This document shows, piece by piece, positions 1-48,722 of a stretch of DNA of 48,722 nucleotides (positions are counted from its first letter, which is position 1; every line of letters begins with the position of its first letter). A model generated the notes under the pieces. That model ran no database searches. It had not been told where the DNA came from and saw only the letters and a list, made by a program, of their open reading frames with translations. The stretch lies in contig JADMKJ010000004.1 in the NCBI GenBank assembly GCA_015478855.1, positions 1 to 48,722 of the forward strand, in the 5' to 3' direction. Position numbers and translations under genes: made by a program. Source of the DNA: Proteiniphilum sp. (lineage in GTDB: Bacteria; Bacteroidota; Bacteroidia; Bacteroidales; Dysgonomonadaceae).

Positions 1-215
1 GCGATCACCTTCGGGTTGTTCTTATCTCTCAACCATGCATAGTTGTCTATTCGTTGTTGCCCGAAGTTGGTGAATGTGTCGGGGATCATTTCTGCCACTG
101 GGGGCAGTGAGAAATCGGTTTGTTTCAAAATTGTGGTTTCTTGTTTCGTATCGTTACACGATGTGATGATGCATAAAAAGGTTACTGCAAGTAACCAGTT
201 ATTGATGTGTTTCAT
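1..215 (-). CDS. Prolyl oligopeptidase family serine peptidase (oligopeptidase B-like), N-terminal part only
   Basis: The gene runs off the left edge, so only the first 71 codons are here. The start is a lipoprotein signal: MKHINNWLL, a hydrophobic stretch, then a lipobox ending I-T-S-C with Cys at about residue 19, so the enzyme should be anchored in an envelope membrane. The next part has the segment PPVAEMIP followed by F-T-N-F-G-Q-x-R-I-D-N-Y-A-W-L-R-D, the usual entry into the beta-propeller of S9A peptidases of the oligopeptidase B/protease II type. Such enzymes cleave short peptides after prolyl or basic residues. The catalytic Ser-Asp-His domain lies outside the window, so activity and subfamily cannot be checked. 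A -7-like box lies about 30 bases upstream. Confidence 0.8.
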   Translation of the reverse strand, partial: MKHINNWLLAVTFLCIITSCNDTKQETTILKQTDFSLPPVAEMIPDTFTNFGQQRIDNYAWLRDKNNPKVI

Positions 216-245
216 ACGATTATACTATTTTGTTGTTATTATGTG

Positions 246-253
246 CAAATATA
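246..253 (-). promoter_or_regulatory. Candidate -7 box for the S9 peptidase gene
   Basis: Read on the minus strand this is TATATTTG, matching the Bacteroidota -7 consensus TAnnTTTG, about 30 bases before the peptidase start. No good TTTG partner is seen 19-21 bases further upstream, so the call is weak. Confidence 0.35.
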
Positions 254-326
254 GGTAATTAAGGTGAAAGAGCTGCATTGAACAATATTTTTCTCCTTAC
301 GTTTATATCAAAATAAGTTTTGCGAT

Positions 327-1217
327 ATGCATGCACACCATCATCATCCCGTGCACGAAGATGTGAAGAACATCAAAGTGGCGTTTTTCCTGAACTTTTC
401 ATTCACGATCATTGAGTTTGTCGGAGGAATACTGACGAACAGTGTGGCGATACTCTCTGATGCGGTTCATGATCTGGGTGACAGCTTCTCGCTGGGACTC
501 TCATGGTATTTCCAGAGGGTATCGAAGAGGCCCAGCACGAAGGAATATACCTACGGCTACAAGCGCTTCTCGCTCCTGGGTGCCGTGGTGAATTCAGTAG
601 TGCTGCTGGCAGGTAGTGTGGTGATATTGATGAGGGCCATTCCTCGCCTGTTCAACCCAGAGCAACCTGATGTGAAGGGGATGCTGTTGCTGGCTGTGCT
701 GGGGGTGGTGGTGAACGGGCTGGCGGTCCTCCGTCTGCGCAGGGGGAGCTCTCTCAATGAACGGGTTGTCTCCCTCCATCTGCTGGAGGATGTGCTGGGA
801 TGGGTGGCCGTACTGATTGGTGCAGGGGTGATGTATTTCGTGGATGCACCAATCATTGATCCGCTGCTCTCTGTGGGTATCACGCTCTTCATTCTATATA
901 ATGTCTATCGCAATATCCGGCAGAGCATGCATATCATCCTGCAGGGCAGTCCCGCAGCGGTGGATATGGATGAGGTACGGCGATCGATCGTGAAGATGGA
1001 AGGTGTGGAGAGTGTCCATGATCTGCATGCATGGTCTGTGGACGGGCAATACAATGTGCTTACGATCCATGTTGTCCTGCAGAGGGAGCAATCGATGGCG
1101 GAGCTGGGCCCGCTCAAGGCTGCGATACGTGATACTTTGCTGAAGCTGGGGGTGCAGCACACTACCATCGAGTTTGAGATCTCAGATGAGGATTGTGATA
1201 TGGGGGGATGTTGTTAA
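327..1217 (+). CDS. Cation diffusion facilitator (CDF) family zinc/divalent metal exporter
   Basis: A 296-residue inner-membrane metal/proton antiporter of the CzcD/ZnT type. The N-terminus is His-rich (MHAHHHHPVH). The first membrane segments cover about residues 17-60. The TM2 motif L-S-D-A-V-H-D-L-G-D supplies His48 and Asp52, and the TM5 motif H-L-L-E-D supplies His151 and Asp155. This HD-HD site is the set normally linked to zinc/cobalt export. A cytoplasmic C-terminal domain follows (about 205-290), with the dimer-domain motif HDLHAWS. The last residues are C-D-M-G-G-C-C, an unusual Cys tail that could bind metal. Length fits the family (about 300). It stands alone; the next gene is convergent. 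Metal preference is inferred from motifs. Confidence 0.93.
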   Translation: MHAHHHHPVHEDVKNIKVAFFLNFSFTIIEFVGGILTNSVAILSDAVHDLGDSFSLGLSWYFQRVSKRPSTKEYTYGYKRFSLLGAVVNSVVLLAGSVVILMRAIPRLFNPEQPDVKGMLLLAVLGVVVNGLAVLRLRRGSSLNERVVSLHLLEDVLGWVAVLIGAGVMYFVDAPIIDPLLSVGITLFILYNVYRNIRQSMHIILQGSPAAVDMDEVRRSIVKMEGVESVHDLHAWSVDGQYNVLTIHVVLQREQSMAELGPLKAAIRDTLLKLGVQHTTIEFEISDEDCDMGGCC

Positions 1218-1226
1218 GAAGGTTTT

Positions 1227-1340
1227 AGCAATAAGCTATAAGCAATAAGCCAAAAGCTAAAAGCTATAAGCTCTTTTGGTGGAAGGTTGCCAAGGGCAGC
1301 GGTTTAGTAGTCAGTTATTCTTCATTCTTCATTCTTCATT
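1227..1340. repeat. Mosaic short-word repeat after the CDF gene
   Basis: Directly after the CDF stop come tandem variants of AGCAATAAGC / AAGCTATAAGC / AAAGCTAAAAGC (1227-1272). Then follows a middle block with AAGGTTGCC and AAGGGCAGCGGT, then a CAGTTATT word and three copies of ATTCTTC (about 1318-1341) that reach the end of speA. The same order (AAGC words, AAGG-GCAGCGGT block, CAGTAAT words) is seen after the GNAT gene near 17195-17308, and the AAGC words alone after the TolC gene near 28231. No coding capacity is evident. Confidence 0.7.
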
Positions 1341-3234
1341 CTAAGTACGTGTACCCATACAGTCCGGAGCGGTAGTTGGAAAGGAACTCTTTTCCCTCTT
1401 CCACTGAGATCTTACCCTGTTTTACCGAGCTCATCACCCATGTCTCCACGGTGCGTACCAGTTTTTTGGCGTTGTATTGCGCATACTCCAGCACCTCAGC
1501 CACTGACTCACCATCGATCACCTGATCGATTTTATATCCTGTCTCGCTTGTTGATACGTGAACCACGTTGGTATCACCGAAGAGGTTGTGCAGGTCACCC
1601 AGGATCTCCTGATAAGCTCCCACAAGAAATACACCGATATAATAGGGTTCGTTTTTCTTCAGGCTATGTACCGGGAGGTAGGAAGAGCGAAATCCGTCCT
1701 GCGAGGCAAAATTGGCAATCTTCCCGTCGGAGTCGCAGGTGATATCCTGCAGTGTGGCTGTCCTGTCCGGCTTCTCGTCCAGCCGGTGAATGGGGATGAT
1801 GGGGAACACCTGATCAATCGCCCATGAGTCGGGGAGTGACTGGAACAGTGAGAAGTTACAGAAGTACTTGTCGGGAAGGAGAGTAGCCAGCTGACGTAGC
1901 TCCTCGGGTGCATGCTTGGCCCTGTTGCTGGTGGTGTTGATCTCGCGGGCAATCGAGAAATAGAGCTGCTCCACCTGTGCTCTTGTTTTCAGGTCGAGCA
2001 TGCCGAGGCTGAAGAGATCGAGTGATTCCTCCCGTATCTGTTGCGCATCATGCCATGACTCGAGCATGCGTGCCTGTGTGAGTGAATCCCAGATGTTATA
2101 TAACTCCTTCACCAGCTCATGATCATCCTCCTGGATATCCATCTCCTCAGACCATTCGGGAAGGGTGGTTGTCTCAAGCACCTCAAACACAAGTACGGAG
2201 TGATGTGCCGTGAGGGCACGCCCCGATTCGGTGATAATGTTGGGATGAGGTAGTTCATTCTTGTTGGCCGCATCGACGAATGCGAAGACAGAGTCGTTCA
2301 CATACTCCTGTATGGAGTAGTTGATGCTGTTCTCGGTAAACGAGGAGCGTGTACCGTCGTAATCCACCCCCAGGCCACCGCCGATATCCACAAATTCAAG
2401 TTTGAAACCCATGGAGTGCAGCTGCACATAAAACTGCGCCGCTTCGCGCAGTGCGGTCTTTATACGGCGTATCTTGGTGATCTGACTCCCTATATGAAAG
2501 TGGATCAGCTGGAAGCATTCACTCAGTTTATTTTCTTTGAGCACCTCCAGTGCTTCCAGCAGCTCGCTGGAGTTAAGGCCGAACTTGCTGCCGTCACCAC
2601 CCGATTCTTCCCACTTGCCGCTGCCGGAGCTGGCCAGTTTCACCCGTATGCCTATATTTGGTTTTACCTTAAGTCGTTTTGCTATTTTGATGGTCTGGTG
2701 GAGCTCATTCAGTTTTTCCACCACGATGAACACCTTCTTCCCCATTTTCTGTGAGAGGAGTGCCAATTCGAGGTAGCTCTCATCCTTGTATCCGTTACAG
2801 ATGATGAAGGAGTTATCGTCGGTGTTAATGGCCAGCACGGCGTGTAGTTCCGGTTTGGAGCCTGCTTCCAGTCCTATGTTGAATCGTTTTCCGCTCGATA
2901 CGATCTCCTCCACCACCTGGCGCATCTGGTTCACTTTGATGGGGTAGACGATATAGTTCTGTGCATTGTATTCATACTCCTTTGATGCGGCAGCAAAACT
3001 GCTGGATATCTTTTCGATCCTGTTGTCCAGTATTTCAGGGAACCGTATAAGCACGGGTGAGGAGACATCACGCAGGTAGAGCTCACGCATGAGATCACTG
3101 AGATCTACTCCATTGCTCTCTTTCTTGCGGGGAGTGACCTGCACATGACCTTTTTCATTAATGGAGAAATAACCGGTTCCCCAGCCGTTGATATTATACA
3201 GTTCTTCCGAATCTTCGATACGCCATTTTCTCAT
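1336..3234 (-). CDS. speA: Biosynthetic arginine decarboxylase
   Basis: A 632-residue PLP enzyme converting arginine to agmatine, the first step of the agmatine route to polyamines. Fold III (alanine-racemase-like barrel) features are clear. The PLP lysine is in V-Y-P-I-K-V-N-Q (Lys100), the barrel motif H-F-H-I-G-S-Q lies near residue 246, and G-G-G-L-G-V-D-Y and E-S-G-R-A-L follow. The C-terminal catalytic segment D-I-T-C-D-S-D-G-K is near residue 500. The length is close to E. coli SpeA (about 658), and the N-terminus (W-x-I-x-D-S-E-E-L-Y-N-I-x-G-W-G) is typical. No signal peptide is present, so it is cytoplasmic. The ATG start sits about 40 bases after a TAATTTTG box. The stop TGA lies inside the ATTCTTC repeat. 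No agmatine-processing gene is nearby. Confidence 0.96.
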   Translation of the reverse strand: MRKWRIEDSEELYNINGWGTGYFSINEKGHVQVTPRKKESNGVDLSDLMRELYLRDVSSPVLIRFPEILDNRIEKISSSFAAASKEYEYNAQNYIVYPIKVNQMRQVVEEIVSSGKRFNIGLEAGSKPELHAVLAINTDDNSFIICNGYKDESYLELALLSQKMGKKVFIVVEKLNELHQTIKIAKRLKVKPNIGIRVKLASSGSGKWEESGGDGSKFGLNSSELLEALEVLKENKLSECFQLIHFHIGSQITKIRRIKTALREAAQFYVQLHSMGFKLEFVDIGGGLGVDYDGTRSSFTENSINYSIQEYVNDSVFAFVDAANKNELPHPNIITESGRALTAHHSVLVFEVLETTTLPEWSEEMDIQEDDHELVKELYNIWDSLTQARMLESWHDAQQIREESLDLFSLGMLDLKTRAQVEQLYFSIAREINTTSNRAKHAPEELRQLATLLPDKYFCNFSLFQSLPDSWAIDQVFPIIPIHRLDEKPDRTATLQDITCDSDGKIANFASQDGFRSSYLPVHSLKKNEPYYIGVFLVGAYQEILGDLHNLFGDTNVVHVSTSETGYKIDQVIDGESVAEVLEYAQYNAKKLVRTVETWVMSSVKQGKISVEEGKEFLSNYRSGLYGYTYLE

Positions 3235-3273
3235 TCCAACAAACAGTATTTAAAGGTGATAATTGATAACCTG

Positions 3274-3281
3274 CAAAATTA
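3274..3281 (-). promoter_or_regulatory. Candidate -7 box for speA
   Basis: On the minus strand the bases read TAATTTTG, a match to TAnnTTTG, 40 bases upstream of the speA ATG. No convincing -33 TTTG is present, so this is only a likely promoter. Confidence 0.4.
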
Positions 3282-3450
3282 AGCAATAATTTTGTCTTAG
3301 TGGGGTGCAGCAGGAGAAATGATTTTGATTTTCCGTTTTTCTCACACAAAATGGAGATAATAACTTTTTTTAATGGTATTGTTGCAACAATTTGGCCTCT
3401 TAAAGCATCTTACAGTTACGAATATTAATTCTATATATAATTGAAGCACT

Positions 3451-4719
3451 ATGAAATCAAGAATCTATACAGTTTTTTTCACGGCCATCATTGGTTTATC
3501 GCTTGCCTCCTCCTGTGATAAGAATGAAGTTGAAACCCCTTCCGGCACATTGACTGATCCGATTCAGATCAATCTCCGGTCTGCCGAACAGGAGATGGTG
3601 AAAACTGACCAGTCTTTTGCATTTGCCTTTTTTGAAAATGTGTTCGATGAAGAATCCCTTGATAAGGATCACAATTTCATGGTGTCACCTCTTAGCCTGA
3701 GCATGGCGCTGGCGATGACGCAGAACGGTGCCGCCGGTGACACGAAAACAGTCATGCAGGAGGCACTCCGATGGCGTGATTTCCCGGATGATGAGGCGAT
3801 CAACGATTACTACAAAAAACTGAAAGAGGCACTCCTGAAGACCGATCCCTCCACAAGCCTTTCGATTGCCAACGCCATCTTCACCAATCAATCGGTGGCG
3901 ATCAATCCCGGGTTTACCAATACCAACCGATCTTATTTCGATGCCACGGTGCAGCAGGTCGATTTTTCCAATCCTGCTACCACCTCTGTCATCAACCAGT
4001 GGGCTTCAGATAACACCAACGGGTTGATTGAAAAGGTGATAGACAAGACCAAATCCGACGACCTGATGTATCTGCTCAATGCGATCTACTTCAAGGGGAT
4101 ATGGACGACTGAGTTTGAGGTGAAAAATACAACAAAAAAGCCTTTCACGGATGAAGAGGGCACAGTACAACAGGTGGATATGATGAAGCAAAAGGCAAAG
4201 TTTAACTATACGGAGAATCAGCTGCTGCAGGTGGTACAGTTGCCCTATGGCAACCAGGCATTCAGCATGATGGTGTTACTGCCCGGAGAGGGTAAAACAC
4301 TGAAGGAGGTGCTTGCCGCCACCCGGCAGAATGATTACTGGCACAGCCTGAAAACGGGGATGCGTGAAGCTGAGGTGGATCTGTTCCTGCCGAAATTCAA
4401 GACGGAGTACAGCAAGAAGTTAAACGAAGTACTCACGAAGATGGGAATGGGGATTGCCTTTACCGATGCTGCTGATTTCTCGGGGATAACTGATCTACCC
4501 GCCAGGATTTCATTTGTGAAGCAGGACACCTATATCAGTACCGATGAGTCGGGGACAGAGGCAGCAGCCGTAACTGTGGTCGGCATGGAGCTGACATCGA
4601 TGCCGTCAGAACCGCGAAGAGTGATCTTCAATGCCGAGCGACCCTTTATCTATATTATACAGGAGAACTCCACAGGTGCCATACTGTTTATGGGTGCTGT
4701 GAAAAATTTCAACGACTAG
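3451..4719 (+). CDS. Serpin family protease inhibitor, lipoprotein
   Basis: A 422-residue serpin that should trap serine or cysteine proteases outside the cytoplasm. The signal peptide ends in a lipobox L-A-S-S-C (Cys22), predicting a lipid-anchored, probably outer-membrane, inhibitor. The serpin core begins near residue 57 (F-A-F-x-F-F-E-N-V-F) and contains N-F-M-V-S-P-L-S-L-S. The reactive-centre hinge is intact: G-T-E-A-A-A-V-T starting at Gly368, with the small residues needed for loop insertion, so it is probably inhibitory. Counting the usual 15 residues from the hinge Gly puts P1 at about Thr382 and P1' at Ser383; the loop is about two residues longer than in antithrombin, so P1 is uncertain. 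The signature F-N-A-E-R-P-F-I-Y starts at Phe393. Monocistronic, closed by a terminator. Confidence 0.93.
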   Translation: MKSRIYTVFFTAIIGLSLASSCDKNEVETPSGTLTDPIQINLRSAEQEMVKTDQSFAFAFFENVFDEESLDKDHNFMVSPLSLSMALAMTQNGAAGDTKTVMQEALRWRDFPDDEAINDYYKKLKEALLKTDPSTSLSIANAIFTNQSVAINPGFTNTNRSYFDATVQQVDFSNPATTSVINQWASDNTNGLIEKVIDKTKSDDLMYLLNAIYFKGIWTTEFEVKNTTKKPFTDEEGTVQQVDMMKQKAKFNYTENQLLQVVQLPYGNQAFSMMVLLPGEGKTLKEVLAATRQNDYWHSLKTGMREAEVDLFLPKFKTEYSKKLNEVLTKMGMGIAFTDAADFSGITDLPARISFVKQDTYISTDESGTEAAAVTVVGMELTSMPSEPRRVIFNAERPFIYIIQENSTGAILFMGAVKNFND

Positions 4720-4750
4720 GGTTTTCATACACTTTTTTTACTTTAAAACT

Positions 4751-4789
4751 AAATCACTCAACAGGTTCAGCCTGTTGAGTGATTTTTTT
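4751..4789 (+). terminator. Intrinsic terminator of the serpin gene
   Basis: A perfect 13-bp stem (ATCACTCAACAGG with CCTGTTGAGTGAT), a five-base loop, and a run of T. It begins 32 bases after the serpin stop codon. Confidence 0.93.
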
Positions 4790-4972
4790 GTTTCAATTCA
4801 TTCATGTGATATATTAGTGAAAGTAATTTTTTTTATCTTTTTGCGTATCAGTGAAGTTAGACAAAAAAGACAACTTTCTCATGATTGATAAAAGTTAATA
4901 CACAGGTAAACAAGTGATTGAAAAATATTTGGGAAAACTTTCCCGATTGTTGATAAATAGATATTGAAAAAT

Positions 4973-5003
4973 TTTGCTTATTTGGAAAGTTTCTGTATAC
5001 TTG
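4973..5003 (+). promoter_or_regulatory. Candidate promoter of the ribonucleotide reductase gene
   Basis: TTTG at 4973-4976, 19 bases, then TATACTTG at 4996-5003, one base off the TAnnTTTG consensus. This implies a leader of about 90 bases before the ATG at 5100. The leader shows no cobalamin-riboswitch B12 box that I can recognise. Confidence 0.5.
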
Positions 5004-5099
5004 CATAACCAAACGGTACCTGTAATGAAAAATAACTGATCAGTTCAGGTTAATCAGGAAACATTTTAAAAGTCAATTTATTTTAATTATTATCAGCTG

Positions 5100-7652
5100 A
5101 TGAAAAAAAAGAGCTACACTTTTGACGAAGCAAATAGTGCATCGTTGGAGTATTTTAAGGGTGATGAGCTTGCGGCGAAGGTATGGGTGAGCAAGTACGC
5201 GCTTAAAGACAGTCAGGGAGTGATCTATGAGAAGACACCCGAGGATATGCATTGGCGATTGGCAAAAGAAGTTGCGAGGATCGAGAAAAAGTATGCCAAT
5301 CCATTGAGTGAAAAAGAGCTGTTTGATCTGTTCGATCAGTTCAGGTATATTATTCCGCAAGGGAGTCCCATGACCGGTATAGGGAACGATTTCCAGGTAG
5401 CTTCATTGTCCAACTGTTTTGTGATCGGGATGGATGGTAACGCCGATTCATACGGTGCGATCATCCGTATCGATGAGGAACAGGTGCAACTAATGAAACG
5501 TCGTGGAGGTGTGGGACATGACCTGTCGCACATCCGTCCAAAGGGATCACCCGTCAAGAATTCCGCACTGACATCCACGGGGTTAGTTCCATTTATGGAA
5601 CGATATTCCAACTCCACGCGTGAGGTGGCACAAGACGGCCGGCGCGGTGCCCTGATGCTGAGTGTTTCTATCAACCATCCCGATTCGGAGAATTTTATTG
5701 ATGCCAAGCTGGAACAGGGGAAGGTGACCGGTGCCAATATATCGGTGAAAATAGACGATGATTTCATGAAGGCCGCTGCCGAAAAGATACCCTATGTTCA
5801 GAAGTATCCCATCGGATCAGACCAGCCGAAATATCAGAAGACTATCAATGCGCAGGATCTCTGGAACAAAATTGTACACAACGCATGGCAATCGGCCGAG
5901 CCGGGAGTGCTCTTCTGGGATACCATCATCCGTGAGTCGGTGCCCGACTGTTATGCCGACCTGGGTTTCAAGACCGTTTCCACAAATCCCTGCGGTGAGA
6001 TACCGTTGTGTACCTACGACAGTTGTCGTCTGCTGGCTATCAACCTCTACTCATACGTGGTGAACCCATTTAAGGAGGATGCATATTTCGATTTCGACCT
6101 GTTTGGCAAGCATGTGCAGCTGGCACAACGGATCATGGATAATATTGTCGACCTTGAGTCGGAGAAGATAGACAAGATACTGGAAAAAATTGATAATGAT
6201 CCTGAGACGGAAGAGGTGAAATCATCCGAACGCACCCTCTGGAAGAAGATCCAGCGGAAAACATTACAGGGTCGTCGTACAGGTGTGGGTATCACCGCCG
6301 AGGGGGATATGCTGGCTGCATTGGGTATCCGTTACGGGACCGACGAGGGTACCGATTTCTCAGAGAAGGTACATCGCGCCGTAGCCATCAATGCGTACCG
6401 TTCATCGGTAGATATGGCCAAAGAGCGGGGTGCTTTTGAGATCTTCGATGCCGAAAGAGAAAAAAACAATCCTTTCATCAATCGGCTGAAAGATGCTGAT
6501 CCACAGATGTATGAAGATATGGTGAAGTACGGGCGGCGCAATATTGCCTGTCTCACTATCGCTCCTACAGGCACCACCAGCCTGATGTCACAGACCACCT
6601 CGGGGATCGAGCCGGTATTCCTTCCGGTTTATAAACGGCGTAGAAAGGTGAATCCGAACGACAGGGATGTGAAGGTCGATTTCATTGATGAAAATGGTGA
6701 TTCGTGGGAGGAATATGTGGTGTTCCATCACAAATTTGTGACATGGATGGAAGCACAGGGTTATCCGACCACCAAGCGCTTCAGCAGTGAAGAGATCGAC
6801 GAGCTGGTAGCCAAATCACCCTACTACAAGGCCACCTCCAATGATGTGGACTGGTTGCAGAAGGTAAAAATGCAGGGACGCGTACAGAAATGGGTGGACC
6901 ACTCCATCAGTGTGACCATCAACCTGCCCAACGATGCGACGGAAGAGCTGGTGGGTGAGTTGTATATGGAAGCCTGGAAGAGTGGCTGCAAGGGATGTAC
7001 TGTCTACCGTGACGGATCACGTGCAGGGGTACTACTCTCAAATGATAAAGAGGATAAGAAAGAGAATGAAGAAGCAGATGACGACTGTTATGAAATGCCT
7101 CAGATCGTCACCTCGCGTCCTATTGAGCTGCAAGCCGATGTGATCAAGTTCCAGAATAACAAGGAGAAGTGGATCGCTTTCATCGGGTTGTTGAACGGCA
7201 GGCCCTATGAAATATTTACCGGTATCAACGATGAGGACGATGGTATCATGGTGCCGAAGACTGTCTCTACCGGTAAAATCATCAAAGCGTACGACAATGA
7301 CGGCCGGAAGCACTACGATTTTCAGTTTCAGACACGCAGGGGGTATAAGGTAACCATTGAGGGACTGGATGGGAAGTTCAATCCTGAGTACTGGAACTAT
7401 GCCAAGCTGATCTCAGGGGTGCTGCGTTACGGTATGCCCATTGACCAGGTGATCAAGCTGGTGTCGGGGCTGGAGCTCGACAGTGAGACCATCAACACCT
7501 GGAAGAACGGAGTGGAAAGGGCACTGAAGAAATACCTGCCCAGTGAAACGGAAGCGAAAGGGCAGAAATGCCCCGTCTGCGGACATGAGACCCTGGTCTA
7601 CGAGGAGGGGTGTCTGAAATGCCGCAACTGCGGTGCTTCCAAGTGCGGGTAA
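5100..7652 (+). CDS. nrdJ: Adenosylcobalamin-dependent (class II) ribonucleoside reductase
   Basis: An 850-residue enzyme that reduces ribonucleotides to deoxyribonucleotides using a B12-derived radical, independent of oxygen. Active-site residues are visible: S-N-C-F-V-I-G with Cys106, and N-P-C-G-E-I-P-L with Asn296, Cys298 (thiyl radical position) and Glu300. Cys309 is spaced as the redox partner of Cys106. The late barrel motif C-L-T-I-A-P-T-G-T-T-S begins at Cys484. After the barrel comes a domain at about 690-800 resembling the TSCPD extension of long NrdJ proteins. A Cys-rich tail follows (C-P-V-C-G ... C-L-K-C-R-N-C-G ... K-C-G), a zinc-ribbon-like end that probably shuttles reducing power. 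No NrdA/NrdB or NrdD is nearby. No B12 riboswitch was found upstream. A strong stem-loop follows. Confidence 0.95.
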   Translation: MKKKSYTFDEANSASLEYFKGDELAAKVWVSKYALKDSQGVIYEKTPEDMHWRLAKEVARIEKKYANPLSEKELFDLFDQFRYIIPQGSPMTGIGNDFQVASLSNCFVIGMDGNADSYGAIIRIDEEQVQLMKRRGGVGHDLSHIRPKGSPVKNSALTSTGLVPFMERYSNSTREVAQDGRRGALMLSVSINHPDSENFIDAKLEQGKVTGANISVKIDDDFMKAAAEKIPYVQKYPIGSDQPKYQKTINAQDLWNKIVHNAWQSAEPGVLFWDTIIRESVPDCYADLGFKTVSTNPCGEIPLCTYDSCRLLAINLYSYVVNPFKEDAYFDFDLFGKHVQLAQRIMDNIVDLESEKIDKILEKIDNDPETEEVKSSERTLWKKIQRKTLQGRRTGVGITAEGDMLAALGIRYGTDEGTDFSEKVHRAVAINAYRSSVDMAKERGAFEIFDAEREKNNPFINRLKDADPQMYEDMVKYGRRNIACLTIAPTGTTSLMSQTTSGIEPVFLPVYKRRRKVNPNDRDVKVDFIDENGDSWEEYVVFHHKFVTWMEAQGYPTTKRFSSEEIDELVAKSPYYKATSNDVDWLQKVKMQGRVQKWVDHSISVTINLPNDATEELVGELYMEAWKSGCKGCTVYRDGSRAGVLLSNDKEDKKENEEADDDCYEMPQIVTSRPIELQADVIKFQNNKEKWIAFIGLLNGRPYEIFTGINDEDDGIMVPKTVSTGKIIKAYDNDGRKHYDFQFQTRRGYKVTIEGLDGKFNPEYWNYAKLISGVLRYGMPIDQVIKLVSGLELDSETINTWKNGVERALKKYLPSETEAKGQKCPVCGHETLVYEEGCLKCRNCGASKCG

Positions 7653-7722
7653 AATCTTCATGATTCACTTATAGAGCGGTGAAAAGATCAATTCTGTTCC
7701 TTAAAAGAGGAAACCGATAATT

Positions 7723-7757
7723 CAAAAAGGGGGTGTCGATCGAAACCCCCTTTTTGG
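7723..7757 (+). terminator. Intrinsic terminator after nrdJ
   Basis: CAAAAAGGGGG pairs with CCCCCTTTTTG around a 12-base loop. Because the stem has A and T runs on both sides it could act in both directions, ending nrdJ and any transcript leaving the minus-strand pseudogenes. Confidence 0.85.
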
Positions 7758-7925
7758 TTCACCACTGTCTTCTTTTCTCGGTGATACGCTACACCGCCAG
7801 CACCCTCATCAGGACACACTTAAAATGATGTTATCCCAGAAAATAACAGTGAAAATGGTCGAATTTGATATCTCCGCTCTATCGACATCATGTCTGTATA
7901 AGAAAGAAAACAAAACTTTTTTTAT
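7758..7925. other. Short gene-free gap
   Basis: No convincing reading frame, RNA or promoter is seen between the nrdJ terminator and the truncated outer-membrane-protein remnant. The sequence on the remnant side does not continue its protein, so the break point of the deletion lies at about 7926. Confidence 0.5.
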
Positions 7926-8424
7926 TCAATAGATTTTGCGCTGATAGGCGAAAACTCCATTTCGAAGAACGTGGAACCCGGGCATACGTTTAATGATGTC
8001 GCCAAGTGTGATGTCGTTTTCTTTAGCAAATGAGGATGCAAGATAGCGTGTAGTATCTCCCACACCCGATATCCTGGCTGATTTTATCAACACTTCATTC
8101 AATTGGATTGACTCCTCAACCAAAAGAAAAGAATAATCGGTTTTATTCTCGTCCAGCAGTATTGTTTGCGTTGCGTATCCCATCAAGCGGGCACGAATAA
8201 AGTGTGCATTTGCCATATCCACGTTTTTCAGGAAGAAATTACCTGAATTATCTGTTATGGCATAGGTAATCACATCACTTTCATCTTCAGAGGTGATTGT
8301 GATTACCACGCTCGACAAATTGCCCGCATCATCCCTAACCTATCCTTTTATATCCATAGTTTGCGATTTTAAAGAAGTAGATAACAGCATAAAAAAACAA
8401 AAAGAGGTCGGTAATACGTCTCAT
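7926..8424 (-). pseudogene. Remnant of a carboxypeptidase-regulatory/plug outer-membrane protein (second cassette copy)
   Basis: The N-terminal part of a protein related to the intact one at 8782-11406. Reading through the lesions gives a signal peptide (MRRITDLFLFF / MLLSTSLKSQT), a regulatory-like domain (V-R-D-D-A-G-N-L ... G-N-F-F-L-K-N-V), and the start of a plug (D-I-I-K-R-M-P-G-F-H-V) matching D-V-L-R-N-M-P-G-I-R-V of the intact copy. Three lesions are visible: a 7-T run at 8391-8397 that shifts the signal-peptide frame by one base, an in-frame TAG at 8340-8342, and a stop at 7926 soon after the plug begins, with the whole barrel missing. It starts 11 bases after the GLPGLI remnant, matching the 10-base gap of the intact pair. 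The signal-peptide shift is inferred, as no reference was compared. Confidence 0.8.
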
Positions 8425-8435
8425 AACCAACTTGT

Positions 8436-8781
8436 TTAAAAATCTCTTTCCAAGAAATTATATCTCGCACCACCGCTCGCCGGTATAAAGTCCGATTCAT
8501 TTTTTTTGGGTGAATTTGCCTCCAAATATCGAACCCAGCCAATATTGGATGCTTTGGCGTTGGTGCGCAAAAAGGTTATCCGGTCGGTACGGGTATATTT
8601 TCGGGCGCCGTATTCAATATATTCTATGGGTTCTCTGGTATTTTCCAGGCCGCTTATTTCAAAAGTGTAATGCCCTTTGGTGTCTTGGATGCTCATTATC
8701 AATCCGGGGAGCCCTGAAAATTTCCATGGACCGGCGTTCCCTACAATCGAAACAGGTGTGAAACTATTACCGATAAAGAAC
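8436..8781 (-). pseudogene. C-terminal remnant of a second GLPGLI family protein
   Basis: The frame contains G-P-W-K-F-S-G-L-P-G-L-I, the family's name motif, then H-Y-T-F-E-I-S-G-L-E-N, and runs to a normal-looking stop. It aligns by eye with residues after about 180 of the intact GLPGLI protein (G-P-Y-K-F-R-G-L-P-G-L-I ... H-Y-V-F-E-A-T-G-F-E). Its first about 175 residues are missing: the open frame begins immediately at the stop codon of the intact outer-membrane protein (8782), where a stop lies just upstream in frame. No start codon fits a signal peptide. It is therefore a 5'-truncated fragment left by deletion after tandem duplication. Confidence 0.85.
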
Positions 8782-11406
8782 TTAGAAGTTTAAATTCATT
8801 TTTATCATAATCTCCCGGGGTCTCATGGTACGTGTAATGCGCGATTTATAGAAATCTACGACATTCTCAAAAACATAATGCGTCTGGTTTGTTAAATTTC
8901 TTATTTCCAAGCTGATATCCATCTTTTTAAATCTATATAAAACATTAAAATTAGCGAAATAGTAATTTACCTTTTTCGTGCGAAAAAGGTCCTGTTTTAT
9001 ACCAACTTGTATATTGGTGCAAGGAAAAAAGTAAGTGGATAGCGAGTGTTGAAAATAGGATGTTGAAAAATTATTATTTCCTGTATCGTTCCCTGCAAGC
9101 ATATTATTGATATATCTCAGTTCATATTCATTATTGAACCATTTTCGGGGTTGTATTGTCACACCTAAATTTATCGAATAGGATTTACTGGAAAAATCAG
9201 TTTGCCGGTTTTGTACTATATATGTATACTCACTTTCTTTATAAAACCCATTCAAAAAGAGTTTCGTGTTCCACCAGCCAAACATTTTAGATCCACTTAT
9301 TCCCAGTATGGGAGAATAAATATTATTTTTCGTGAACAGTGACTCGTTTTGTTGGAAAAGGTCATCTATAAAGAATGTTTTATTTATTAAATGACGTTTC
9401 ATGATGGAATACCCTGCTGACCCTTCCATGAAAAAACCTTTTACAGGGTTTCTGTATATCAAAGATAATACATATTTATGAGAAAGACTTTGTGTTGGTT
9501 TTCCGGTGAAAGAGTTCAGGATCCTATAATTGATAAATATTGTTTGAGGATATAATGTTCGAATGTCTGCAATATTATCCGTCACTTGTCCCTTTAAGGA
9601 TAGCGTCAACCAATTAGAGGGATAATATTTTAACCCGGCAGAAGGAAGAAAATGAACGAAAGTGTACCCGTTTTGCAACGAATCCTTATTTTGTATCGTT
9701 ACAGATGAATGTTTTAGTAATAAATTGAAGTAATAATCCAACTTATCGGATTTGTATCCCATTTGCGTCTCAACATATGAAGTGATATTTTTGAAAGCCG
9801 CATCGTTTTCATGATCCAGGATATCTATTAATGCCGGTGGATGTGAGAGAGAGTTTAACCTCTGGGAGGTAAAATCAACTCCTATATTATTTTTTATCTG
9901 ATATTTGTTAAGTTGAAAGGTATATGATACCTGATTGGAAGTAGTCATATTTTTTAATGCATATTCTTGTGTATAAGGATGCGTTTTAGATGCATCTCCT
10001 ATCTGAAACGATGCAAAGTGTGATAAAGTAGCGAGCTGAGTAAGTGAGGTCGCTTCCAGACGTCCTTTTTTTCGAGGAATAACTATCCTAAAATCGTTTC
10101 GCAACAATTGTTGAGGTAGATTATATTTTTCTTCAATGTCATATTGATGTGTAACAATTCGATTGTGTTGTTCAGCCCAAATGATATTGGAAGACAATTT
10201 ATTACTCAAATAAAAGTTGTCAGCATTGTGGGTGTAAGAAAGCTCACCCTCCAGCTTGTTTTGGTAACTATTACTCTTTTTTAATTCCTGAATAATCAAT
10301 GTAGAATCAACATCCAGAACAGCCGACACTTCCGAATCCAACTGTTGCCTTTCTTTGTTTTTCAAGTAACTGATTTGATATCTTAAATTTTTGTCTTCAG
10401 AAAGCTTCCAGATCTGGTTGGATGTGATAAGGTGCGAGGCATTCAATTGATATTTTTTCTTATCCATAGGGAGAGAGGATATCATGCTCGGTTGAAACAG
10501 TCCTCTCTCCACTTTTGGCATTCGTGCATCTATGATAATCTCGGAAATAGTTGCCGGAGAAGATAGCTCGGATGCTATATCCTCTCCGGTGCTGTTGTTT
10601 TTATACATGCTTAGATTTTGAGCACTTTTCCCAAAAGACATAGCCATGAGCCTATTGTCCCAAAGGGTAAGTGGCAGCCCAACACCAAAATCAACCGAGA
10701 ATAGCCATCGCTGTTTTGCCCCTTCATTAAGCACCAAATTTATCGCCGCCTGTTCACCAAATGTTTTACCCCTCAGGCTCTTTACCGGTTCATGCTGTTG
10801 CAATACCTGCACATATTCCACGTAATCAGCTTTTAAATTATTGGAGGCGAGTTTATATTTTTCATCAAGCAAGTCTACACCTTCAATATAAAATTTGTTG
10901 ATGGGCTCTCCCTGATAATAAATAGTACCTTCATCTGTGACCCGGATACCCGGCATGTTGCGTAAAACATCGGCGATACTCCTATCTTGAGCCATTTTAA
11001 ACCGGGCCACGTTATAGATTAGCGTATCTCCCTGCTCCTTTATGGGGTGCGATATTATTTCTACTTCCGGCAATGGTATTTCCGTGGGTGTTAATTCAAT
11101 AATGGTATTTGATTTAAAGATACGTAACAGGTTCTTTTGCTCCATGTAGCCAAGATAAGAGAATACGATGCTATGCCCATCCACAATGCTTTTCTTATTC
11201 AATTCAATGCTAAAAGTCCCATTTTCATCAGAATAAACATAATCTATTATTGCATCGTTTAAGTCAAGAATATAGACGGATGCCCCGCTAATCCCTATTT
11301 TAGTGTTAGAATCAATAATCCGTCCTTCAATATTAACTGTTTGGGACAAACATACATTCAGAAAGGATAAACAGAAAAGGAGGAGTAGCACCCAATATTT
11401 AGGCAT
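8782..11406 (-). CDS. Outer-membrane beta-barrel protein with carboxypeptidase-regulatory-like and plug domains
   Basis: An 874-residue TonB-receptor-like protein. Residues 1-21 are a signal peptide (M-P-K-Y-W-V-L-L-L-L-F ... L-S-Q). Residues about 24-110 are a carboxypeptidase-D-regulatory-like domain (V-N-I-E-G-R-I-I-D ... G-I-S-G-A-S-V-Y-I). A plug follows at about 135-235 (S-I-A-D-V-L-R-N-M-P-G-I-R-V and K-F-Y-I-E-G-V-D-L-L). The rest is a long barrel of alternating polar/aromatic strands ending in M-N-L-N-F with a terminal Phe, as in many outer-membrane barrels. No classical TonB box is seen, and there is no SusD partner. It starts 10 bases after the GLPGLI stop, so the two are surely co-transcribed. 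The cargo is unknown; the small peptide gene upstream suggests peptide transport or secretion, but this is inference. Confidence 0.88.
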   Translation of the reverse strand: MPKYWVLLLLFCLSFLNVCLSQTVNIEGRIIDSNTKIGISGASVYILDLNDAIIDYVYSDENGTFSIELNKKSIVDGHSIVFSYLGYMEQKNLLRIFKSNTIIELTPTEIPLPEVEIISHPIKEQGDTLIYNVARFKMAQDRSIADVLRNMPGIRVTDEGTIYYQGEPINKFYIEGVDLLDEKYKLASNNLKADYVEYVQVLQQHEPVKSLRGKTFGEQAAINLVLNEGAKQRWLFSVDFGVGLPLTLWDNRLMAMSFGKSAQNLSMYKNNSTGEDIASELSSPATISEIIIDARMPKVERGLFQPSMISSLPMDKKKYQLNASHLITSNQIWKLSEDKNLRYQISYLKNKERQQLDSEVSAVLDVDSTLIIQELKKSNSYQNKLEGELSYTHNADNFYLSNKLSSNIIWAEQHNRIVTHQYDIEEKYNLPQQLLRNDFRIVIPRKKGRLEATSLTQLATLSHFASFQIGDASKTHPYTQEYALKNMTTSNQVSYTFQLNKYQIKNNIGVDFTSQRLNSLSHPPALIDILDHENDAAFKNITSYVETQMGYKSDKLDYYFNLLLKHSSVTIQNKDSLQNGYTFVHFLPSAGLKYYPSNWLTLSLKGQVTDNIADIRTLYPQTIFINYRILNSFTGKPTQSLSHKYVLSLIYRNPVKGFFMEGSAGYSIMKRHLINKTFFIDDLFQQNESLFTKNNIYSPILGISGSKMFGWWNTKLFLNGFYKESEYTYIVQNRQTDFSSKSYSINLGVTIQPRKWFNNEYELRYINNMLAGNDTGNNNFSTSYFQHSLSTYFFPCTNIQVGIKQDLFRTKKVNYYFANFNVLYRFKKMDISLEIRNLTNQTHYVFENVVDFYKSRITRTMRPREIMIKMNLNF

Positions 11407-11416
11407 AGATAAAATA

Positions 11417-12256
11417 TTATTTACTTAACTCTATTGGTAGATAGGCATCTGATCGAATACCTTCCTTGCTTCTCTCCCCCGGCGTAGAAATGCCTTCAAT
11501 TTTAACGCCAAGACTTTGGGCTATAAAATTGAGAGGATCTGTTACGAAGGAATATTGAATTTTAAGAAAATCTTTTTTCGATATTTTGTGGAACCCTTTA
11601 ACGTCGTATATGATATCTTCAGGAGTCAATAGTTTTTCAAATCCTGTAGCTTCAAAAACATAATGATTATTTGTATCGTGTAACTTCAGGATTAGGCCTG
11701 GTAAACCTCTAAATTTATAGGGTCCATACTTAATTGGGATTTCAGTTGTAAACCAAGCTTCGTAATTTCGACCCATGTAAGTACAGGTGGCTTTCTGGCA
11801 ATTATATTTCAAGATCAATTTCTTTTCAGATGTGATAGTCCATTGGATGGGCAATAAATCTTCTTCGTAATAATAGTTGTTTCTTCGTCCAACCAGTTCA
11901 TCCTGGTACGTTATCTTTCCATTTGGATAATTCGTATACACTTTGTAGTTATTCACTCCTTTGGGAGATTCTTTAATCTTGTTCATATCGAAAGTCCCGC
12001 TTTCCTGCATTTTTCTTTTATATGCATCCTTTTCTTTTTTCCGCGAACTGTAAAAAACAACCGAGTTTTCACCTATATCCAAATTCATGAAGTCTGTAGT
12101 GAAATAATTCGCATCAAGCGTATCTTTCAATGTTGTATTTTTGTATTGGCATCGGTATACCGCTTTATCAATTACCGTTTGAGAGAAAACTCTTTGAGAC
12201 ATCAGATTTGTCACAACCAATACAGCAATAACAAGATAAAATTTTTTTTCATGCAT
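11417..12256 (-). CDS. GLPGLI family secreted protein
   Basis: A protein of unknown function named for its motif, here K-F-R-G-L-P-G-L-I-L-K-L at about residue 185-195. The chosen start (MHEKKFYLVIAVLVV) gives 279 residues with a clear signal peptide ending near F-S-Q; a longer frame from 12304 adds 16 residues with no signal logic. Other family traits are a Tyr-rich middle (N-N-Y-Y-Y-E-E-D), and N-C-Q-K-A-T-C-T-Y with two close Cys residues before A-W-F-T. The product should be periplasmic or surface exposed. It is followed 10 bases later by the barrel protein and preceded by the small peptide gene. Family function is not established; genetic linkage to plug/barrel proteins is the main clue. 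Confidence 0.88.
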   Translation of the reverse strand: MHEKKFYLVIAVLVVTNLMSQRVFSQTVIDKAVYRCQYKNTTLKDTLDANYFTTDFMNLDIGENSVVFYSSRKKEKDAYKRKMQESGTFDMNKIKESPKGVNNYKVYTNYPNGKITYQDELVGRRNNYYYEEDLLPIQWTITSEKKLILKYNCQKATCTYMGRNYEAWFTTEIPIKYGPYKFRGLPGLILKLHDTNNHYVFEATGFEKLLTPEDIIYDVKGFHKISKKDFLKIQYSFVTDPLNFIAQSLGVKIEGISTPGERSKEGIRSDAYLPIELSK

Positions 12257-12296
12257 AACAAGATAAATTTTAATTTTACAATTTAACTTAAAGCAG

Positions 12297-12330
12297 AAGG
12301 ACAAGATCCAGATATACGGATCTTATCCTT
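12297..12330 (-). promoter_or_regulatory. Stem-loop between the small peptide gene and the GLPGLI gene
   Basis: On the transcribed strand AAGGATAAGATCC pairs with GGATCTTGTCCTT (13 bp including one G-U) around an 8-base loop. It begins 14 bases after the peptide stop and lies 41 bases before the chosen GLPGLI start. There is no good T run after it, so it is better seen as an attenuator or RNA-stability hairpin than a full terminator. It would let the peptide be made in excess of the two large downstream proteins. Confidence 0.6.
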
Positions 12331-12343
12331 CTTTCTTATAAAC

Positions 12344-12520
12344 TTATGGGCAAAGACTTTCCAATGCATCTACCGTCTCTATTACATCTTCCATAGTTTC
12401 ACATCCTATTACGTTATAGGTTGCACCACATGAAGTTGTAACATAAAATGCATTTGCAGCAAAAGCAATTAATGATAATGCTGCAATCAGAATCGTTTTC
12501 TTTATATTAAACTTTTTCAT
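12344..12520 (-). CDS. Small secreted cysteine-containing peptide, first gene of the GLPGLI cassette
   Basis: A 58-codon frame with a standard signal peptide: MKKFNIKKTI, a hydrophobic core L-I-A-A-L-S-L-I-A-F, and A-A-N-A as a likely cleavage site after residue 24. The predicted mature part is 34 residues with Cys at 31, 40 and 57, and an acidic stretch C-E-T-M-E-D-V-I-E-T-V-D-A-L-E-S-L-C-P at the end. An ATG start, two Lys-rich positive charges and the position directly upstream of two secreted proteins support it as real. The overall plan resembles the small NVEALA-type peptides of Bacteroidales (short signal, short acidic tail), but the motif itself is not present, so membership is only a possibility. 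It may be a substrate, signal or structural partner of the downstream proteins. I see no canonical TAnnTTTG box in front. Confidence 0.72.
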   Translation of the reverse strand: MKKFNIKKTILIAALSLIAFAANAFYVTTSCGATYNVIGCETMEDVIETVDALESLCP

Positions 12521-12658
12521 ACATTATATGATATTATACTTTATAAATGATGGAATAATATTCTATTTTAATACAGTTAAAACTGCACCACCATAATTGT
12601 TACTATTCTTCACTTTCGGAGGCATCCGGAAAATTAACTATACCCAAACCCGTGGGTG

Positions 12659-12688
12659 TTTGAATTTACCGTGTTTTTGTTATCTTTG
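12659..12688 (+). promoter_or_regulatory. Strong promoter-like element in front of a small RNA candidate
   Basis: TTTG at 12659-12662, 18 bases, then TATCTTTG at 12681-12688, a full match to the Bacteroidota -33/-7 pattern. No coding frame follows for over 700 bases on this strand, pointing to a non-coding transcript that starts near 12693. Confidence 0.75.
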
Positions 12689-12692
12689 CAGC

Positions 12693-12840
12693 GCCTTTCT
12701 TTGTTAGTTTAGTGATACTTCCTGTGAGCTTGCTTTCATTTTGGTAGTTTTCGCTTTCCTGGCGAGGGAAGGCTTTTTTTAGCTGTCAATCTTTTTGGAT
12801 TTCAAGCATTTAGTTGGCGGGTTCTGAGTCCGCTTTTTCT
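12693..12840 (+). ncRNA. Candidate small non-coding RNA
   Basis: A structured stretch follows the promoter with no start codon linked to a plausible protein. A terminator-like hairpin GCTTTCC / GGAAGGC (12753-12773) is followed by seven T (12774-12780). The 5' end carries GCCTTTC (12693-12699), which can pair with the same GGAAGGC, so the 3' arm has two possible partners. A second small GC stem (GCGGG / TCCGC, 12817-12833) followed by T-rich sequence could be the real 3' end. The RNA is thus either about 90 or about 145 bases. The closing-stem layout could fit a 6S-like RNA, or a terminator/antiterminator leader. I do not recognise a named family. Confidence 0.5.
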
Positions 12841-12845
12841 TGTTA

Positions 12846-13427
12846 CTTTTTTTCATTGATAAAACTTACCGTTAATCATATCCTTCATGATTAGTTCTTG
12901 CTCAAAATATCACAAATATTTTGAGTGATACATTTGATCAAACGCGATAAAGAGCACTTTGAAATAGACTTGCTGCAAAATTTACGAAGTATTGCGCCAT
13001 TCTCCCTTTCCATGGAATTGAGCATTGAGATATTAGATGAAGGAGAGGGGTATATGTTTTTTTAAAAGTTAGGAGGCAAATCCAATCTTTTTTTGGAGGT
13101 TTTCTAACAATGCCTCGTGATGTGTAGTCCATTGCTTTGAAATTAAAAGTATAAGAATAGAATAAAAAAAAATTGAAAGTATTCAACAAACATATTAAAC
13201 AGAACGGTATATCATATCAATATTAATATAATAAATAATAATAAAGATTAAATATTGAATATATGTCTTAAATATGTAATTATTGTGTCCGTTTTGTTTA
13301 TTTCATCACATACAAAAATTAGGCGATAAAATGATTATACCAAATGTTTTACCGAATGAAGGGTTGTTGTATCAGTTTTTTGTGAAGATCTCAGAACCTT
13401 TCCAACCCTTTTTACTAATTTTGGGGT
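12846..13427. other. AT-rich gene-free stretch
   Basis: About 580 bases with no supported gene. The one long frame here (minus strand, 12938-13189) lacks a signal, a motif or a domain and has a poly-A-coded start region, so it is not called. The part at about 13190-13330 is extremely A+T rich. The TAATTTTG at 13416-13423 lies too close to the yigZ start to be its promoter unless the message is leaderless. Confidence 0.5.
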
Positions 13428-14021
13428 ATGGAGGATAGTTACAAAACCATTGAATATCCGGCAGAGGGGTATCTCACCGAGAAGAAGAGCAAGTTTATCT
13501 CGCACATTGTTCCGGTGAAGAGCGCTGAGGAGGTGAAGGAGATCGTTGAGGAGCATCGCAAGAAATATTACGATGCACGCCATGTCTGCTGGGCTTACAT
13601 GCTGGGGTGGGAGCGGGATGAGTTTCGTGCTAACGACGACGGCGAGCCGTCAGGTACGGCCGGTAAGCCGATTCTGGGGCAGATCAATTCGGCAGAACTG
13701 ACCGATGTGCTGATCCTGGTGGTGCGTTATTTTGGTGGTACGCTGCTGGGCACCGGTGGATTGATTAGGGCATACAAGGAGGCGGCAACTGATGCAATAG
13801 CCAATGCAGTGATCGTGGAGAAAACAGTGGATGATCTTATAACACTCTCATTTGAATATCCGTTGCTGAATGATGTGATGCGTGTGTTGAAACAGTTTGA
13901 CTCGGTCCGATGGACACAGGATTTCAGGGAGAGCTGCCAAATGAGGTTGCAGGTACGTCGTTCGCTGTCTTCCCAGCTGAGGGAGATGCTCTCGGCTATT
14001 TATGGGGTTGAATTTGTTTAG
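13428..14021 (+). CDS. yigZ: YigZ/IMPACT family protein
   Basis: A 197-residue cytoplasmic protein of the UPF0029/IMPACT family. The N-terminal domain carries the family signature: K-S-K-F-I-S-H near residue 20, Y-D-A-R-H-V-C-W-A-Y near 48, D-D-G-E-P-S-G-T-A-G-K-P near 70, and V-V-R-Y-F-G-G-T-L-L-G-T-G-G-L near 97. The C-terminal part (about 130-197) is the smaller ferredoxin-like domain. The molecular role is unsettled; relatives bind nucleic acid or regulate translation under stress. It begins at ATG with little leader. The gene is alone before topA, 173 bases away. Confidence 0.93.
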   Translation: MEDSYKTIEYPAEGYLTEKKSKFISHIVPVKSAEEVKEIVEEHRKKYYDARHVCWAYMLGWERDEFRANDDGEPSGTAGKPILGQINSAELTDVLILVVRYFGGTLLGTGGLIRAYKEAATDAIANAVIVEKTVDDLITLSFEYPLLNDVMRVLKQFDSVRWTQDFRESCQMRLQVRRSLSSQLREMLSAIYGVEFV

Positions 14022-14109
14022 TCAGTGACCCTTACCAATTACCGCTTATCGCTGACAAAGCAGAACCTAGTACAAAAATAGCTTAATAAATAAGGAATTT
14101 CTTAAAAAA

Positions 14110-14141
14110 TTGTAGAAGCAACCACAAAATTACTACTTTTG
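14110..14141 (+). promoter_or_regulatory. Promoter of topA
   Basis: TTG at 14110-14112, 21 bases, then TACTTTTG at 14134-14141, matching TAnnTTTG. The topA ATG is 53 bases downstream. Confidence 0.6.
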
Positions 14142-14194
14142 CACCCTGAATGTGAAGTATCTCACATACAACAGATAGACGAAAAAGCATTTGA

Positions 14195-16684
14195 ATGGAA
14201 AAAAATCTGGTTATCGTAGAGTCCCCGGCGAAAGCTAAAACAATAGAGAAATTTCTTGGCAAGGATTTTCATGTCATGTCCAGCTATGGGCATATCCGTG
14301 ATCTGAAGAAAAAAGACTTCAGCATTGATATTGAAGATAATTTCAAGCCTATATATGAAGTTCCGGCCGACAAGAAGAAAGTAGTCTCAGAGCTGAAAGC
14401 CGCTGCTAAGAACGCCGAAACCGTATGGCTTGCGTCGGATGAGGACCGCGAGGGAGAAGCCATCTCCTGGCATCTGTTCGATGCGTTGAATCTAAAAGCA
14501 GAGAACACCAGACGTATTGTCTTTCACGAGATCACCAAGAACGCGATCCAGGAAGCCATCAAAACACCCAGAAAAATAGACCAGAACCTGGTAGATGCCC
14601 AGCAGGCACGTCGTGTGCTGGACCGCATCGTGGGTTTTGAGCTCTCACCCGTACTGTGGAGAAAGATCAAGCCCGCCCTCTCTGCCGGACGTGTTCAATC
14701 GGTCGCCGTGCGTCTGATCGTGGAGCGTGAGCGTGAGATACAGAATTTCACCTCTGAGGCAGCCTACAGGATCGTAGCCCTCTTCACCAAAGAGGAGAAC
14801 GGACAGCAGTATGAGCTCAAGGCGGAGTACAACAAAAGGCTGAAAAGCAAAGAGGAGGCGTTGGCGCTGCTGGAGAAGCTGAAGATAGCTCAGTTCTCCA
14901 TCGAAGATGTTTCGACCAAACCGGCAAAAAAATCACCTGCAGCCCCATTCACCACCTCCACCCTGCAGCAGGAGGCGTCGAGAAAGCTGGGCTTCTCCGT
15001 AGCACAGACGATGATGGTAGCACAGCGGCTCTATGAATCAGGTAAGATCACCTATATGCGTACCGACTCGGTCAACCTGTCGGGGCTGGCCATTGGCACC
15101 GCCAAGTCGGAGATCTACGAACAGTACGGTGAGAAGTATCACCAGGTACGTCAGTACACCACCAAATCGAAAGGAGCACAGGAGGCACATGAGGCCATCC
15201 GTCCCACCTACATCAATGAGCATGAGGTGCCGGGATCGGCACAGGAGAAACGGCTCTACGAGCTGATCTGGAAGCGTACCATCGCCTCGCAGATGGCTGA
15301 TGCCCAGCTGGAACGTACGATAGCCAATATTACTATTTCAAATGCCGACGGTAAATTTGTTGCCAACGGTGAAGTGATCAAGTTCGACGGATTCCTTCGT
15401 GTCTACCTCGAGGGAACGGACGATGAGAACGGTGAGAATGATGAAGGCATGTTGCCACCCATGAGGAAAGGTGAAGTGTTGGGTATGCTTGAGACCACCG
15501 CCACGGAGCGTTTCACACAACGTCCTGCACGATTTACGGAGGCAGCGCTTGTACGCAAGATGGAAGAGCTGGGTATCGGTCGTCCTTCCACCTATGCACC
15601 AACCATCACCACTATCGTGAACCGTGAGTACGTGGAGAAAAGGATCGTGGAGGGGGTAGAGCGCACCTATAATATCCTGACACTTAAAAAAGGGAACATC
15701 AAAGATAGTGATAAGACAGAGATTGTCGGTGCCGACAAGAATAAACTGGTTCCCACCGATATAGGGATCGTGGTGAATGATTTCCTTGTGGAGTACTTCT
15801 CCGCCGTGATGGATTTCAATTTTACCGCGAAAGTAGAGAAAGAGTTCGATGAGATAGCTGAAGGGAAGGCGCAGTGGAATCAATCGATTGCCAATTTTTA
15901 TAAGAAGTTTCATCCCATCGTGGAGGAGACAACGCAGATGCGTATCGAACACAAGGTGGGTGAAAGAGTACTGGGCACTGATCCCAAGACGGGTCGTCAG
16001 GTGTCGGTGAAGATTGGACGTTACGGTGCCATGGCACAGATAGGTGTCTCGGAAGAAGAGGAGAAGCCGCAGTTTGCCTCACTACAGAAATCACAATCCA
16101 TTGAGACCATCACCCTCGAAGAGACGCTAAAGCTTTTCGATCTGCCAAGAAACCTGGGAACATTCAGGGATACAGAGGTGATCATCGGTATCGGCCGCTT
16201 TGGCCCTTATGTCCGTCATAACAATAAGTTTGTCTCTCTGCCCAAAGATGTTGATCCGCTGGAGATAGAGCTCGATGAAGCGATTCTGCTGATAGAAGCG
16301 AAGGAGAAAAAAGACAGCGAGAAGATCATCAAAACATTCGAAGAGGAGCCTGATCTGCAGGTGCTGAACGGTCGTTATGGCCCTTATATCTCATTTAATA
16401 AATCGAACTATAAGATCCCCAAGACCATGCAGCCGGCTGAGCTGACGCTGGATGATTGTCGCAAGCTCATTGCTGAAGCCGATAAGGATAAAGAGGGTAA
16501 GCCGGCAAAGAAAAACGGGAAAGCATCCACCAGAAAGTCTGCTGCAAAAAAAACAACGGCGAAAAAGTCCACGGCGAAGAAAACGACCACCAAGGACTCT
16601 AAAGCAAAGAAAGCGACTGCAGGGGCGGCATCGGCCAGGAAAACGCCGGCAACGAAAACAGCAGTGAAGAAAAGCAAAGAGTAA
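14195..16684 (+). CDS. topA: DNA topoisomerase I (type IA)
   Basis: An 829-residue enzyme that relaxes negative supercoils. The N-terminal Toprim domain has L-V-I-V-E-S-P-A-K-A and the metal-binding D-E-D-R-E-G-E near residue 81. The catalytic tyrosine is Tyr287 in I-T-Y-M-R-T-D-S. The central arch motifs G-R-P-S-T-Y-A and Q-E-A-H-E-A-I-R-P are present. Instead of the Cys4 zinc fingers of E. coli TopA, the C-terminus has repeats of the form G-R-Y-G-P-Y / G-R-F-G-P-Y-V (near 605, 668 and 729). These are followed from about 768 by a 60-residue Lys/Ala/Thr tail (K-K-T-T-A-K-K-S-T) that probably adds sequence-independent DNA binding. That arrangement is usual in Bacteroidota. Confidence 0.97.
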   Translation: MEKNLVIVESPAKAKTIEKFLGKDFHVMSSYGHIRDLKKKDFSIDIEDNFKPIYEVPADKKKVVSELKAAAKNAETVWLASDEDREGEAISWHLFDALNLKAENTRRIVFHEITKNAIQEAIKTPRKIDQNLVDAQQARRVLDRIVGFELSPVLWRKIKPALSAGRVQSVAVRLIVEREREIQNFTSEAAYRIVALFTKEENGQQYELKAEYNKRLKSKEEALALLEKLKIAQFSIEDVSTKPAKKSPAAPFTTSTLQQEASRKLGFSVAQTMMVAQRLYESGKITYMRTDSVNLSGLAIGTAKSEIYEQYGEKYHQVRQYTTKSKGAQEAHEAIRPTYINEHEVPGSAQEKRLYELIWKRTIASQMADAQLERTIANITISNADGKFVANGEVIKFDGFLRVYLEGTDDENGENDEGMLPPMRKGEVLGMLETTATERFTQRPARFTEAALVRKMEELGIGRPSTYAPTITTIVNREYVEKRIVEGVERTYNILTLKKGNIKDSDKTEIVGADKNKLVPTDIGIVVNDFLVEYFSAVMDFNFTAKVEKEFDEIAEGKAQWNQSIANFYKKFHPIVEETTQMRIEHKVGERVLGTDPKTGRQVSVKIGRYGAMAQIGVSEEEEKPQFASLQKSQSIETITLEETLKLFDLPRNLGTFRDTEVIIGIGRFGPYVRHNNKFVSLPKDVDPLEIELDEAILLIEAKEKKDSEKIIKTFEEEPDLQVLNGRYGPYISFNKSNYKIPKTMQPAELTLDDCRKLIAEADKDKEGKPAKKNGKASTRKSAAKKTTAKKSTAKKTTTKDSKAKKATAGAASARKTPATKTAVKKSKE

Positions 16685-16706
16685 ACAGAAATAGTGCAAT
16701 TCCTCA

Positions 16707-17216
16707 ATGATCGCAGACATCCGTCGCACAACAGAGGCTGATCTCCCGGAAGTAATGGCCATCTATGCCGTTGCGCGTGATTTTATGCGTCTGAACGGCA
16801 ATGCCACACAATGGGTGAATGGTTATCCCACGGAATCATTTATCAGAGAGGAGATCGCTGCGGGACATAGTTTCATTTGTGAGAACCAGTCGGGTGAACC
16901 GGTCGGCACCTTTTGCTTTATCCCGGGAGATGATCCCACCTACAGTAAGATTTACGAGGGTGAGTGGCTGAACAGCGATCCATATGCTTCGGTACATCGT
17001 ATCGCTTCCTCGGGTAAGGAGAAAGGTGTAGCCAGGGCCTGTTTCGAATGGTGCTTCCGGCAATGTTCCAACATAAGGGTAGACACTCATCGCGATAATG
17101 TGGTGATGCAGCGGATACTGGAGGAGATGGAATTCACCTTCTGTGGTATCATCTACGTCTCCAACGGGACAGAACGTCTTGCCTATCAGAAAAAAGCGGT
17201 AAGCAATAAGCGGTAA
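16707..17216 (+). CDS. GNAT family N-acetyltransferase
   Basis: A 169-residue single-domain acetyltransferase. The start I-R-R-T-T-E-A-D-L-P-E-V-M-A-I-Y is the usual first strand and helix of the GNAT fold. The acetyl-CoA loop region is H-R-I-A-S-S-G-K-E-K-G-V-A-R near residues 94-107, followed by I-R-V-D-T-H-R-D-N and M-E-F-T-F-C-G. The substrate cannot be read from sequence. It begins 22 bases after topA and may be co-transcribed. Oddly, the last nine codons (K-K-A-V-S-N-K-R-stop) are written by the short-word repeat AAGCGGTAAGCAATAAGC, so the repeat replaced or extended the natural C-terminus. Confidence 0.88.
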   Translation: MIADIRRTTEADLPEVMAIYAVARDFMRLNGNATQWVNGYPTESFIREEIAAGHSFICENQSGEPVGTFCFIPGDDPTYSKIYEGEWLNSDPYASVHRIASSGKEKGVARACFEWCFRQCSNIRVDTHRDNVVMQRILEEMEFTFCGIIYVSNGTERLAYQKKAVSNKR

Positions 17217-17308
17217 GCAGTAAGCTATCTAGGTGTAAGGTTTGTTAAGGCAGCGGTACGGGGTTTAAGCAATCAGTAATCACTAATCAGAAGTCAGTAA
17301 TTTTCAGT
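17195..17308. repeat. Mosaic short-word repeat after the GNAT gene
   Basis: Words AAGCGGTAAGC / AATAAGCGG / AAGCAGTAAGC (17195-17225) are followed by AAGGTTTGTTAAGGCAGCGGT and then CAATCAGTAATCACTAATC / GTCAGTAATT to 17300. The order of the three blocks copies that at 1227-1340. The first block overlaps the end of the GNAT reading frame and supplies its stop codon. Confidence 0.7.
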
Positions 17309-17310
17309 AG

Positions 17311-17562
17311 ATGAGAAGAGTCCTATTTATATTATTCGGGTTGATGATATCAGTCGTTGCGATGGCTGCTGAGGAGATTGCCTCATTGAATCTCGATATC
17401 AGTATTGATTACAGCAACGACCCTTTTTATGGCGAGATATGGTTCTGGGCAATTGTGAGTGTACCCTTTCTTTTCTTGCTGGTGCTCCTCGTCAGGGGAG
17501 GAAAAGTGAAGAGAGTTGAGCTTAAGGAAGTGGTTAAGAAAGCACCACACGAGAGCGACTAG
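17311..17562 (+). CDS. Small membrane protein of unknown function
   Basis: An 83-residue product with a signal-like N-terminus (M-R-R-V-L-F-I-L-F-G-L-M ... A-M-A-A, about 1-19), a short polar segment (E-E-I-A-S-L-N-L-D-I-S-I-D-Y), one membrane helix (about 46-62: W-A-I-V-S-V-P-F-L-F-L-L-V-L-L-V), and a basic tail (K-V-K-R-V-E-L-K). I do not recognise a family. The order of segments predicts a small N-out, C-in membrane peptide. It lies between the repeat and the convergent chromate transporter genes. Confidence 0.6.
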   Translation: MRRVLFILFGLMISVVAMAAEEIASLNLDISIDYSNDPFYGEIWFWAIVSVPFLFLLVLLVRGGKVKRVELKEVVKKAPHESD

Positions 17563-17577
17563 CCTGATTCATCCTTA

Positions 17578-18141
17578 TTATGCCGGATAGAGAAGGAGTC
17601 CCGCTACTCCTGAGAGCACGATCAGCAGGATAGGATCCACCTTCTTCAGCGATGCCGCCAGCACCACACCAAAGATAATCCAGCTCTTATAGTCAGCAAA
17701 ATTATTACCGTTCATCAGCATGAGTGCGGCAGAAGCTATCAAACCTATGATGGCCGGTTTCAATACAGAAAGGGAGGCCTGCATCCATCTGTTGTTCTTC
17801 AGGCGGAAGAAAAATGCAACGACAATGGTCATGATGATGAGTGAGGGGATGCTCACGGCGAGCGTGCAGATGGCTGAGCCAAGCACGCCGTAGCCTGTGG
17901 AGAACCCCATCTCGGTCACAGCCGAGTAGCCTATATATGTAGCCGAGTTGAACGCGATAGGCCCCGGTGTGGTCTGGGAGATAGCTACAATATCAGTGAA
18001 ATCGGCTACCGTGATCCACTGGTGTACATCCACCACCTCCTGTTGTATCAGCGGCAGCATGGCATAACCACCTCCAAAGCCAAACAGTCCGATTTTGAAG
18101 AAAGCAATAAACAGTGCAAGATAGAGGTCCAGGAGTTCCAT
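17578..18141 (-). CDS. chrA: Chromate transporter, second half-size subunit
   Basis: A 187-residue half of the CHR (chromate ion transporter) family. It has the signature F-G-G-G-Y-A-M-L-P-L-I (about 21-31) and, in the second loop, I-S-Q-T-T-P-G-P-I-A-F-N (about 54-65), then three to four further membrane helices. Two adjacent half-size genes (about 185 residues each) correspond to the two homologous halves of long ChrA and should assemble into one inner-membrane transporter. The start lies one base after the stop of the partner, so translation is coupled. Chromate or sulfate is the family substrate; actual resistance is inferred only. No chrB regulator is near. Confidence 0.9.
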   Translation of the reverse strand: MELLDLYLALFIAFFKIGLFGFGGGYAMLPLIQQEVVDVHQWITVADFTDIVAISQTTPGPIAFNSATYIGYSAVTEMGFSTGYGVLGSAICTLAVSIPSLIIMTIVVAFFFRLKNNRWMQASLSVLKPAIIGLIASAALMLMNGNNFADYKSWIIFGVVLAASLKKVDPILLIVLSGVAGLLLYPA

Positions 18142-18142
18142 T

Positions 18143-18700
18143 TTACTTTTTCAGTACTTGTTTCAGATAGATCAGATGCGATATCCCCAGAAGGATGGCG
18201 CCGAGGATGATAAAGACGGGGGAGATCTTGAGCAGCCAAACCGATAGCGCCACGATCACGGGTATCCAGATATTTTTGATGTTCACACCTGCTGACTTGC
18301 CCAGACCGAGCAGAGGTGCTGCAATAAGCGCCACCACGGCAGGACGGATCCCTTTGAAAATACGTTCAATCACCGCGTTCTCCTTGAACTGCGTGAAGAC
18401 GACAGCCACGAGAAGGATGATGATGAATGAAGGGAGGATGACGCCGGCGCCTGAGAAGAGACTTCCTTTAAAACCCATCCTTTTGTTTCCCACAAAAAGG
18501 GCTGTATTCAGTGCGATGGGTCCTGGCATCGATTGGGCGATAGCGAGCATATCCATGAACTCATCATCGTCGAGCCACAGCTTCTTACCCACTACCTCGT
18601 TGCGGATAAGCGGTATCATGGCATAACCTCCGCCGAAGGTAAAGGCACCAATTTTAAAAAAGACAAGGAATAGCTCCCAATATTGCTTGATGATGCTCAT
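18143..18700 (-). CDS. chrA: Chromate transporter, first half-size subunit
   Basis: A 185-residue partner of the previous subunit: F-T-F-G-G-G-Y-A-M-I-P-L-I near residues 20-32 and A-Q-S-M-P-G-P-I-A-L-N near 55-65, with hydrophobic helices to the end. The ATG at 18700 is preferred to an in-frame GTG six bases upstream because M-S-I-I-K-Q-Y-W-E-L-F is the normal CHR start. The sequence differs enough from its partner that they are old paralogues rather than a recent duplication. Confidence 0.9.
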   Translation of the reverse strand: MSIIKQYWELFLVFFKIGAFTFGGGYAMIPLIRNEVVGKKLWLDDDEFMDMLAIAQSMPGPIALNTALFVGNKRMGFKGSLFSGAGVILPSFIIILLVAVVFTQFKENAVIERIFKGIRPAVVALIAAPLLGLGKSAGVNIKNIWIPVIVALSVWLLKISPVFIILGAILLGISHLIYLKQVLKK

Positions 18701-19081
18701 GATCACTGGATATAAAAATTGAAAGCAGATTGCAATTCGATGTAATCTGTTGCAAGTCTGCTTTCTATAAGAAGCCGCATCGGTGGAATAAGACGAAACT
18801 CCTGGTGACAGGATTTGAGTGTTCTGATATCTTTGTAATCCACTGTTCCGATAAATCGGAATCCCGAAGGATTGCGGCCCGCCATCGATATCAAAAACGA
18901 GTCTCGGTTTCTAAATGTAATTGATGAGTTTCCCAATCGACCAATGCGGCAATAACTCATGCATTTTATATTTCAAAGATAAGTAGTTTGATGGATATAT
19001 CCAAATAATCAGCGACATATTTTGGTGCTATTTTCCACAATTTCCACACTTAACTGAGACTCACTTGCAGCGTCTTCCTGG
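18701..19081. other. Gene-free region between trpB and the chromate transporter genes
   Basis: No supported gene. Open frames on both strands (18703-18960 minus, 18730-18924 plus) have odd composition and no recognisable motif. A hairpin TTCCGAT-AA-ATCGGAA lies at 18846-18861. A TATCTTTG word at 18828-18835 has no matching -33 element. Confidence 0.45.
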
Positions 19082-20434
19082 TCAGTTTTCGGCAAGAAAC
19101 TTATTGATCTCCTCATCGGTCACCTCGTGGTTGGTCAGGTCGCCTGCAAGATACTGATCGTAGGCACTCATATCCACCAGTCCATGCCCCGATAGATTAA
19201 ACAGAATCACTCTCTTCTTACCTTCCTCTTTTGCCTGTAGCGCTTCTCTGACAGCTACAGCGATGGCGTGAGTTGATTCCGGTGCGGGGATGATACCTTC
19301 GGTACGTGCAAAGAGTACTCCTGCCTCGAAAGTTTCCAGCTGTTTGATCGCTACCGCTTCCAGAAAACCATCTTTCAGCAGCTGGCTTACGATACTGCCG
19401 GCACCATGATAACGCAGTCCGCCTGCATGGATGTTGGCCGGTGCAAACTTGTGACCGAGGGTGTACATCGGTATGAGTGGTGTATACCCCGTTTCATCAC
19501 CGAAATCATATTGAAAACGTCCTCTGGTCAGCTTCGGGCATGAGGCCGGTTCGGCAGCCACAAAACGTGTGGATGATTTTCCTTCGAAGTTATGACGCAG
19601 GAAGGGGAAAGAGATGCCGGAGAAGTTGGAGCCGCCGCCAAAACAACCGATCACCACATCTGGGTACTCTTCGGCCATCGCCATCTGCTTCTCTGCTTCC
19701 AGCCCGATGATGGTCTGATGCAGCGATACATGATTCAACACACTCCCCAGCGTATACTTGCAATTGGGTGTCTGCATGGCAAGCTCAATGGCTTCCGATA
19801 TAGCAGTACCGAGGCTGCCCTGATAATTGGGATGGTCGGTAATGATCTTGCGTCCTGCCTTGGTGGACATGCTGGGTGAGGCAATCACCTGGGCACCCCA
19901 TGTCTGCATAAGTGAACGACGATAAGGCTTCTGTTCGTAGCTGATCTTCACCATATAGACTGCCAGTTCCAGCCCGAAAATTTTTGCCGCCAGGGAAAGT
20001 GCTGTGCCCCACTGTCCTGCACCCGTTTCAGTGGTGATGTTTGTGGTGCCTTCAATCTTGTTGTAATATGCCTGTGGCAGTGCCGAATTGAGCTTGTGCG
20101 ATCCCACGGGACTCACGCTCTCGTTCTTGAAGTAGATGTGCGCCGGTGTGTCGAGTGCTTTCTCAAGCTCCCTGGCACGTACCAGCGGGGTAGGGCGGTA
20201 GATCTTGTATTTTTCACGTACCTCTTCCGGAATGTCGATCCATGTATCGCTGTTGTTGACCTCCTGCCTGGATAACTCTTCCGAGAAAAGAGGATAGAGA
20301 TCTTCTGCTTTCAGCGGTTCTTTTGTCTGCGGGTTGATCATCGGCTGTGGTTTGTTCTTCATCTCAGCGGTGATATTGTACCACTGTGTTGGGATCTCCG
20401 TATCGGAGAGCATGAATTTTTTCCTTTTGTCCAT
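19082..20434 (-). CDS. trpB: Tryptophan synthase beta-like enzyme, TrpB2 type
   Basis: A 450-residue PLP enzyme that joins indole and serine to make tryptophan. The PLP lysine is Lys114 in P-V-G-S-H-K-L-N-S-A, the catalytic Glu is about 136 in T-E-T-G-A-G-Q-W-G, and the phosphate loop is C-F-G-G-G-S-N-F-S-G. The long N-terminus (W-Y-N-I-T-A-E ... P-Q-P-M-I-N-P) and the insertion pattern mark the TrpB2 branch (about 450 residues versus about 400 for TrpB1). There is no trpA or other trp gene here. It follows maeB by 32 bases, so they may share a message. TrpB2 proteins often work without TrpA and may salvage free indole; that role is inference. Confidence 0.93.
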   Translation of the reverse strand: MDKRKKFMLSDTEIPTQWYNITAEMKNKPQPMINPQTKEPLKAEDLYPLFSEELSRQEVNNSDTWIDIPEEVREKYKIYRPTPLVRARELEKALDTPAHIYFKNESVSPVGSHKLNSALPQAYYNKIEGTTNITTETGAGQWGTALSLAAKIFGLELAVYMVKISYEQKPYRRSLMQTWGAQVIASPSMSTKAGRKIITDHPNYQGSLGTAISEAIELAMQTPNCKYTLGSVLNHVSLHQTIIGLEAEKQMAMAEEYPDVVIGCFGGGSNFSGISFPFLRHNFEGKSSTRFVAAEPASCPKLTRGRFQYDFGDETGYTPLIPMYTLGHKFAPANIHAGGLRYHGAGSIVSQLLKDGFLEAVAIKQLETFEAGVLFARTEGIIPAPESTHAIAVAVREALQAKEEGKKRVILFNLSGHGLVDMSAYDQYLAGDLTNHEVTDEEINKFLAEN

Positions 20435-20466
20435 TTGTGTGTTTTTTATTGTTGTATGTGAATTAG

Positions 20467-22770
20467 TTACTGTATTCTTGGCAGGTTGTTCAGCCGGATG
20501 TTCTCCTCCACGATCGCATCGATCACCGCTACTGCTACCATATTGACGATATCACGCACGGTTGTTTCCACATCGAGAATATGGACCGGTTTGTTCAGTC
20601 CCATCTGTATGGGACCGATGATATCGTTTAATCCCGTTTCTTTCAACAGTTTGTAGGCAGTGTTCGCCGAGCTGAGGTTGGGGAACACCAGTGTGTTCAC
20701 CTCTTTCTCCCGTAGCCTGGTGAACGGGTATTTTTTGTCACGCAGTATTTTGTTCAAGGCATAGTTGAGTTGCATCTCACCATCCACCACCATGTCGGGA
20801 TAGCGTTCATGCAGTGTCTCCACCACCTTGTGCACACTGGCGGGGCTTCCTTCAGTGTCGGCACCAAAGTTGGAGTAAGAGAGCATCGCGATCACCGGAT
20901 CGTGTGCAAAAAACTTCACTGTCGCATTGGCCAGCCTGGCAATATCTGTCAGTGCCTCAGTAGTGGGGTGGCGGTTAAAGAGTGTGTCGGCAAGAAACAG
21001 TTCTCCTTTCTTGGTGTTCACGATATGCATTGCCCCGATATGGTTCAAACCGTCGCGAATACCGATCACCTCCCTGGCAATATCGATGGTGTTCGCATAC
21101 TTACTGAATACACCGGTGATCATAGCATCGGCCTCTCCGGTCTCCACCATCATCATACCGAAATAGTTCCTTTCGAACATCTTCTCTGCAGCCTCATCAA
21201 AAGTCATCCCCTGACGGTTCCGTTTTTCGGTCAGTATCTTCGCATAATGCAGACGCCTCTCTTCCTCACGGTCGTGACGCAGGTTCACGATCTCAATACC
21301 CTCCAGGCTGATCTGATTTTCTGCTGCCACATTGGCAATCTTCTCCTCGTTGCCCAGCAGTATAGGGTGACAGATTCCTTCTGCATAGGCTGTTTCTGCA
21401 GCCTTGAGCATGTTCAGGTGGTTCGACTCGGAGAAGACCACACTCTTGGGTTGCTGACGTGCCATCTCATAGAGACGGCGGATCATCTTGTTATCGAGTC
21501 CCATCAGGTCACGCAGTCTGTGGTCATACTCCTCCCAGTTGGTGATAGGCTTACGTGCCACACCTGATTGCATGGCTGCTTTTGCCACTGCGGGCGCCAC
21601 AGATGTCAGCAGGCGCGGATCGAGCGGCTTGGGAATGATGTATTCCCTGCCGAAGCTTAGTTTCTTTACGCTGTAGGCTTCATTTACCACATCGGGTACT
21701 GCCTTCTTCGTCAGCTCTGCCAGTGCGTAAACGGTGGCTTTCTTCATCTCCTCGTTGATGCAAGTGGCCTGCACATCAAGTGCACCGCGAAAGATATAGG
21801 GAAAGCCGAGGACGTTGTTGATCTGGTTAGGGTAATCGGAACGGCCGGTGGCGAAGATGATATCCTCTCTTGAAGCGATAGCCAGCTCATATTCTATTTC
21901 GGGGTTGGGGTTCGCCAGGGCGAACACGATCGGGTCGTTGTTCATCGACAGCAGCATCTCCACCGTCAGCACATCCGCCACCGAGAGCCCGAGGAACATG
22001 TCAGCGCCTCTTAGTGCCTCCTCCAGGGTTGTGATCTCTCTGGTCGTGGCGAACGGTTTCTTCCGGTCGTTCAGGTCGGTACGAGAGGTGTTGATTACCC
22101 CTTTGGAGTCGACCATCACGATATTCTCCGGATTTGCACCGAGGGCGATATAGAGCTTGGTGCATGAGTTGGCGGCAGCACCTGCGCCGTTCACCACAAT
22201 GCGTATCTCTTCAATCTTCTTTCCATTGATATCCAGTGCATTGAGTAGGCCGCATGCCGAGATGATGGCTGTCCCATGCTGATCGTCATGCATGATGGGT
22301 ATATCAAGCTCCTCTCTCAGTCGCTCTTCGATCTCGAAACATTGCGGTGCCTTGATATCCTCCAGGTTGATGCCTCCGAAGGTGGGGGCGATCGCTTTGA
22401 CCACCTGAATGAATTTTTCAGGATCTTTTTCATCTACCTCAATATCGAACACATCGATACCGGCAAATATTTTAAACAGCAGCCCCTTTCCTTCCATCAC
22501 CGGTTTGCCTGCCAGAGCACCGATATCACCCAGGCCCAGCACGGCGGTACCGTTGGAGATGACCGCCACCAGATTACCCCTGGAGGTATAATCGTAAGCG
22601 GCCTGAGGGTTTTTTTCTATTTCCAGGCAGGGTTCCGCCACTCCGGGAGAGTAAGCGAGAGAGAGATCATGCTGTGAGTTATAGGGTTTTGTAGGTACAA
22701 CTTCAATTTTACCGGGGCGTCCCTGCGAATGGTAGGCAAGGGCCTCGTCACGTAGTTTGTTCTTTGCCAT
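20467..22770 (-). CDS. maeB: NADP-dependent malic enzyme with phosphotransacetylase-like domain
   Basis: A 767-residue two-domain enzyme making pyruvate, CO2 and NADPH from malate. Residues about 1-430 are the malic enzyme: [17 protein letters not shown] near 78, the catalytic Lys in G-K-P-V-M-E-G-K, the metal-site stretch D-D-Q-H-G-T-A, and the NADP fold V-V-N-G-A-G-A-A-A. Residues about 430-760 are a phosphate-acetyltransferase-like domain that in MaeB proteins is regulatory, not catalytic. The size matches E. coli MaeB (759). The start is preceded by a TAATTTTG box at 22808-22815. The next gene downstream on the same strand is trpB, 32 bases away. Confidence 0.96.
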
Positions 22771-22807
22771 TTTGATTTTTATTGTGCGGAATTAATAAGA
22801 ATTTGTG

Positions 22808-22815
22808 CAAAATTA
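22808..22815 (-). promoter_or_regulatory. Candidate -7 box for maeB
   Basis: Minus-strand TAATTTTG matches TAnnTTTG and lies about 38 bases before the maeB ATG. No clear -33 partner is present. Confidence 0.4.
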
Positions 22816-22841
22816 TAAAATAATAGTGACAGATTATAATT

Positions 22842-23534
22842 TTAATGCGCTTCCTTCACAATTTCCATCATAAAACGATAAAGATCTGTGATCTGTGTGA
22901 AGTCCTCCATCAGTTGCAATGCAATGGCTTCACTGAAGATTCTTTGATCTGAAACCGCTATTTTTTTTATCACATAAGCACTTTTTCGTTGCATCCAGGG
23001 TTGGAAAAATGGTGGCAGGTCGTTGGAGAGGGGACGTTTATACTCCTCACCGGCTACTTCAAAACCGGCATCGAGCGCTTTCTGCGCCATCTCCCTGAAT
23101 GATTCCCGACTATAGCCTATCTCTTCACGGAAATAATCCATGACTTTTCGTTTTGGCATAAACAACCCCATTCCATACATGAGATACTCGGTACCCACCT
23201 CTGCAAAAAAGCCCGGGTAGTTCTCCCAGTGAGTGGTTGCCTGCTGAAAATTGAGCCACATCGATGACTTGTAGGGATCTTTATTGGGTGAAAAGCGGAT
23301 ATCACGGTAAATGCGTGAGATCATTTTGGCAGGACGCAACTCAAACAGCGGGTCTATGTTGTACATGACCGGTGATAGCATCGCTGCCAGTGATTGGAGT
23401 GGTTGCAGCAAGGACTCCCGGTAGATATGCTTACGTTCATTGAACCATTCACGGTAGTTGTTCTCTTTTAACTCCCGGAGGAATGCAATGGTGTCGGGGG
23501 TAAATCCGGTAAAAGGTCTGATCTCTTCCATCAA
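22842..23534 (-). CDS. DUF2461 family protein
   Basis: A 230-residue cytoplasmic protein of the DUF2461 family. Typical landmarks are F-L-R-E-L-K-E-N-N-Y-R-E-W-F-N near 18-32, I-S-R-I-Y-R-D-I-R-F-S-P-N-K-D-P-Y-K near 88-105, and G-F-F-A-E-V near 125. No biochemical role is established for the family. Its start overlaps the stop of the upstream lipoprotein gene by four bases (ATGA), so the two are translationally coupled. Confidence 0.9.
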   Translation of the reverse strand: MMEEIRPFTGFTPDTIAFLRELKENNYREWFNERKHIYRESLLQPLQSLAAMLSPVMYNIDPLFELRPAKMISRIYRDIRFSPNKDPYKSSMWLNFQQATTHWENYPGFFAEVGTEYLMYGMGLFMPKRKVMDYFREEIGYSRESFREMAQKALDAGFEVAGEEYKRPLSNDLPPFFQPWMQRKSAYVIKKIAVSDQRIFSEAIALQLMEDFTQITDLYRFMMEIVKEAH

Positions 23535-24094
23535 TCAATCATCTGACATGATTCTGCAGCAATATGATATTGTGAAAGGTACTCTTTGCCCTCACTTGCT
23601 TTTCTTTCGGCAATCTGCTGACGCAACTGGTTGACTCTCTCCGTTTCTGAACTGCCTGTGGTTACTCCTTCAGCTGCCTGTTCGGTCTCGCATCCTTCGC
23701 CACCTTCACCATGAGAGACCAGCGTGCTGTCATTCAACTGCTTTTCCAGGTCCTGAAGATATGCTTCATCGAGTCTCTCTTCCACCAGTTTACCACGTAC
23801 TCTCACCCTTTTGCCTACGTTTTCCGGATCAAACTTGCCAAGGGTGGCATCCGATTCGGCACGCACTGTGTGTGCCGCGTCGCTACCCTGCAGGAAAAGT
23901 TTCATGCCGCTTTTTTGGCATATATGGGTGCAGAGACCATCTACAATGACCGTTTCATCGATCAGTGACGCTGCATTTGTCAGCAGATCGTCCACACTCA
24001 TAGGCTTGGAATTGCTGTTCCCTGAGCAGCCGTTGATGATGAGAATACTAACTGCTGCAGCAAATAAGTTTATAAAAAATCTGTTTCTGTTCAT
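23531..24094 (-). CDS. Lipoprotein with an OB-fold-like domain and a Cys-His motif
   Basis: A 187-residue predicted lipoprotein: signal peptide 1-22, lipobox I-I-N-G-C (Cys23). Residues about 35-110 look like an OB-fold (I-D-E-T-V-I-V-D-G-L ... G-K-R-V-R-V-R-G-K-L-V-E). Inside it is G-L-C-T-H-I-C-Q-K-S-G-M-K-L-F-L, where C-x-H-x-C could bind metal or haem. The tail (about 115-187) is acidic and probably coiled (Q-L-R-Q-Q-I-A-E-R-K), ending I-A-A-E-S-C-Q. Similar proteins in Bacteroidota are listed as hypothetical OB-fold proteins. It is the first gene of a coupled pair with the DUF2461 gene. A TATCTTTG box lies 34 bases upstream. Confidence 0.75.
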   Translation of the reverse strand: MNRNRFFINLFAAAVSILIINGCSGNSNSKPMSVDDLLTNAASLIDETVIVDGLCTHICQKSGMKLFLQGSDAAHTVRAESDATLGKFDPENVGKRVRVRGKLVEERLDEAYLQDLEKQLNDSTLVSHGEGGEGCETEQAAEGVTTGSSETERVNQLRQQIAERKASEGKEYLSQYHIAAESCQMID

Positions 24095-24128
24095 ACGGCT
24101 ATTATTTTTTTTTAATACTTTTACAGTT

Positions 24129-24136
24129 CAAAGATA
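24129..24136 (-). promoter_or_regulatory. Candidate -7 box of the lipoprotein/DUF2461 pair
   Basis: TATCTTTG on the minus strand, 34 bases before the lipoprotein ATG. The -33 position has no TTTG. Confidence 0.45.
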
Positions 24137-24230
24137 ACTATTTTTCAGGTTGGAGAAAAAATATGCGTTCGTTTCAGAGGAAATAATTGTTTGTTCGTCG
24201 GGTAAAAGAGAACTGTTCATCGATTAATCA

Positions 24231-24262
24231 TTGTTTTTAGCCGCTTCGGATGTGTACATTTG
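24231..24262 (+). promoter_or_regulatory. Promoter of the LiaF-like/LytTR pair
   Basis: TTG at 24231-24233, 21 bases, then TACATTTG at 24255-24262. Transcription would start near 24269, which excludes the TTG codon at 24260 as a start and supports the ATG at 24287. Confidence 0.55.
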
Positions 24263-24286
24263 TGCAAACATACAAATAGATTAATT

Positions 24287-25042
24287 ATGATAACAAATTC
24301 ATGTCATTCATCCTCATCACCCATGTTGAAAGGGATTTTATTCGGAGTATTGCTTGTGATTGCCGGAGTGCTCTTCCTCTCTTTCAATTTTGGCTGGATA
24401 AATCCTCTGTGGAGACCTGTTCTTTTCTCCTGGCCGATGATTTTTATTGTGATTGGTATTGCCAGCTTCTCCAGGCATAATATACTTGTCACCCTATTTT
24501 GGCTGATACTTGGCCTTTTCTTTCTTATTCCCCGTATTGCAGCGGCTTTTCCTGATAGCTTCTCTGCGATCAATGGTGATTTTGCGTATACTTACTGGCC
24601 CCTGTTACTTATTCTGTTAGGTCTCTGCCTCATCCTGAAAATTTTTATCGGGAAAAACCACCGTTCCGGAAGACACCGACATTTCAATGCTGATTCTATT
24701 GAAGGAGGTAACGGCCGGATAGAGAAAAAAGTAGTCTTTGGCGGCTCAGAAAGCATCTTTCTTGATCCTGTTTTCCACGGCGGAGTCATAAGTGCCACCT
24801 TTGGAGGTGTTGTACTGGATTTAAGGAGAACAACACTTCCCGAGGGTGAGACCTATCTCGACATTGAAGCAACCTTTGGGGGTGTGGAGCTATATATTCC
24901 CGGTGATTGGGTGGTGGAGACAAAATTCCAGACAGTGTTGGGTGGTGTGGAAGACAAGCGGTTTATTTTACAGCCCCTGGATTACACCCGTAAGCTTATC
25001 CTTCGCGGTGATCTCACTTTTGGTGGGTGTGAGATACACTAA
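24287..25042 (+). CDS. LiaF-like membrane protein with C-terminal beta domain
   Basis: A 251-residue protein built like LiaF/VraT sensors. There are about four membrane helices in the first 120 residues (L-K-G-I-L-F-G-V-L-L-V-I-A-G-V; P-V-L-F-S-W-P-M-I-F-I-V-I-G-I; L-V-T-L-F-W-L-I-L-G-L-F-F; Y-W-P-L-L-L-I-L-L-G-L). Next is a basic linker (H-R-S-G-R-H-R-H) and a beta-rich cytoplasmic domain with repeated F-G-G-V/F-G-G-S turns (V-F-G-G-S-E-S, T-F-G-G-V-V-L-D-L-R, T-F-G-G-V-E-L-Y-I-P, L-T-F-G-G-C-E). In Firmicutes such proteins restrain a cell-envelope stress kinase; here the next gene is a membrane LytTR regulator. The ATG start was chosen because the upstream TTG lies inside the promoter. Confidence 0.85.
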   Translation: MITNSCHSSSSPMLKGILFGVLLVIAGVLFLSFNFGWINPLWRPVLFSWPMIFIVIGIASFSRHNILVTLFWLILGLFFLIPRIAAAFPDSFSAINGDFAYTYWPLLLILLGLCLILKIFIGKNHRSGRHRHFNADSIEGGNGRIEKKVVFGGSESIFLDPVFHGGVISATFGGVVLDLRRTTLPEGETYLDIEATFGGVELYIPGDWVVETKFQTVLGGVEDKRFILQPLDYTRKLILRGDLTFGGCEIH

Positions 25043-25062
25043 TGATTCATTATCCTGAATGA

Positions 25063-25980
25063 ATGAGCAGTCTGTGTGAGCTCATTGGAAACCACTTGAA
25101 TAATCAGATGAAACTTTCCCTGTTTTCTATCCCCGTCCGATTGCTGCCTGTAGTGCTTTTTTGCATTACCTATGCAGTGTTGCATGCACTGGCATTTCAT
25201 CCGATTGTCACCTTTCCTTTCGTGATTTTATTGCTGAAGAGTGCAGCAGACTCATTGATATTTGTGGGTCTGGGCATGCTGTCAGCGATTATCATTCCCT
25301 CTTCCAATTATGTGAAGCTCGATCTGTTTCAGCGATTTATCAATTACTCCGCATTAGGTTTATTATATATATGCATATGGACCGGATTGAATTTTCTCCT
25401 TTCTCTCCTCTTTTTTGGGAAGGAGCATGGAACTGAAATCCGTTCATTAATTTCAATAACTGCATTTATAGGGTTGTTCATGTATGTGATACAGATGCAG
25501 GTTATTCACTTTCAAATGTTGCATAAAAAAGATGAAGATGAAGATGAAAATGACAACGATAACCATCACGAGAACGACAGCGACGTTCATCACCAGTTGG
25601 CCGGATCACTCCCGCTTCATGAGAAGAATAATGGGAATGAAGAAGAGGGGATTCTTGAGCGGATAGCCGTGAAAACAGGTCAGAAAATTCATGTGATACT
25701 CGTACCCGATATTGTTTACATTCAGTCGGATGGTGATTATGTACAGATCGTTACCGGGCAGAGCCGCTATCTCAAAGAGGAGACGATGAAGTATTTCGAA
25801 GCCAGCCTGCCCCGAACAAAATTTGTAAGGGTTCATCGTTCCTACATTGTCAATGTGGAGAAGATACTTCGTATTGAACTGTATGAAAAACAGAATCAGA
25901 TGCTTACATTGAAGAATGGGGATCAGATAAGAGCAAGCGTTTCGGGTTACAAAGAACTGCGAGCAAAACTTAATTTGTGA
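25063..25980 (+). CDS. Membrane-anchored LytTR family transcriptional regulator
   Basis: A 305-residue protein with four predicted membrane helices in about residues 22-155 (I-P-V-R-L-L-P-V-V-L-F; F-P-F-V-I-L-L-L-K; L-G-L-L-Y-I-C-I-W; I-T-A-F-I-G-L-F-M-Y-V). A strongly charged linker follows at about 158-185 (K-K-D-E-D-E-D-E-N-D-N-D-N-H-H), then a C-terminal LytTR DNA-binding domain at about 200-305 (D-I-V-Y-I-Q-S-D-G-D-Y-V-Q-I; F-V-R-V-H-R-S-Y-I-V-N-V). There is no receiver domain, so it is not a classical response regulator. The gene is 20 bases after the LiaF-like gene, suggesting that the membrane partner controls the DNA-binding protein directly. An alternative start at codon 16 cannot be excluded. 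Confidence 0.88.
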   Translation: MSSLCELIGNHLNNQMKLSLFSIPVRLLPVVLFCITYAVLHALAFHPIVTFPFVILLLKSAADSLIFVGLGMLSAIIIPSSNYVKLDLFQRFINYSALGLLYICIWTGLNFLLSLLFFGKEHGTEIRSLISITAFIGLFMYVIQMQVIHFQMLHKKDEDEDENDNDNHHENDSDVHHQLAGSLPLHEKNNGNEEEGILERIAVKTGQKIHVILVPDIVYIQSDGDYVQIVTGQSRYLKEETMKYFEASLPRTKFVRVHRSYIVNVEKILRIELYEKQNQMLTLKNGDQIRASVSGYKELRAKLNL

Positions 25981-26102
25981 TGGATAGGTCAGGAGCAGGA
26001 AAATTAGTAAATGGTGAAACCCGGATGTATAATTTCAACATAAAATAAATAATAATAGTATGAAAAAGTTTGTGTAAACTTTGTTAAAACTTAGAAAACT
26101 GA

Positions 26103-26134
26103 TTTGTGTTTTCAAGTTTTGTGGATTACCTTTG
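26103..26134 (+). promoter_or_regulatory. Promoter of the TetR-efflux operon
   Basis: TTTG at 26103-26106, 20 bases, TACCTTTG at 26127-26134: a full match to the Bacteroidota consensus. The TetR ATG is 23 bases downstream. The regulator probably acts on this same promoter. Confidence 0.75.
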
Positions 26135-26156
26135 TGCGTTTTTGTAAAGGTTATTC

Positions 26157-26777
26157 ATGGAAGTAAAAGAAAGAATCATAGAAAAAGCCGGTGATCTGTT
26201 CTATCAGTACGGTATCAAAAATACATCGATGGATGAGCTGGCCTCATCTCTGGGTATTTCGAAGAGAACGATATACGAGAACTTCAGGGACAAGGAAGGT
26301 ATTTTGTTGTCGTTGCTGATTAAACTCAGAGAGGAGCGGGATAAACACTTCTCGGTTTTTTTAAGTGAGAAATACAATGTGGTCGAGATATTTATAAAAA
26401 TCATCGAAATACAACAAGCTACACCTCCCGGCAACGTTAAATTCTTCAAGGATATTCATAAATACTATCCCCGCGCTGCAAGGTTGATGCAGGAAGATAT
26501 AAATAAAAACAATGCTTTTTTGCGCAGTTTTCTACGAAATGGTATCGAACAGGGGTTTATACGAAAAGATCTGAATGTGGACGTTGCCGCTTTCCTGGTG
26601 GAGGAGAGCACCTACACCTATGTACGTGCCTCCTACCTTGAGAAGCCTCCCTTCTCTTTTCCTGAGCTGTTTTATACGATGATGATCAATTTCGTACGAG
26701 GTATTTCAACAGAAAAAGGAATCAGGATAATTGACAGATATTTAGAAAAGCAGAAAAAAGAAAACAATAAACAGTAA
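26157..26777 (+). CDS. TetR/AcrR family transcriptional repressor
   Basis: A 206-residue regulator. The helix-turn-helix lies at about residues 22-46 (N-T-S-M-D-E-L-A-S-S-L-G-I-S-K-R-T-I-Y-E-N-F), followed by the family's K-E-G-I-L-L-S-L-L. The remaining helices form the ligand-binding and dimer domain. Being first in the operon, it most likely represses its own promoter and the efflux pump, and is released by a pump substrate. Its stop codon overlaps the start of the TolC gene by one base (TAATG), so translation of the first two genes is linked. Confidence 0.92.
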   Translation: MEVKERIIEKAGDLFYQYGIKNTSMDELASSLGISKRTIYENFRDKEGILLSLLIKLREERDKHFSVFLSEKYNVVEIFIKIIEIQQATPPGNVKFFKDIHKYYPRAARLMQEDINKNNAFLRSFLRNGIEQGFIRKDLNVDVAAFLVEESTYTYVRASYLEKPPFSFPELFYTMMINFVRGISTEKGIRIIDRYLEKQKKENNKQ

Positions 26778-28234
26778 TGAAGAGAGACAGAATGAATCCG
26801 CTTAAATTAATGCTATTGGGAATGCTGTTGCTCGGTTTCACCAGGACATCAGCACAGCAGACCGACAGTTTACATATCGACTTGAACAGTGCGCTGGAGA
26901 TCGCTTTGAGTGAGAACCCAACCGTAAAGGTTGCCGATATGGAGATCACCAAGAAAGAGTATGCCAAAAAGTCGGCTTACGGTGCACTGATGCCTCAGCT
27001 CGACATCATAGGGCAGTATCAGCGTGCCATCAAGAGGCAAACGGTCTATTTTGATGAAGGTTTTGGCCTTGGTGGAGGAGATATTGATCCTACCCAATAC
27101 ACACCCGAGGAGCTTCAGGTGTTGCAGGTGCTGAACAAGGTGATGATGCCTGATCCCGAGACATCGGGAGAAGGAATCCAGATGGGACGGTTCAACGTCT
27201 GGTCCGCCGGGCTGAACGTGAGCCTTCCGCTGGTGATGCCCTCATTATGGAAGAATATCCAAATGAGCGAGGTGGATATCCGTCTGGCGATGGAGCAGGC
27301 CCGTGCATCTCGTATTGATCTGGTGAACCAGGTGAAGAAGTCATTCTACAGTCTATTGCTCGCCCAGGACAGCTATGGGGTATTTAAAAAAACCTATGAG
27401 ACTGATTCAATCAATCTTGAAAATATCCGTCACAGGTTCAACCAGGGAGTGGTGGCCGAGTATGATGTGATCACAGCCGATGTGCGGCTGAAGAGCCTTA
27501 TACCGAGTATACTTCAGTCGGAGAACATGATGAAGATTGCAGAGCTGCAATTAAAGATGCTGATGGGTATTGACGGTGATGTACCGCTAAAGGTGATAGG
27601 TTCACTCGATCATTACCGCAGCACAATGTTTGATATGATCATCCCTGCCGATACATCACTGGTGAACAACAGTGATATCAAGCAGTTTGATTTGCAGGCA
27701 AAACAGGCTAAAAATGCCTTTGAGATGCAGAAGCTGCAGTTCGCACCCTCACTGGTAACCTCTTTCAACTGGACCTACTCAAGCCAGAACAACGATTTCA
27801 GGTTCAAGGATTATCGATGGGATCCCTATTCCATGCTGGGATTAACACTGCAGATACCTCTGTTCAACGGAGGGCAGCGTTATCACAATTTGAAACAGTC
27901 GGAGATTCAACTCTATCAGATGGCAGAACAACGCAAGGATGTGGAGCGCGGGCTGAAGCTATCTATCAAGAACAACTTCGATCTTATTCATAAAAATATA
28001 GAACAGGTTGTCGCTACAGAATCGTCTATCGCACAGGCACGCAAAGGTCATGAGATCACTTTGAAGCGCTACGAAACAGGGATGGGCACTATCGTGGATG
28101 TGAATGCGGCCGCCCTTGCAGTGATCAATGCGGAGCTGCAGTACAGGAATGCTGTCTATGATTATCTGGCGGCCAAGGCTGACCTGGAGAAGGTGCTTGG
28201 CTATGATATAGCGCCTGTGGAAAGTGAGAAATAA
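26777..28234 (+). CDS. TolC family outer-membrane efflux protein
   Basis: A 485-residue outer-membrane channel. A signal peptide ends near A-Q-Q (about 27). Two OEP repeats follow, each with an N-terminal L-x-x-A-L-E-x-A-x-x-x-N-P segment and long helices: the first from about 38 to 255 (A-L-E-I-A-L-S-E-N-P-T-V-K), the second from about 300 to 480 (F-D-L-Q-A-K-Q-A-K-N-A ... Q-I-P-L-F-N-G-G-Q-R). It links the inner-membrane pump and adaptor to the outside. The 3' end runs into the AAGC-word repeat. Confidence 0.93.
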   Translation: MKRDRMNPLKLMLLGMLLLGFTRTSAQQTDSLHIDLNSALEIALSENPTVKVADMEITKKEYAKKSAYGALMPQLDIIGQYQRAIKRQTVYFDEGFGLGGGDIDPTQYTPEELQVLQVLNKVMMPDPETSGEGIQMGRFNVWSAGLNVSLPLVMPSLWKNIQMSEVDIRLAMEQARASRIDLVNQVKKSFYSLLLAQDSYGVFKKTYETDSINLENIRHRFNQGVVAEYDVITADVRLKSLIPSILQSENMMKIAELQLKMLMGIDGDVPLKVIGSLDHYRSTMFDMIIPADTSLVNNSDIKQFDLQAKQAKNAFEMQKLQFAPSLVTSFNWTYSSQNNDFRFKDYRWDPYSMLGLTLQIPLFNGGQRYHNLKQSEIQLYQMAEQRKDVERGLKLSIKNNFDLIHKNIEQVVATESSIAQARKGHEITLKRYETGMGTIVDVNAAALAVINAELQYRNAVYDYLAAKADLEKVLGYDIAPVESEK

Positions 28235-28305
28235 GCGATAAGCTATAAGCTGAAAGCTGTGAGAAATAAGTAGTAAGAAATAAAATTAGAAAAAAGAAAT
28301 AAGAT
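28231..28305. repeat. Short-word repeat after the TolC gene
   Basis: AATAAGCGATAAGCTATAAGC followed by AAGCTG and several AAATAAG / AGTAAGAAATAAAATTAG words in the 80-base gap to the adaptor gene. The first block matches the AAGC words at 1227 and 17195; the AAGG-GCAGCGGT middle block is absent here. Confidence 0.6.
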
Positions 28306-28314
28306 TATTATCAT

Positions 28315-29334
28315 ATGAAAATGAACAACCTATTGAAGTTTACTCCTCTTCTGGCAGTAGCCTTGCTCGCTTCCTGCGGAGGAAAAGATCAGTCCGCTAA
28401 TGAAAGCGAAGCAACTCAAAGATCAAACGTCCGTGTAGAGGCGGTGCAGTTGGTGTCTGTGAATCAGATCTCCACCTTTACCGCTACGATTGAAGCCGAT
28501 CAGGTAAATAATATCGCCCCGGCCATGGGTGGGCGTATTCGTAAGATATATGTGGATGTAGGTGCATATGTGCGTCGCGGTCAGACACTGGTGGCGATGG
28601 ATGCCGCCAACTTCTCGCAACAACAGACGCAGGTGGCAACATTCAGAAGAGACTATGAGAGATACAATGAGCTCTTTGCCGTGGGTGGCATCTCTAAGCA
28701 GCAGCTCGATCAGGCAAAGACACAACTTGATATCGCTGAGTCTGCGCTGAACAACCTTGGAGAGAACACCACGCTGACGAGTCCCGTAAGCGGGGTGGTG
28801 ACCGCCCGCAATTATGACGCGGGTGACGTGGCTTCGCAACTGCCCATACTCACTATCGAGAATATCAACCCGGTAAAGGTGATGGTGAATGTGTCAGAAT
28901 CTTATTACAGCAATGTGGTGAAGGGTATGCCTGTGGAAGTGCAGGCAGATGCACTGGGTAGTGAGACCTTCCAGGGTAAGGTAACATTGATTTACCCAAC
29001 GATTGATCCCATGTCGCACACTTTTACTGTGGAAGTGAGTGTTCCCAACAGTGATCAGCGTCTTCGTCCCGGCATGTTTGCCCGTGTGAAGATGAATTTC
29101 GGGACGAATGACCGTCCGCTTGTCTCAGACAAGGCTGTACTGAAGCAGACCGGCTCCAACGACCGCTATGTCTTTATAGAGAAAGAGGGTAAGGCGATCT
29201 ATACCCTTGTTGAACTTGGTGCAAGGCTGGAAGACAAATATGAAATTGTGTCAGGATTGAGCGCGGGTGACAGGGTGATTACAGAAGGTAACACCGGATT
29301 AATTGATGGTGCCGCAGTGGAGGTGGTACAGTAA
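28315..29334 (+). CDS. RND efflux periplasmic adaptor (membrane fusion) lipoprotein
   Basis: A 339-residue HlyD/AcrA-type adaptor. Signal peptide with lipobox L-L-A-S-C (Cys21), so it is anchored by lipid. The lipoyl-like half motifs I-A-P-A-M-G-G-R-I and L-T-S-P-V-S-G-V-V-T-A-R flank a short helical hairpin (about 100-140: F-R-R-D-Y-E-R-Y-N-E-L-F-A-V-G-G-I-S-K-Q-Q-L-D). The beta-barrel domain has L-R-P-G-M-F-A-R-V. It should bridge the pump and the TolC channel. The length is short for the family (usual 370-400) but complete. Confidence 0.93.
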   Translation: MKMNNLLKFTPLLAVALLASCGGKDQSANESEATQRSNVRVEAVQLVSVNQISTFTATIEADQVNNIAPAMGGRIRKIYVDVGAYVRRGQTLVAMDAANFSQQQTQVATFRRDYERYNELFAVGGISKQQLDQAKTQLDIAESALNNLGENTTLTSPVSGVVTARNYDAGDVASQLPILTIENINPVKVMVNVSESYYSNVVKGMPVEVQADALGSETFQGKVTLIYPTIDPMSHTFTVEVSVPNSDQRLRPGMFARVKMNFGTNDRPLVSDKAVLKQTGSNDRYVFIEKEGKAIYTLVELGARLEDKYEIVSGLSAGDRVITEGNTGLIDGAAVEVVQ

Positions 29335-29362
29335 AGGTACGAACAGCTAAAGAATTAAACAG

Positions 29363-32300
29363 ATGAAACCATATGAAACCGCGGTGAAGAATCCCGTGGG
29401 AACAGCTTTAATATTTATAGGCGTGGTGCTGATCGGGCTCATGTTTTACCGTCAGTTGCCTATTGACCTCTATCCCAATATTGATCTCAACATCGTTTCC
29501 GTGATGACCTCATACTCTGGTGCGGGAGCAGAGGATGTGGAAGCCAACGTCACACGCCCCCTGGAGGATGTGCTTAACTCGACTGAGAAACTGAAAGAGA
29601 TCACCTCGCAGTCGAAAGATGGGATGTCGATGATCATGCTTGAGTTTGATTTCGGCACCGACATGGATAATGTGATGAACGATGTGCGGGACAAGGTGGA
29701 TATGATCTCGGGATTCCTCCCTGACGGTACCGAGGATCCCATGATTCTGAAGTTCAGTTCCGACATGATCCCTGTGGTCGTGCTCTCGGCAACAGCCGAG
29801 GAGAGCGCCGGGGCATTGTATAAGATTCTGGACGAGCAGGTGGCCAACCCGCTGAACCGCATCTCCGGTATTGGTACTGTCTCGGTGAGTGGTGCTCCTC
29901 AGCGGGAGATACAGGTGAATGTTGCTCCTCAAAAGCTGGAGGCATACAATATCTCGCTGGAGCAGATTGCACAGGTGATAGCCACCGAGAACGTGAACAT
30001 TCCTGCCGGTAATTTCGATATCGGATCACAGACTTACATGTTGCGTCTTGAAGGTGAGTTTAATGATAGCCGTGACCTGAATGATGTCATTGTTGGGAAC
30101 AACCAGGGTCGGCCCATCTACTTGCGGGATGTGGCTACCGTAAATGATACTGTAGAGAGCCGTATACAGGAGAACTATACGAATGGGGTGCGAAGTGCCA
30201 GTATCGTCGTGCAGAAACAATCGGGTGCCAACACGGTAGCGATTGCCGATGCAGTGAGGGAGCAGCTTCCCGAGCTGCAAAAGAACCTTCCACCCGATAT
30301 TCAGCTGGTCACCGTGATGGACACCTCCGAATATGTGAAGGTATCCATCAACAGTCTGCTCGAAACCATCCTGCTGGCCCTGCTCATTGTGGGTATCATC
30401 GTGCTCTTCTTCCTTGGCAGGTGGCGTGCTACCATCATTATCATGGTGACCATCCCCATCTCACTGATCGGATCGTTCATCTATCTCTATCTCACGGGCA
30501 ACACCATCAACATTATCTCGCTCTCGGCGTTGTCGATCACCATTGGTATGGTTGTGGATGATGCCATCGTGGTGCTGGAGAATATCACCTCCCACATTGA
30601 ACGGGGGAGTCAGCCCAGACAGGCCGCTGTCTACGGGACTGAAGAGGTCTCACTCTCCGTGATCGCATCCACGCTGACCATCATCGCGGTGTTTCTGCCG
30701 ATGACCATGGTGGGTGGTTTTGCAGGTCTGATGTTCAAGCAGCTGGGATGGATGGTGACCATCATTATCTCACTCTCACTGGTGATTGCGTTGACGCTTA
30801 CACCCATGATGAGTGCCAGGATGATGCGCGGCAACAAAAATGTGAAGGTGAACGGGTTTGACAAGTGGTATAACAAGAGGGTCCTGCCGCTTCTGAACAG
30901 GCTGGATCGTGGTTATTCACGGTTGGTGGACAAAGTGGCAAGGAAAAGAAGACTAACACTGTTCGTGGTGGTGATCATCTTTATCGTGAGTGCGGTAATC
31001 AGCGCTGTTACCCTGAAGACCGAGTTTATGCCGGCATCAGATAACAACGATATTGCGCTCACCGTGGAGATGCCTACAGGCACGCGGATGGAGGTGGCCC
31101 GAGAGACCGCTCATCGCATTGCACAGGAGATGAGGGTGAATTATCCCGAGATAGATATCATCTCTTTCAGTGTGGGAGCGGCCAGCGAGGACAACGCCTG
31201 GGCTGCCATGCAGGACAATGCATCCAACATCATCACCTATACCGTTCGCCTGACGGAGGCAAAGAACAGGAGTAAAAGCATCTACGATGTATCAGATGAG
31301 ATGCGCCAGGACCTGGCCGCCATGCCTGAACTGAATCGTTTTATTGTGATGCCCGGTGGTGGCGATATGGGTATGACCGGAGGAAGTAATGTGACACTGA
31401 ATATTTTCGGATATGATCTTGCTGTCACCGACAGGGTAGCCAATGAATTGCATACCAGGCTCAACGAGGTGAACGGGTTAAGGGATATTACGATATCAAG
31501 AAAAGATTATCGCCTGGAATACCAGATTCAATTTGATCGGGAAAAGCTTTCACTGAACGGCTTGAATATGAGTACCGCCGCCAGTGCGATAAGGAACAGG
31601 ATCAACGGACTCACCATGTCGCAATTTCGTGAAGAGGGTGAAGAGTATAACATTCGCGTGCGTTACGAAGAGCAATACCGCGAATCGATAGAGGACATTG
31701 AGAATATACTTATTTACAACCCCATGGGTGCAGGTGTCCGTGTGCGTGATTTAGGCACGGTTGTGGAGACCTCAACACTCCCGCAGGTAGATCGTCAGGA
31801 CCGCCAGCGTATTGTCTCGGTCACCGGAACCATTTACAAGCGTGCATTGAGTGAGGTGGTGAAAGATGTCAACACAATGCTTGCAGAATATGATATACCG
31901 CCGGGTGTACAGGTTGAAGTGGGTGGCTCAATGGAAGACCAGGAGGAATCATTCTCAGACTTGCTATTGTTGCTTATGATCGTTTCATTGCTGGTATATA
32001 TTGTGCTGGCATCACAGTTTGAGTCCCTCACCTATCCCTTTATTATCATTCTCACTGTTCCTTTTGCCTTTACGGGCTCACTGCTGCTGCTTGCCATCAC
32101 CGGAGAACCGCTCGGTATCATGGGCTTTGTGGGGCTGATCATGCTTGTGGGTATGGTGGTGAAGAATGGTATCGTGCTGATCGACTATATTAACCTGAAC
32201 CGTGAACGTGGCATGTCGATCGTCACCGCCGTGGTACATGGCGGACGATCAAGGCTTCGTCCTGTACTGATGACATCACTGACCACTATCCTGGGGATGA

Positions 32301-32506
32301 TACCACTGGCTATCGGCACCGGGCAGGGATCGGAGATGTGGCAGGCACTGGGTGTGGCCATTATCGGAGGGATGACCTTCTCAACCATCATCACCCTGAT
32401 ACTTATTCCGGCACTCTACACCATGATGGGTGGTTACGGTGTGCGTAGAAGACGCAGGAAACATCGTTTGGTGTTGAATACTAAAAATGAACAAATATTG
32501 AATTAA
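29363..32506 (+). CDS. RND family multidrug efflux pump, inner-membrane subunit (HAE-1 type)
   Basis: A 1047-residue proton-driven pump of the AcrB/MexF class, with 12 membrane helices and two large periplasmic loops. TM1 starts M-K-P-Y-E-T-A-V-K-N-P-V-G-T-A. Proton-relay residues are Asp399 and Asp400 in G-M-V-V-D-D-A-I-V-V-L-E-N, and Lys934 in G-M-V-V-K-N-G-I-V-L-I-D, which is the drug-pump (HAE-1) rather than heavy-metal (HME) pattern. The length matches the family. It is the fourth gene of the operon, 28 bases after the adaptor, and the PII-like gene begins 4 bases after its stop. Confidence 0.96.
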   Translation: MKPYETAVKNPVGTALIFIGVVLIGLMFYRQLPIDLYPNIDLNIVSVMTSYSGAGAEDVEANVTRPLEDVLNSTEKLKEITSQSKDGMSMIMLEFDFGTDMDNVMNDVRDKVDMISGFLPDGTEDPMILKFSSDMIPVVVLSATAEESAGALYKILDEQVANPLNRISGIGTVSVSGAPQREIQVNVAPQKLEAYNISLEQIAQVIATENVNIPAGNFDIGSQTYMLRLEGEFNDSRDLNDVIVGNNQGRPIYLRDVATVNDTVESRIQENYTNGVRSASIVVQKQSGANTVAIADAVREQLPELQKNLPPDIQLVTVMDTSEYVKVSINSLLETILLALLIVGIIVLFFLGRWRATIIIMVTIPISLIGSFIYLYLTGNTINIISLSALSITIGMVVDDAIVVLENITSHIERGSQPRQAAVYGTEEVSLSVIASTLTIIAVFLPMTMVGGFAGLMFKQLGWMVTIIISLSLVIALTLTPMMSARMMRGNKNVKVNGFDKWYNKRVLPLLNRLDRGYSRLVDKVARKRRLTLFVVVIIFIVSAVISAVTLKTEFMPASDNNDIALTVEMPTGTRMEVARETAHRIAQEMRVNYPEIDIISFSVGAASEDNAWAAMQDNASNIITYTVRLTEAKNRSKSIYDVSDEMRQDLAAMPELNRFIVMPGGGDMGMTGGSNVTLNIFGYDLAVTDRVANELHTRLNEVNGLRDITISRKDYRLEYQIQFDREKLSLNGLNMSTAASAIRNRINGLTMSQFREEGEEYNIRVRYEEQYRESIEDIENILIYNPMGAGVRVRDLGTVVETSTLPQVDRQDRQRIVSVTGTIYKRALSEVVKDVNTMLAEYDIPPGVQVEVGGSMEDQEESFSDLLLLLMIVSLLVYIVLASQFESLTYPFIIILTVPFAFTGSLLLLAITGEPLGIMGFVGLIMLVGMVVKNGIVLIDYINLNRERGMSIVTAVVHGGRSRLRPVLMTSLTTILGMIPLAIGTGQGSEMWQALGVAIIGGMTFSTIITLILIPALYTMMGGYGVRRRRRKHRLVLNTKNEQILN

Positions 32507-32510
32507 TCGT

Positions 32511-32804
32511 ATGAAAGCAGTAATGATTATATTAGACCAGGCACACTATGAGCAGATTGTAAATCACCTGAGCAAACTCAATATCCGGGGATTTACAGCG
32601 TGGAAAGAGGTCTACGGCAGGGGTAGCAGTGATGGTATTCCTCACTACGGGTCTCATGCATGGCCATCTGTCAATAACTCTATCCTCACTGTTGTGGAGG
32701 ATGAGAAGGTGCCAGTGTTGTTGGGCTACCTGAAGGAGCTGGACAGTGAAGCGGTCAATCTTGGCCTGAAGGCATTTGTCTGGAACATAGAGGAGGGAAT
32801 GTGA
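32511..32804 (+). CDS. PII-like small regulatory protein linked to the efflux pump
   Basis: A 97-residue protein with the ferredoxin-like core of PII proteins: a first strand M-K-A-V-M-I-I-L, a helix (Y-E-Q-I-V-N-H-L-S-K-L), then R-G-F-T-A-W-K-E-V-Y-G-R-G where PII proteins have their T-loop entry (G-x-T-x-x-x-V-x-G-x-G). The later strands are I-L-T-V-V-E-D and A-F-V-W-N-I-E. It lacks the canonical uridylylated Tyr context and the ATP-binding end of GlnB, so it is a PII-like rather than a true GlnB/GlnK protein. PII-like relatives are known to sit beside transport genes. Here it starts 4 bases after the RND gene and ends the operon, so it may sense a small ligand to tune pump activity. Confidence 0.8.
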   Translation: MKAVMIILDQAHYEQIVNHLSKLNIRGFTAWKEVYGRGSSDGIPHYGSHAWPSVNNSILTVVEDEKVPVLLGYLKELDSEAVNLGLKAFVWNIEEGM

Positions 32805-32832
32805 TTCAATTTTAAACGATAGATCCCTGAAG

Positions 32833-32860
32833 GCGTCACTTTTACAGTGGCGCTTTTTTT
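32833..32860 (+). terminator. Intrinsic terminator of the efflux operon
   Basis: GCGTCACT pairs with AGTGGCGC (8 bp, one G-U) around a 5-base loop, followed by seven T. The T run overlaps the stop codon of the convergent GH140-like gene, which it may also serve. Confidence 0.9.
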
Positions 32861-34280
32861 ATTTCACATCGATCAGCAACACCCAGTCCTTTTGTGATTG
32901 GGAGGGTGGGGTGAAGGTCTCCCTGTCTGCGTTGGTCCTTCCCCTCACCTTTTTCTTTTTCCCGCTTACCGGGTTGAACCAGTAGACTCTCCTGCGCCCC
33001 TCCTTCAGTTTGTTCATGTTGATGGTGACAGGTTCGGGGCGGGGCAGATAGATCATGGCATAGCTGCCCTTCAGGTTACGTGTGGCGATGATCTCATCGG
33101 TGTAATCACTGCCCCGCTCTGAAGCGATCAGGCTGTTGTCTTCCATGCGGTGGAAATCGGGGTGGGAGAGCATCAGCTCTTTGAGATGATGGATGTGATT
33201 GGCCGCTTTGGCTTCCAGCGCTTTCTGCCAGCCGATAATCGTGTCACCCACCCATATGGGTGCATTGCGTGTGGTATCCACAAACTGCCATACCTGATGG
33301 TGTCCGTAGACCGTACCACATCCACCGGCAAAGACCGCTCTGTATATCCGTGTCCTCACATCGTAATCATCGAAGTAGCCACGCTCGCTGCGTGTCCACC
33401 TGCCATCCCAAGGGTTCACAGGGTGATCCTCATAGCAAGGTTCCATATCCATCACCGGACGTCGGGGTATAAGCTTCAGATCGTCGGCAATCTGATTCCA
33501 CACCTTCACCTCCCTGCTGCCGTGACTGCTCTGTATGGCATGCATATCGAGCCACTCCTCCTGCTGCAGGTTCCTGCTTGTGGAGGATCCACCCCGGGGA
33601 TGATAGGCAATAAATGTATCTTTGCCGGAGGTCTCTTCAAAAGCCCGTGCCATGGCGCGCCAGACGGGACGGTAATCGGCTGTGATCCTATTGTTCTTAT
33701 GTTCCACACTCTGACGATCACCCCCCAGTATCCAGAGGATGTTCCACTGATCCTTATAACGTTCCGCCAGCTTCTTCGCATAGTGATAAGCACGCTCTTC
33801 ATTGGTGAAGATCACCGGTCCCGCAGCACCGGGTACCACCTTATCCCCCCAGGCGGGCAGAAGGCCTATATACATGTTACGCTTCGCCGCCTCACGGATC
33901 ACAAAGTCCACATGATCCCAGTAATCATATTGAGCAGAATCATTGGGATCGTTGCCCGTAGTGGTATCCCATTCCAGTGTTTTAAGGTTATTGAAAGGGA
34001 CATCACCATACCTGTTAGGCTTTCGTATACCGTCCAGTTCGGCGAGAGCCACGCTCATGATCACATTGAACCCCTGTCTGCTGCGGGTCTCCAGGTAATG
34101 AACAGCTTCATCCCTGTCCAGCCGGTGAAATAGTTCCCATCCGGTATCACCCAGCCAGAAGAAAGGTTGTCCGTCATGCTTGCTGACCAGCCATCTGCCG
34201 CTACTGTCGGGAGTGATCTGTGCTGACAAGGTGATGCTGAAAAGAGAGAGAAGGAGGAGGATTGATATTTTTTTGTTCAT
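32859..34280 (-). CDS. Glycoside hydrolase, GH140-like (DUF4038) secreted enzyme
   Basis: A 473-residue enzyme with a signal peptide (1-20, ending L-S-A). The start of the mature chain (S-G-R-W-L-V-S-K-H-D-G-Q-P-F-F-W-L-G-D-T-G-W-E-L-F) is the hallmark of the DUF4038/GH140 (beta/alpha)8 barrel. Candidate catalytic acids are Asp188 in W-I-L-G-G-D-R-Q and Glu280 in M-D-M-E-P-C-Y-E, by analogy with the pectin-active endo-apiosidase of Bacteroides. A small beta domain follows (about 385-473: G-S-Y-A-M-I-Y-L-P ... V-Y-W-F-N-P-V-S-G). It should act in the periplasm on plant or pectic glycans. There is no SusC/SusD pair around, so it is an isolated enzyme. The substrate is inferred. Confidence 0.87.
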   Translation of the reverse strand: MNKKISILLLLSLFSITLSAQITPDSSGRWLVSKHDGQPFFWLGDTGWELFHRLDRDEAVHYLETRSRQGFNVIMSVALAELDGIRKPNRYGDVPFNNLKTLEWDTTTGNDPNDSAQYDYWDHVDFVIREAAKRNMYIGLLPAWGDKVVPGAAGPVIFTNEERAYHYAKKLAERYKDQWNILWILGGDRQSVEHKNNRITADYRPVWRAMARAFEETSGKDTFIAYHPRGGSSTSRNLQQEEWLDMHAIQSSHGSREVKVWNQIADDLKLIPRRPVMDMEPCYEDHPVNPWDGRWTRSERGYFDDYDVRTRIYRAVFAGGCGTVYGHHQVWQFVDTTRNAPIWVGDTIIGWQKALEAKAANHIHHLKELMLSHPDFHRMEDNSLIASERGSDYTDEIIATRNLKGSYAMIYLPRPEPVTINMNKLKEGRRRVYWFNPVSGKKKKVRGRTNADRETFTPPSQSQKDWVLLIDVK

Positions 34281-34433
34281 GGTTCAAAAGTATAAAGTGT
34301 TGATTATGGTTTGGTAAAGTTATTGAAATTTCCGGTAAAGAGGCAACATATTCCTGTTTTAATAAAGGTAAAATGGCTATCTTTACACCCTGTTTTCGGT
34401 TATCAAATATTTTGTATTCATAAACTGTGTATC

Positions 34434-36029
34434 ATGACCCATTCACTGTTTCAGAACTCCTATTTCTCCGTTTTCCTGATCATTGCCCTCGGATATATGC
34501 TGGGACGCATTAAGATCAAGGGGGTGTCGCTCGATGTCTCTGCCGTCATCTTTATCGCCCTGCTGTTCGGCCATTTCGGGGTGACCATACCGCAGTCGCT
34601 GGGTTACTTCGGCCTGGTATTGTTTATCTTTTCTATCGGTCTCCAATCGGGTCCCGGTTTCTTTGATTCGTTCCGCCGGAATGGCAATAATCTGTTGCTG
34701 ATGGCGCTGATCATTATCGTATCGGCAGGTGCCGTGGGGCTCGGAATGGGGTATCTGTTCGGAATCGATTTGCCGGGTGTCACCGGCCTGATAGCCGGTG
34801 CGCTGACCAGTACGCCAGGCCTGGCGGTGGCCATTGACAGCACCCACTCACCCCTCGCTTCAATTGCCTACGGTATTGCTTATCCGTTCGGGGTGATCGG
34901 GGTGATCCTGTTTGTTAAATTTTTCCCGAAAATGATCGGGAAAGACCTGCAGGAGGAGGCTTACCGTTTGGAACATGAGACAAAGTCAGCCTATCCGGAG
35001 GTCAATTTTGCGGTATTCAGGGTGGTCAATCCTACTGTCTTCGGCAAGTCGCTGGGAGAGTTACAGGTTCGCACCATGACGGGAGCGGTCATCTCGCGGC
35101 TGATCCACGAGGGGCGGATGGTGATCCCCCGGGCGAAGCATATCCTGCGGGAGGGTGACCTGGTGAAGGCGGTGGGTACCGACAACTCACTGAAGCAGTT
35201 GGCTCTCTTCATCGGTGAACGTACCGATATTGAGCTGCCGGTGGAAAAGGATCAGGTGGTTGAGTCACTGCTGGTGACCAACAAACGGATTGTGGATAAA
35301 ACGCTGGGCTCACTGGATCTTTCGCGTGCCTACCACTGCAATGTGACACGTGTACGTCGTAGTGGTGTGGTGCTCTCACCCACACCTGATCTGCGGTTGA
35401 AGTTTGGCGACAAACTAGTGATAGTGGGAGAACAGAAGAATGTGCAGGAGATAGGGCAGCTACTGGGCAACAATGAGAAGAAACTCTCAGATACCGATTT
35501 CTTCCCCATAGCGATAGGCATTGTGTTGGGCATCCTGGTGGGGCAGTTACAGCTATCCTTTTCTGACTCCTTCTCCTTCTCGCTGGGGCTGACCGGAGGG
35601 GTGCTGATCACTGCGCTGGTACTCAGCAAGCTGGGAAAGACGGGGCCCATCCTATGGTCCATGTCGGGCATGTCGAACCAGCTGTTACGGCAGCTGGGGT
35701 TACTGTTGTTCCTGGCTGAGGTGGGTACCTCGGCGGGGGCCAACCTCTTCGCTACGTTTCAGACATACGGTCTGCCCTACTTCGTGACCGGTGCAGCCAT
35801 CACACTGCTGCCGATGCTGCTTGCAGGACTGCTGGGGCATTATCTTCTGAGGATCCCGATCCTGGAACTGATGGGTACCATCGTGGGGGGGATGACCAGT
35901 ACCCCGGGACTTGCCACCATTGACTCGACGACGGACAGCACCTATCCCAGCGTGGCCTATGCCACCGTTTATCCGGTAGCGATGGTGTTGTTGATCCTGT
36001 TGATACAGTTGATGGCAATGTTTGCCTGA
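34434..36029 (+). CDS. AspT/YidE/YbjL-type transporter with two TrkA-C domains
   Basis: A 531-residue inner-membrane antiporter-like protein. An N-terminal five-helix block with T-S-T-P-G-L-A-V-A-I-D-S is followed by two RCK/TrkA-C domains (about 175-340: V-V-N-P-T-V-F-G-K-S-L-G-E-L; L-L-V-T-N-K-R-I-V-D-K-T-L-G-S-L). A second helix block repeats the motif (G-G-M-T-S-T-P-G-L-A-T-I-D-S). This inverted-repeat plan is that of the aspartate:alanine exchanger family. The substrate is unknown. The ATG at 34434 is chosen over a frame starting at 34311 because M-T-H-S-L-F-Q-N-S-Y is the normal N-terminus and the upstream codons read as leader. It precedes pncB by 61 bases to the chosen start. Confidence 0.9.
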   Translation: MTHSLFQNSYFSVFLIIALGYMLGRIKIKGVSLDVSAVIFIALLFGHFGVTIPQSLGYFGLVLFIFSIGLQSGPGFFDSFRRNGNNLLLMALIIIVSAGAVGLGMGYLFGIDLPGVTGLIAGALTSTPGLAVAIDSTHSPLASIAYGIAYPFGVIGVILFVKFFPKMIGKDLQEEAYRLEHETKSAYPEVNFAVFRVVNPTVFGKSLGELQVRTMTGAVISRLIHEGRMVIPRAKHILREGDLVKAVGTDNSLKQLALFIGERTDIELPVEKDQVVESLLVTNKRIVDKTLGSLDLSRAYHCNVTRVRRSGVVLSPTPDLRLKFGDKLVIVGEQKNVQEIGQLLGNNEKKLSDTDFFPIAIGIVLGILVGQLQLSFSDSFSFSLGLTGGVLITALVLSKLGKTGPILWSMSGMSNQLLRQLGLLLFLAEVGTSAGANLFATFQTYGLPYFVTGAAITLLPMLLAGLLGHYLLRIPILELMGTIVGGMTSTPGLATIDSTTDSTYPSVAYATVYPVAMVLLILLIQLMAMFA

Positions 36030-36090
36030 AACGTGAACGAAATAGATTCTTCAGGTGTTAATCTGTAACATCGCACAAATAGAACAAGAA

Positions 36091-37263
36091 ATGGGAATCA
36101 TCAGAAGCATCCTCGATACAGACCTCTACAAGTTCACCACCAGTTATGCCTATTCCAAGCTGTTCCCACGTGCCCGGGGTGAGTTTGAGTTCGTGGACAG
36201 AAGCAACGGCGATTATCCGGAGGGGTTCGACCGGCTGCTTAAGAAAGAGCTGGAGGAGATGTGCGGGCTCTCACTGACGAAAGAGGAGGAGGCCTTTGTG
36301 AAAAAACAGATGCCTTATCTTCCTCCCACCTACATCGATTTTCTGAAAGGGTTCCGTTTCGATCCCTCTGAGCTGGAGATAGGTATGGTGGAGAAGAAGC
36401 TACAGGTGAAGGCTACCGGATTGCTCTATCGTGTTACGCTGTGGGAGACACCCATACTGGCCACTATCTCTGAGCTCTGGTTCAGGGAGAGAGGGCAACA
36501 GCCCGATCTGGCTTACATGGAGGAGGCTGCCATCGGGAAAGCGGTGAAGATGAAAGAACATGGCATCACTTTCTCTCTTTTCGGCATGCGCCGCCGTTTC
36601 AGCTTTGAGGTAGAGGATAGGGTGACCCGCCTGCTGAAGGAGCATGCCGGTGAGAGCCTGTTCGGAACGAGCAATGTCTATATGGCTTTTAGGCATGATA
36701 TCAATGTCTCCGGCACACACCCCCACGAATGGGTGCAGTTCCATGGTTCGATCTACGGCTACAAGATGGCCAACTACATCTCTATGGAGGACTGGATCAA
36801 CGTGTACGATGGTGACCTGGGAACAGTGCTGACCGATACCTACACCACCGATATCTTTCTCCGCAACTTCAGCAAGAAGCATGCAGCGCTCTTCACCAGC
36901 CTCCGTCACGACAGTGGCGACCCGTTCATATTCACCGATAAGGTGATCAAACGCTACGAAGAGCTGCGGGTAAATCCCGGGATGAAATACCTTGTCTTCT
37001 CCGACAGTCTGAACGTGGAGAAAGCGATCAGGATAAAGGACTATTGCGGTGACCGCATCGGGGCCACCTTTGGTATCGGGACGAACCTCACCAATGATGT
37101 GGGGAATAATATCAGGGGGATGAACATCGTGATGAAGCTGTTCCGTTGCAAGATGACCGCAAGTGAGGAGTGGCAGGAGTGTGTGAAGCTTTCTGATGTG
37201 GAAGGAAAACATACCGGCAGCAGTAAAGAGATCCGCCTGGTACAGGAGACGCTGGGGTTATGA
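36091..37263 (+). CDS. pncB: Nicotinate phosphoribosyltransferase
   Basis: A 390-residue enzyme of NAD salvage, joining nicotinate and PRPP. The N-terminus I-L-D-T-D-L-Y-K-F-T-T-S-Y-A-Y is typical. The activating His lies in the segment H-D-I-N-V-S-G-T-H-P-H-E-W-V-Q-F-H-G (about 210-227), and substrate-binding segments are L-R-H-D-S-G-D-P and F-G-I-G-T-N-L-T-N-D. The ATG at 36091 is taken because a GTG 12 codons upstream adds nothing conserved. The size matches E. coli PncB (400). Confidence 0.95.
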   Translation: MGIIRSILDTDLYKFTTSYAYSKLFPRARGEFEFVDRSNGDYPEGFDRLLKKELEEMCGLSLTKEEEAFVKKQMPYLPPTYIDFLKGFRFDPSELEIGMVEKKLQVKATGLLYRVTLWETPILATISELWFRERGQQPDLAYMEEAAIGKAVKMKEHGITFSLFGMRRRFSFEVEDRVTRLLKEHAGESLFGTSNVYMAFRHDINVSGTHPHEWVQFHGSIYGYKMANYISMEDWINVYDGDLGTVLTDTYTTDIFLRNFSKKHAALFTSLRHDSGDPFIFTDKVIKRYEELRVNPGMKYLVFSDSLNVEKAIRIKDYCGDRIGATFGIGTNLTNDVGNNIRGMNIVMKLFRCKMTASEEWQECVKLSDVEGKHTGSSKEIRLVQETLGL

Positions 37264-37313
37264 ACCTGACAGCTGCTTTTCAAACTGCTGTCACCATTAT
37301 TCATCTGAAATGT

Positions 37314-37340
37314 CACACTGCTGTTTAACGTTGCAGTGTG
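37314..37340. terminator. Stem-loop between convergent pncB and the M23 peptidase gene
   Basis: CACACTGC pairs with GCAGTGTG over 8 bp around an 11-base loop that contains the stop codon of the peptidase gene. A second smaller stem, GACAGC with GCTGTC, lies at 37268-37292. Neither has a long T run, so they are probable but not certain bidirectional terminators. Confidence 0.55.
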
Positions 37341-39016
37341 TACCGCTGTTCGCTCCTGTTCCCTGCACCATCCTCAGCCATGAAGAGCAGTTCCAGTGGT
37401 TCCCCTTTGGGCAGCCTGGATGCATCGAACCGGTAGGTGTAGATGGATGATTTGGCGTCGTGTGTGAAGAGAACGAACTTCCCGTTGATCTCCCCCCTGA
37501 AGGAGGCTATACCGCTTTTATTGTCGGAGAGACGAATGAGAATCCTTTTCTGACTGACCCATCGCTCCGCACCCACAGGAGTTATCGTCGGCGGGGTGCT
37601 GTCAGATGAGATGGCATAGCTGCCTCCCAGCTCCCGTATGCTGGCGGTTATCCCGCCCGGTGTATAATCTCCTCCGAGCCAGCTCTCTTTTCCGTTGTCG
37701 CTGATGGCGACAATGCCATAGTTCTGTTTATTCAGGAGTGTATCGCTGCTCAGCCTGATCCACATTTTTGCACTGTTGTGCAACGGCACAGGCTTATCAT
37801 TCACCTGGTGCACATTCGAATAGAAGTCGCTGCTCTTTGTGCTTTGATGTCTGTAGCAGATATCGCTGTAGAGGTTACCCACAGGTATGGTGAGAGAAAA
37901 GCCAAGATCCAGAAATGAATTATCGAAATTCCAGGCCATATGATTGTCGCAATGCGCCTTTTCAGGTATGGATTGCTGTCTGCCCCTCACCGTGAAAGAG
38001 TAGGTGAGCCTGTTTCCGTTCTGATCCTCCAGCTCGTAACGAAGGCGGTAATCCCTCTCCTCGTTGATATCAATATTTCCCCTGTTCACTGCTTCGTAAA
38101 TAGGTAGTCTGTTTCCCGGTTCAATAAATGATCTCATGTAGAAGGAGCGTCTCCTGCGCCAATCCTCAAAGTCGATGAAGCTGTTGAGCATCCGTGTATC
38201 TGCGAAGGAGAAACGATCCATCGTGCTGCTGAAAACCTGCTCTTCATCCACGAAGAGACGGATATATTTCACACCGTAAATGTTGGACTGGCCGTTCATG
38301 CGGTCGTACGCTTTCACACCCACACCGATACGTCCCCAGGCATTGATGGTGCTTCCCGGACCAAGGGGATTTCCCGCATTGCTGATGTTCAGCCGGAGGG
38401 GGTTGCTGCTGCCGTTGATCACTCCTTTGCCTTCTGCCGGATAGAAGGCGATTCCCCGCAGATCGGGTTTCTGTGTGTCTGGCACCTGCGCAAGGTATTC
38501 CAGGGCATCCAGCGGGTCCTGTGTCTGGGTGTCGCGTACTTCGAAATGGAGATGCGGTCCGCCCGAACCGCCGGTGTTACCACTCAGGGCAATCTGTTCG
38601 CCCCTCTTTACAGGTAACAGCTCTTTTTCGGGATAAAGATTCACGCTGTAGCTCTCCAGCTCATACTGTTTTTCCAGCACATAAGCAGCGATCTTATCGG
38701 AGAAGCTGTTCAGATGCCCGTAGACACTGGTGTGTCCGGTGGCGGGATGATCAATGTAGAGTGCCAGCCCATATCCACCGGGTGAGACGCTGATGCGTGA
38801 TACATACCCCTCTTCGACAGCCAGGATGGGTTTGTTAACCACCTGTTGCGTTTTGAAATCGACCCCTGAATGAAAATGGTTGTTCCTGAGCTCACCGAAG
38901 TTACCGCTGAGTGCGGGGGGGATGGTTACTGGGTTTCGGTACAGCTGTGAATAGGATGAAAGTGAGGTGGTTGTAAGTAGTAGCAGGAGTACAATCTGTT
39001 GTATATTAAGTTTCAT
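37325..39016 (-). CDS. M23 family metallopeptidase (LytM-type), secreted
   Basis: A 563-residue envelope protein: signal peptide 1-23, then an M23 domain at about 30-175. The zinc ligands are complete: H-F-H-S-G-V-D with His49 and Asp53, and H-L-H-F-E with His155 and His157; His101 in V-Y-G-H-L-N may serve catalysis. Family members cut peptidoglycan cross-bridges or activate other hydrolases. Residues about 180-563 form several beta-sandwich modules (R-L-N-I-S-N-A-G-N; Y-S-F-T-V-R-G-R; I-R-L-S-D-N-K-S-G-I-A-S-F-R-G-E-I-N-G-K), the long tail seen in Bacteroidota relatives. Its ATG follows the coaBC stop codon with no gap, so it is in an operon with coaBC. Confidence 0.92.
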   Translation of the reverse strand: MKLNIQQIVLLLLLTTTSLSSYSQLYRNPVTIPPALSGNFGELRNNHFHSGVDFKTQQVVNKPILAVEEGYVSRISVSPGGYGLALYIDHPATGHTSVYGHLNSFSDKIAAYVLEKQYELESYSVNLYPEKELLPVKRGEQIALSGNTGGSGGPHLHFEVRDTQTQDPLDALEYLAQVPDTQKPDLRGIAFYPAEGKGVINGSSNPLRLNISNAGNPLGPGSTINAWGRIGVGVKAYDRMNGQSNIYGVKYIRLFVDEEQVFSSTMDRFSFADTRMLNSFIDFEDWRRRRSFYMRSFIEPGNRLPIYEAVNRGNIDINEERDYRLRYELEDQNGNRLTYSFTVRGRQQSIPEKAHCDNHMAWNFDNSFLDLGFSLTIPVGNLYSDICYRHQSTKSSDFYSNVHQVNDKPVPLHNSAKMWIRLSSDTLLNKQNYGIVAISDNGKESWLGGDYTPGGITASIRELGGSYAISSDSTPPTITPVGAERWVSQKRILIRLSDNKSGIASFRGEINGKFVLFTHDAKSSIYTYRFDASRLPKGEPLELLFMAEDGAGNRSEQRYTLQR

Positions 39017-40231
39017 TTATTTACTGTTCTCAAAAGTGGTGAAGGCAGTATCAATAATATCTTTCGCCACCTCTTTTTTTGTTTTTAACTCAAACGAATG
39101 CTTCTCCCCTTTGCGGGAGAGGATCGTTACCTTGTTGGTGTCGTAGCCGAAGCCGGCACCCTTGTCCTGCAGGGAGTTGAGGACGATGAAATCAAAATTC
39201 TTCTTCTCCATTTTGCGGCCGGCGTTGCTCTCCTCATTGCTTGTCTCCAGAGCAAAGCCAATGATCAGCTGATGCGGTTTCCTGATCTTTCCCAGCGATG
39301 CTGCAATGTCGGGGTTGGGTGTGAGGGTGATGGTGATCTCTTCCCCCTCCCTGCGTTTTATCTTCTCATCTGTCCACTGTGCCGGCCTGTAGTCGGCGAC
39401 GGCAGCAGAGAGGATGGCAGCATCCATTTCCGGAAAGGTTTTTATTGCAGCATCATACATCTCACGGGCCGATTCCACATCCACCCTCCTGATGTTGGGG
39501 TGGGAGAGCGACAGCGCCGTGGGGCCGGTGATCAGCAGCACCTCGGCACCGCGCGATGCACACTCCTCCGCCAGTGCAAAGCCCATCTTCCCCGAGGAGA
39601 AGTTGCCGATGAAACGCACCGGATCGATCCGTTCATAGGTGGGCCCGGCGGTGATCAGGATTTTTTTTTTAGTGAGGTCGTTAGGGGAATCGAGAAACTG
39701 CTCCACCACTGCAACGATCTTCTCCGGCTCCTCCATCCGTCCTTTGCCCTCGAGATGACTGGCTAGCTCACCTTCGCCCGGATCGATGATATGCACGCCG
39801 TCGTTTCTCAGCATCCCGATATTGCGCTGTGTGGAGATATGACGGTACATATCCAGATCCATGGCAGGTGCCACGAACACCGGTGCCTTCATCGAGAGGT
39901 AGGTGGTGATAAGCATATTGTCGGCAATACCATTTGCCATCTTGCCGATGGTGGAGGCTGTTGCCGGGGCCACAATCATCAGGTCGGCCCATAATCCCAG
40001 CTCCACATGGCTGTGCCAGGTGCCGTCGCCCGAGGCAAAGAACTCGCTGATCACCGGCTTTCCCGAGAGTGCTGAGAGGGTGACCGGCGTGATGAACTCC
40101 TTCCCTGCCGGCGTGATCACAATCTGCACCTCGGCTCCCTTTTTTATCAGCAGCCGGGTGAGCGTTGCCGATTTATAAGCGGCAATACTACCCGTAATCC
40201 CCAGAACAATATGTTTCCCTTTTAGCGACAT
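39017..40231 (-). CDS. coaBC: Bifunctional phosphopantothenoylcysteine decarboxylase / phosphopantothenate-cysteine ligase
   Basis: A 404-residue enzyme catalysing two coenzyme A steps. The N-terminal FMN-binding CoaC part has G-I-T-G-S-I-A-A-Y-K-S (about 12-22), an active-site His in S-H-V-E-L, G-I-A-D-N-M-L, and the substrate-clamp stretch P-A-M-D-L-D-M-Y. The C-terminal CoaB part begins about 188 (I-L-I-T-A-G-P-T-Y-E-R-I-D-P-V-R-F-I-G-N) and contains N-F-S-S-G-K-M-G. Length is normal (about 400). It is first in a two-gene operon with the M23 peptidase. Confidence 0.96.
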   Translation of the reverse strand: MSLKGKHIVLGITGSIAAYKSATLTRLLIKKGAEVQIVITPAGKEFITPVTLSALSGKPVISEFFASGDGTWHSHVELGLWADLMIVAPATASTIGKMANGIADNMLITTYLSMKAPVFVAPAMDLDMYRHISTQRNIGMLRNDGVHIIDPGEGELASHLEGKGRMEEPEKIVAVVEQFLDSPNDLTKKKILITAGPTYERIDPVRFIGNFSSGKMGFALAEECASRGAEVLLITGPTALSLSHPNIRRVDVESAREMYDAAIKTFPEMDAAILSAAVADYRPAQWTDEKIKRREGEEITITLTPNPDIAASLGKIRKPHQLIIGFALETSNEESNAGRKMEKKNFDFIVLNSLQDKGAGFGYDTNKVTILSRKGEKHSFELKTKKEVAKDIIDTAFTTFENSK

Positions 40232-40541
40232 ATCAACCTTATTAATGATTTCAAATTGAAGTTTCGGATCTATTATGATGCAACCTTTAACGCTACTAAC
40301 ATACTACGGATAACCCGCAAATCAACAAAATATATCAGCTTATTAGCATGCTTTACAAAATACAAATATGCGAAACATGAGTTACAAATATAAGGCAATT
40401 TTTCCGAATTGGGTGAATCTGACCTGCTAATGTGCATCACCGATGCACCGTTAAGATGCATAAAACAGTTCTGTTTTCATCAAATTAGACGAATTTGAAG
40501 TTAAATAATATTAAAATATAGAAATTAATTGGTACTATGTA
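40232..40541. other. Divergent regulatory region between coaBC and padR
   Basis: No gene is seen. Several TAnnTTTG-like words occur on the minus strand (for example 40385-40392) and could serve coaBC. A perfect inverted repeat GTGCATC-ACC-GATGCAC lies at 40432-40448, about 95 bases before the padR promoter, a possible protein-binding site. Confidence 0.45.
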
Positions 40542-40571
40542 TTGCATAATACTTTGCTTAAAGTATCTTTG
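40542..40571 (+). promoter_or_regulatory. Promoter of the PadR-PspC operon
   Basis: TTG at 40542-40544, 19 bases, TATCTTTG at 40564-40571. The PadR ATG is 21 bases downstream. PadR proteins usually repress their own promoter, so this is the likely operator region. Confidence 0.7.
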
Positions 40572-40592
40572 TAATGTAAAAATAAAAAACGT

Positions 40593-40964
40593 ATGAATAT
40601 AGAGAATACACATAGTCAAATGCGTAAGGGTGTGCTGGAATACTGCATTCTTTCCGTCATCAAGAGGGGAGAGGCTTATCCGGGTGATATCATTGATGAG
40701 ATGAAAAACGCCGGGATGCAACTTCTGGAGGGTACGCTCTATCCATTGCTGAATAGGCTTAAGAAAGCCGAGATCCTTACCTACAGATGGGTGGAGAGCA
40801 CATCAGGACCACCACGCAAATATTTCAGACTTACCGAAAAGGGAGGTGAATTTTACTCACTGCTTGAAACGACCTGGAATGAACTGGCCACCGGTGTTGA
40901 GACCGTTGCACGAAAAACAAATAATGAGAATGGATTAAATGAAAAGAATCAAGATATCGTATGA
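40593..40964 (+). CDS. PadR family transcriptional regulator
   Basis: A 123-residue winged-helix regulator. The N-terminus (Q-M-R-K-G-V-L-E-Y-C-I-L-S-V-I-K-R-G-E-A-Y-P-G-D-I) and the wing (E-G-T-L-Y-P-L-L-N-R-L-K-K-A-E; G-P-P-R-K-Y-F-R-L-T-E-K-G) are the family signatures. Its stop overlaps the start of the PspC gene by four bases (ATGA), so the two are co-translated. This regulator/PspC pairing is common in Bacteroidota; the signal sensed is not known. Confidence 0.93.
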   Translation: MNIENTHSQMRKGVLEYCILSVIKRGEAYPGDIIDEMKNAGMQLLEGTLYPLLNRLKKAEILTYRWVESTSGPPRKYFRLTEKGGEFYSLLETTWNELATGVETVARKTNNENGLNEKNQDIV

Positions 40965-42964
40965 AAAAAGTTATTAACATCAATTTTCAGGGACAGGTTA
41001 TTGCTATTGAGGAAACAGCTTACGAGATATTAAAGCAATACATAGAGAGTCTCACCATTTACTTTTCAAATGAAGAGGAAGGTGATGAGATTGTGAATGA
41101 TATTGAATGCCGTATAGCTGAGCTTTTTGGCAACCGGTTAAAGCATGGCATCAATTGTATTACTGATGAGGATGTGGAAGCCATTATTTCGAATATCGGG
41201 AAGCCACAGGATTTTGATTCAGATTACGACGAGAAGATGGAAGAGGGACCTCAACCACAAACAAATGCTTCAGCTTCATGGTCGGAACATTCCCGCCAGG
41301 CAGGTGCACACCGCTCACTCTACAGGAATGCGAACGACCGCATTATCGGTGGTGTCTGCAGTGGGTTGGCTCACTACTTCAATACTGATCCCGTATGGAT
41401 GCGCATCATCTTCGTGCTGTTTTTCGGTTTTCTGTTCTGGGTCTACATTGTATTGTGGATTGTATTGAAGAAGAAAGAACTGGTATCGAACGTCACCAAA
41501 CGTCTCTACCGTAATCCTCACGACCGTTTCTTAGGTGGTGTGTGTGGCGGGATGGCTGCCTACTTCAAGATCGACTCGTGGATACCGCGTCTGGTATTCC
41601 TTCTTCCCTTGTTGTTGAATCTGATAGGGATGGTCTCCTTCTTTCCATTGAATCATATTTTTGATGATGTGCCCTTCAGCTGGAATATCAACATGAGCAT
41701 GGTGCTTGTCTACATTGTTCTCTGGGTAATCATCCCCGAGGCGAAGACCGTGAAGCAGAAGCTGGAGATGATGGGTGAGGAGGAGTACATTCAGTCGATC
41801 CGTGAAAAGGTGAGCGACAATGTGGCGAGCGCTAAAAGTCGTGCAGAAAGCGAGAACCCTATCGTACACGGACCTGCTTACAGTGCTGCTTCATCGACCC
41901 ATAGAGAGGAAGTGATTTCCACGGAAGGGATACCGCCGGCACCTCCGGTTGCTTCATCCACACCTTCAGCAAATTTGGCATCACCGGCATCACGGCCCTC
42001 ATCAGCATCCTCATCGGCACGGCTCTCTTCATCTTCAGCACCGCAAAGGTCAGGATGTCTGAACGGTTTGATTATCTTCATGAAAATCATCTTCTTCTCT
42101 TTTGTTGGCTTAATCGCTTTGACACTGGTGGGTCTGTTTCTCGGATTCATGTTTGCCGGAGCACAGTTCATGCCTTTGAAGTCGTTGTTGATTGAACCGG
42201 GGAATGAATCCAATATGTTCATAGCCTCACTGGTACTGATCATCCTTGTCCCGGTAGTATCCATTATCATCTGGATCGTACGTCGTGTAATGAAAGCCAA
42301 ATCGCGGCCTTTGATTGGAACGATCTCTACCATCCTCTGGTTTACCGGGCTTGTTCTGGCAGGAATTCTCACCACCACAATCGTGCGCAAGTTCAGTGAA
42401 GAGAGTTCAAAAGAGTCAATAGTTGCAATTGCACCTGTCAGCACAAACAAAATGTATGTGGATATGATTCCTTACAATGATGATTATTCAGATTTTAAGT
42501 TAGGTTTTGGGTTTGATTCTGATATTGATGGACTACCCTTCACGACGGTGAATGAAGACTCACTTCTTTTCAGAAGCATCAATCTTCATATTCGTAAAAG
42601 CAGCGACTCACTTTTTCATGTCAGGACCATCGCTGCCTCTCACGGGAGAGATCTGCGTCTTGCGAAAAGTGATCTGGAGGAGTTCAGCTACAACATCGTT
42701 CAAAACGATTCTGTCTTATATCTTCCCGAGTTCTTAACTGTACCTGTAAGCCAGGGTTTCAGGAATCAGAGTATCACTGTGGAGATTGCTGTTCCTGCCG
42801 GTAAAACGATCGAGGTGAGTGATGTCCTTAGTGAGTATAAGAATAATAAACCGCCAACGGTTGTGCGGAAACGAATAAGGAGTTATTCCAGTACGTACAT
42901 CCCTGTCGATGTGGAAACTTCGGGAGAAGAGAAGGAATATACGGAAGTATCAAAATCAGTCTGA
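40961..42964 (+). CDS. Double PspC-domain membrane protein
   Basis: A 667-residue protein. Residues 1-95 form a small acidic cytoplasmic domain (I-N-F-Q-G-Q-V-I-A-I-E-E-T-A-Y; V-N-D-I-E-C-R-I-A-E-L). Two PspC domains follow: about 121-173 (Y-R-N-A-N-D-R-I-I-G-G-V-C-S-G-L-A-H-Y-F) and about 181-260 (Y-R-N-P-H-D-R-F-L-G-G-V-C-G-G-M-A-A-Y-F). Next are a low-complexity Ser/Ala/Pro linker (about 320-355), three membrane helices (about 368-475), and a C-terminal extracytoplasmic region (about 490-667). PspC proteins react to membrane stress. No PspA/PspB is near, so the output is unclear. Confidence 0.9.
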   Translation: MKKVININFQGQVIAIEETAYEILKQYIESLTIYFSNEEEGDEIVNDIECRIAELFGNRLKHGINCITDEDVEAIISNIGKPQDFDSDYDEKMEEGPQPQTNASASWSEHSRQAGAHRSLYRNANDRIIGGVCSGLAHYFNTDPVWMRIIFVLFFGFLFWVYIVLWIVLKKKELVSNVTKRLYRNPHDRFLGGVCGGMAAYFKIDSWIPRLVFLLPLLLNLIGMVSFFPLNHIFDDVPFSWNINMSMVLVYIVLWVIIPEAKTVKQKLEMMGEEEYIQSIREKVSDNVASAKSRAESENPIVHGPAYSAASSTHREEVISTEGIPPAPPVASSTPSANLASPASRPSSASSSARLSSSSAPQRSGCLNGLIIFMKIIFFSFVGLIALTLVGLFLGFMFAGAQFMPLKSLLIEPGNESNMFIASLVLIILVPVVSIIIWIVRRVMKAKSRPLIGTISTILWFTGLVLAGILTTTIVRKFSEESSKESIVAIAPVSTNKMYVDMIPYNDDYSDFKLGFGFDSDIDGLPFTTVNEDSLLFRSINLHIRKSSDSLFHVRTIAASHGRDLRLAKSDLEEFSYNIVQNDSVLYLPEFLTVPVSQGFRNQSITVEIAVPAGKTIEVSDVLSEYKNNKPPTVVRKRIRSYSSTYIPVDVETSGEEKEYTEVSKSV

Positions 42965-43061
42965 AGAACTTCTTTAAAACATAAAAATAACTTTCATTGT
43001 GATTCCAGGGGGGCTGTCTGTGATGGATGGCTCTCTTTTTTTTAATAAAATTCTAAATAAA

Positions 43062-43092
43062 TTGGTGTCTGTAAAAAAAACGTGTATCTTTG
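43062..43092 (+). promoter_or_regulatory. Promoter of the tRNA-Leu pair
   Basis: TTG at 43062-43064, 20 bases, TATCTTTG at 43085-43092. The leader before the first tRNA holds a small hairpin ACAGGC-AGCG-GCCTGT at 43141-43156. Confidence 0.7.
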
Positions 43093-43180
43093 CATCCGCA
43101 ATTCAGGAAGAACGCCTTGTGCATCTCTTCTGAACTGATTACAGGCAGCGGCCTGTTCCCTTTAAAATTGAATTAGTAAA

Positions 43181-43264
43181 GCCCGGATGGCGAAATTGGT
43201 AGACGCGTTAGTTTCAGGGACTAGTGTTGGCAACGACGTGCAGGTTCGAGTCCTGTTCCGGGCA
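43181..43264 (+). tRNA. tRNA-Leu (anticodon CAG)
   Basis: An 84-base class II tRNA. The acceptor arm GCCCGGA pairs with TCCGGGC, with A as discriminator base and no encoded CCA. The D-loop word AAATTGGTAGACGC, the anticodon CAG at 43215-43217, a long variable arm, and GGTTCGAGTCC in the T-arm are all present. It reads CUG codons. Confidence 0.95.
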
Positions 43265-43272
43265 CTTTTTTT

Positions 43273-43356
43273 GCGCAGGTGGTGAAATTGGTATACACGC
43301 TACTTTGAGGGGGTAGTGCCGGTTACGGCGTGTGAGTTCGAGTCTCATTCTGCGCA
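43273..43356 (+). tRNA. tRNA-Leu (anticodon GAG)
   Basis: An 84-base class II tRNA eight bases after the first. The acceptor arm GCGCAGG pairs with TCTGCGC (one G-U). Anticodon GAG at 43307-43309, a long variable arm and the T-arm word GTTCGAGTC are present. It reads CUC/CUU codons. Discriminator A, CCA not encoded. Confidence 0.95.
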
Positions 43357-43394
43357 CTTTTAAATAAATGATCTGACTGTCAGCAGTACAAGCG

Positions 43395-43446
43395 CCTGAA
43401 ATTGATTACCGGGAATATAACGATAATCATTTTCAGGTTTTTTTTT
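43395..43446 (+). terminator. Terminator after the tRNA-Leu pair
   Basis: CCTGAAATTGATTA pairs with TAATCATTTTCAGG (14 bp with one mismatch) around a 15-base loop, followed by nine T. Confidence 0.88.
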
Positions 43447-43615
43447 AGACAGCACCTTAGCAAACCATGAACTCAAACAGGGTGCAATATTGTTTTAACC
43501 TGCTTTTATCAAATAATCCCGAAAGTATCTATTCACGCATTGAGATCATGTTTATCTACAAAAGATAACCTGTTTTATATAGAAAACTTTTATCTTTAGG
43601 TTTCATTAAAGGAAA

Positions 43616-44533
43616 ATGAGATTTATGAAGCAATTCATTTCAACAGTTTATGACACTATACTTTCGGAGGAGGCTAAAACAAGGCTGGAGAAAACAGTTT
43701 TCTTTTTCGCAACGACCGGATTCCTCATTCATCTGGCCGTCATTGCACTGATTCATCTCGGATGGATAGATGCGGGAGGTTCAATGAAAGGTCTTCAGAG
43801 CCCTATCGATGCGATCTACACCCCCTTCTCCATACTTCTTTTCTATGAAGTTTATTGTCTTATTTATTACCTGCCCAAGTCAATTACCATCTATATAGGG
43901 AAACAGTTTGAAATCATCACCCTTATCACTATCCGTGAGATCTTTGCTGAGATGTCCAGCTTGACTCTCTCATCCGAACTGAAGCAAATGTACAGTGACC
44001 TTCAGTTTATCTACAGTATGATTACCATTCTGGTGCTTTTCTTTCTGATCTACCTCTTTTACAGGATGAATCAGAAAGCCATCCGCATCAATAACAATAC
44101 ACATGGTCAGATGTCCCGGATGCCGGAGAAAAAGAAAAAATATGAGTATGCAAAAAAAATTCTTACGCTGGTTGTAGGACTTATATTCATCGTTCTAGCC
44201 ATTATTAATCTCTCAGACTGGCTGATAAGCAATCAATCGCTTTTCGACTTCCTGCAGAACGCTAAACCGGCTACAAAAGAGTTTTTTTCCTCTTTCTTTA
44301 TGATCCTTATTCTTAACGATGTACTTGTGTTACTGTTTTCTTTTGCAATCACCGAAAGCTTCCCTAAAGTGATACGCAATTCGGGTTTTGTTATCTCCAC
44401 CACACTTATCAAGCTCTCTTTCAGTGTATCCGGCCTTGCCAGCCACCTGCTTGTGATCATGTCGGTGCTGTTTGGCACGTTAATTCTTATTCTCTACAAG
44501 CGCTATAAAACGATTGAGGTTCCCACTGAATGA
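43616..44533 (+). CDS. Multi-pass membrane protein of unknown function
   Basis: A 305-residue inner-membrane protein. Predicted helices are at about 28-48 (V-F-F-F-A-T-T-G-F-L-I-H-L-A-V), 68-90, 132-150 (M-I-T-I-L-V-L-F-F-L-I-Y-L-F), 180-202 (L-T-L-V-V-G-L-I-F-I-V-L-A-I-I), 226-246 (S-S-F-F-M-I-L-I-L-N-D-V-L-V-L-L-F), and two near 258-296. A basic loop (M-P-E-K-K-K-K-Y-E-Y-A-K-K) sits between helices three and four. I do not recognise a family or motif. An internal ATG at codon 4 is an equally good start. It ends 19 bases from the convergent macroglobulin-like gene. Confidence 0.75.
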   Translation: MRFMKQFISTVYDTILSEEAKTRLEKTVFFFATTGFLIHLAVIALIHLGWIDAGGSMKGLQSPIDAIYTPFSILLFYEVYCLIYYLPKSITIYIGKQFEIITLITIREIFAEMSSLTLSSELKQMYSDLQFIYSMITILVLFFLIYLFYRMNQKAIRINNNTHGQMSRMPEKKKKYEYAKKILTLVVGLIFIVLAIINLSDWLISNQSLFDFLQNAKPATKEFFSSFFMILILNDVLVLLFSFAITESFPKVIRNSGFVISTTLIKLSFSVSGLASHLLVIMSVLFGTLILILYKRYKTIEVPTE

Positions 44534-44552
44534 GTGGATGGTTCGTAACACC

Positions 44553-47216
44553 TTACCGTGAACTGCTGCCTTCAATGATGATCTCCTCCGTCAGTCGAAT
44601 CAGTTTGCCATTGTCGCTTACTCCTTCACCAGTCACCCGATAGGTGGTAGGTGTATCGGCGGAGTAGAATTCGATCACGGCCTCACCCTGCTCAGAGAAC
44701 TGCACATTGGGTTTCCAGTAGATGGTCGTGCGGAGGTCCGGCAACGAAGACCCGGATTGTTCGGGTGTCTCGTACATTGGTGCATAGAAATGGGCTGCCT
44801 GCTGGTAACCGAGTGGAATAATTTCATCAATATTGGGAGGTCTGCGAGTGGGACCTTTATATCCGCCTGATATCAGGTTAATTACAACGGCACCGCTTGT
44901 ATTAGGGAAATAACCCGGCATGGAGGTATTGTCTTTCAATACAAAGATACTCTCAATGGAAGAGACATCGATATTATCGACCTGCCCGTAAAAATCTTCA
45001 AAATTCATGTTGTCGATCACAAAAAGCACTGGCATCTCAGACCGGGTTGTGGTTATCTTATCACCTCTGACAATAATTCCCGGCTGGCGGTATAGCAACG
45101 ACTGCAGACTGGATACACCCATCCTCTCAATATCTTCGGCTGTTTGAACACCAGATGCGCTGATAGGAGAATAAAACATCGATTCCATATATTTCTCCCT
45201 GCTTTGAGCGGTGACAGTGAGTTCATCCAATAAAATAGTGCGGATACCATTTTTTTGTGTGTAGTCCTCATTGGCGATCTTTATATATGGATCATTGTAT
45301 GCACTGAACCGGTAGACAGCTTCTGATCTCAACGGTATTGCAGAGTTCTGTAGGGGTGGAAAGGATTCCTTATCGATACTGATCACATTGAATGAACTTC
45401 CTCTCTTACTTCTTGACTGTACCAGGATGGTGGTTCCCTCCGGATATTCCACATTGAATATGAACCGGCCTTTGTCATCTGCTTGTCTGGTCTCAGTGCT
45501 TACCAGGCTGTCGAGTTTGGCCAACAGGATTATCTGCCCCTCTTTCAATGATCTGAACACACCCTCGGCTTTTCCCGTCACCATCTGTGTCAGCTCAGGT
45601 GTAAATGCATCGGGAACAGTTATATTGCCTTTTAAAACAGCTGGTATATCATACCTCCGCCATCCTTGCGTCAGCATCAGCGCATCGAGGGCATGCATTT
45701 TTGTATTTCCCTCCTCAAAATAGGATGCCGGTGATTCAATATATCCTTTCAGTTCAGATGCCAGTAGCAATGTACTGATGATGTTGATGGTGCTGTCCGG
45801 TACCACCGCTTCAGTATCGGTGACCGATACAGCTATGTTACCCGTGGCAGGAGTGAGATCAGGGTTGGTAAGCTTTAATCTGATTGAAACATGCTCTCTC
45901 CGCTGGTAGATAGAATTGGCTATATCAGCCTTGAGTAGGGCAAACTCATCTTCATTCAGGTTGAAAAGTAGCCGCTCACTGATCACCTCTTGCTTTTTAT
46001 TCAGCAATAATATATTCAATATGCCTGTCGGTAGATCCTTATTCGGGAAGCTGTAAATCTCTTTTTCCGGAGTCCATCTTTCATGAAACAGTACCAGTCC
46101 CTTATGGTGAATAAGTAGTGAAACAGTGTCACCTGCCACTTCCTTCCCTCTGCTTTGTGTTATCCTAAGATGGTTTCTCGTATTGCGCGTTGTAATGACA
46201 TGTGCCTTAGCCTGTGGCAGGGGTAGACTGAAACGTTTGGAGATTCCGGATGCGTTCCTGCAGATCACATGATAGGTTTCATTCTCAGAAGGTTTAAAAT
46301 GAAAGAACCCCATTCCCAGATGCATACTCTTGAACCGGACGATCTCACGGTCGGCTGAATCATATAGTGTACCAGTGATATCTGTGCCAAAACCATCCCT
46401 GTTCAGTGCTTTAAATGCCACCTGTGAAATTACCCCGGGAATGAGATAACCCCCTTCGGGAAAAAACTGCAGGTCATATTCGTCCGGATCACAGGGGATA
46501 GTGTAGTATCGGTTATATTTCCGGCCATTATAAATGAGACCCAGCAGCAGTGTTCTGTTCGACTCTTTGTCTGATAATCTGACATCCAGGTTGTATACTC
46601 CGTTATGTTTCGGTTTGAGAGTTTTGATCCCTCTGTGTCCTATTTTGCCGGTCACAATCTCTGGCATTATGGTGTCGCTGTTTTGCCGGTCAAGGAACTG
46701 CATAGAGACATGTACGTCGTTTTTCTCTATGTTGAACGATACCAGGGGCTCCAGCTGTAATGAAAACGGGTCGAGCACCTGCACCGACTTACGGAAGAAA
46801 AACTCCCGGTCCGTGTTACGCATGAATCGTGTATAAGCACGAAGTGTATAGTCACCCTGCACAAGATCATCCTCCAGATCCACGTATCCTGAATAGGCTC
46901 CGGTGCTGTCGGGACGGATCTTTACCCTTTTTACCAGGTCATCGAGCGGATTGATCAGTTCCACATATATGTAACGGCTCATAAAAACTGGTCTGTGAGC
47001 GAGTGCATCCACCATATGAGCACGAAACCAGATTCGTTCGCCCGAGAGGTAACTCGATTTATCTGTCTGGATATAGATCTTTTCCTGAGGAAAAGTGATC
47101 AGCTGTTGCTGCAGGCGTGACTCCACTGAATCAGTAATCATCAATGGTTGCTGTGCACTGATCAGGTGCCCGAGCATGAATAATAATAAAAAGAGGCCTG
47201 TTTTTTGCATATCCAC
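44553..47216 (-). CDS. Macroglobulin (MG2)-like protein with a TonB-type plug domain and no barrel
   Basis: An 887-residue secreted protein. Signal peptide 1-22 (ending S-A-Q). The mature chain opens with an MG2-type domain as in alpha-2-macroglobulins (about 45-150: K-I-Y-I-Q-T-D-K-S-S-Y-L-S-G-E-R-I-W-F-R-A-H). Several beta-sandwich modules follow up to about 660. A plug domain lies at about 690-800 (D-I-E-R-M-G-V-S-S-L-Q-S-L-L-Y-R-Q-P-G-I-I-V-R-G; V-L-F-V-I-D-N-M-N-F-E-D-F; S-I-E-S-I-F-V-L-K-D-N-T-S). It ends soon after (I-I-I-E-G-S-S-S-R) with no beta-barrel, so it cannot be a pore by itself. Such proteins are known in Bacteroidota but their role is not. It could dock to another barrel or guard the cell surface. 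It stands alone. Confidence 0.85.
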   Translation of the reverse strand: MDMQKTGLFLLLFMLGHLISAQQPLMITDSVESRLQQQLITFPQEKIYIQTDKSSYLSGERIWFRAHMVDALAHRPVFMSRYIYVELINPLDDLVKRVKIRPDSTGAYSGYVDLEDDLVQGDYTLRAYTRFMRNTDREFFFRKSVQVLDPFSLQLEPLVSFNIEKNDVHVSMQFLDRQNSDTIMPEIVTGKIGHRGIKTLKPKHNGVYNLDVRLSDKESNRTLLLGLIYNGRKYNRYYTIPCDPDEYDLQFFPEGGYLIPGVISQVAFKALNRDGFGTDITGTLYDSADREIVRFKSMHLGMGFFHFKPSENETYHVICRNASGISKRFSLPLPQAKAHVITTRNTRNHLRITQSRGKEVAGDTVSLLIHHKGLVLFHERWTPEKEIYSFPNKDLPTGILNILLLNKKQEVISERLLFNLNEDEFALLKADIANSIYQRREHVSIRLKLTNPDLTPATGNIAVSVTDTEAVVPDSTINIISTLLLASELKGYIESPASYFEEGNTKMHALDALMLTQGWRRYDIPAVLKGNITVPDAFTPELTQMVTGKAEGVFRSLKEGQIILLAKLDSLVSTETRQADDKGRFIFNVEYPEGTTILVQSRSKRGSSFNVISIDKESFPPLQNSAIPLRSEAVYRFSAYNDPYIKIANEDYTQKNGIRTILLDELTVTAQSREKYMESMFYSPISASGVQTAEDIERMGVSSLQSLLYRQPGIIVRGDKITTTRSEMPVLFVIDNMNFEDFYGQVDNIDVSSIESIFVLKDNTSMPGYFPNTSGAVVINLISGGYKGPTRRPPNIDEIIPLGYQQAAHFYAPMYETPEQSGSSLPDLRTTIYWKPNVQFSEQGEAVIEFYSADTPTTYRVTGEGVSDNGKLIRLTEEIIIEGSSSR

Positions 47217-47523
47217 TCAGGTCACGAGGTTGAATTCCATCTTCAAAGTTAACAATTATTTTCGGGAATTTTTGGAATGTAGTTGACATCCACTCATGAG
47301 GAATTAAAATTAATAGTTATTTTACACACCATTCGCTTATTCCACTAAAACAGACACTCACCTGATTGATATACCTATGTAAGACTGTTCGTCTCCATGT
47401 GTGGACGCTTTCCGAACAGATTGAGACTATCGTTTTTTCTTTCCCCTCAACTTTATTCTGTTGAAATTGTTTAAATATTTTAGTGGTTTTCAGCCAGTCA
47501 AAATATTAATTAATTGATATCTT
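47217..47523. other. Intergenic region upstream of the acyl-CoA dehydrogenase gene
   Basis: No gene is seen in these 307 bases. An interrupted inverted repeat, CTGTTCG (47385-47391) with CGAACAG (47413-47419) and an inner TCCA/TGGA pair, could form a hairpin or an operator. No clean TAnnTTTG promoter for either flanking gene was recognised. Confidence 0.4.
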
Positions 47524-48722
47524 ATGTCTCACATCCAACACAATCTATCCTCGCATCAGAATGCCAATCACAATATAAGACCTATTGCAGAATTGATGAA
47601 CGATTTGAAAACTAAAATGGAATTGGTTTTTCATGATCGTGCCAGCATTGACCAGATGGAGACAGTGCGGGGGTTACCCCCTTTTGTTCTTCAGGAGATA
47701 ATGTCAATCAATCCACTCTCCGTTTGTATCAAAAAAGAGTATGGTGGTCGTGGCGCTTTTACACACGAGATACTTCAGCTGCTGTCGACAGCCTCCTATG
47801 AGTCGCTGGCACTATGCCTTACTTTTGGAATTAACGCAGCACTGTTTTTGCAGCCATTCGCCAAGTACGGACAGGAAGAGGTGAAAGCACCCGTGTTCAA
47901 AAGGTTCCTGGAAGAGAAGGCCATGGGTGGGCTTATGATCACCGAACCCAACTTCGGCAGTGATGCTCTGAATATGCAGACTTCGTACCATGAAAAAGAG
48001 GGTAGGTATCATCTGAAAGGAATGAAGCATTGGGCAGGATTAACCGGTTGGGCTGATTACTGGTTGATGACAGCCCGGCGGGAGAGTGCGAGAGGGGATC
48101 TGGAGCGTGATATTGATTTTTTCATGGTTGACATCAACGCACCGGGACAGGGAATTGTCGTTGAGGAGATTTTTGCGAACCTGGGATTATATTCCATACC
48201 TTACGGTAAAAACAGAATCGATCTGTCAGTGCCTGCTACTCATAAATTGCAACCTCATACCACCGGCATCAAGATGATGCTTGACTTGCTCCATGGCAGC
48301 AGGATGCAATTCCCGGGAATGGGGATGGGATTTATTCAACGAATGCTTGATGAGGCTTTGACGCACTGCAGGCAGCGCTATGTAGGAGGTCGCAGTCTGT
48401 TAAGTTACGACCAGGTACAGCACAGATTATCCAAACTGCAGGCATCATATACTGTTTGTACAGCCATGTGTGTAAACAGTAGTAATAAGGTGAGCATTGA
48501 AAAGGATATGGCCCCGTATGGTCTCGAAGCCAACGCAGTGAAAAGTGTGATCACTGACTTAATGCAGGAGGCAGCCCAATCGGCTATGCAGCTTATAGGA
48601 GCCAAATCTTACAAACTGAATCACATCGTGGGGCGCGCAACAATGGATAGTCGTCCTTTTCAGATCTTCGAGGGATCAAATGATATTCTCTATGCACAAA
48701 TCACCGAAGGGTTGATGAAATT
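47524..48722 (+). CDS. Acyl-CoA dehydrogenase family protein, cut by the window end
   Basis: An open frame of 399 codons plus two bases continuing past the right edge. It begins MSHIQHNLSS and needs no signal. Family features are C-I-K-K-E-Y-G-G-R-G (entry to the helical domain) and L-A-L-C-L-T-F-G-I-N. The FAD/substrate beta domain has M-G-G-L-M-I-T-E-P-N-F-G-S-D near residues 138-151 and M-K-H-W-A-G-L-T-G near 168. The C-terminal helical domain follows (H-C-R-Q-R-Y-V-G-G-R), and F-Q-I-F-E-G-S-N-D-I-L-Y contains the candidate catalytic base Glu383. It should oxidise an acyl-CoA to an enoyl-CoA with electrons passed to ETF; the chain length is unknown. The missing end is probably over 150 codons, as in longer family members. 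Confidence 0.92.
   Translation, partial: MSHIQHNLSSHQNANHNIRPIAELMNDLKTKMELVFHDRASIDQMETVRGLPPFVLQEIMSINPLSVCIKKEYGGRGAFTHEILQLLSTASYESLALCLTFGINAALFLQPFAKYGQEEVKAPVFKRFLEEKAMGGLMITEPNFGSDALNMQTSYHEKEGRYHLKGMKHWAGLTGWADYWLMTARRESARGDLERDIDFFMVDINAPGQGIVVEEIFANLGLYSIPYGKNRIDLSVPATHKLQPHTTGIKMMLDLLHGSRMQFPGMGMGFIQRMLDEALTHCRQRYVGGRSLLSYDQVQHRLSKLQASYTVCTAMCVNSSNKVSIEKDMAPYGLEANAVKSVITDLMQEAAQSAMQLIGAKSYKLNHIVGRATMDSRPFQIFEGSNDILYAQITEGLMK

What the first reader, a model, noticed from the sequence alone, without database searches (positions are those of the whole stretch)
8782..12520. Three-gene cassette: tiny secreted Cys peptide, GLPGLI protein, plug/barrel outer-membrane protein
A 58-codon gene with a clean signal peptide and a 34-residue mature part with three Cys (31, 40, 57) sits first, followed by a GLPGLI protein and, 10 bases later, an 874-residue plug/barrel protein. 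All three are on the same strand and all are exported. GLPGLI proteins have no known function. The linkage suggests a unit in which a small exported peptide is carried, sensed or displayed by the outer-membrane protein, with GLPGLI as chaperone or partner. This is inference from gene order and signals.
Basis: partly seen in the sequence, partly recalled or inferred. Interest (0 to 1): 0.72.

Follow-up and report, generated by a model that had tools for sequence, protein, structure and literature searches.

The report
Secreted mini-peptide with GLPGLI partner cassette
A tiny exported bacterial peptide, its uncharacterised partner protein and an outer-membrane barrel form a transferable gene cassette with relatives in other Bacteroidota, which suggests that at least some of the widespread GLPGLI proteins of unknown function serve small secreted peptides.

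Summary
In detail: three genes on the minus strand, as stated. The 58-codon gene is real: against a relative it has 19 nucleotide but 4 amino-acid changes (random placement averaged 13.3; 0 of 20,000 as few). The linkage is not chance: a small Sec-type ORF with at least two mature Cys lies directly 5' of 20 of 161 GLPGLI genes versus 2 of 880 other genes. Elsewhere that slot holds a double-glycine-leader Cys peptide (11 of 161 versus 4 of 855). Tandem peptide-GLPGLI pairs occur for both leader types. Both usually carry a strong RNA hairpin between peptide and GLPGLI. In the window's family both kinds also share a divergent, undescribed ~92-nt structured-RNA candidate (13 of 14 copies head a peptide gene). 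The cassette is an accessory island, absent from the closest relative sampled and identical over ~6 kb with a more distant species. Best reading: a transferable secretion module for small, mostly acidic Cys peptides, with GLPGLI as cognate periplasmic partner and the plug-barrel protein as outer-membrane conduit. Transport, its direction and the peptide's activity are inferred. The passages I saw on GLPGLI proteins give no function.

The parts
12344..12520 (-). 58-codon gene: Sec signal peptide (1-24) and 34-residue acidic mature peptide with Cys 31/40/57; predicted strand-strand-helix
   Evidence: selection; model, pLDDT 70-77 by block over the mature part, pTM 0.37
12295..12332 (-). intercistronic RNA hairpin (16 pairs) between peptide gene and GLPGLI gene; attenuator or 3'-stabiliser, inferred
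   Evidence: searches (stem; whole gap -28.6 kcal/mol, z -6.3), control
11417..12256 (-). GLPGLI family protein, 279 aa, signal-like N-terminus; Cys 36, 153, 158
   Evidence: TIGR01200 198 bits, model pLDDT 77, pTM 0.73, Cys
8782..11406 (-). 874-aa protein: signal-like N-terminus, CarboxypepD_reg-like domain, plug-like region, barrel (outer-membrane location inferred)
12688..12780 (+). candidate ~92-nt structured small RNA gene, transcribed away from the peptide gene, ending in a terminator-like site (12753-12780); expression not shown
   Evidence: no Rfam match
12645..12688 (+). shared promoter-like region of the RNA: inverted repeat 12645-12662, TTTG 12659-12662, TATCTTTG 12681-12688 (Bacteroides -33/-7 consensus recalled)
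8556..8741 (-). remnant of a second GLPGLI gene (C-terminal part only)
   Evidence: TIGR01200 53.5 bits, profile 165-226 of 229
7926..8318 (-). remnant of a second CarboxypepD_reg/plug-barrel gene (N-terminal part only)
7653..13427 (.). accessory island between the ribonucleotide-reductase-like gene (ends 7652) and the IMPACT-like gene (starts 13428; both names are my reading); 71 nt separate the two genes in the closest relative sampled
   Evidence: identity profile

Best explanation
The cassette is a transferable secretion module for one small peptide. The peptide enters the periplasm through Sec, folds as a disulfide-stabilised strand-strand-helix mini-protein, is bound by its own GLPGLI protein, and crosses the outer membrane with the help of the TonB-transporter-like plug-barrel protein, to act outside the cell on neighbours (bacteriocin-like or signalling). 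Shown: the genes, selection on the peptide, the recurring order, one-to-one tandem pairs in some loci, the shared hairpin and RNA element, the island and its identity with another species. Inferred: periplasmic binding, disulfides, transport and its direction, high peptide output because of the hairpin, and action on neighbours.
For: Linkage: 20 of 161 GLPGLI genes versus 2 of 880 other genes have a Sec-type ORF with at least 2 mature Cys within 300 nt 5'. Reverse direction: of 12 rows at E <= 1e-4 from a peptide profile over 393 genomes, 10 lie directly 5' of GLPGLI (7 of these 10 were not in the training set), one starts a decayed cassette, one is the start of a further peptide at a contig end. 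The same slot holds double-glycine Cys peptides at 11 of 161 versus 4 of 855; 9 of 10 double-glycine peptides scanned resemble the TIGR04149 leader, 7 over its cut-off, and such loci can carry C39, C39-VKOR or radical-SAM genes, i.e. peptide-export and maturation genes. Tandem peptide-GLPGLI pairs of either type: L136 x3, L126 x3, G871. Hairpins at z <= -3 in 15 of 18 Sec gaps and 5 of 8 GG gaps versus 24 of 182 other gaps. RNA copies: 13 of 14 divergent to a Sec or GG peptide gene. Secretion that needs a TonB-dependent transporter has a precedent, Oar/PopC (PMC6434023, start of abstract and passages).
Against: 141 of 161 GLPGLI genes have no Sec Cys peptide by my rule, 150 of 161 no double-glycine one, and some loci pair GLPGLI/barrel with a divergent two-component system instead. 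The window peptide resembles the rest of the peptide set only weakly: 7.9 bits, 71 of 5000 shuffles as good, and the profiles do not list it in its own genome at the cut-offs used. Its odd Cys number leaves one unpaired. Strong hairpins also occur in 13 of 45 other gaps that touch a GLPGLI gene, so the hairpin is not exclusive. The RNA element is family-restricted as far as searched. No TonB box was tested, Plug scores below its Pfam cut-off, and no structure or experiment shows contact or transport.
Confidence: 0.5

Rival explanations
1. Peptide-plus-immunity: the peptide is an antibacterial agent, GLPGLI is its cognate periplasmic immunity protein and extra GLPGLI genes are orphan immunities; the barrel is exporter or receptor.
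For: One-to-one tandem pairs in some loci and arrays with more GLPGLI genes than detected peptides; turnover at one locus (first pair: peptide 40%, GLPGLI 43% identical, two flanking proteins 92.5 and 98.4%); double-glycine leaders, C39 and radical-SAM neighbours; recent spread of the island.
Against: Mature Sec peptides are mostly acidic (21 peptides, cut at residue 22, charge -13 to +2, median -6); many core residues are invariant in 10 diverse GLPGLI proteins, unusual for a pure immunity protein; no killing shown.
Confidence: 0.2
2. Uptake or sensing: the barrel with GLPGLI captures or senses the peptide (or what it binds) from outside and reports to the envelope.
For: TonB-dependent transporters are usually importers (established knowledge); 13 of 167 GLPGLI genes lie beside a divergent histidine-kinase-like gene (the response regulator of one such locus scores best with RprY, below cut-off).
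Against: The two-component neighbour was scored only where no peptide was detected, and the window has none; the peptide is the first gene and is followed by a hairpin, as expected for a product made in excess (inference).
Confidence: 0.15
3. The peptide is a periplasmic or envelope factor, for example a regulator or plug ligand of the barrel, that never leaves the cell.
For: Sec signal alone only guarantees the periplasm; one of the three Cys is unpaired.
Against: The same slot is filled in other loci by double-glycine-leader peptides, some with C39 export genes, and both types share hairpin and RNA element.
Confidence: 0.12

Closest known systems
GLPGLI family, TIGR01200 / Porph_ging PF09697
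   Same: The middle gene is a full member (198 bits, cut-off 50; PF09697 47 bits, cut-off 25)
   Different: Three papers in the library hold the word; the passages of two that I saw give only annotation names, the third I saw only in the listing; the pairing with small peptides is not in those passages
N-terminal bowl-like (NBL) domain of type II PNGases (4R4X, 7ZGN)
   Same: Hit of the GLPGLI profile to PNGF-II, E 0.002; Pfam PNGase_F-II_N over cut-off; 7ZGN is named Glpgli family protein in the PDB list, with a weak hit, E 0.19
   Different: No glycosidase domain here; NBL function is itself unknown (PMC9522356, passages)
Bacteroidales double-glycine radical-SAM peptides (TIGR04148/04149/04150)
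   Same: Small Cys peptides; in some loci the same GLPGLI/barrel partners, hairpin layout and RNA element
   Different: The window peptide has a Sec-type signal, no double glycine, and no radical-SAM or C39 gene in its cassette
Oar-dependent secretion of PopC in Myxococcus xanthus
   Same: A plug-barrel TonB-dependent transporter required for export from the periplasm (PMC6434023, passages)
   Different: PopC is a protease without signal peptide; homology of the barrels was not tested here
SusC-type and other TonB-dependent transporters
   Same: CarboxypepD_reg-like N-terminal domain; profile of 15 barrels meets the last strands of FpvA and an 85-residue SusC-homologue chain
   Different: No NCBIfam match of the window protein, SusC/RagA included; no SusD gene seen in the cassette

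Membership tests
GLPGLI family (TIGR01200) | curated profile score over cut-off, GLPGLI motif | tested here: met
   198.4 bits versus 50; motif at 184-189
TonB-dependent transporter | N-terminal carboxypeptidase-regulatory-like domain as in many Bacteroidota transporters | tested here: met
   PF13715 33.0 bits versus 32.2
TonB-dependent transporter | Plug domain (PF07715) | tested here: inconclusive
   window protein 15.6 bits, cut-off 23.9; 2 of 15 aligned barrels match at E <= 0.01
TonB-dependent transporter | C-terminal barrel homology | tested here: inconclusive
   profile of 15 barrels hits the last strands of FpvA, E 0.00085; the single window protein hits nothing
TonB-dependent transporter | TonB box / dependence on TonB | not tested
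   needs experiment
Double-glycine radical-SAM peptide (TIGR04149) | double-glycine leader | tested here: not met
   no match of the window peptide; no GG in its sequence
Small-peptide families in Pfam/NCBIfam | a curated model that fits | tested here: not met
   window peptide: only matches at E 0.099 or worse; relatives scanned in NCBIfam (6, 24) and Pfam (7): a few scattered matches at E 0.0075 or worse
Rfam RNA families | gathering score reached by the RNA-like element | tested here: not met
   0 matches in 7000-14000
Bacteriocin | killing or growth inhibition | not testable with these tools
   needs bench work

The most novel reading that the evidence does not exclude
GLPGLI proteins are dedicated periplasmic partners of small secreted Cys peptides in Bacteroidota, and GLPGLI plus plug-barrel is a common outer-membrane exit route fed by two inner-membrane routes (Sec or C39/double-glycine), with a shared hairpin in the operon and, in one family, a shared new small RNA beside the peptide genes.
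Probability: 0.4. Interest if true: 0.87.

Novelty: new variant of a known kind. Interest (0 to 1): 0.72.

Why it matters
GLPGLI proteins are common (38 of 101 relatives have a match, 28 over the cut-off; at least 596 stretches in one pattern scan), and the passages I saw give them no function. Pairing them with small exported peptides makes that testable: does GLPGLI bind its neighbour peptide, and is the barrel needed for release? It also offers a handle for finding secreted peptides that are short, divergent and match no family model, and a candidate route by which Bacteroidota move small peptides outward through a TonB-transporter-like barrel.

Tried and rejected
Chance ORF: rejected by selection and recurrence. 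Plasmid-borne: no blastn match of 7700-13300 in 72,556 plasmid records. Known peptide family: none that fits. Known RNA family: none. Sequence homology between Sec mature parts and double-glycine cores: of 20 pairs compared one (L075 with L070, 7 of 1000 shuffles as good) stands out, not significant over 20 pairs; the link rests on position, hairpin and RNA, not on core sequence. RNA pairing with its own peptide mRNA: cognate mean rank 5.5 of 13 (7 expected), no clear support. One origin of peptide-linked GLPGLI: not seen, the Sec label needs 13 changes on a quick tree of 174 rows. Co-evolution: mature peptide versus GLPGLI distances, rho 0.54, 0 of 2000 permutations as high in 26 pairs; with the barrel held constant 0.23, 31 of 2000, in 19 pairs, and peptide-barrel with GLPGLI held constant 0.26, 60 of 2000, so it mostly shows joint inheritance. 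Fold comparison of the GLPGLI model could not be run. Spread of the RNA in the order: own genome only among 393 (strict filters, 10 candidates scored per genome); its two diverged copies in G042 (L032) are not listed by that model either.

Limits: signal peptides were called by my own rule (charge plus hydrophobic stretch), not by a trained predictor; small ORFs by a mechanical rule. The 118 loci are the window, L032 and L069-L184, all chosen for GLPGLI (80 of them the best of at least 596 relatives); L031 was left out as a near copy of the window, and six loci (L097, L101, L105, L109, L123, L142) gave no GLPGLI gene by my rules. The two 'other' Sec hits (L164, L172) look like antisense frames. 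A stricter signal rule without Cys filter gave 21 of 164 versus 11 of 877. Other gap classes not in the headline: 13 of 45 (touching GLPGLI, no peptide) and 2 of 19 (other peptide gaps) at z <= -3.
Full report
What is there. On the minus strand the window holds a 58-codon gene (12520-12344), a GLPGLI gene (12256-11417) and, 10 nt on, an 874-codon gene (11406-8782). The GLPGLI protein scores 198 bits against TIGR01200 (cut-off 50). The long protein has a CarboxypepD_reg-like domain over its cut-off and a sub-threshold Plug match; a profile of 15 such proteins meets the last barrel strands of the FpvA receptor and an 85-residue SusC-homologue chain, while the single protein meets no solved structure. 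The mature peptide (34 residues after an Ala-X-Ala site, my reading) is acidic and has Cys 31, 40 and 57. A model gives strand 24-28, strand 34-38, helix 43-56 at pLDDT 70-77 by block over the mature part, pTM 0.37, so treat it as a suggestion. The GLPGLI model is mostly antiparallel beta (pLDDT 77, pTM 0.73).

The small gene is real. The peptide is found at strong scores in 3 of 101 genomes (own; G024 of the same genus, identical; G042 of another genus, 93%); the matches in 27 further genomes are at E 0.04 or worse. Against G042 there are 19 nucleotide differences, 14 at third positions, and 4 amino-acid changes, with all three Cys kept; none of 20,000 random placements gave so few. dN/dS is 0.10 for the peptide, 0.17 for GLPGLI, 0.20 for the barrel.

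The cassette recurs. I collected GLPGLI loci from relatives and from named genomes. Within 300 nt 5' on the same strand, a small ORF with a signal-like N-terminus and at least two mature Cys precedes 20 of 161 GLPGLI genes and 2 of 880 other genes (Fisher p 4e-15). The peptides are very divergent: 22 of them share two invariant Cys; in a set of 24 one stays invariant and the C-terminal one is kept in 90% or more. A profile of 22 peptides run over 393 genomes of the order matched in 64 genomes at E <= 0.01, nearly all weakly; 12 rows reach E <= 1e-4. Of these, 10 are directly 5' of a GLPGLI gene, 7 of them not used in training (in two, L190 and L192, my ORF rule did not pick the small frame that the profile hit); one (L195) is a decayed cassette with a barrel-like remnant; one is the start of a further peptide at a contig end in the own genome. 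Of the weaker rows I looked at 19 loci (L196-L214): none shows a GLPGLI gene, and where a frame was called it is the N-terminus of a longer protein. Over 395 genomes of the phylum 7 matched at 5e-4; three (own C16, L260, L261) are beside GLPGLI, two (G827, G118) are other proteins, two (G508, G523) I did not examine. Over 101 genomes of the family 8 matched; six are beside GLPGLI, two (G867, G040) are starts of long frames not examined further. The window peptide itself is an outlier of this set: 7.9 bits against a profile built without it and its near copy, 71 of 5000 shuffles as good, and it is not listed by the profile searches in its own genome. Its place in the set rests on position, signal, Cys spacing, hairpin and RNA element.

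Two leader types, one slot. In other loci the slot 5' of GLPGLI (within 600 nt) holds a double-glycine-leader peptide with at least two Cys: 11 of 161 GLPGLI genes versus 4 of 855 others. The four others stand in these same GLPGLI-selected loci: two directly before a radical-SAM gene (L032, L086), one further upstream in a GLPGLI cluster (L083), one in a C39-VKOR locus (L178). I scanned 10 double-glycine peptides (9 of those 11 and the one of L083): 9 resemble the TIGR04149 leader, 7 of them over its cut-off. Neighbours include a C39-VKOR-thioredoxin protein, C39 ABC exporters, TIGR04148 radical-SAM and TIGR04150 pseudo-radical-SAM proteins. Seen the other way, 5 of 19 TIGR04149 rows in 101 genomes lie within 3 kb of a GLPGLI match (places compared by eye). 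Tandem peptide-GLPGLI pairs exist for both types: three Sec pairs in L136, three double-glycine pairs in L126, several in G871. In G042 the window-type cassette lies inside a radical-SAM/C39/HlyD locus, and L081 lies beside one.

Two shared nucleic-acid features. First, the gap between peptide and GLPGLI usually contains a long hairpin. In the window it is 16 pairs, whole gap -28.6 kcal/mol, z -6.3. z <= -3 in 15 of 18 Sec gaps and 5 of 8 double-glycine gaps, versus 24 of 182 other same-strand gaps of 50-220 nt in the same loci (Mann-Whitney p 6e-11), 13 of 45 gaps that touch GLPGLI without a detected peptide, and 2 of 19 other peptide gaps. By inspection the stems have unrelated sequences. 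I infer an attenuator or mRNA stabiliser that makes the peptide the major product. Second, in the window's family a ~92-nt element lies divergent to the peptide gene (window 12688-12780, plus strand). It has a promoter box of Bacteroides type (TAnnTTTG, consensus recalled) in 12 of 13 copies inspected, the thirteenth (L275) differing in the last letter, a long imperfect hairpin (27 consensus pairs in 7 sequences, 3 with changes on both sides, others broken in one or two sequences, so covariation support is thin) and a terminator-like site. A covariance model found 14 copies in 8 of 101 genomes; 13 are divergent to a Sec or double-glycine peptide gene, the exception being L289 in G053; in the 13 pairs measured the distance to the start codon is 111-332 nt. 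In G871, four of five copies head a double-glycine peptide followed by a GLPGLI-family gene (one with GPPGLI in place of the motif), the fifth a double-glycine peptide followed by another exported-looking protein. G042 has two diverged copies, one at its Sec cassette and one at its double-glycine peptide. Thus both peptide types appear to share regulation. It has no Rfam match; I found no clear sign of pairing with its neighbour mRNA. Its expression is not shown.

Mobility. In the closest relative sampled (G006, TopA 96%) 71 nt separate the flanking genes. I fetched this site in 15 of the 38 other genomes of the genus: none shows the cassette, though the interval is not uniform (other genes lie in it in several, and the upstream neighbour is not in the stretch of L259). 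Yet G024, whose TopA is 81% identical, shares about 6 kb (7,750-13,750) at 100% (one 250-nt bin at 0.996) while most flanking bins lie near 0.8. This is a recent exchange by recombination in the flanking genes, unless the window contig is an assembly chimera, which I cannot exclude. Directly downstream lies a decayed second GLPGLI/barrel pair, present in both genomes. At a second locus (own contig C16 versus G006) two flanking proteins are 92.5 and 98.4% identical while the first peptide and GLPGLI are 40% and 43%; a 91% match (98 nt) to the start of the G006 peptide lies behind the first pair in the own genome, so this is array turnover rather than simple divergence.

How it most likely works. 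Sec exports the peptide; disulfide formation and folding follow; GLPGLI receives it; the plug-barrel protein passes it out. For double-glycine cousins the first step would be C39/ABC export. [quoted passage not shown] Oar/PopC (PMC6434023, start of abstract in the listing and passages) is the precedent for a TonB-dependent transporter in secretion. A graspetide survey (PMC8939145, passages) already predicts export by TonB-receptor-related proteins in Bacteroidetes, and a Bacteroidales peptide-mining paper (PMC10352776, passages) describes C39 exporters with outer-membrane proteins and does not contain the word TonB; neither is among the three papers that hold the word GLPGLI. That I found no report of the peptide-GLPGLI pairing rests on searches of an open-licence library only; most subscription journals and preprints are not covered.

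Verdict.

Noticed in passing
window 8741-7926, minus strand: Decayed second GLPGLI/barrel pair directly downstream of the cassette, also present in G024.
   Followed up: partly
window about 7,750-13,750: Block 100% identical to G024 (one 250-nt bin 0.996) inside flanks of about 80% identity: recent recombination or, not excluded, an assembly chimera.
   Followed up: partly
window 12688-12780, plus strand: Undescribed structured small-RNA candidate divergent to peptide genes, 14 copies in 8 of 101 family genomes.
   Followed up: yes
G000 contig C16 (L092) 1-1326: The window's own genome carries another Sec peptide-GLPGLI pair, followed at the contig end by the start of a further peptide.
   Followed up: partly
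L122 5319-5846: Two small signal-peptide ORFs without mature Cys in front of a GLPGLI gene: Cys-free members may exist.
   Followed up: no
L087, L098: Double-glycine Cys peptides that match TIGR04149 ('rSAM-modified') lie near a C39-VKOR protein, with no radical-SAM gene in the printed gene order: perhaps disulfide rather than radical-SAM products.
   Followed up: partly
L069, L071-L073, L082, L095, L111, L125, L127, L128 and others: GLPGLI-barrel pairs divergent from a histidine kinase/response regulator without a detected peptide: a second common architecture.
   Followed up: partly
L032 3825-4514: Short C39-peptidase gene (229 aa, no ABC part matched) directly behind the G042 cassette, as if the cassette had landed in an exporter locus.
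   Followed up: no
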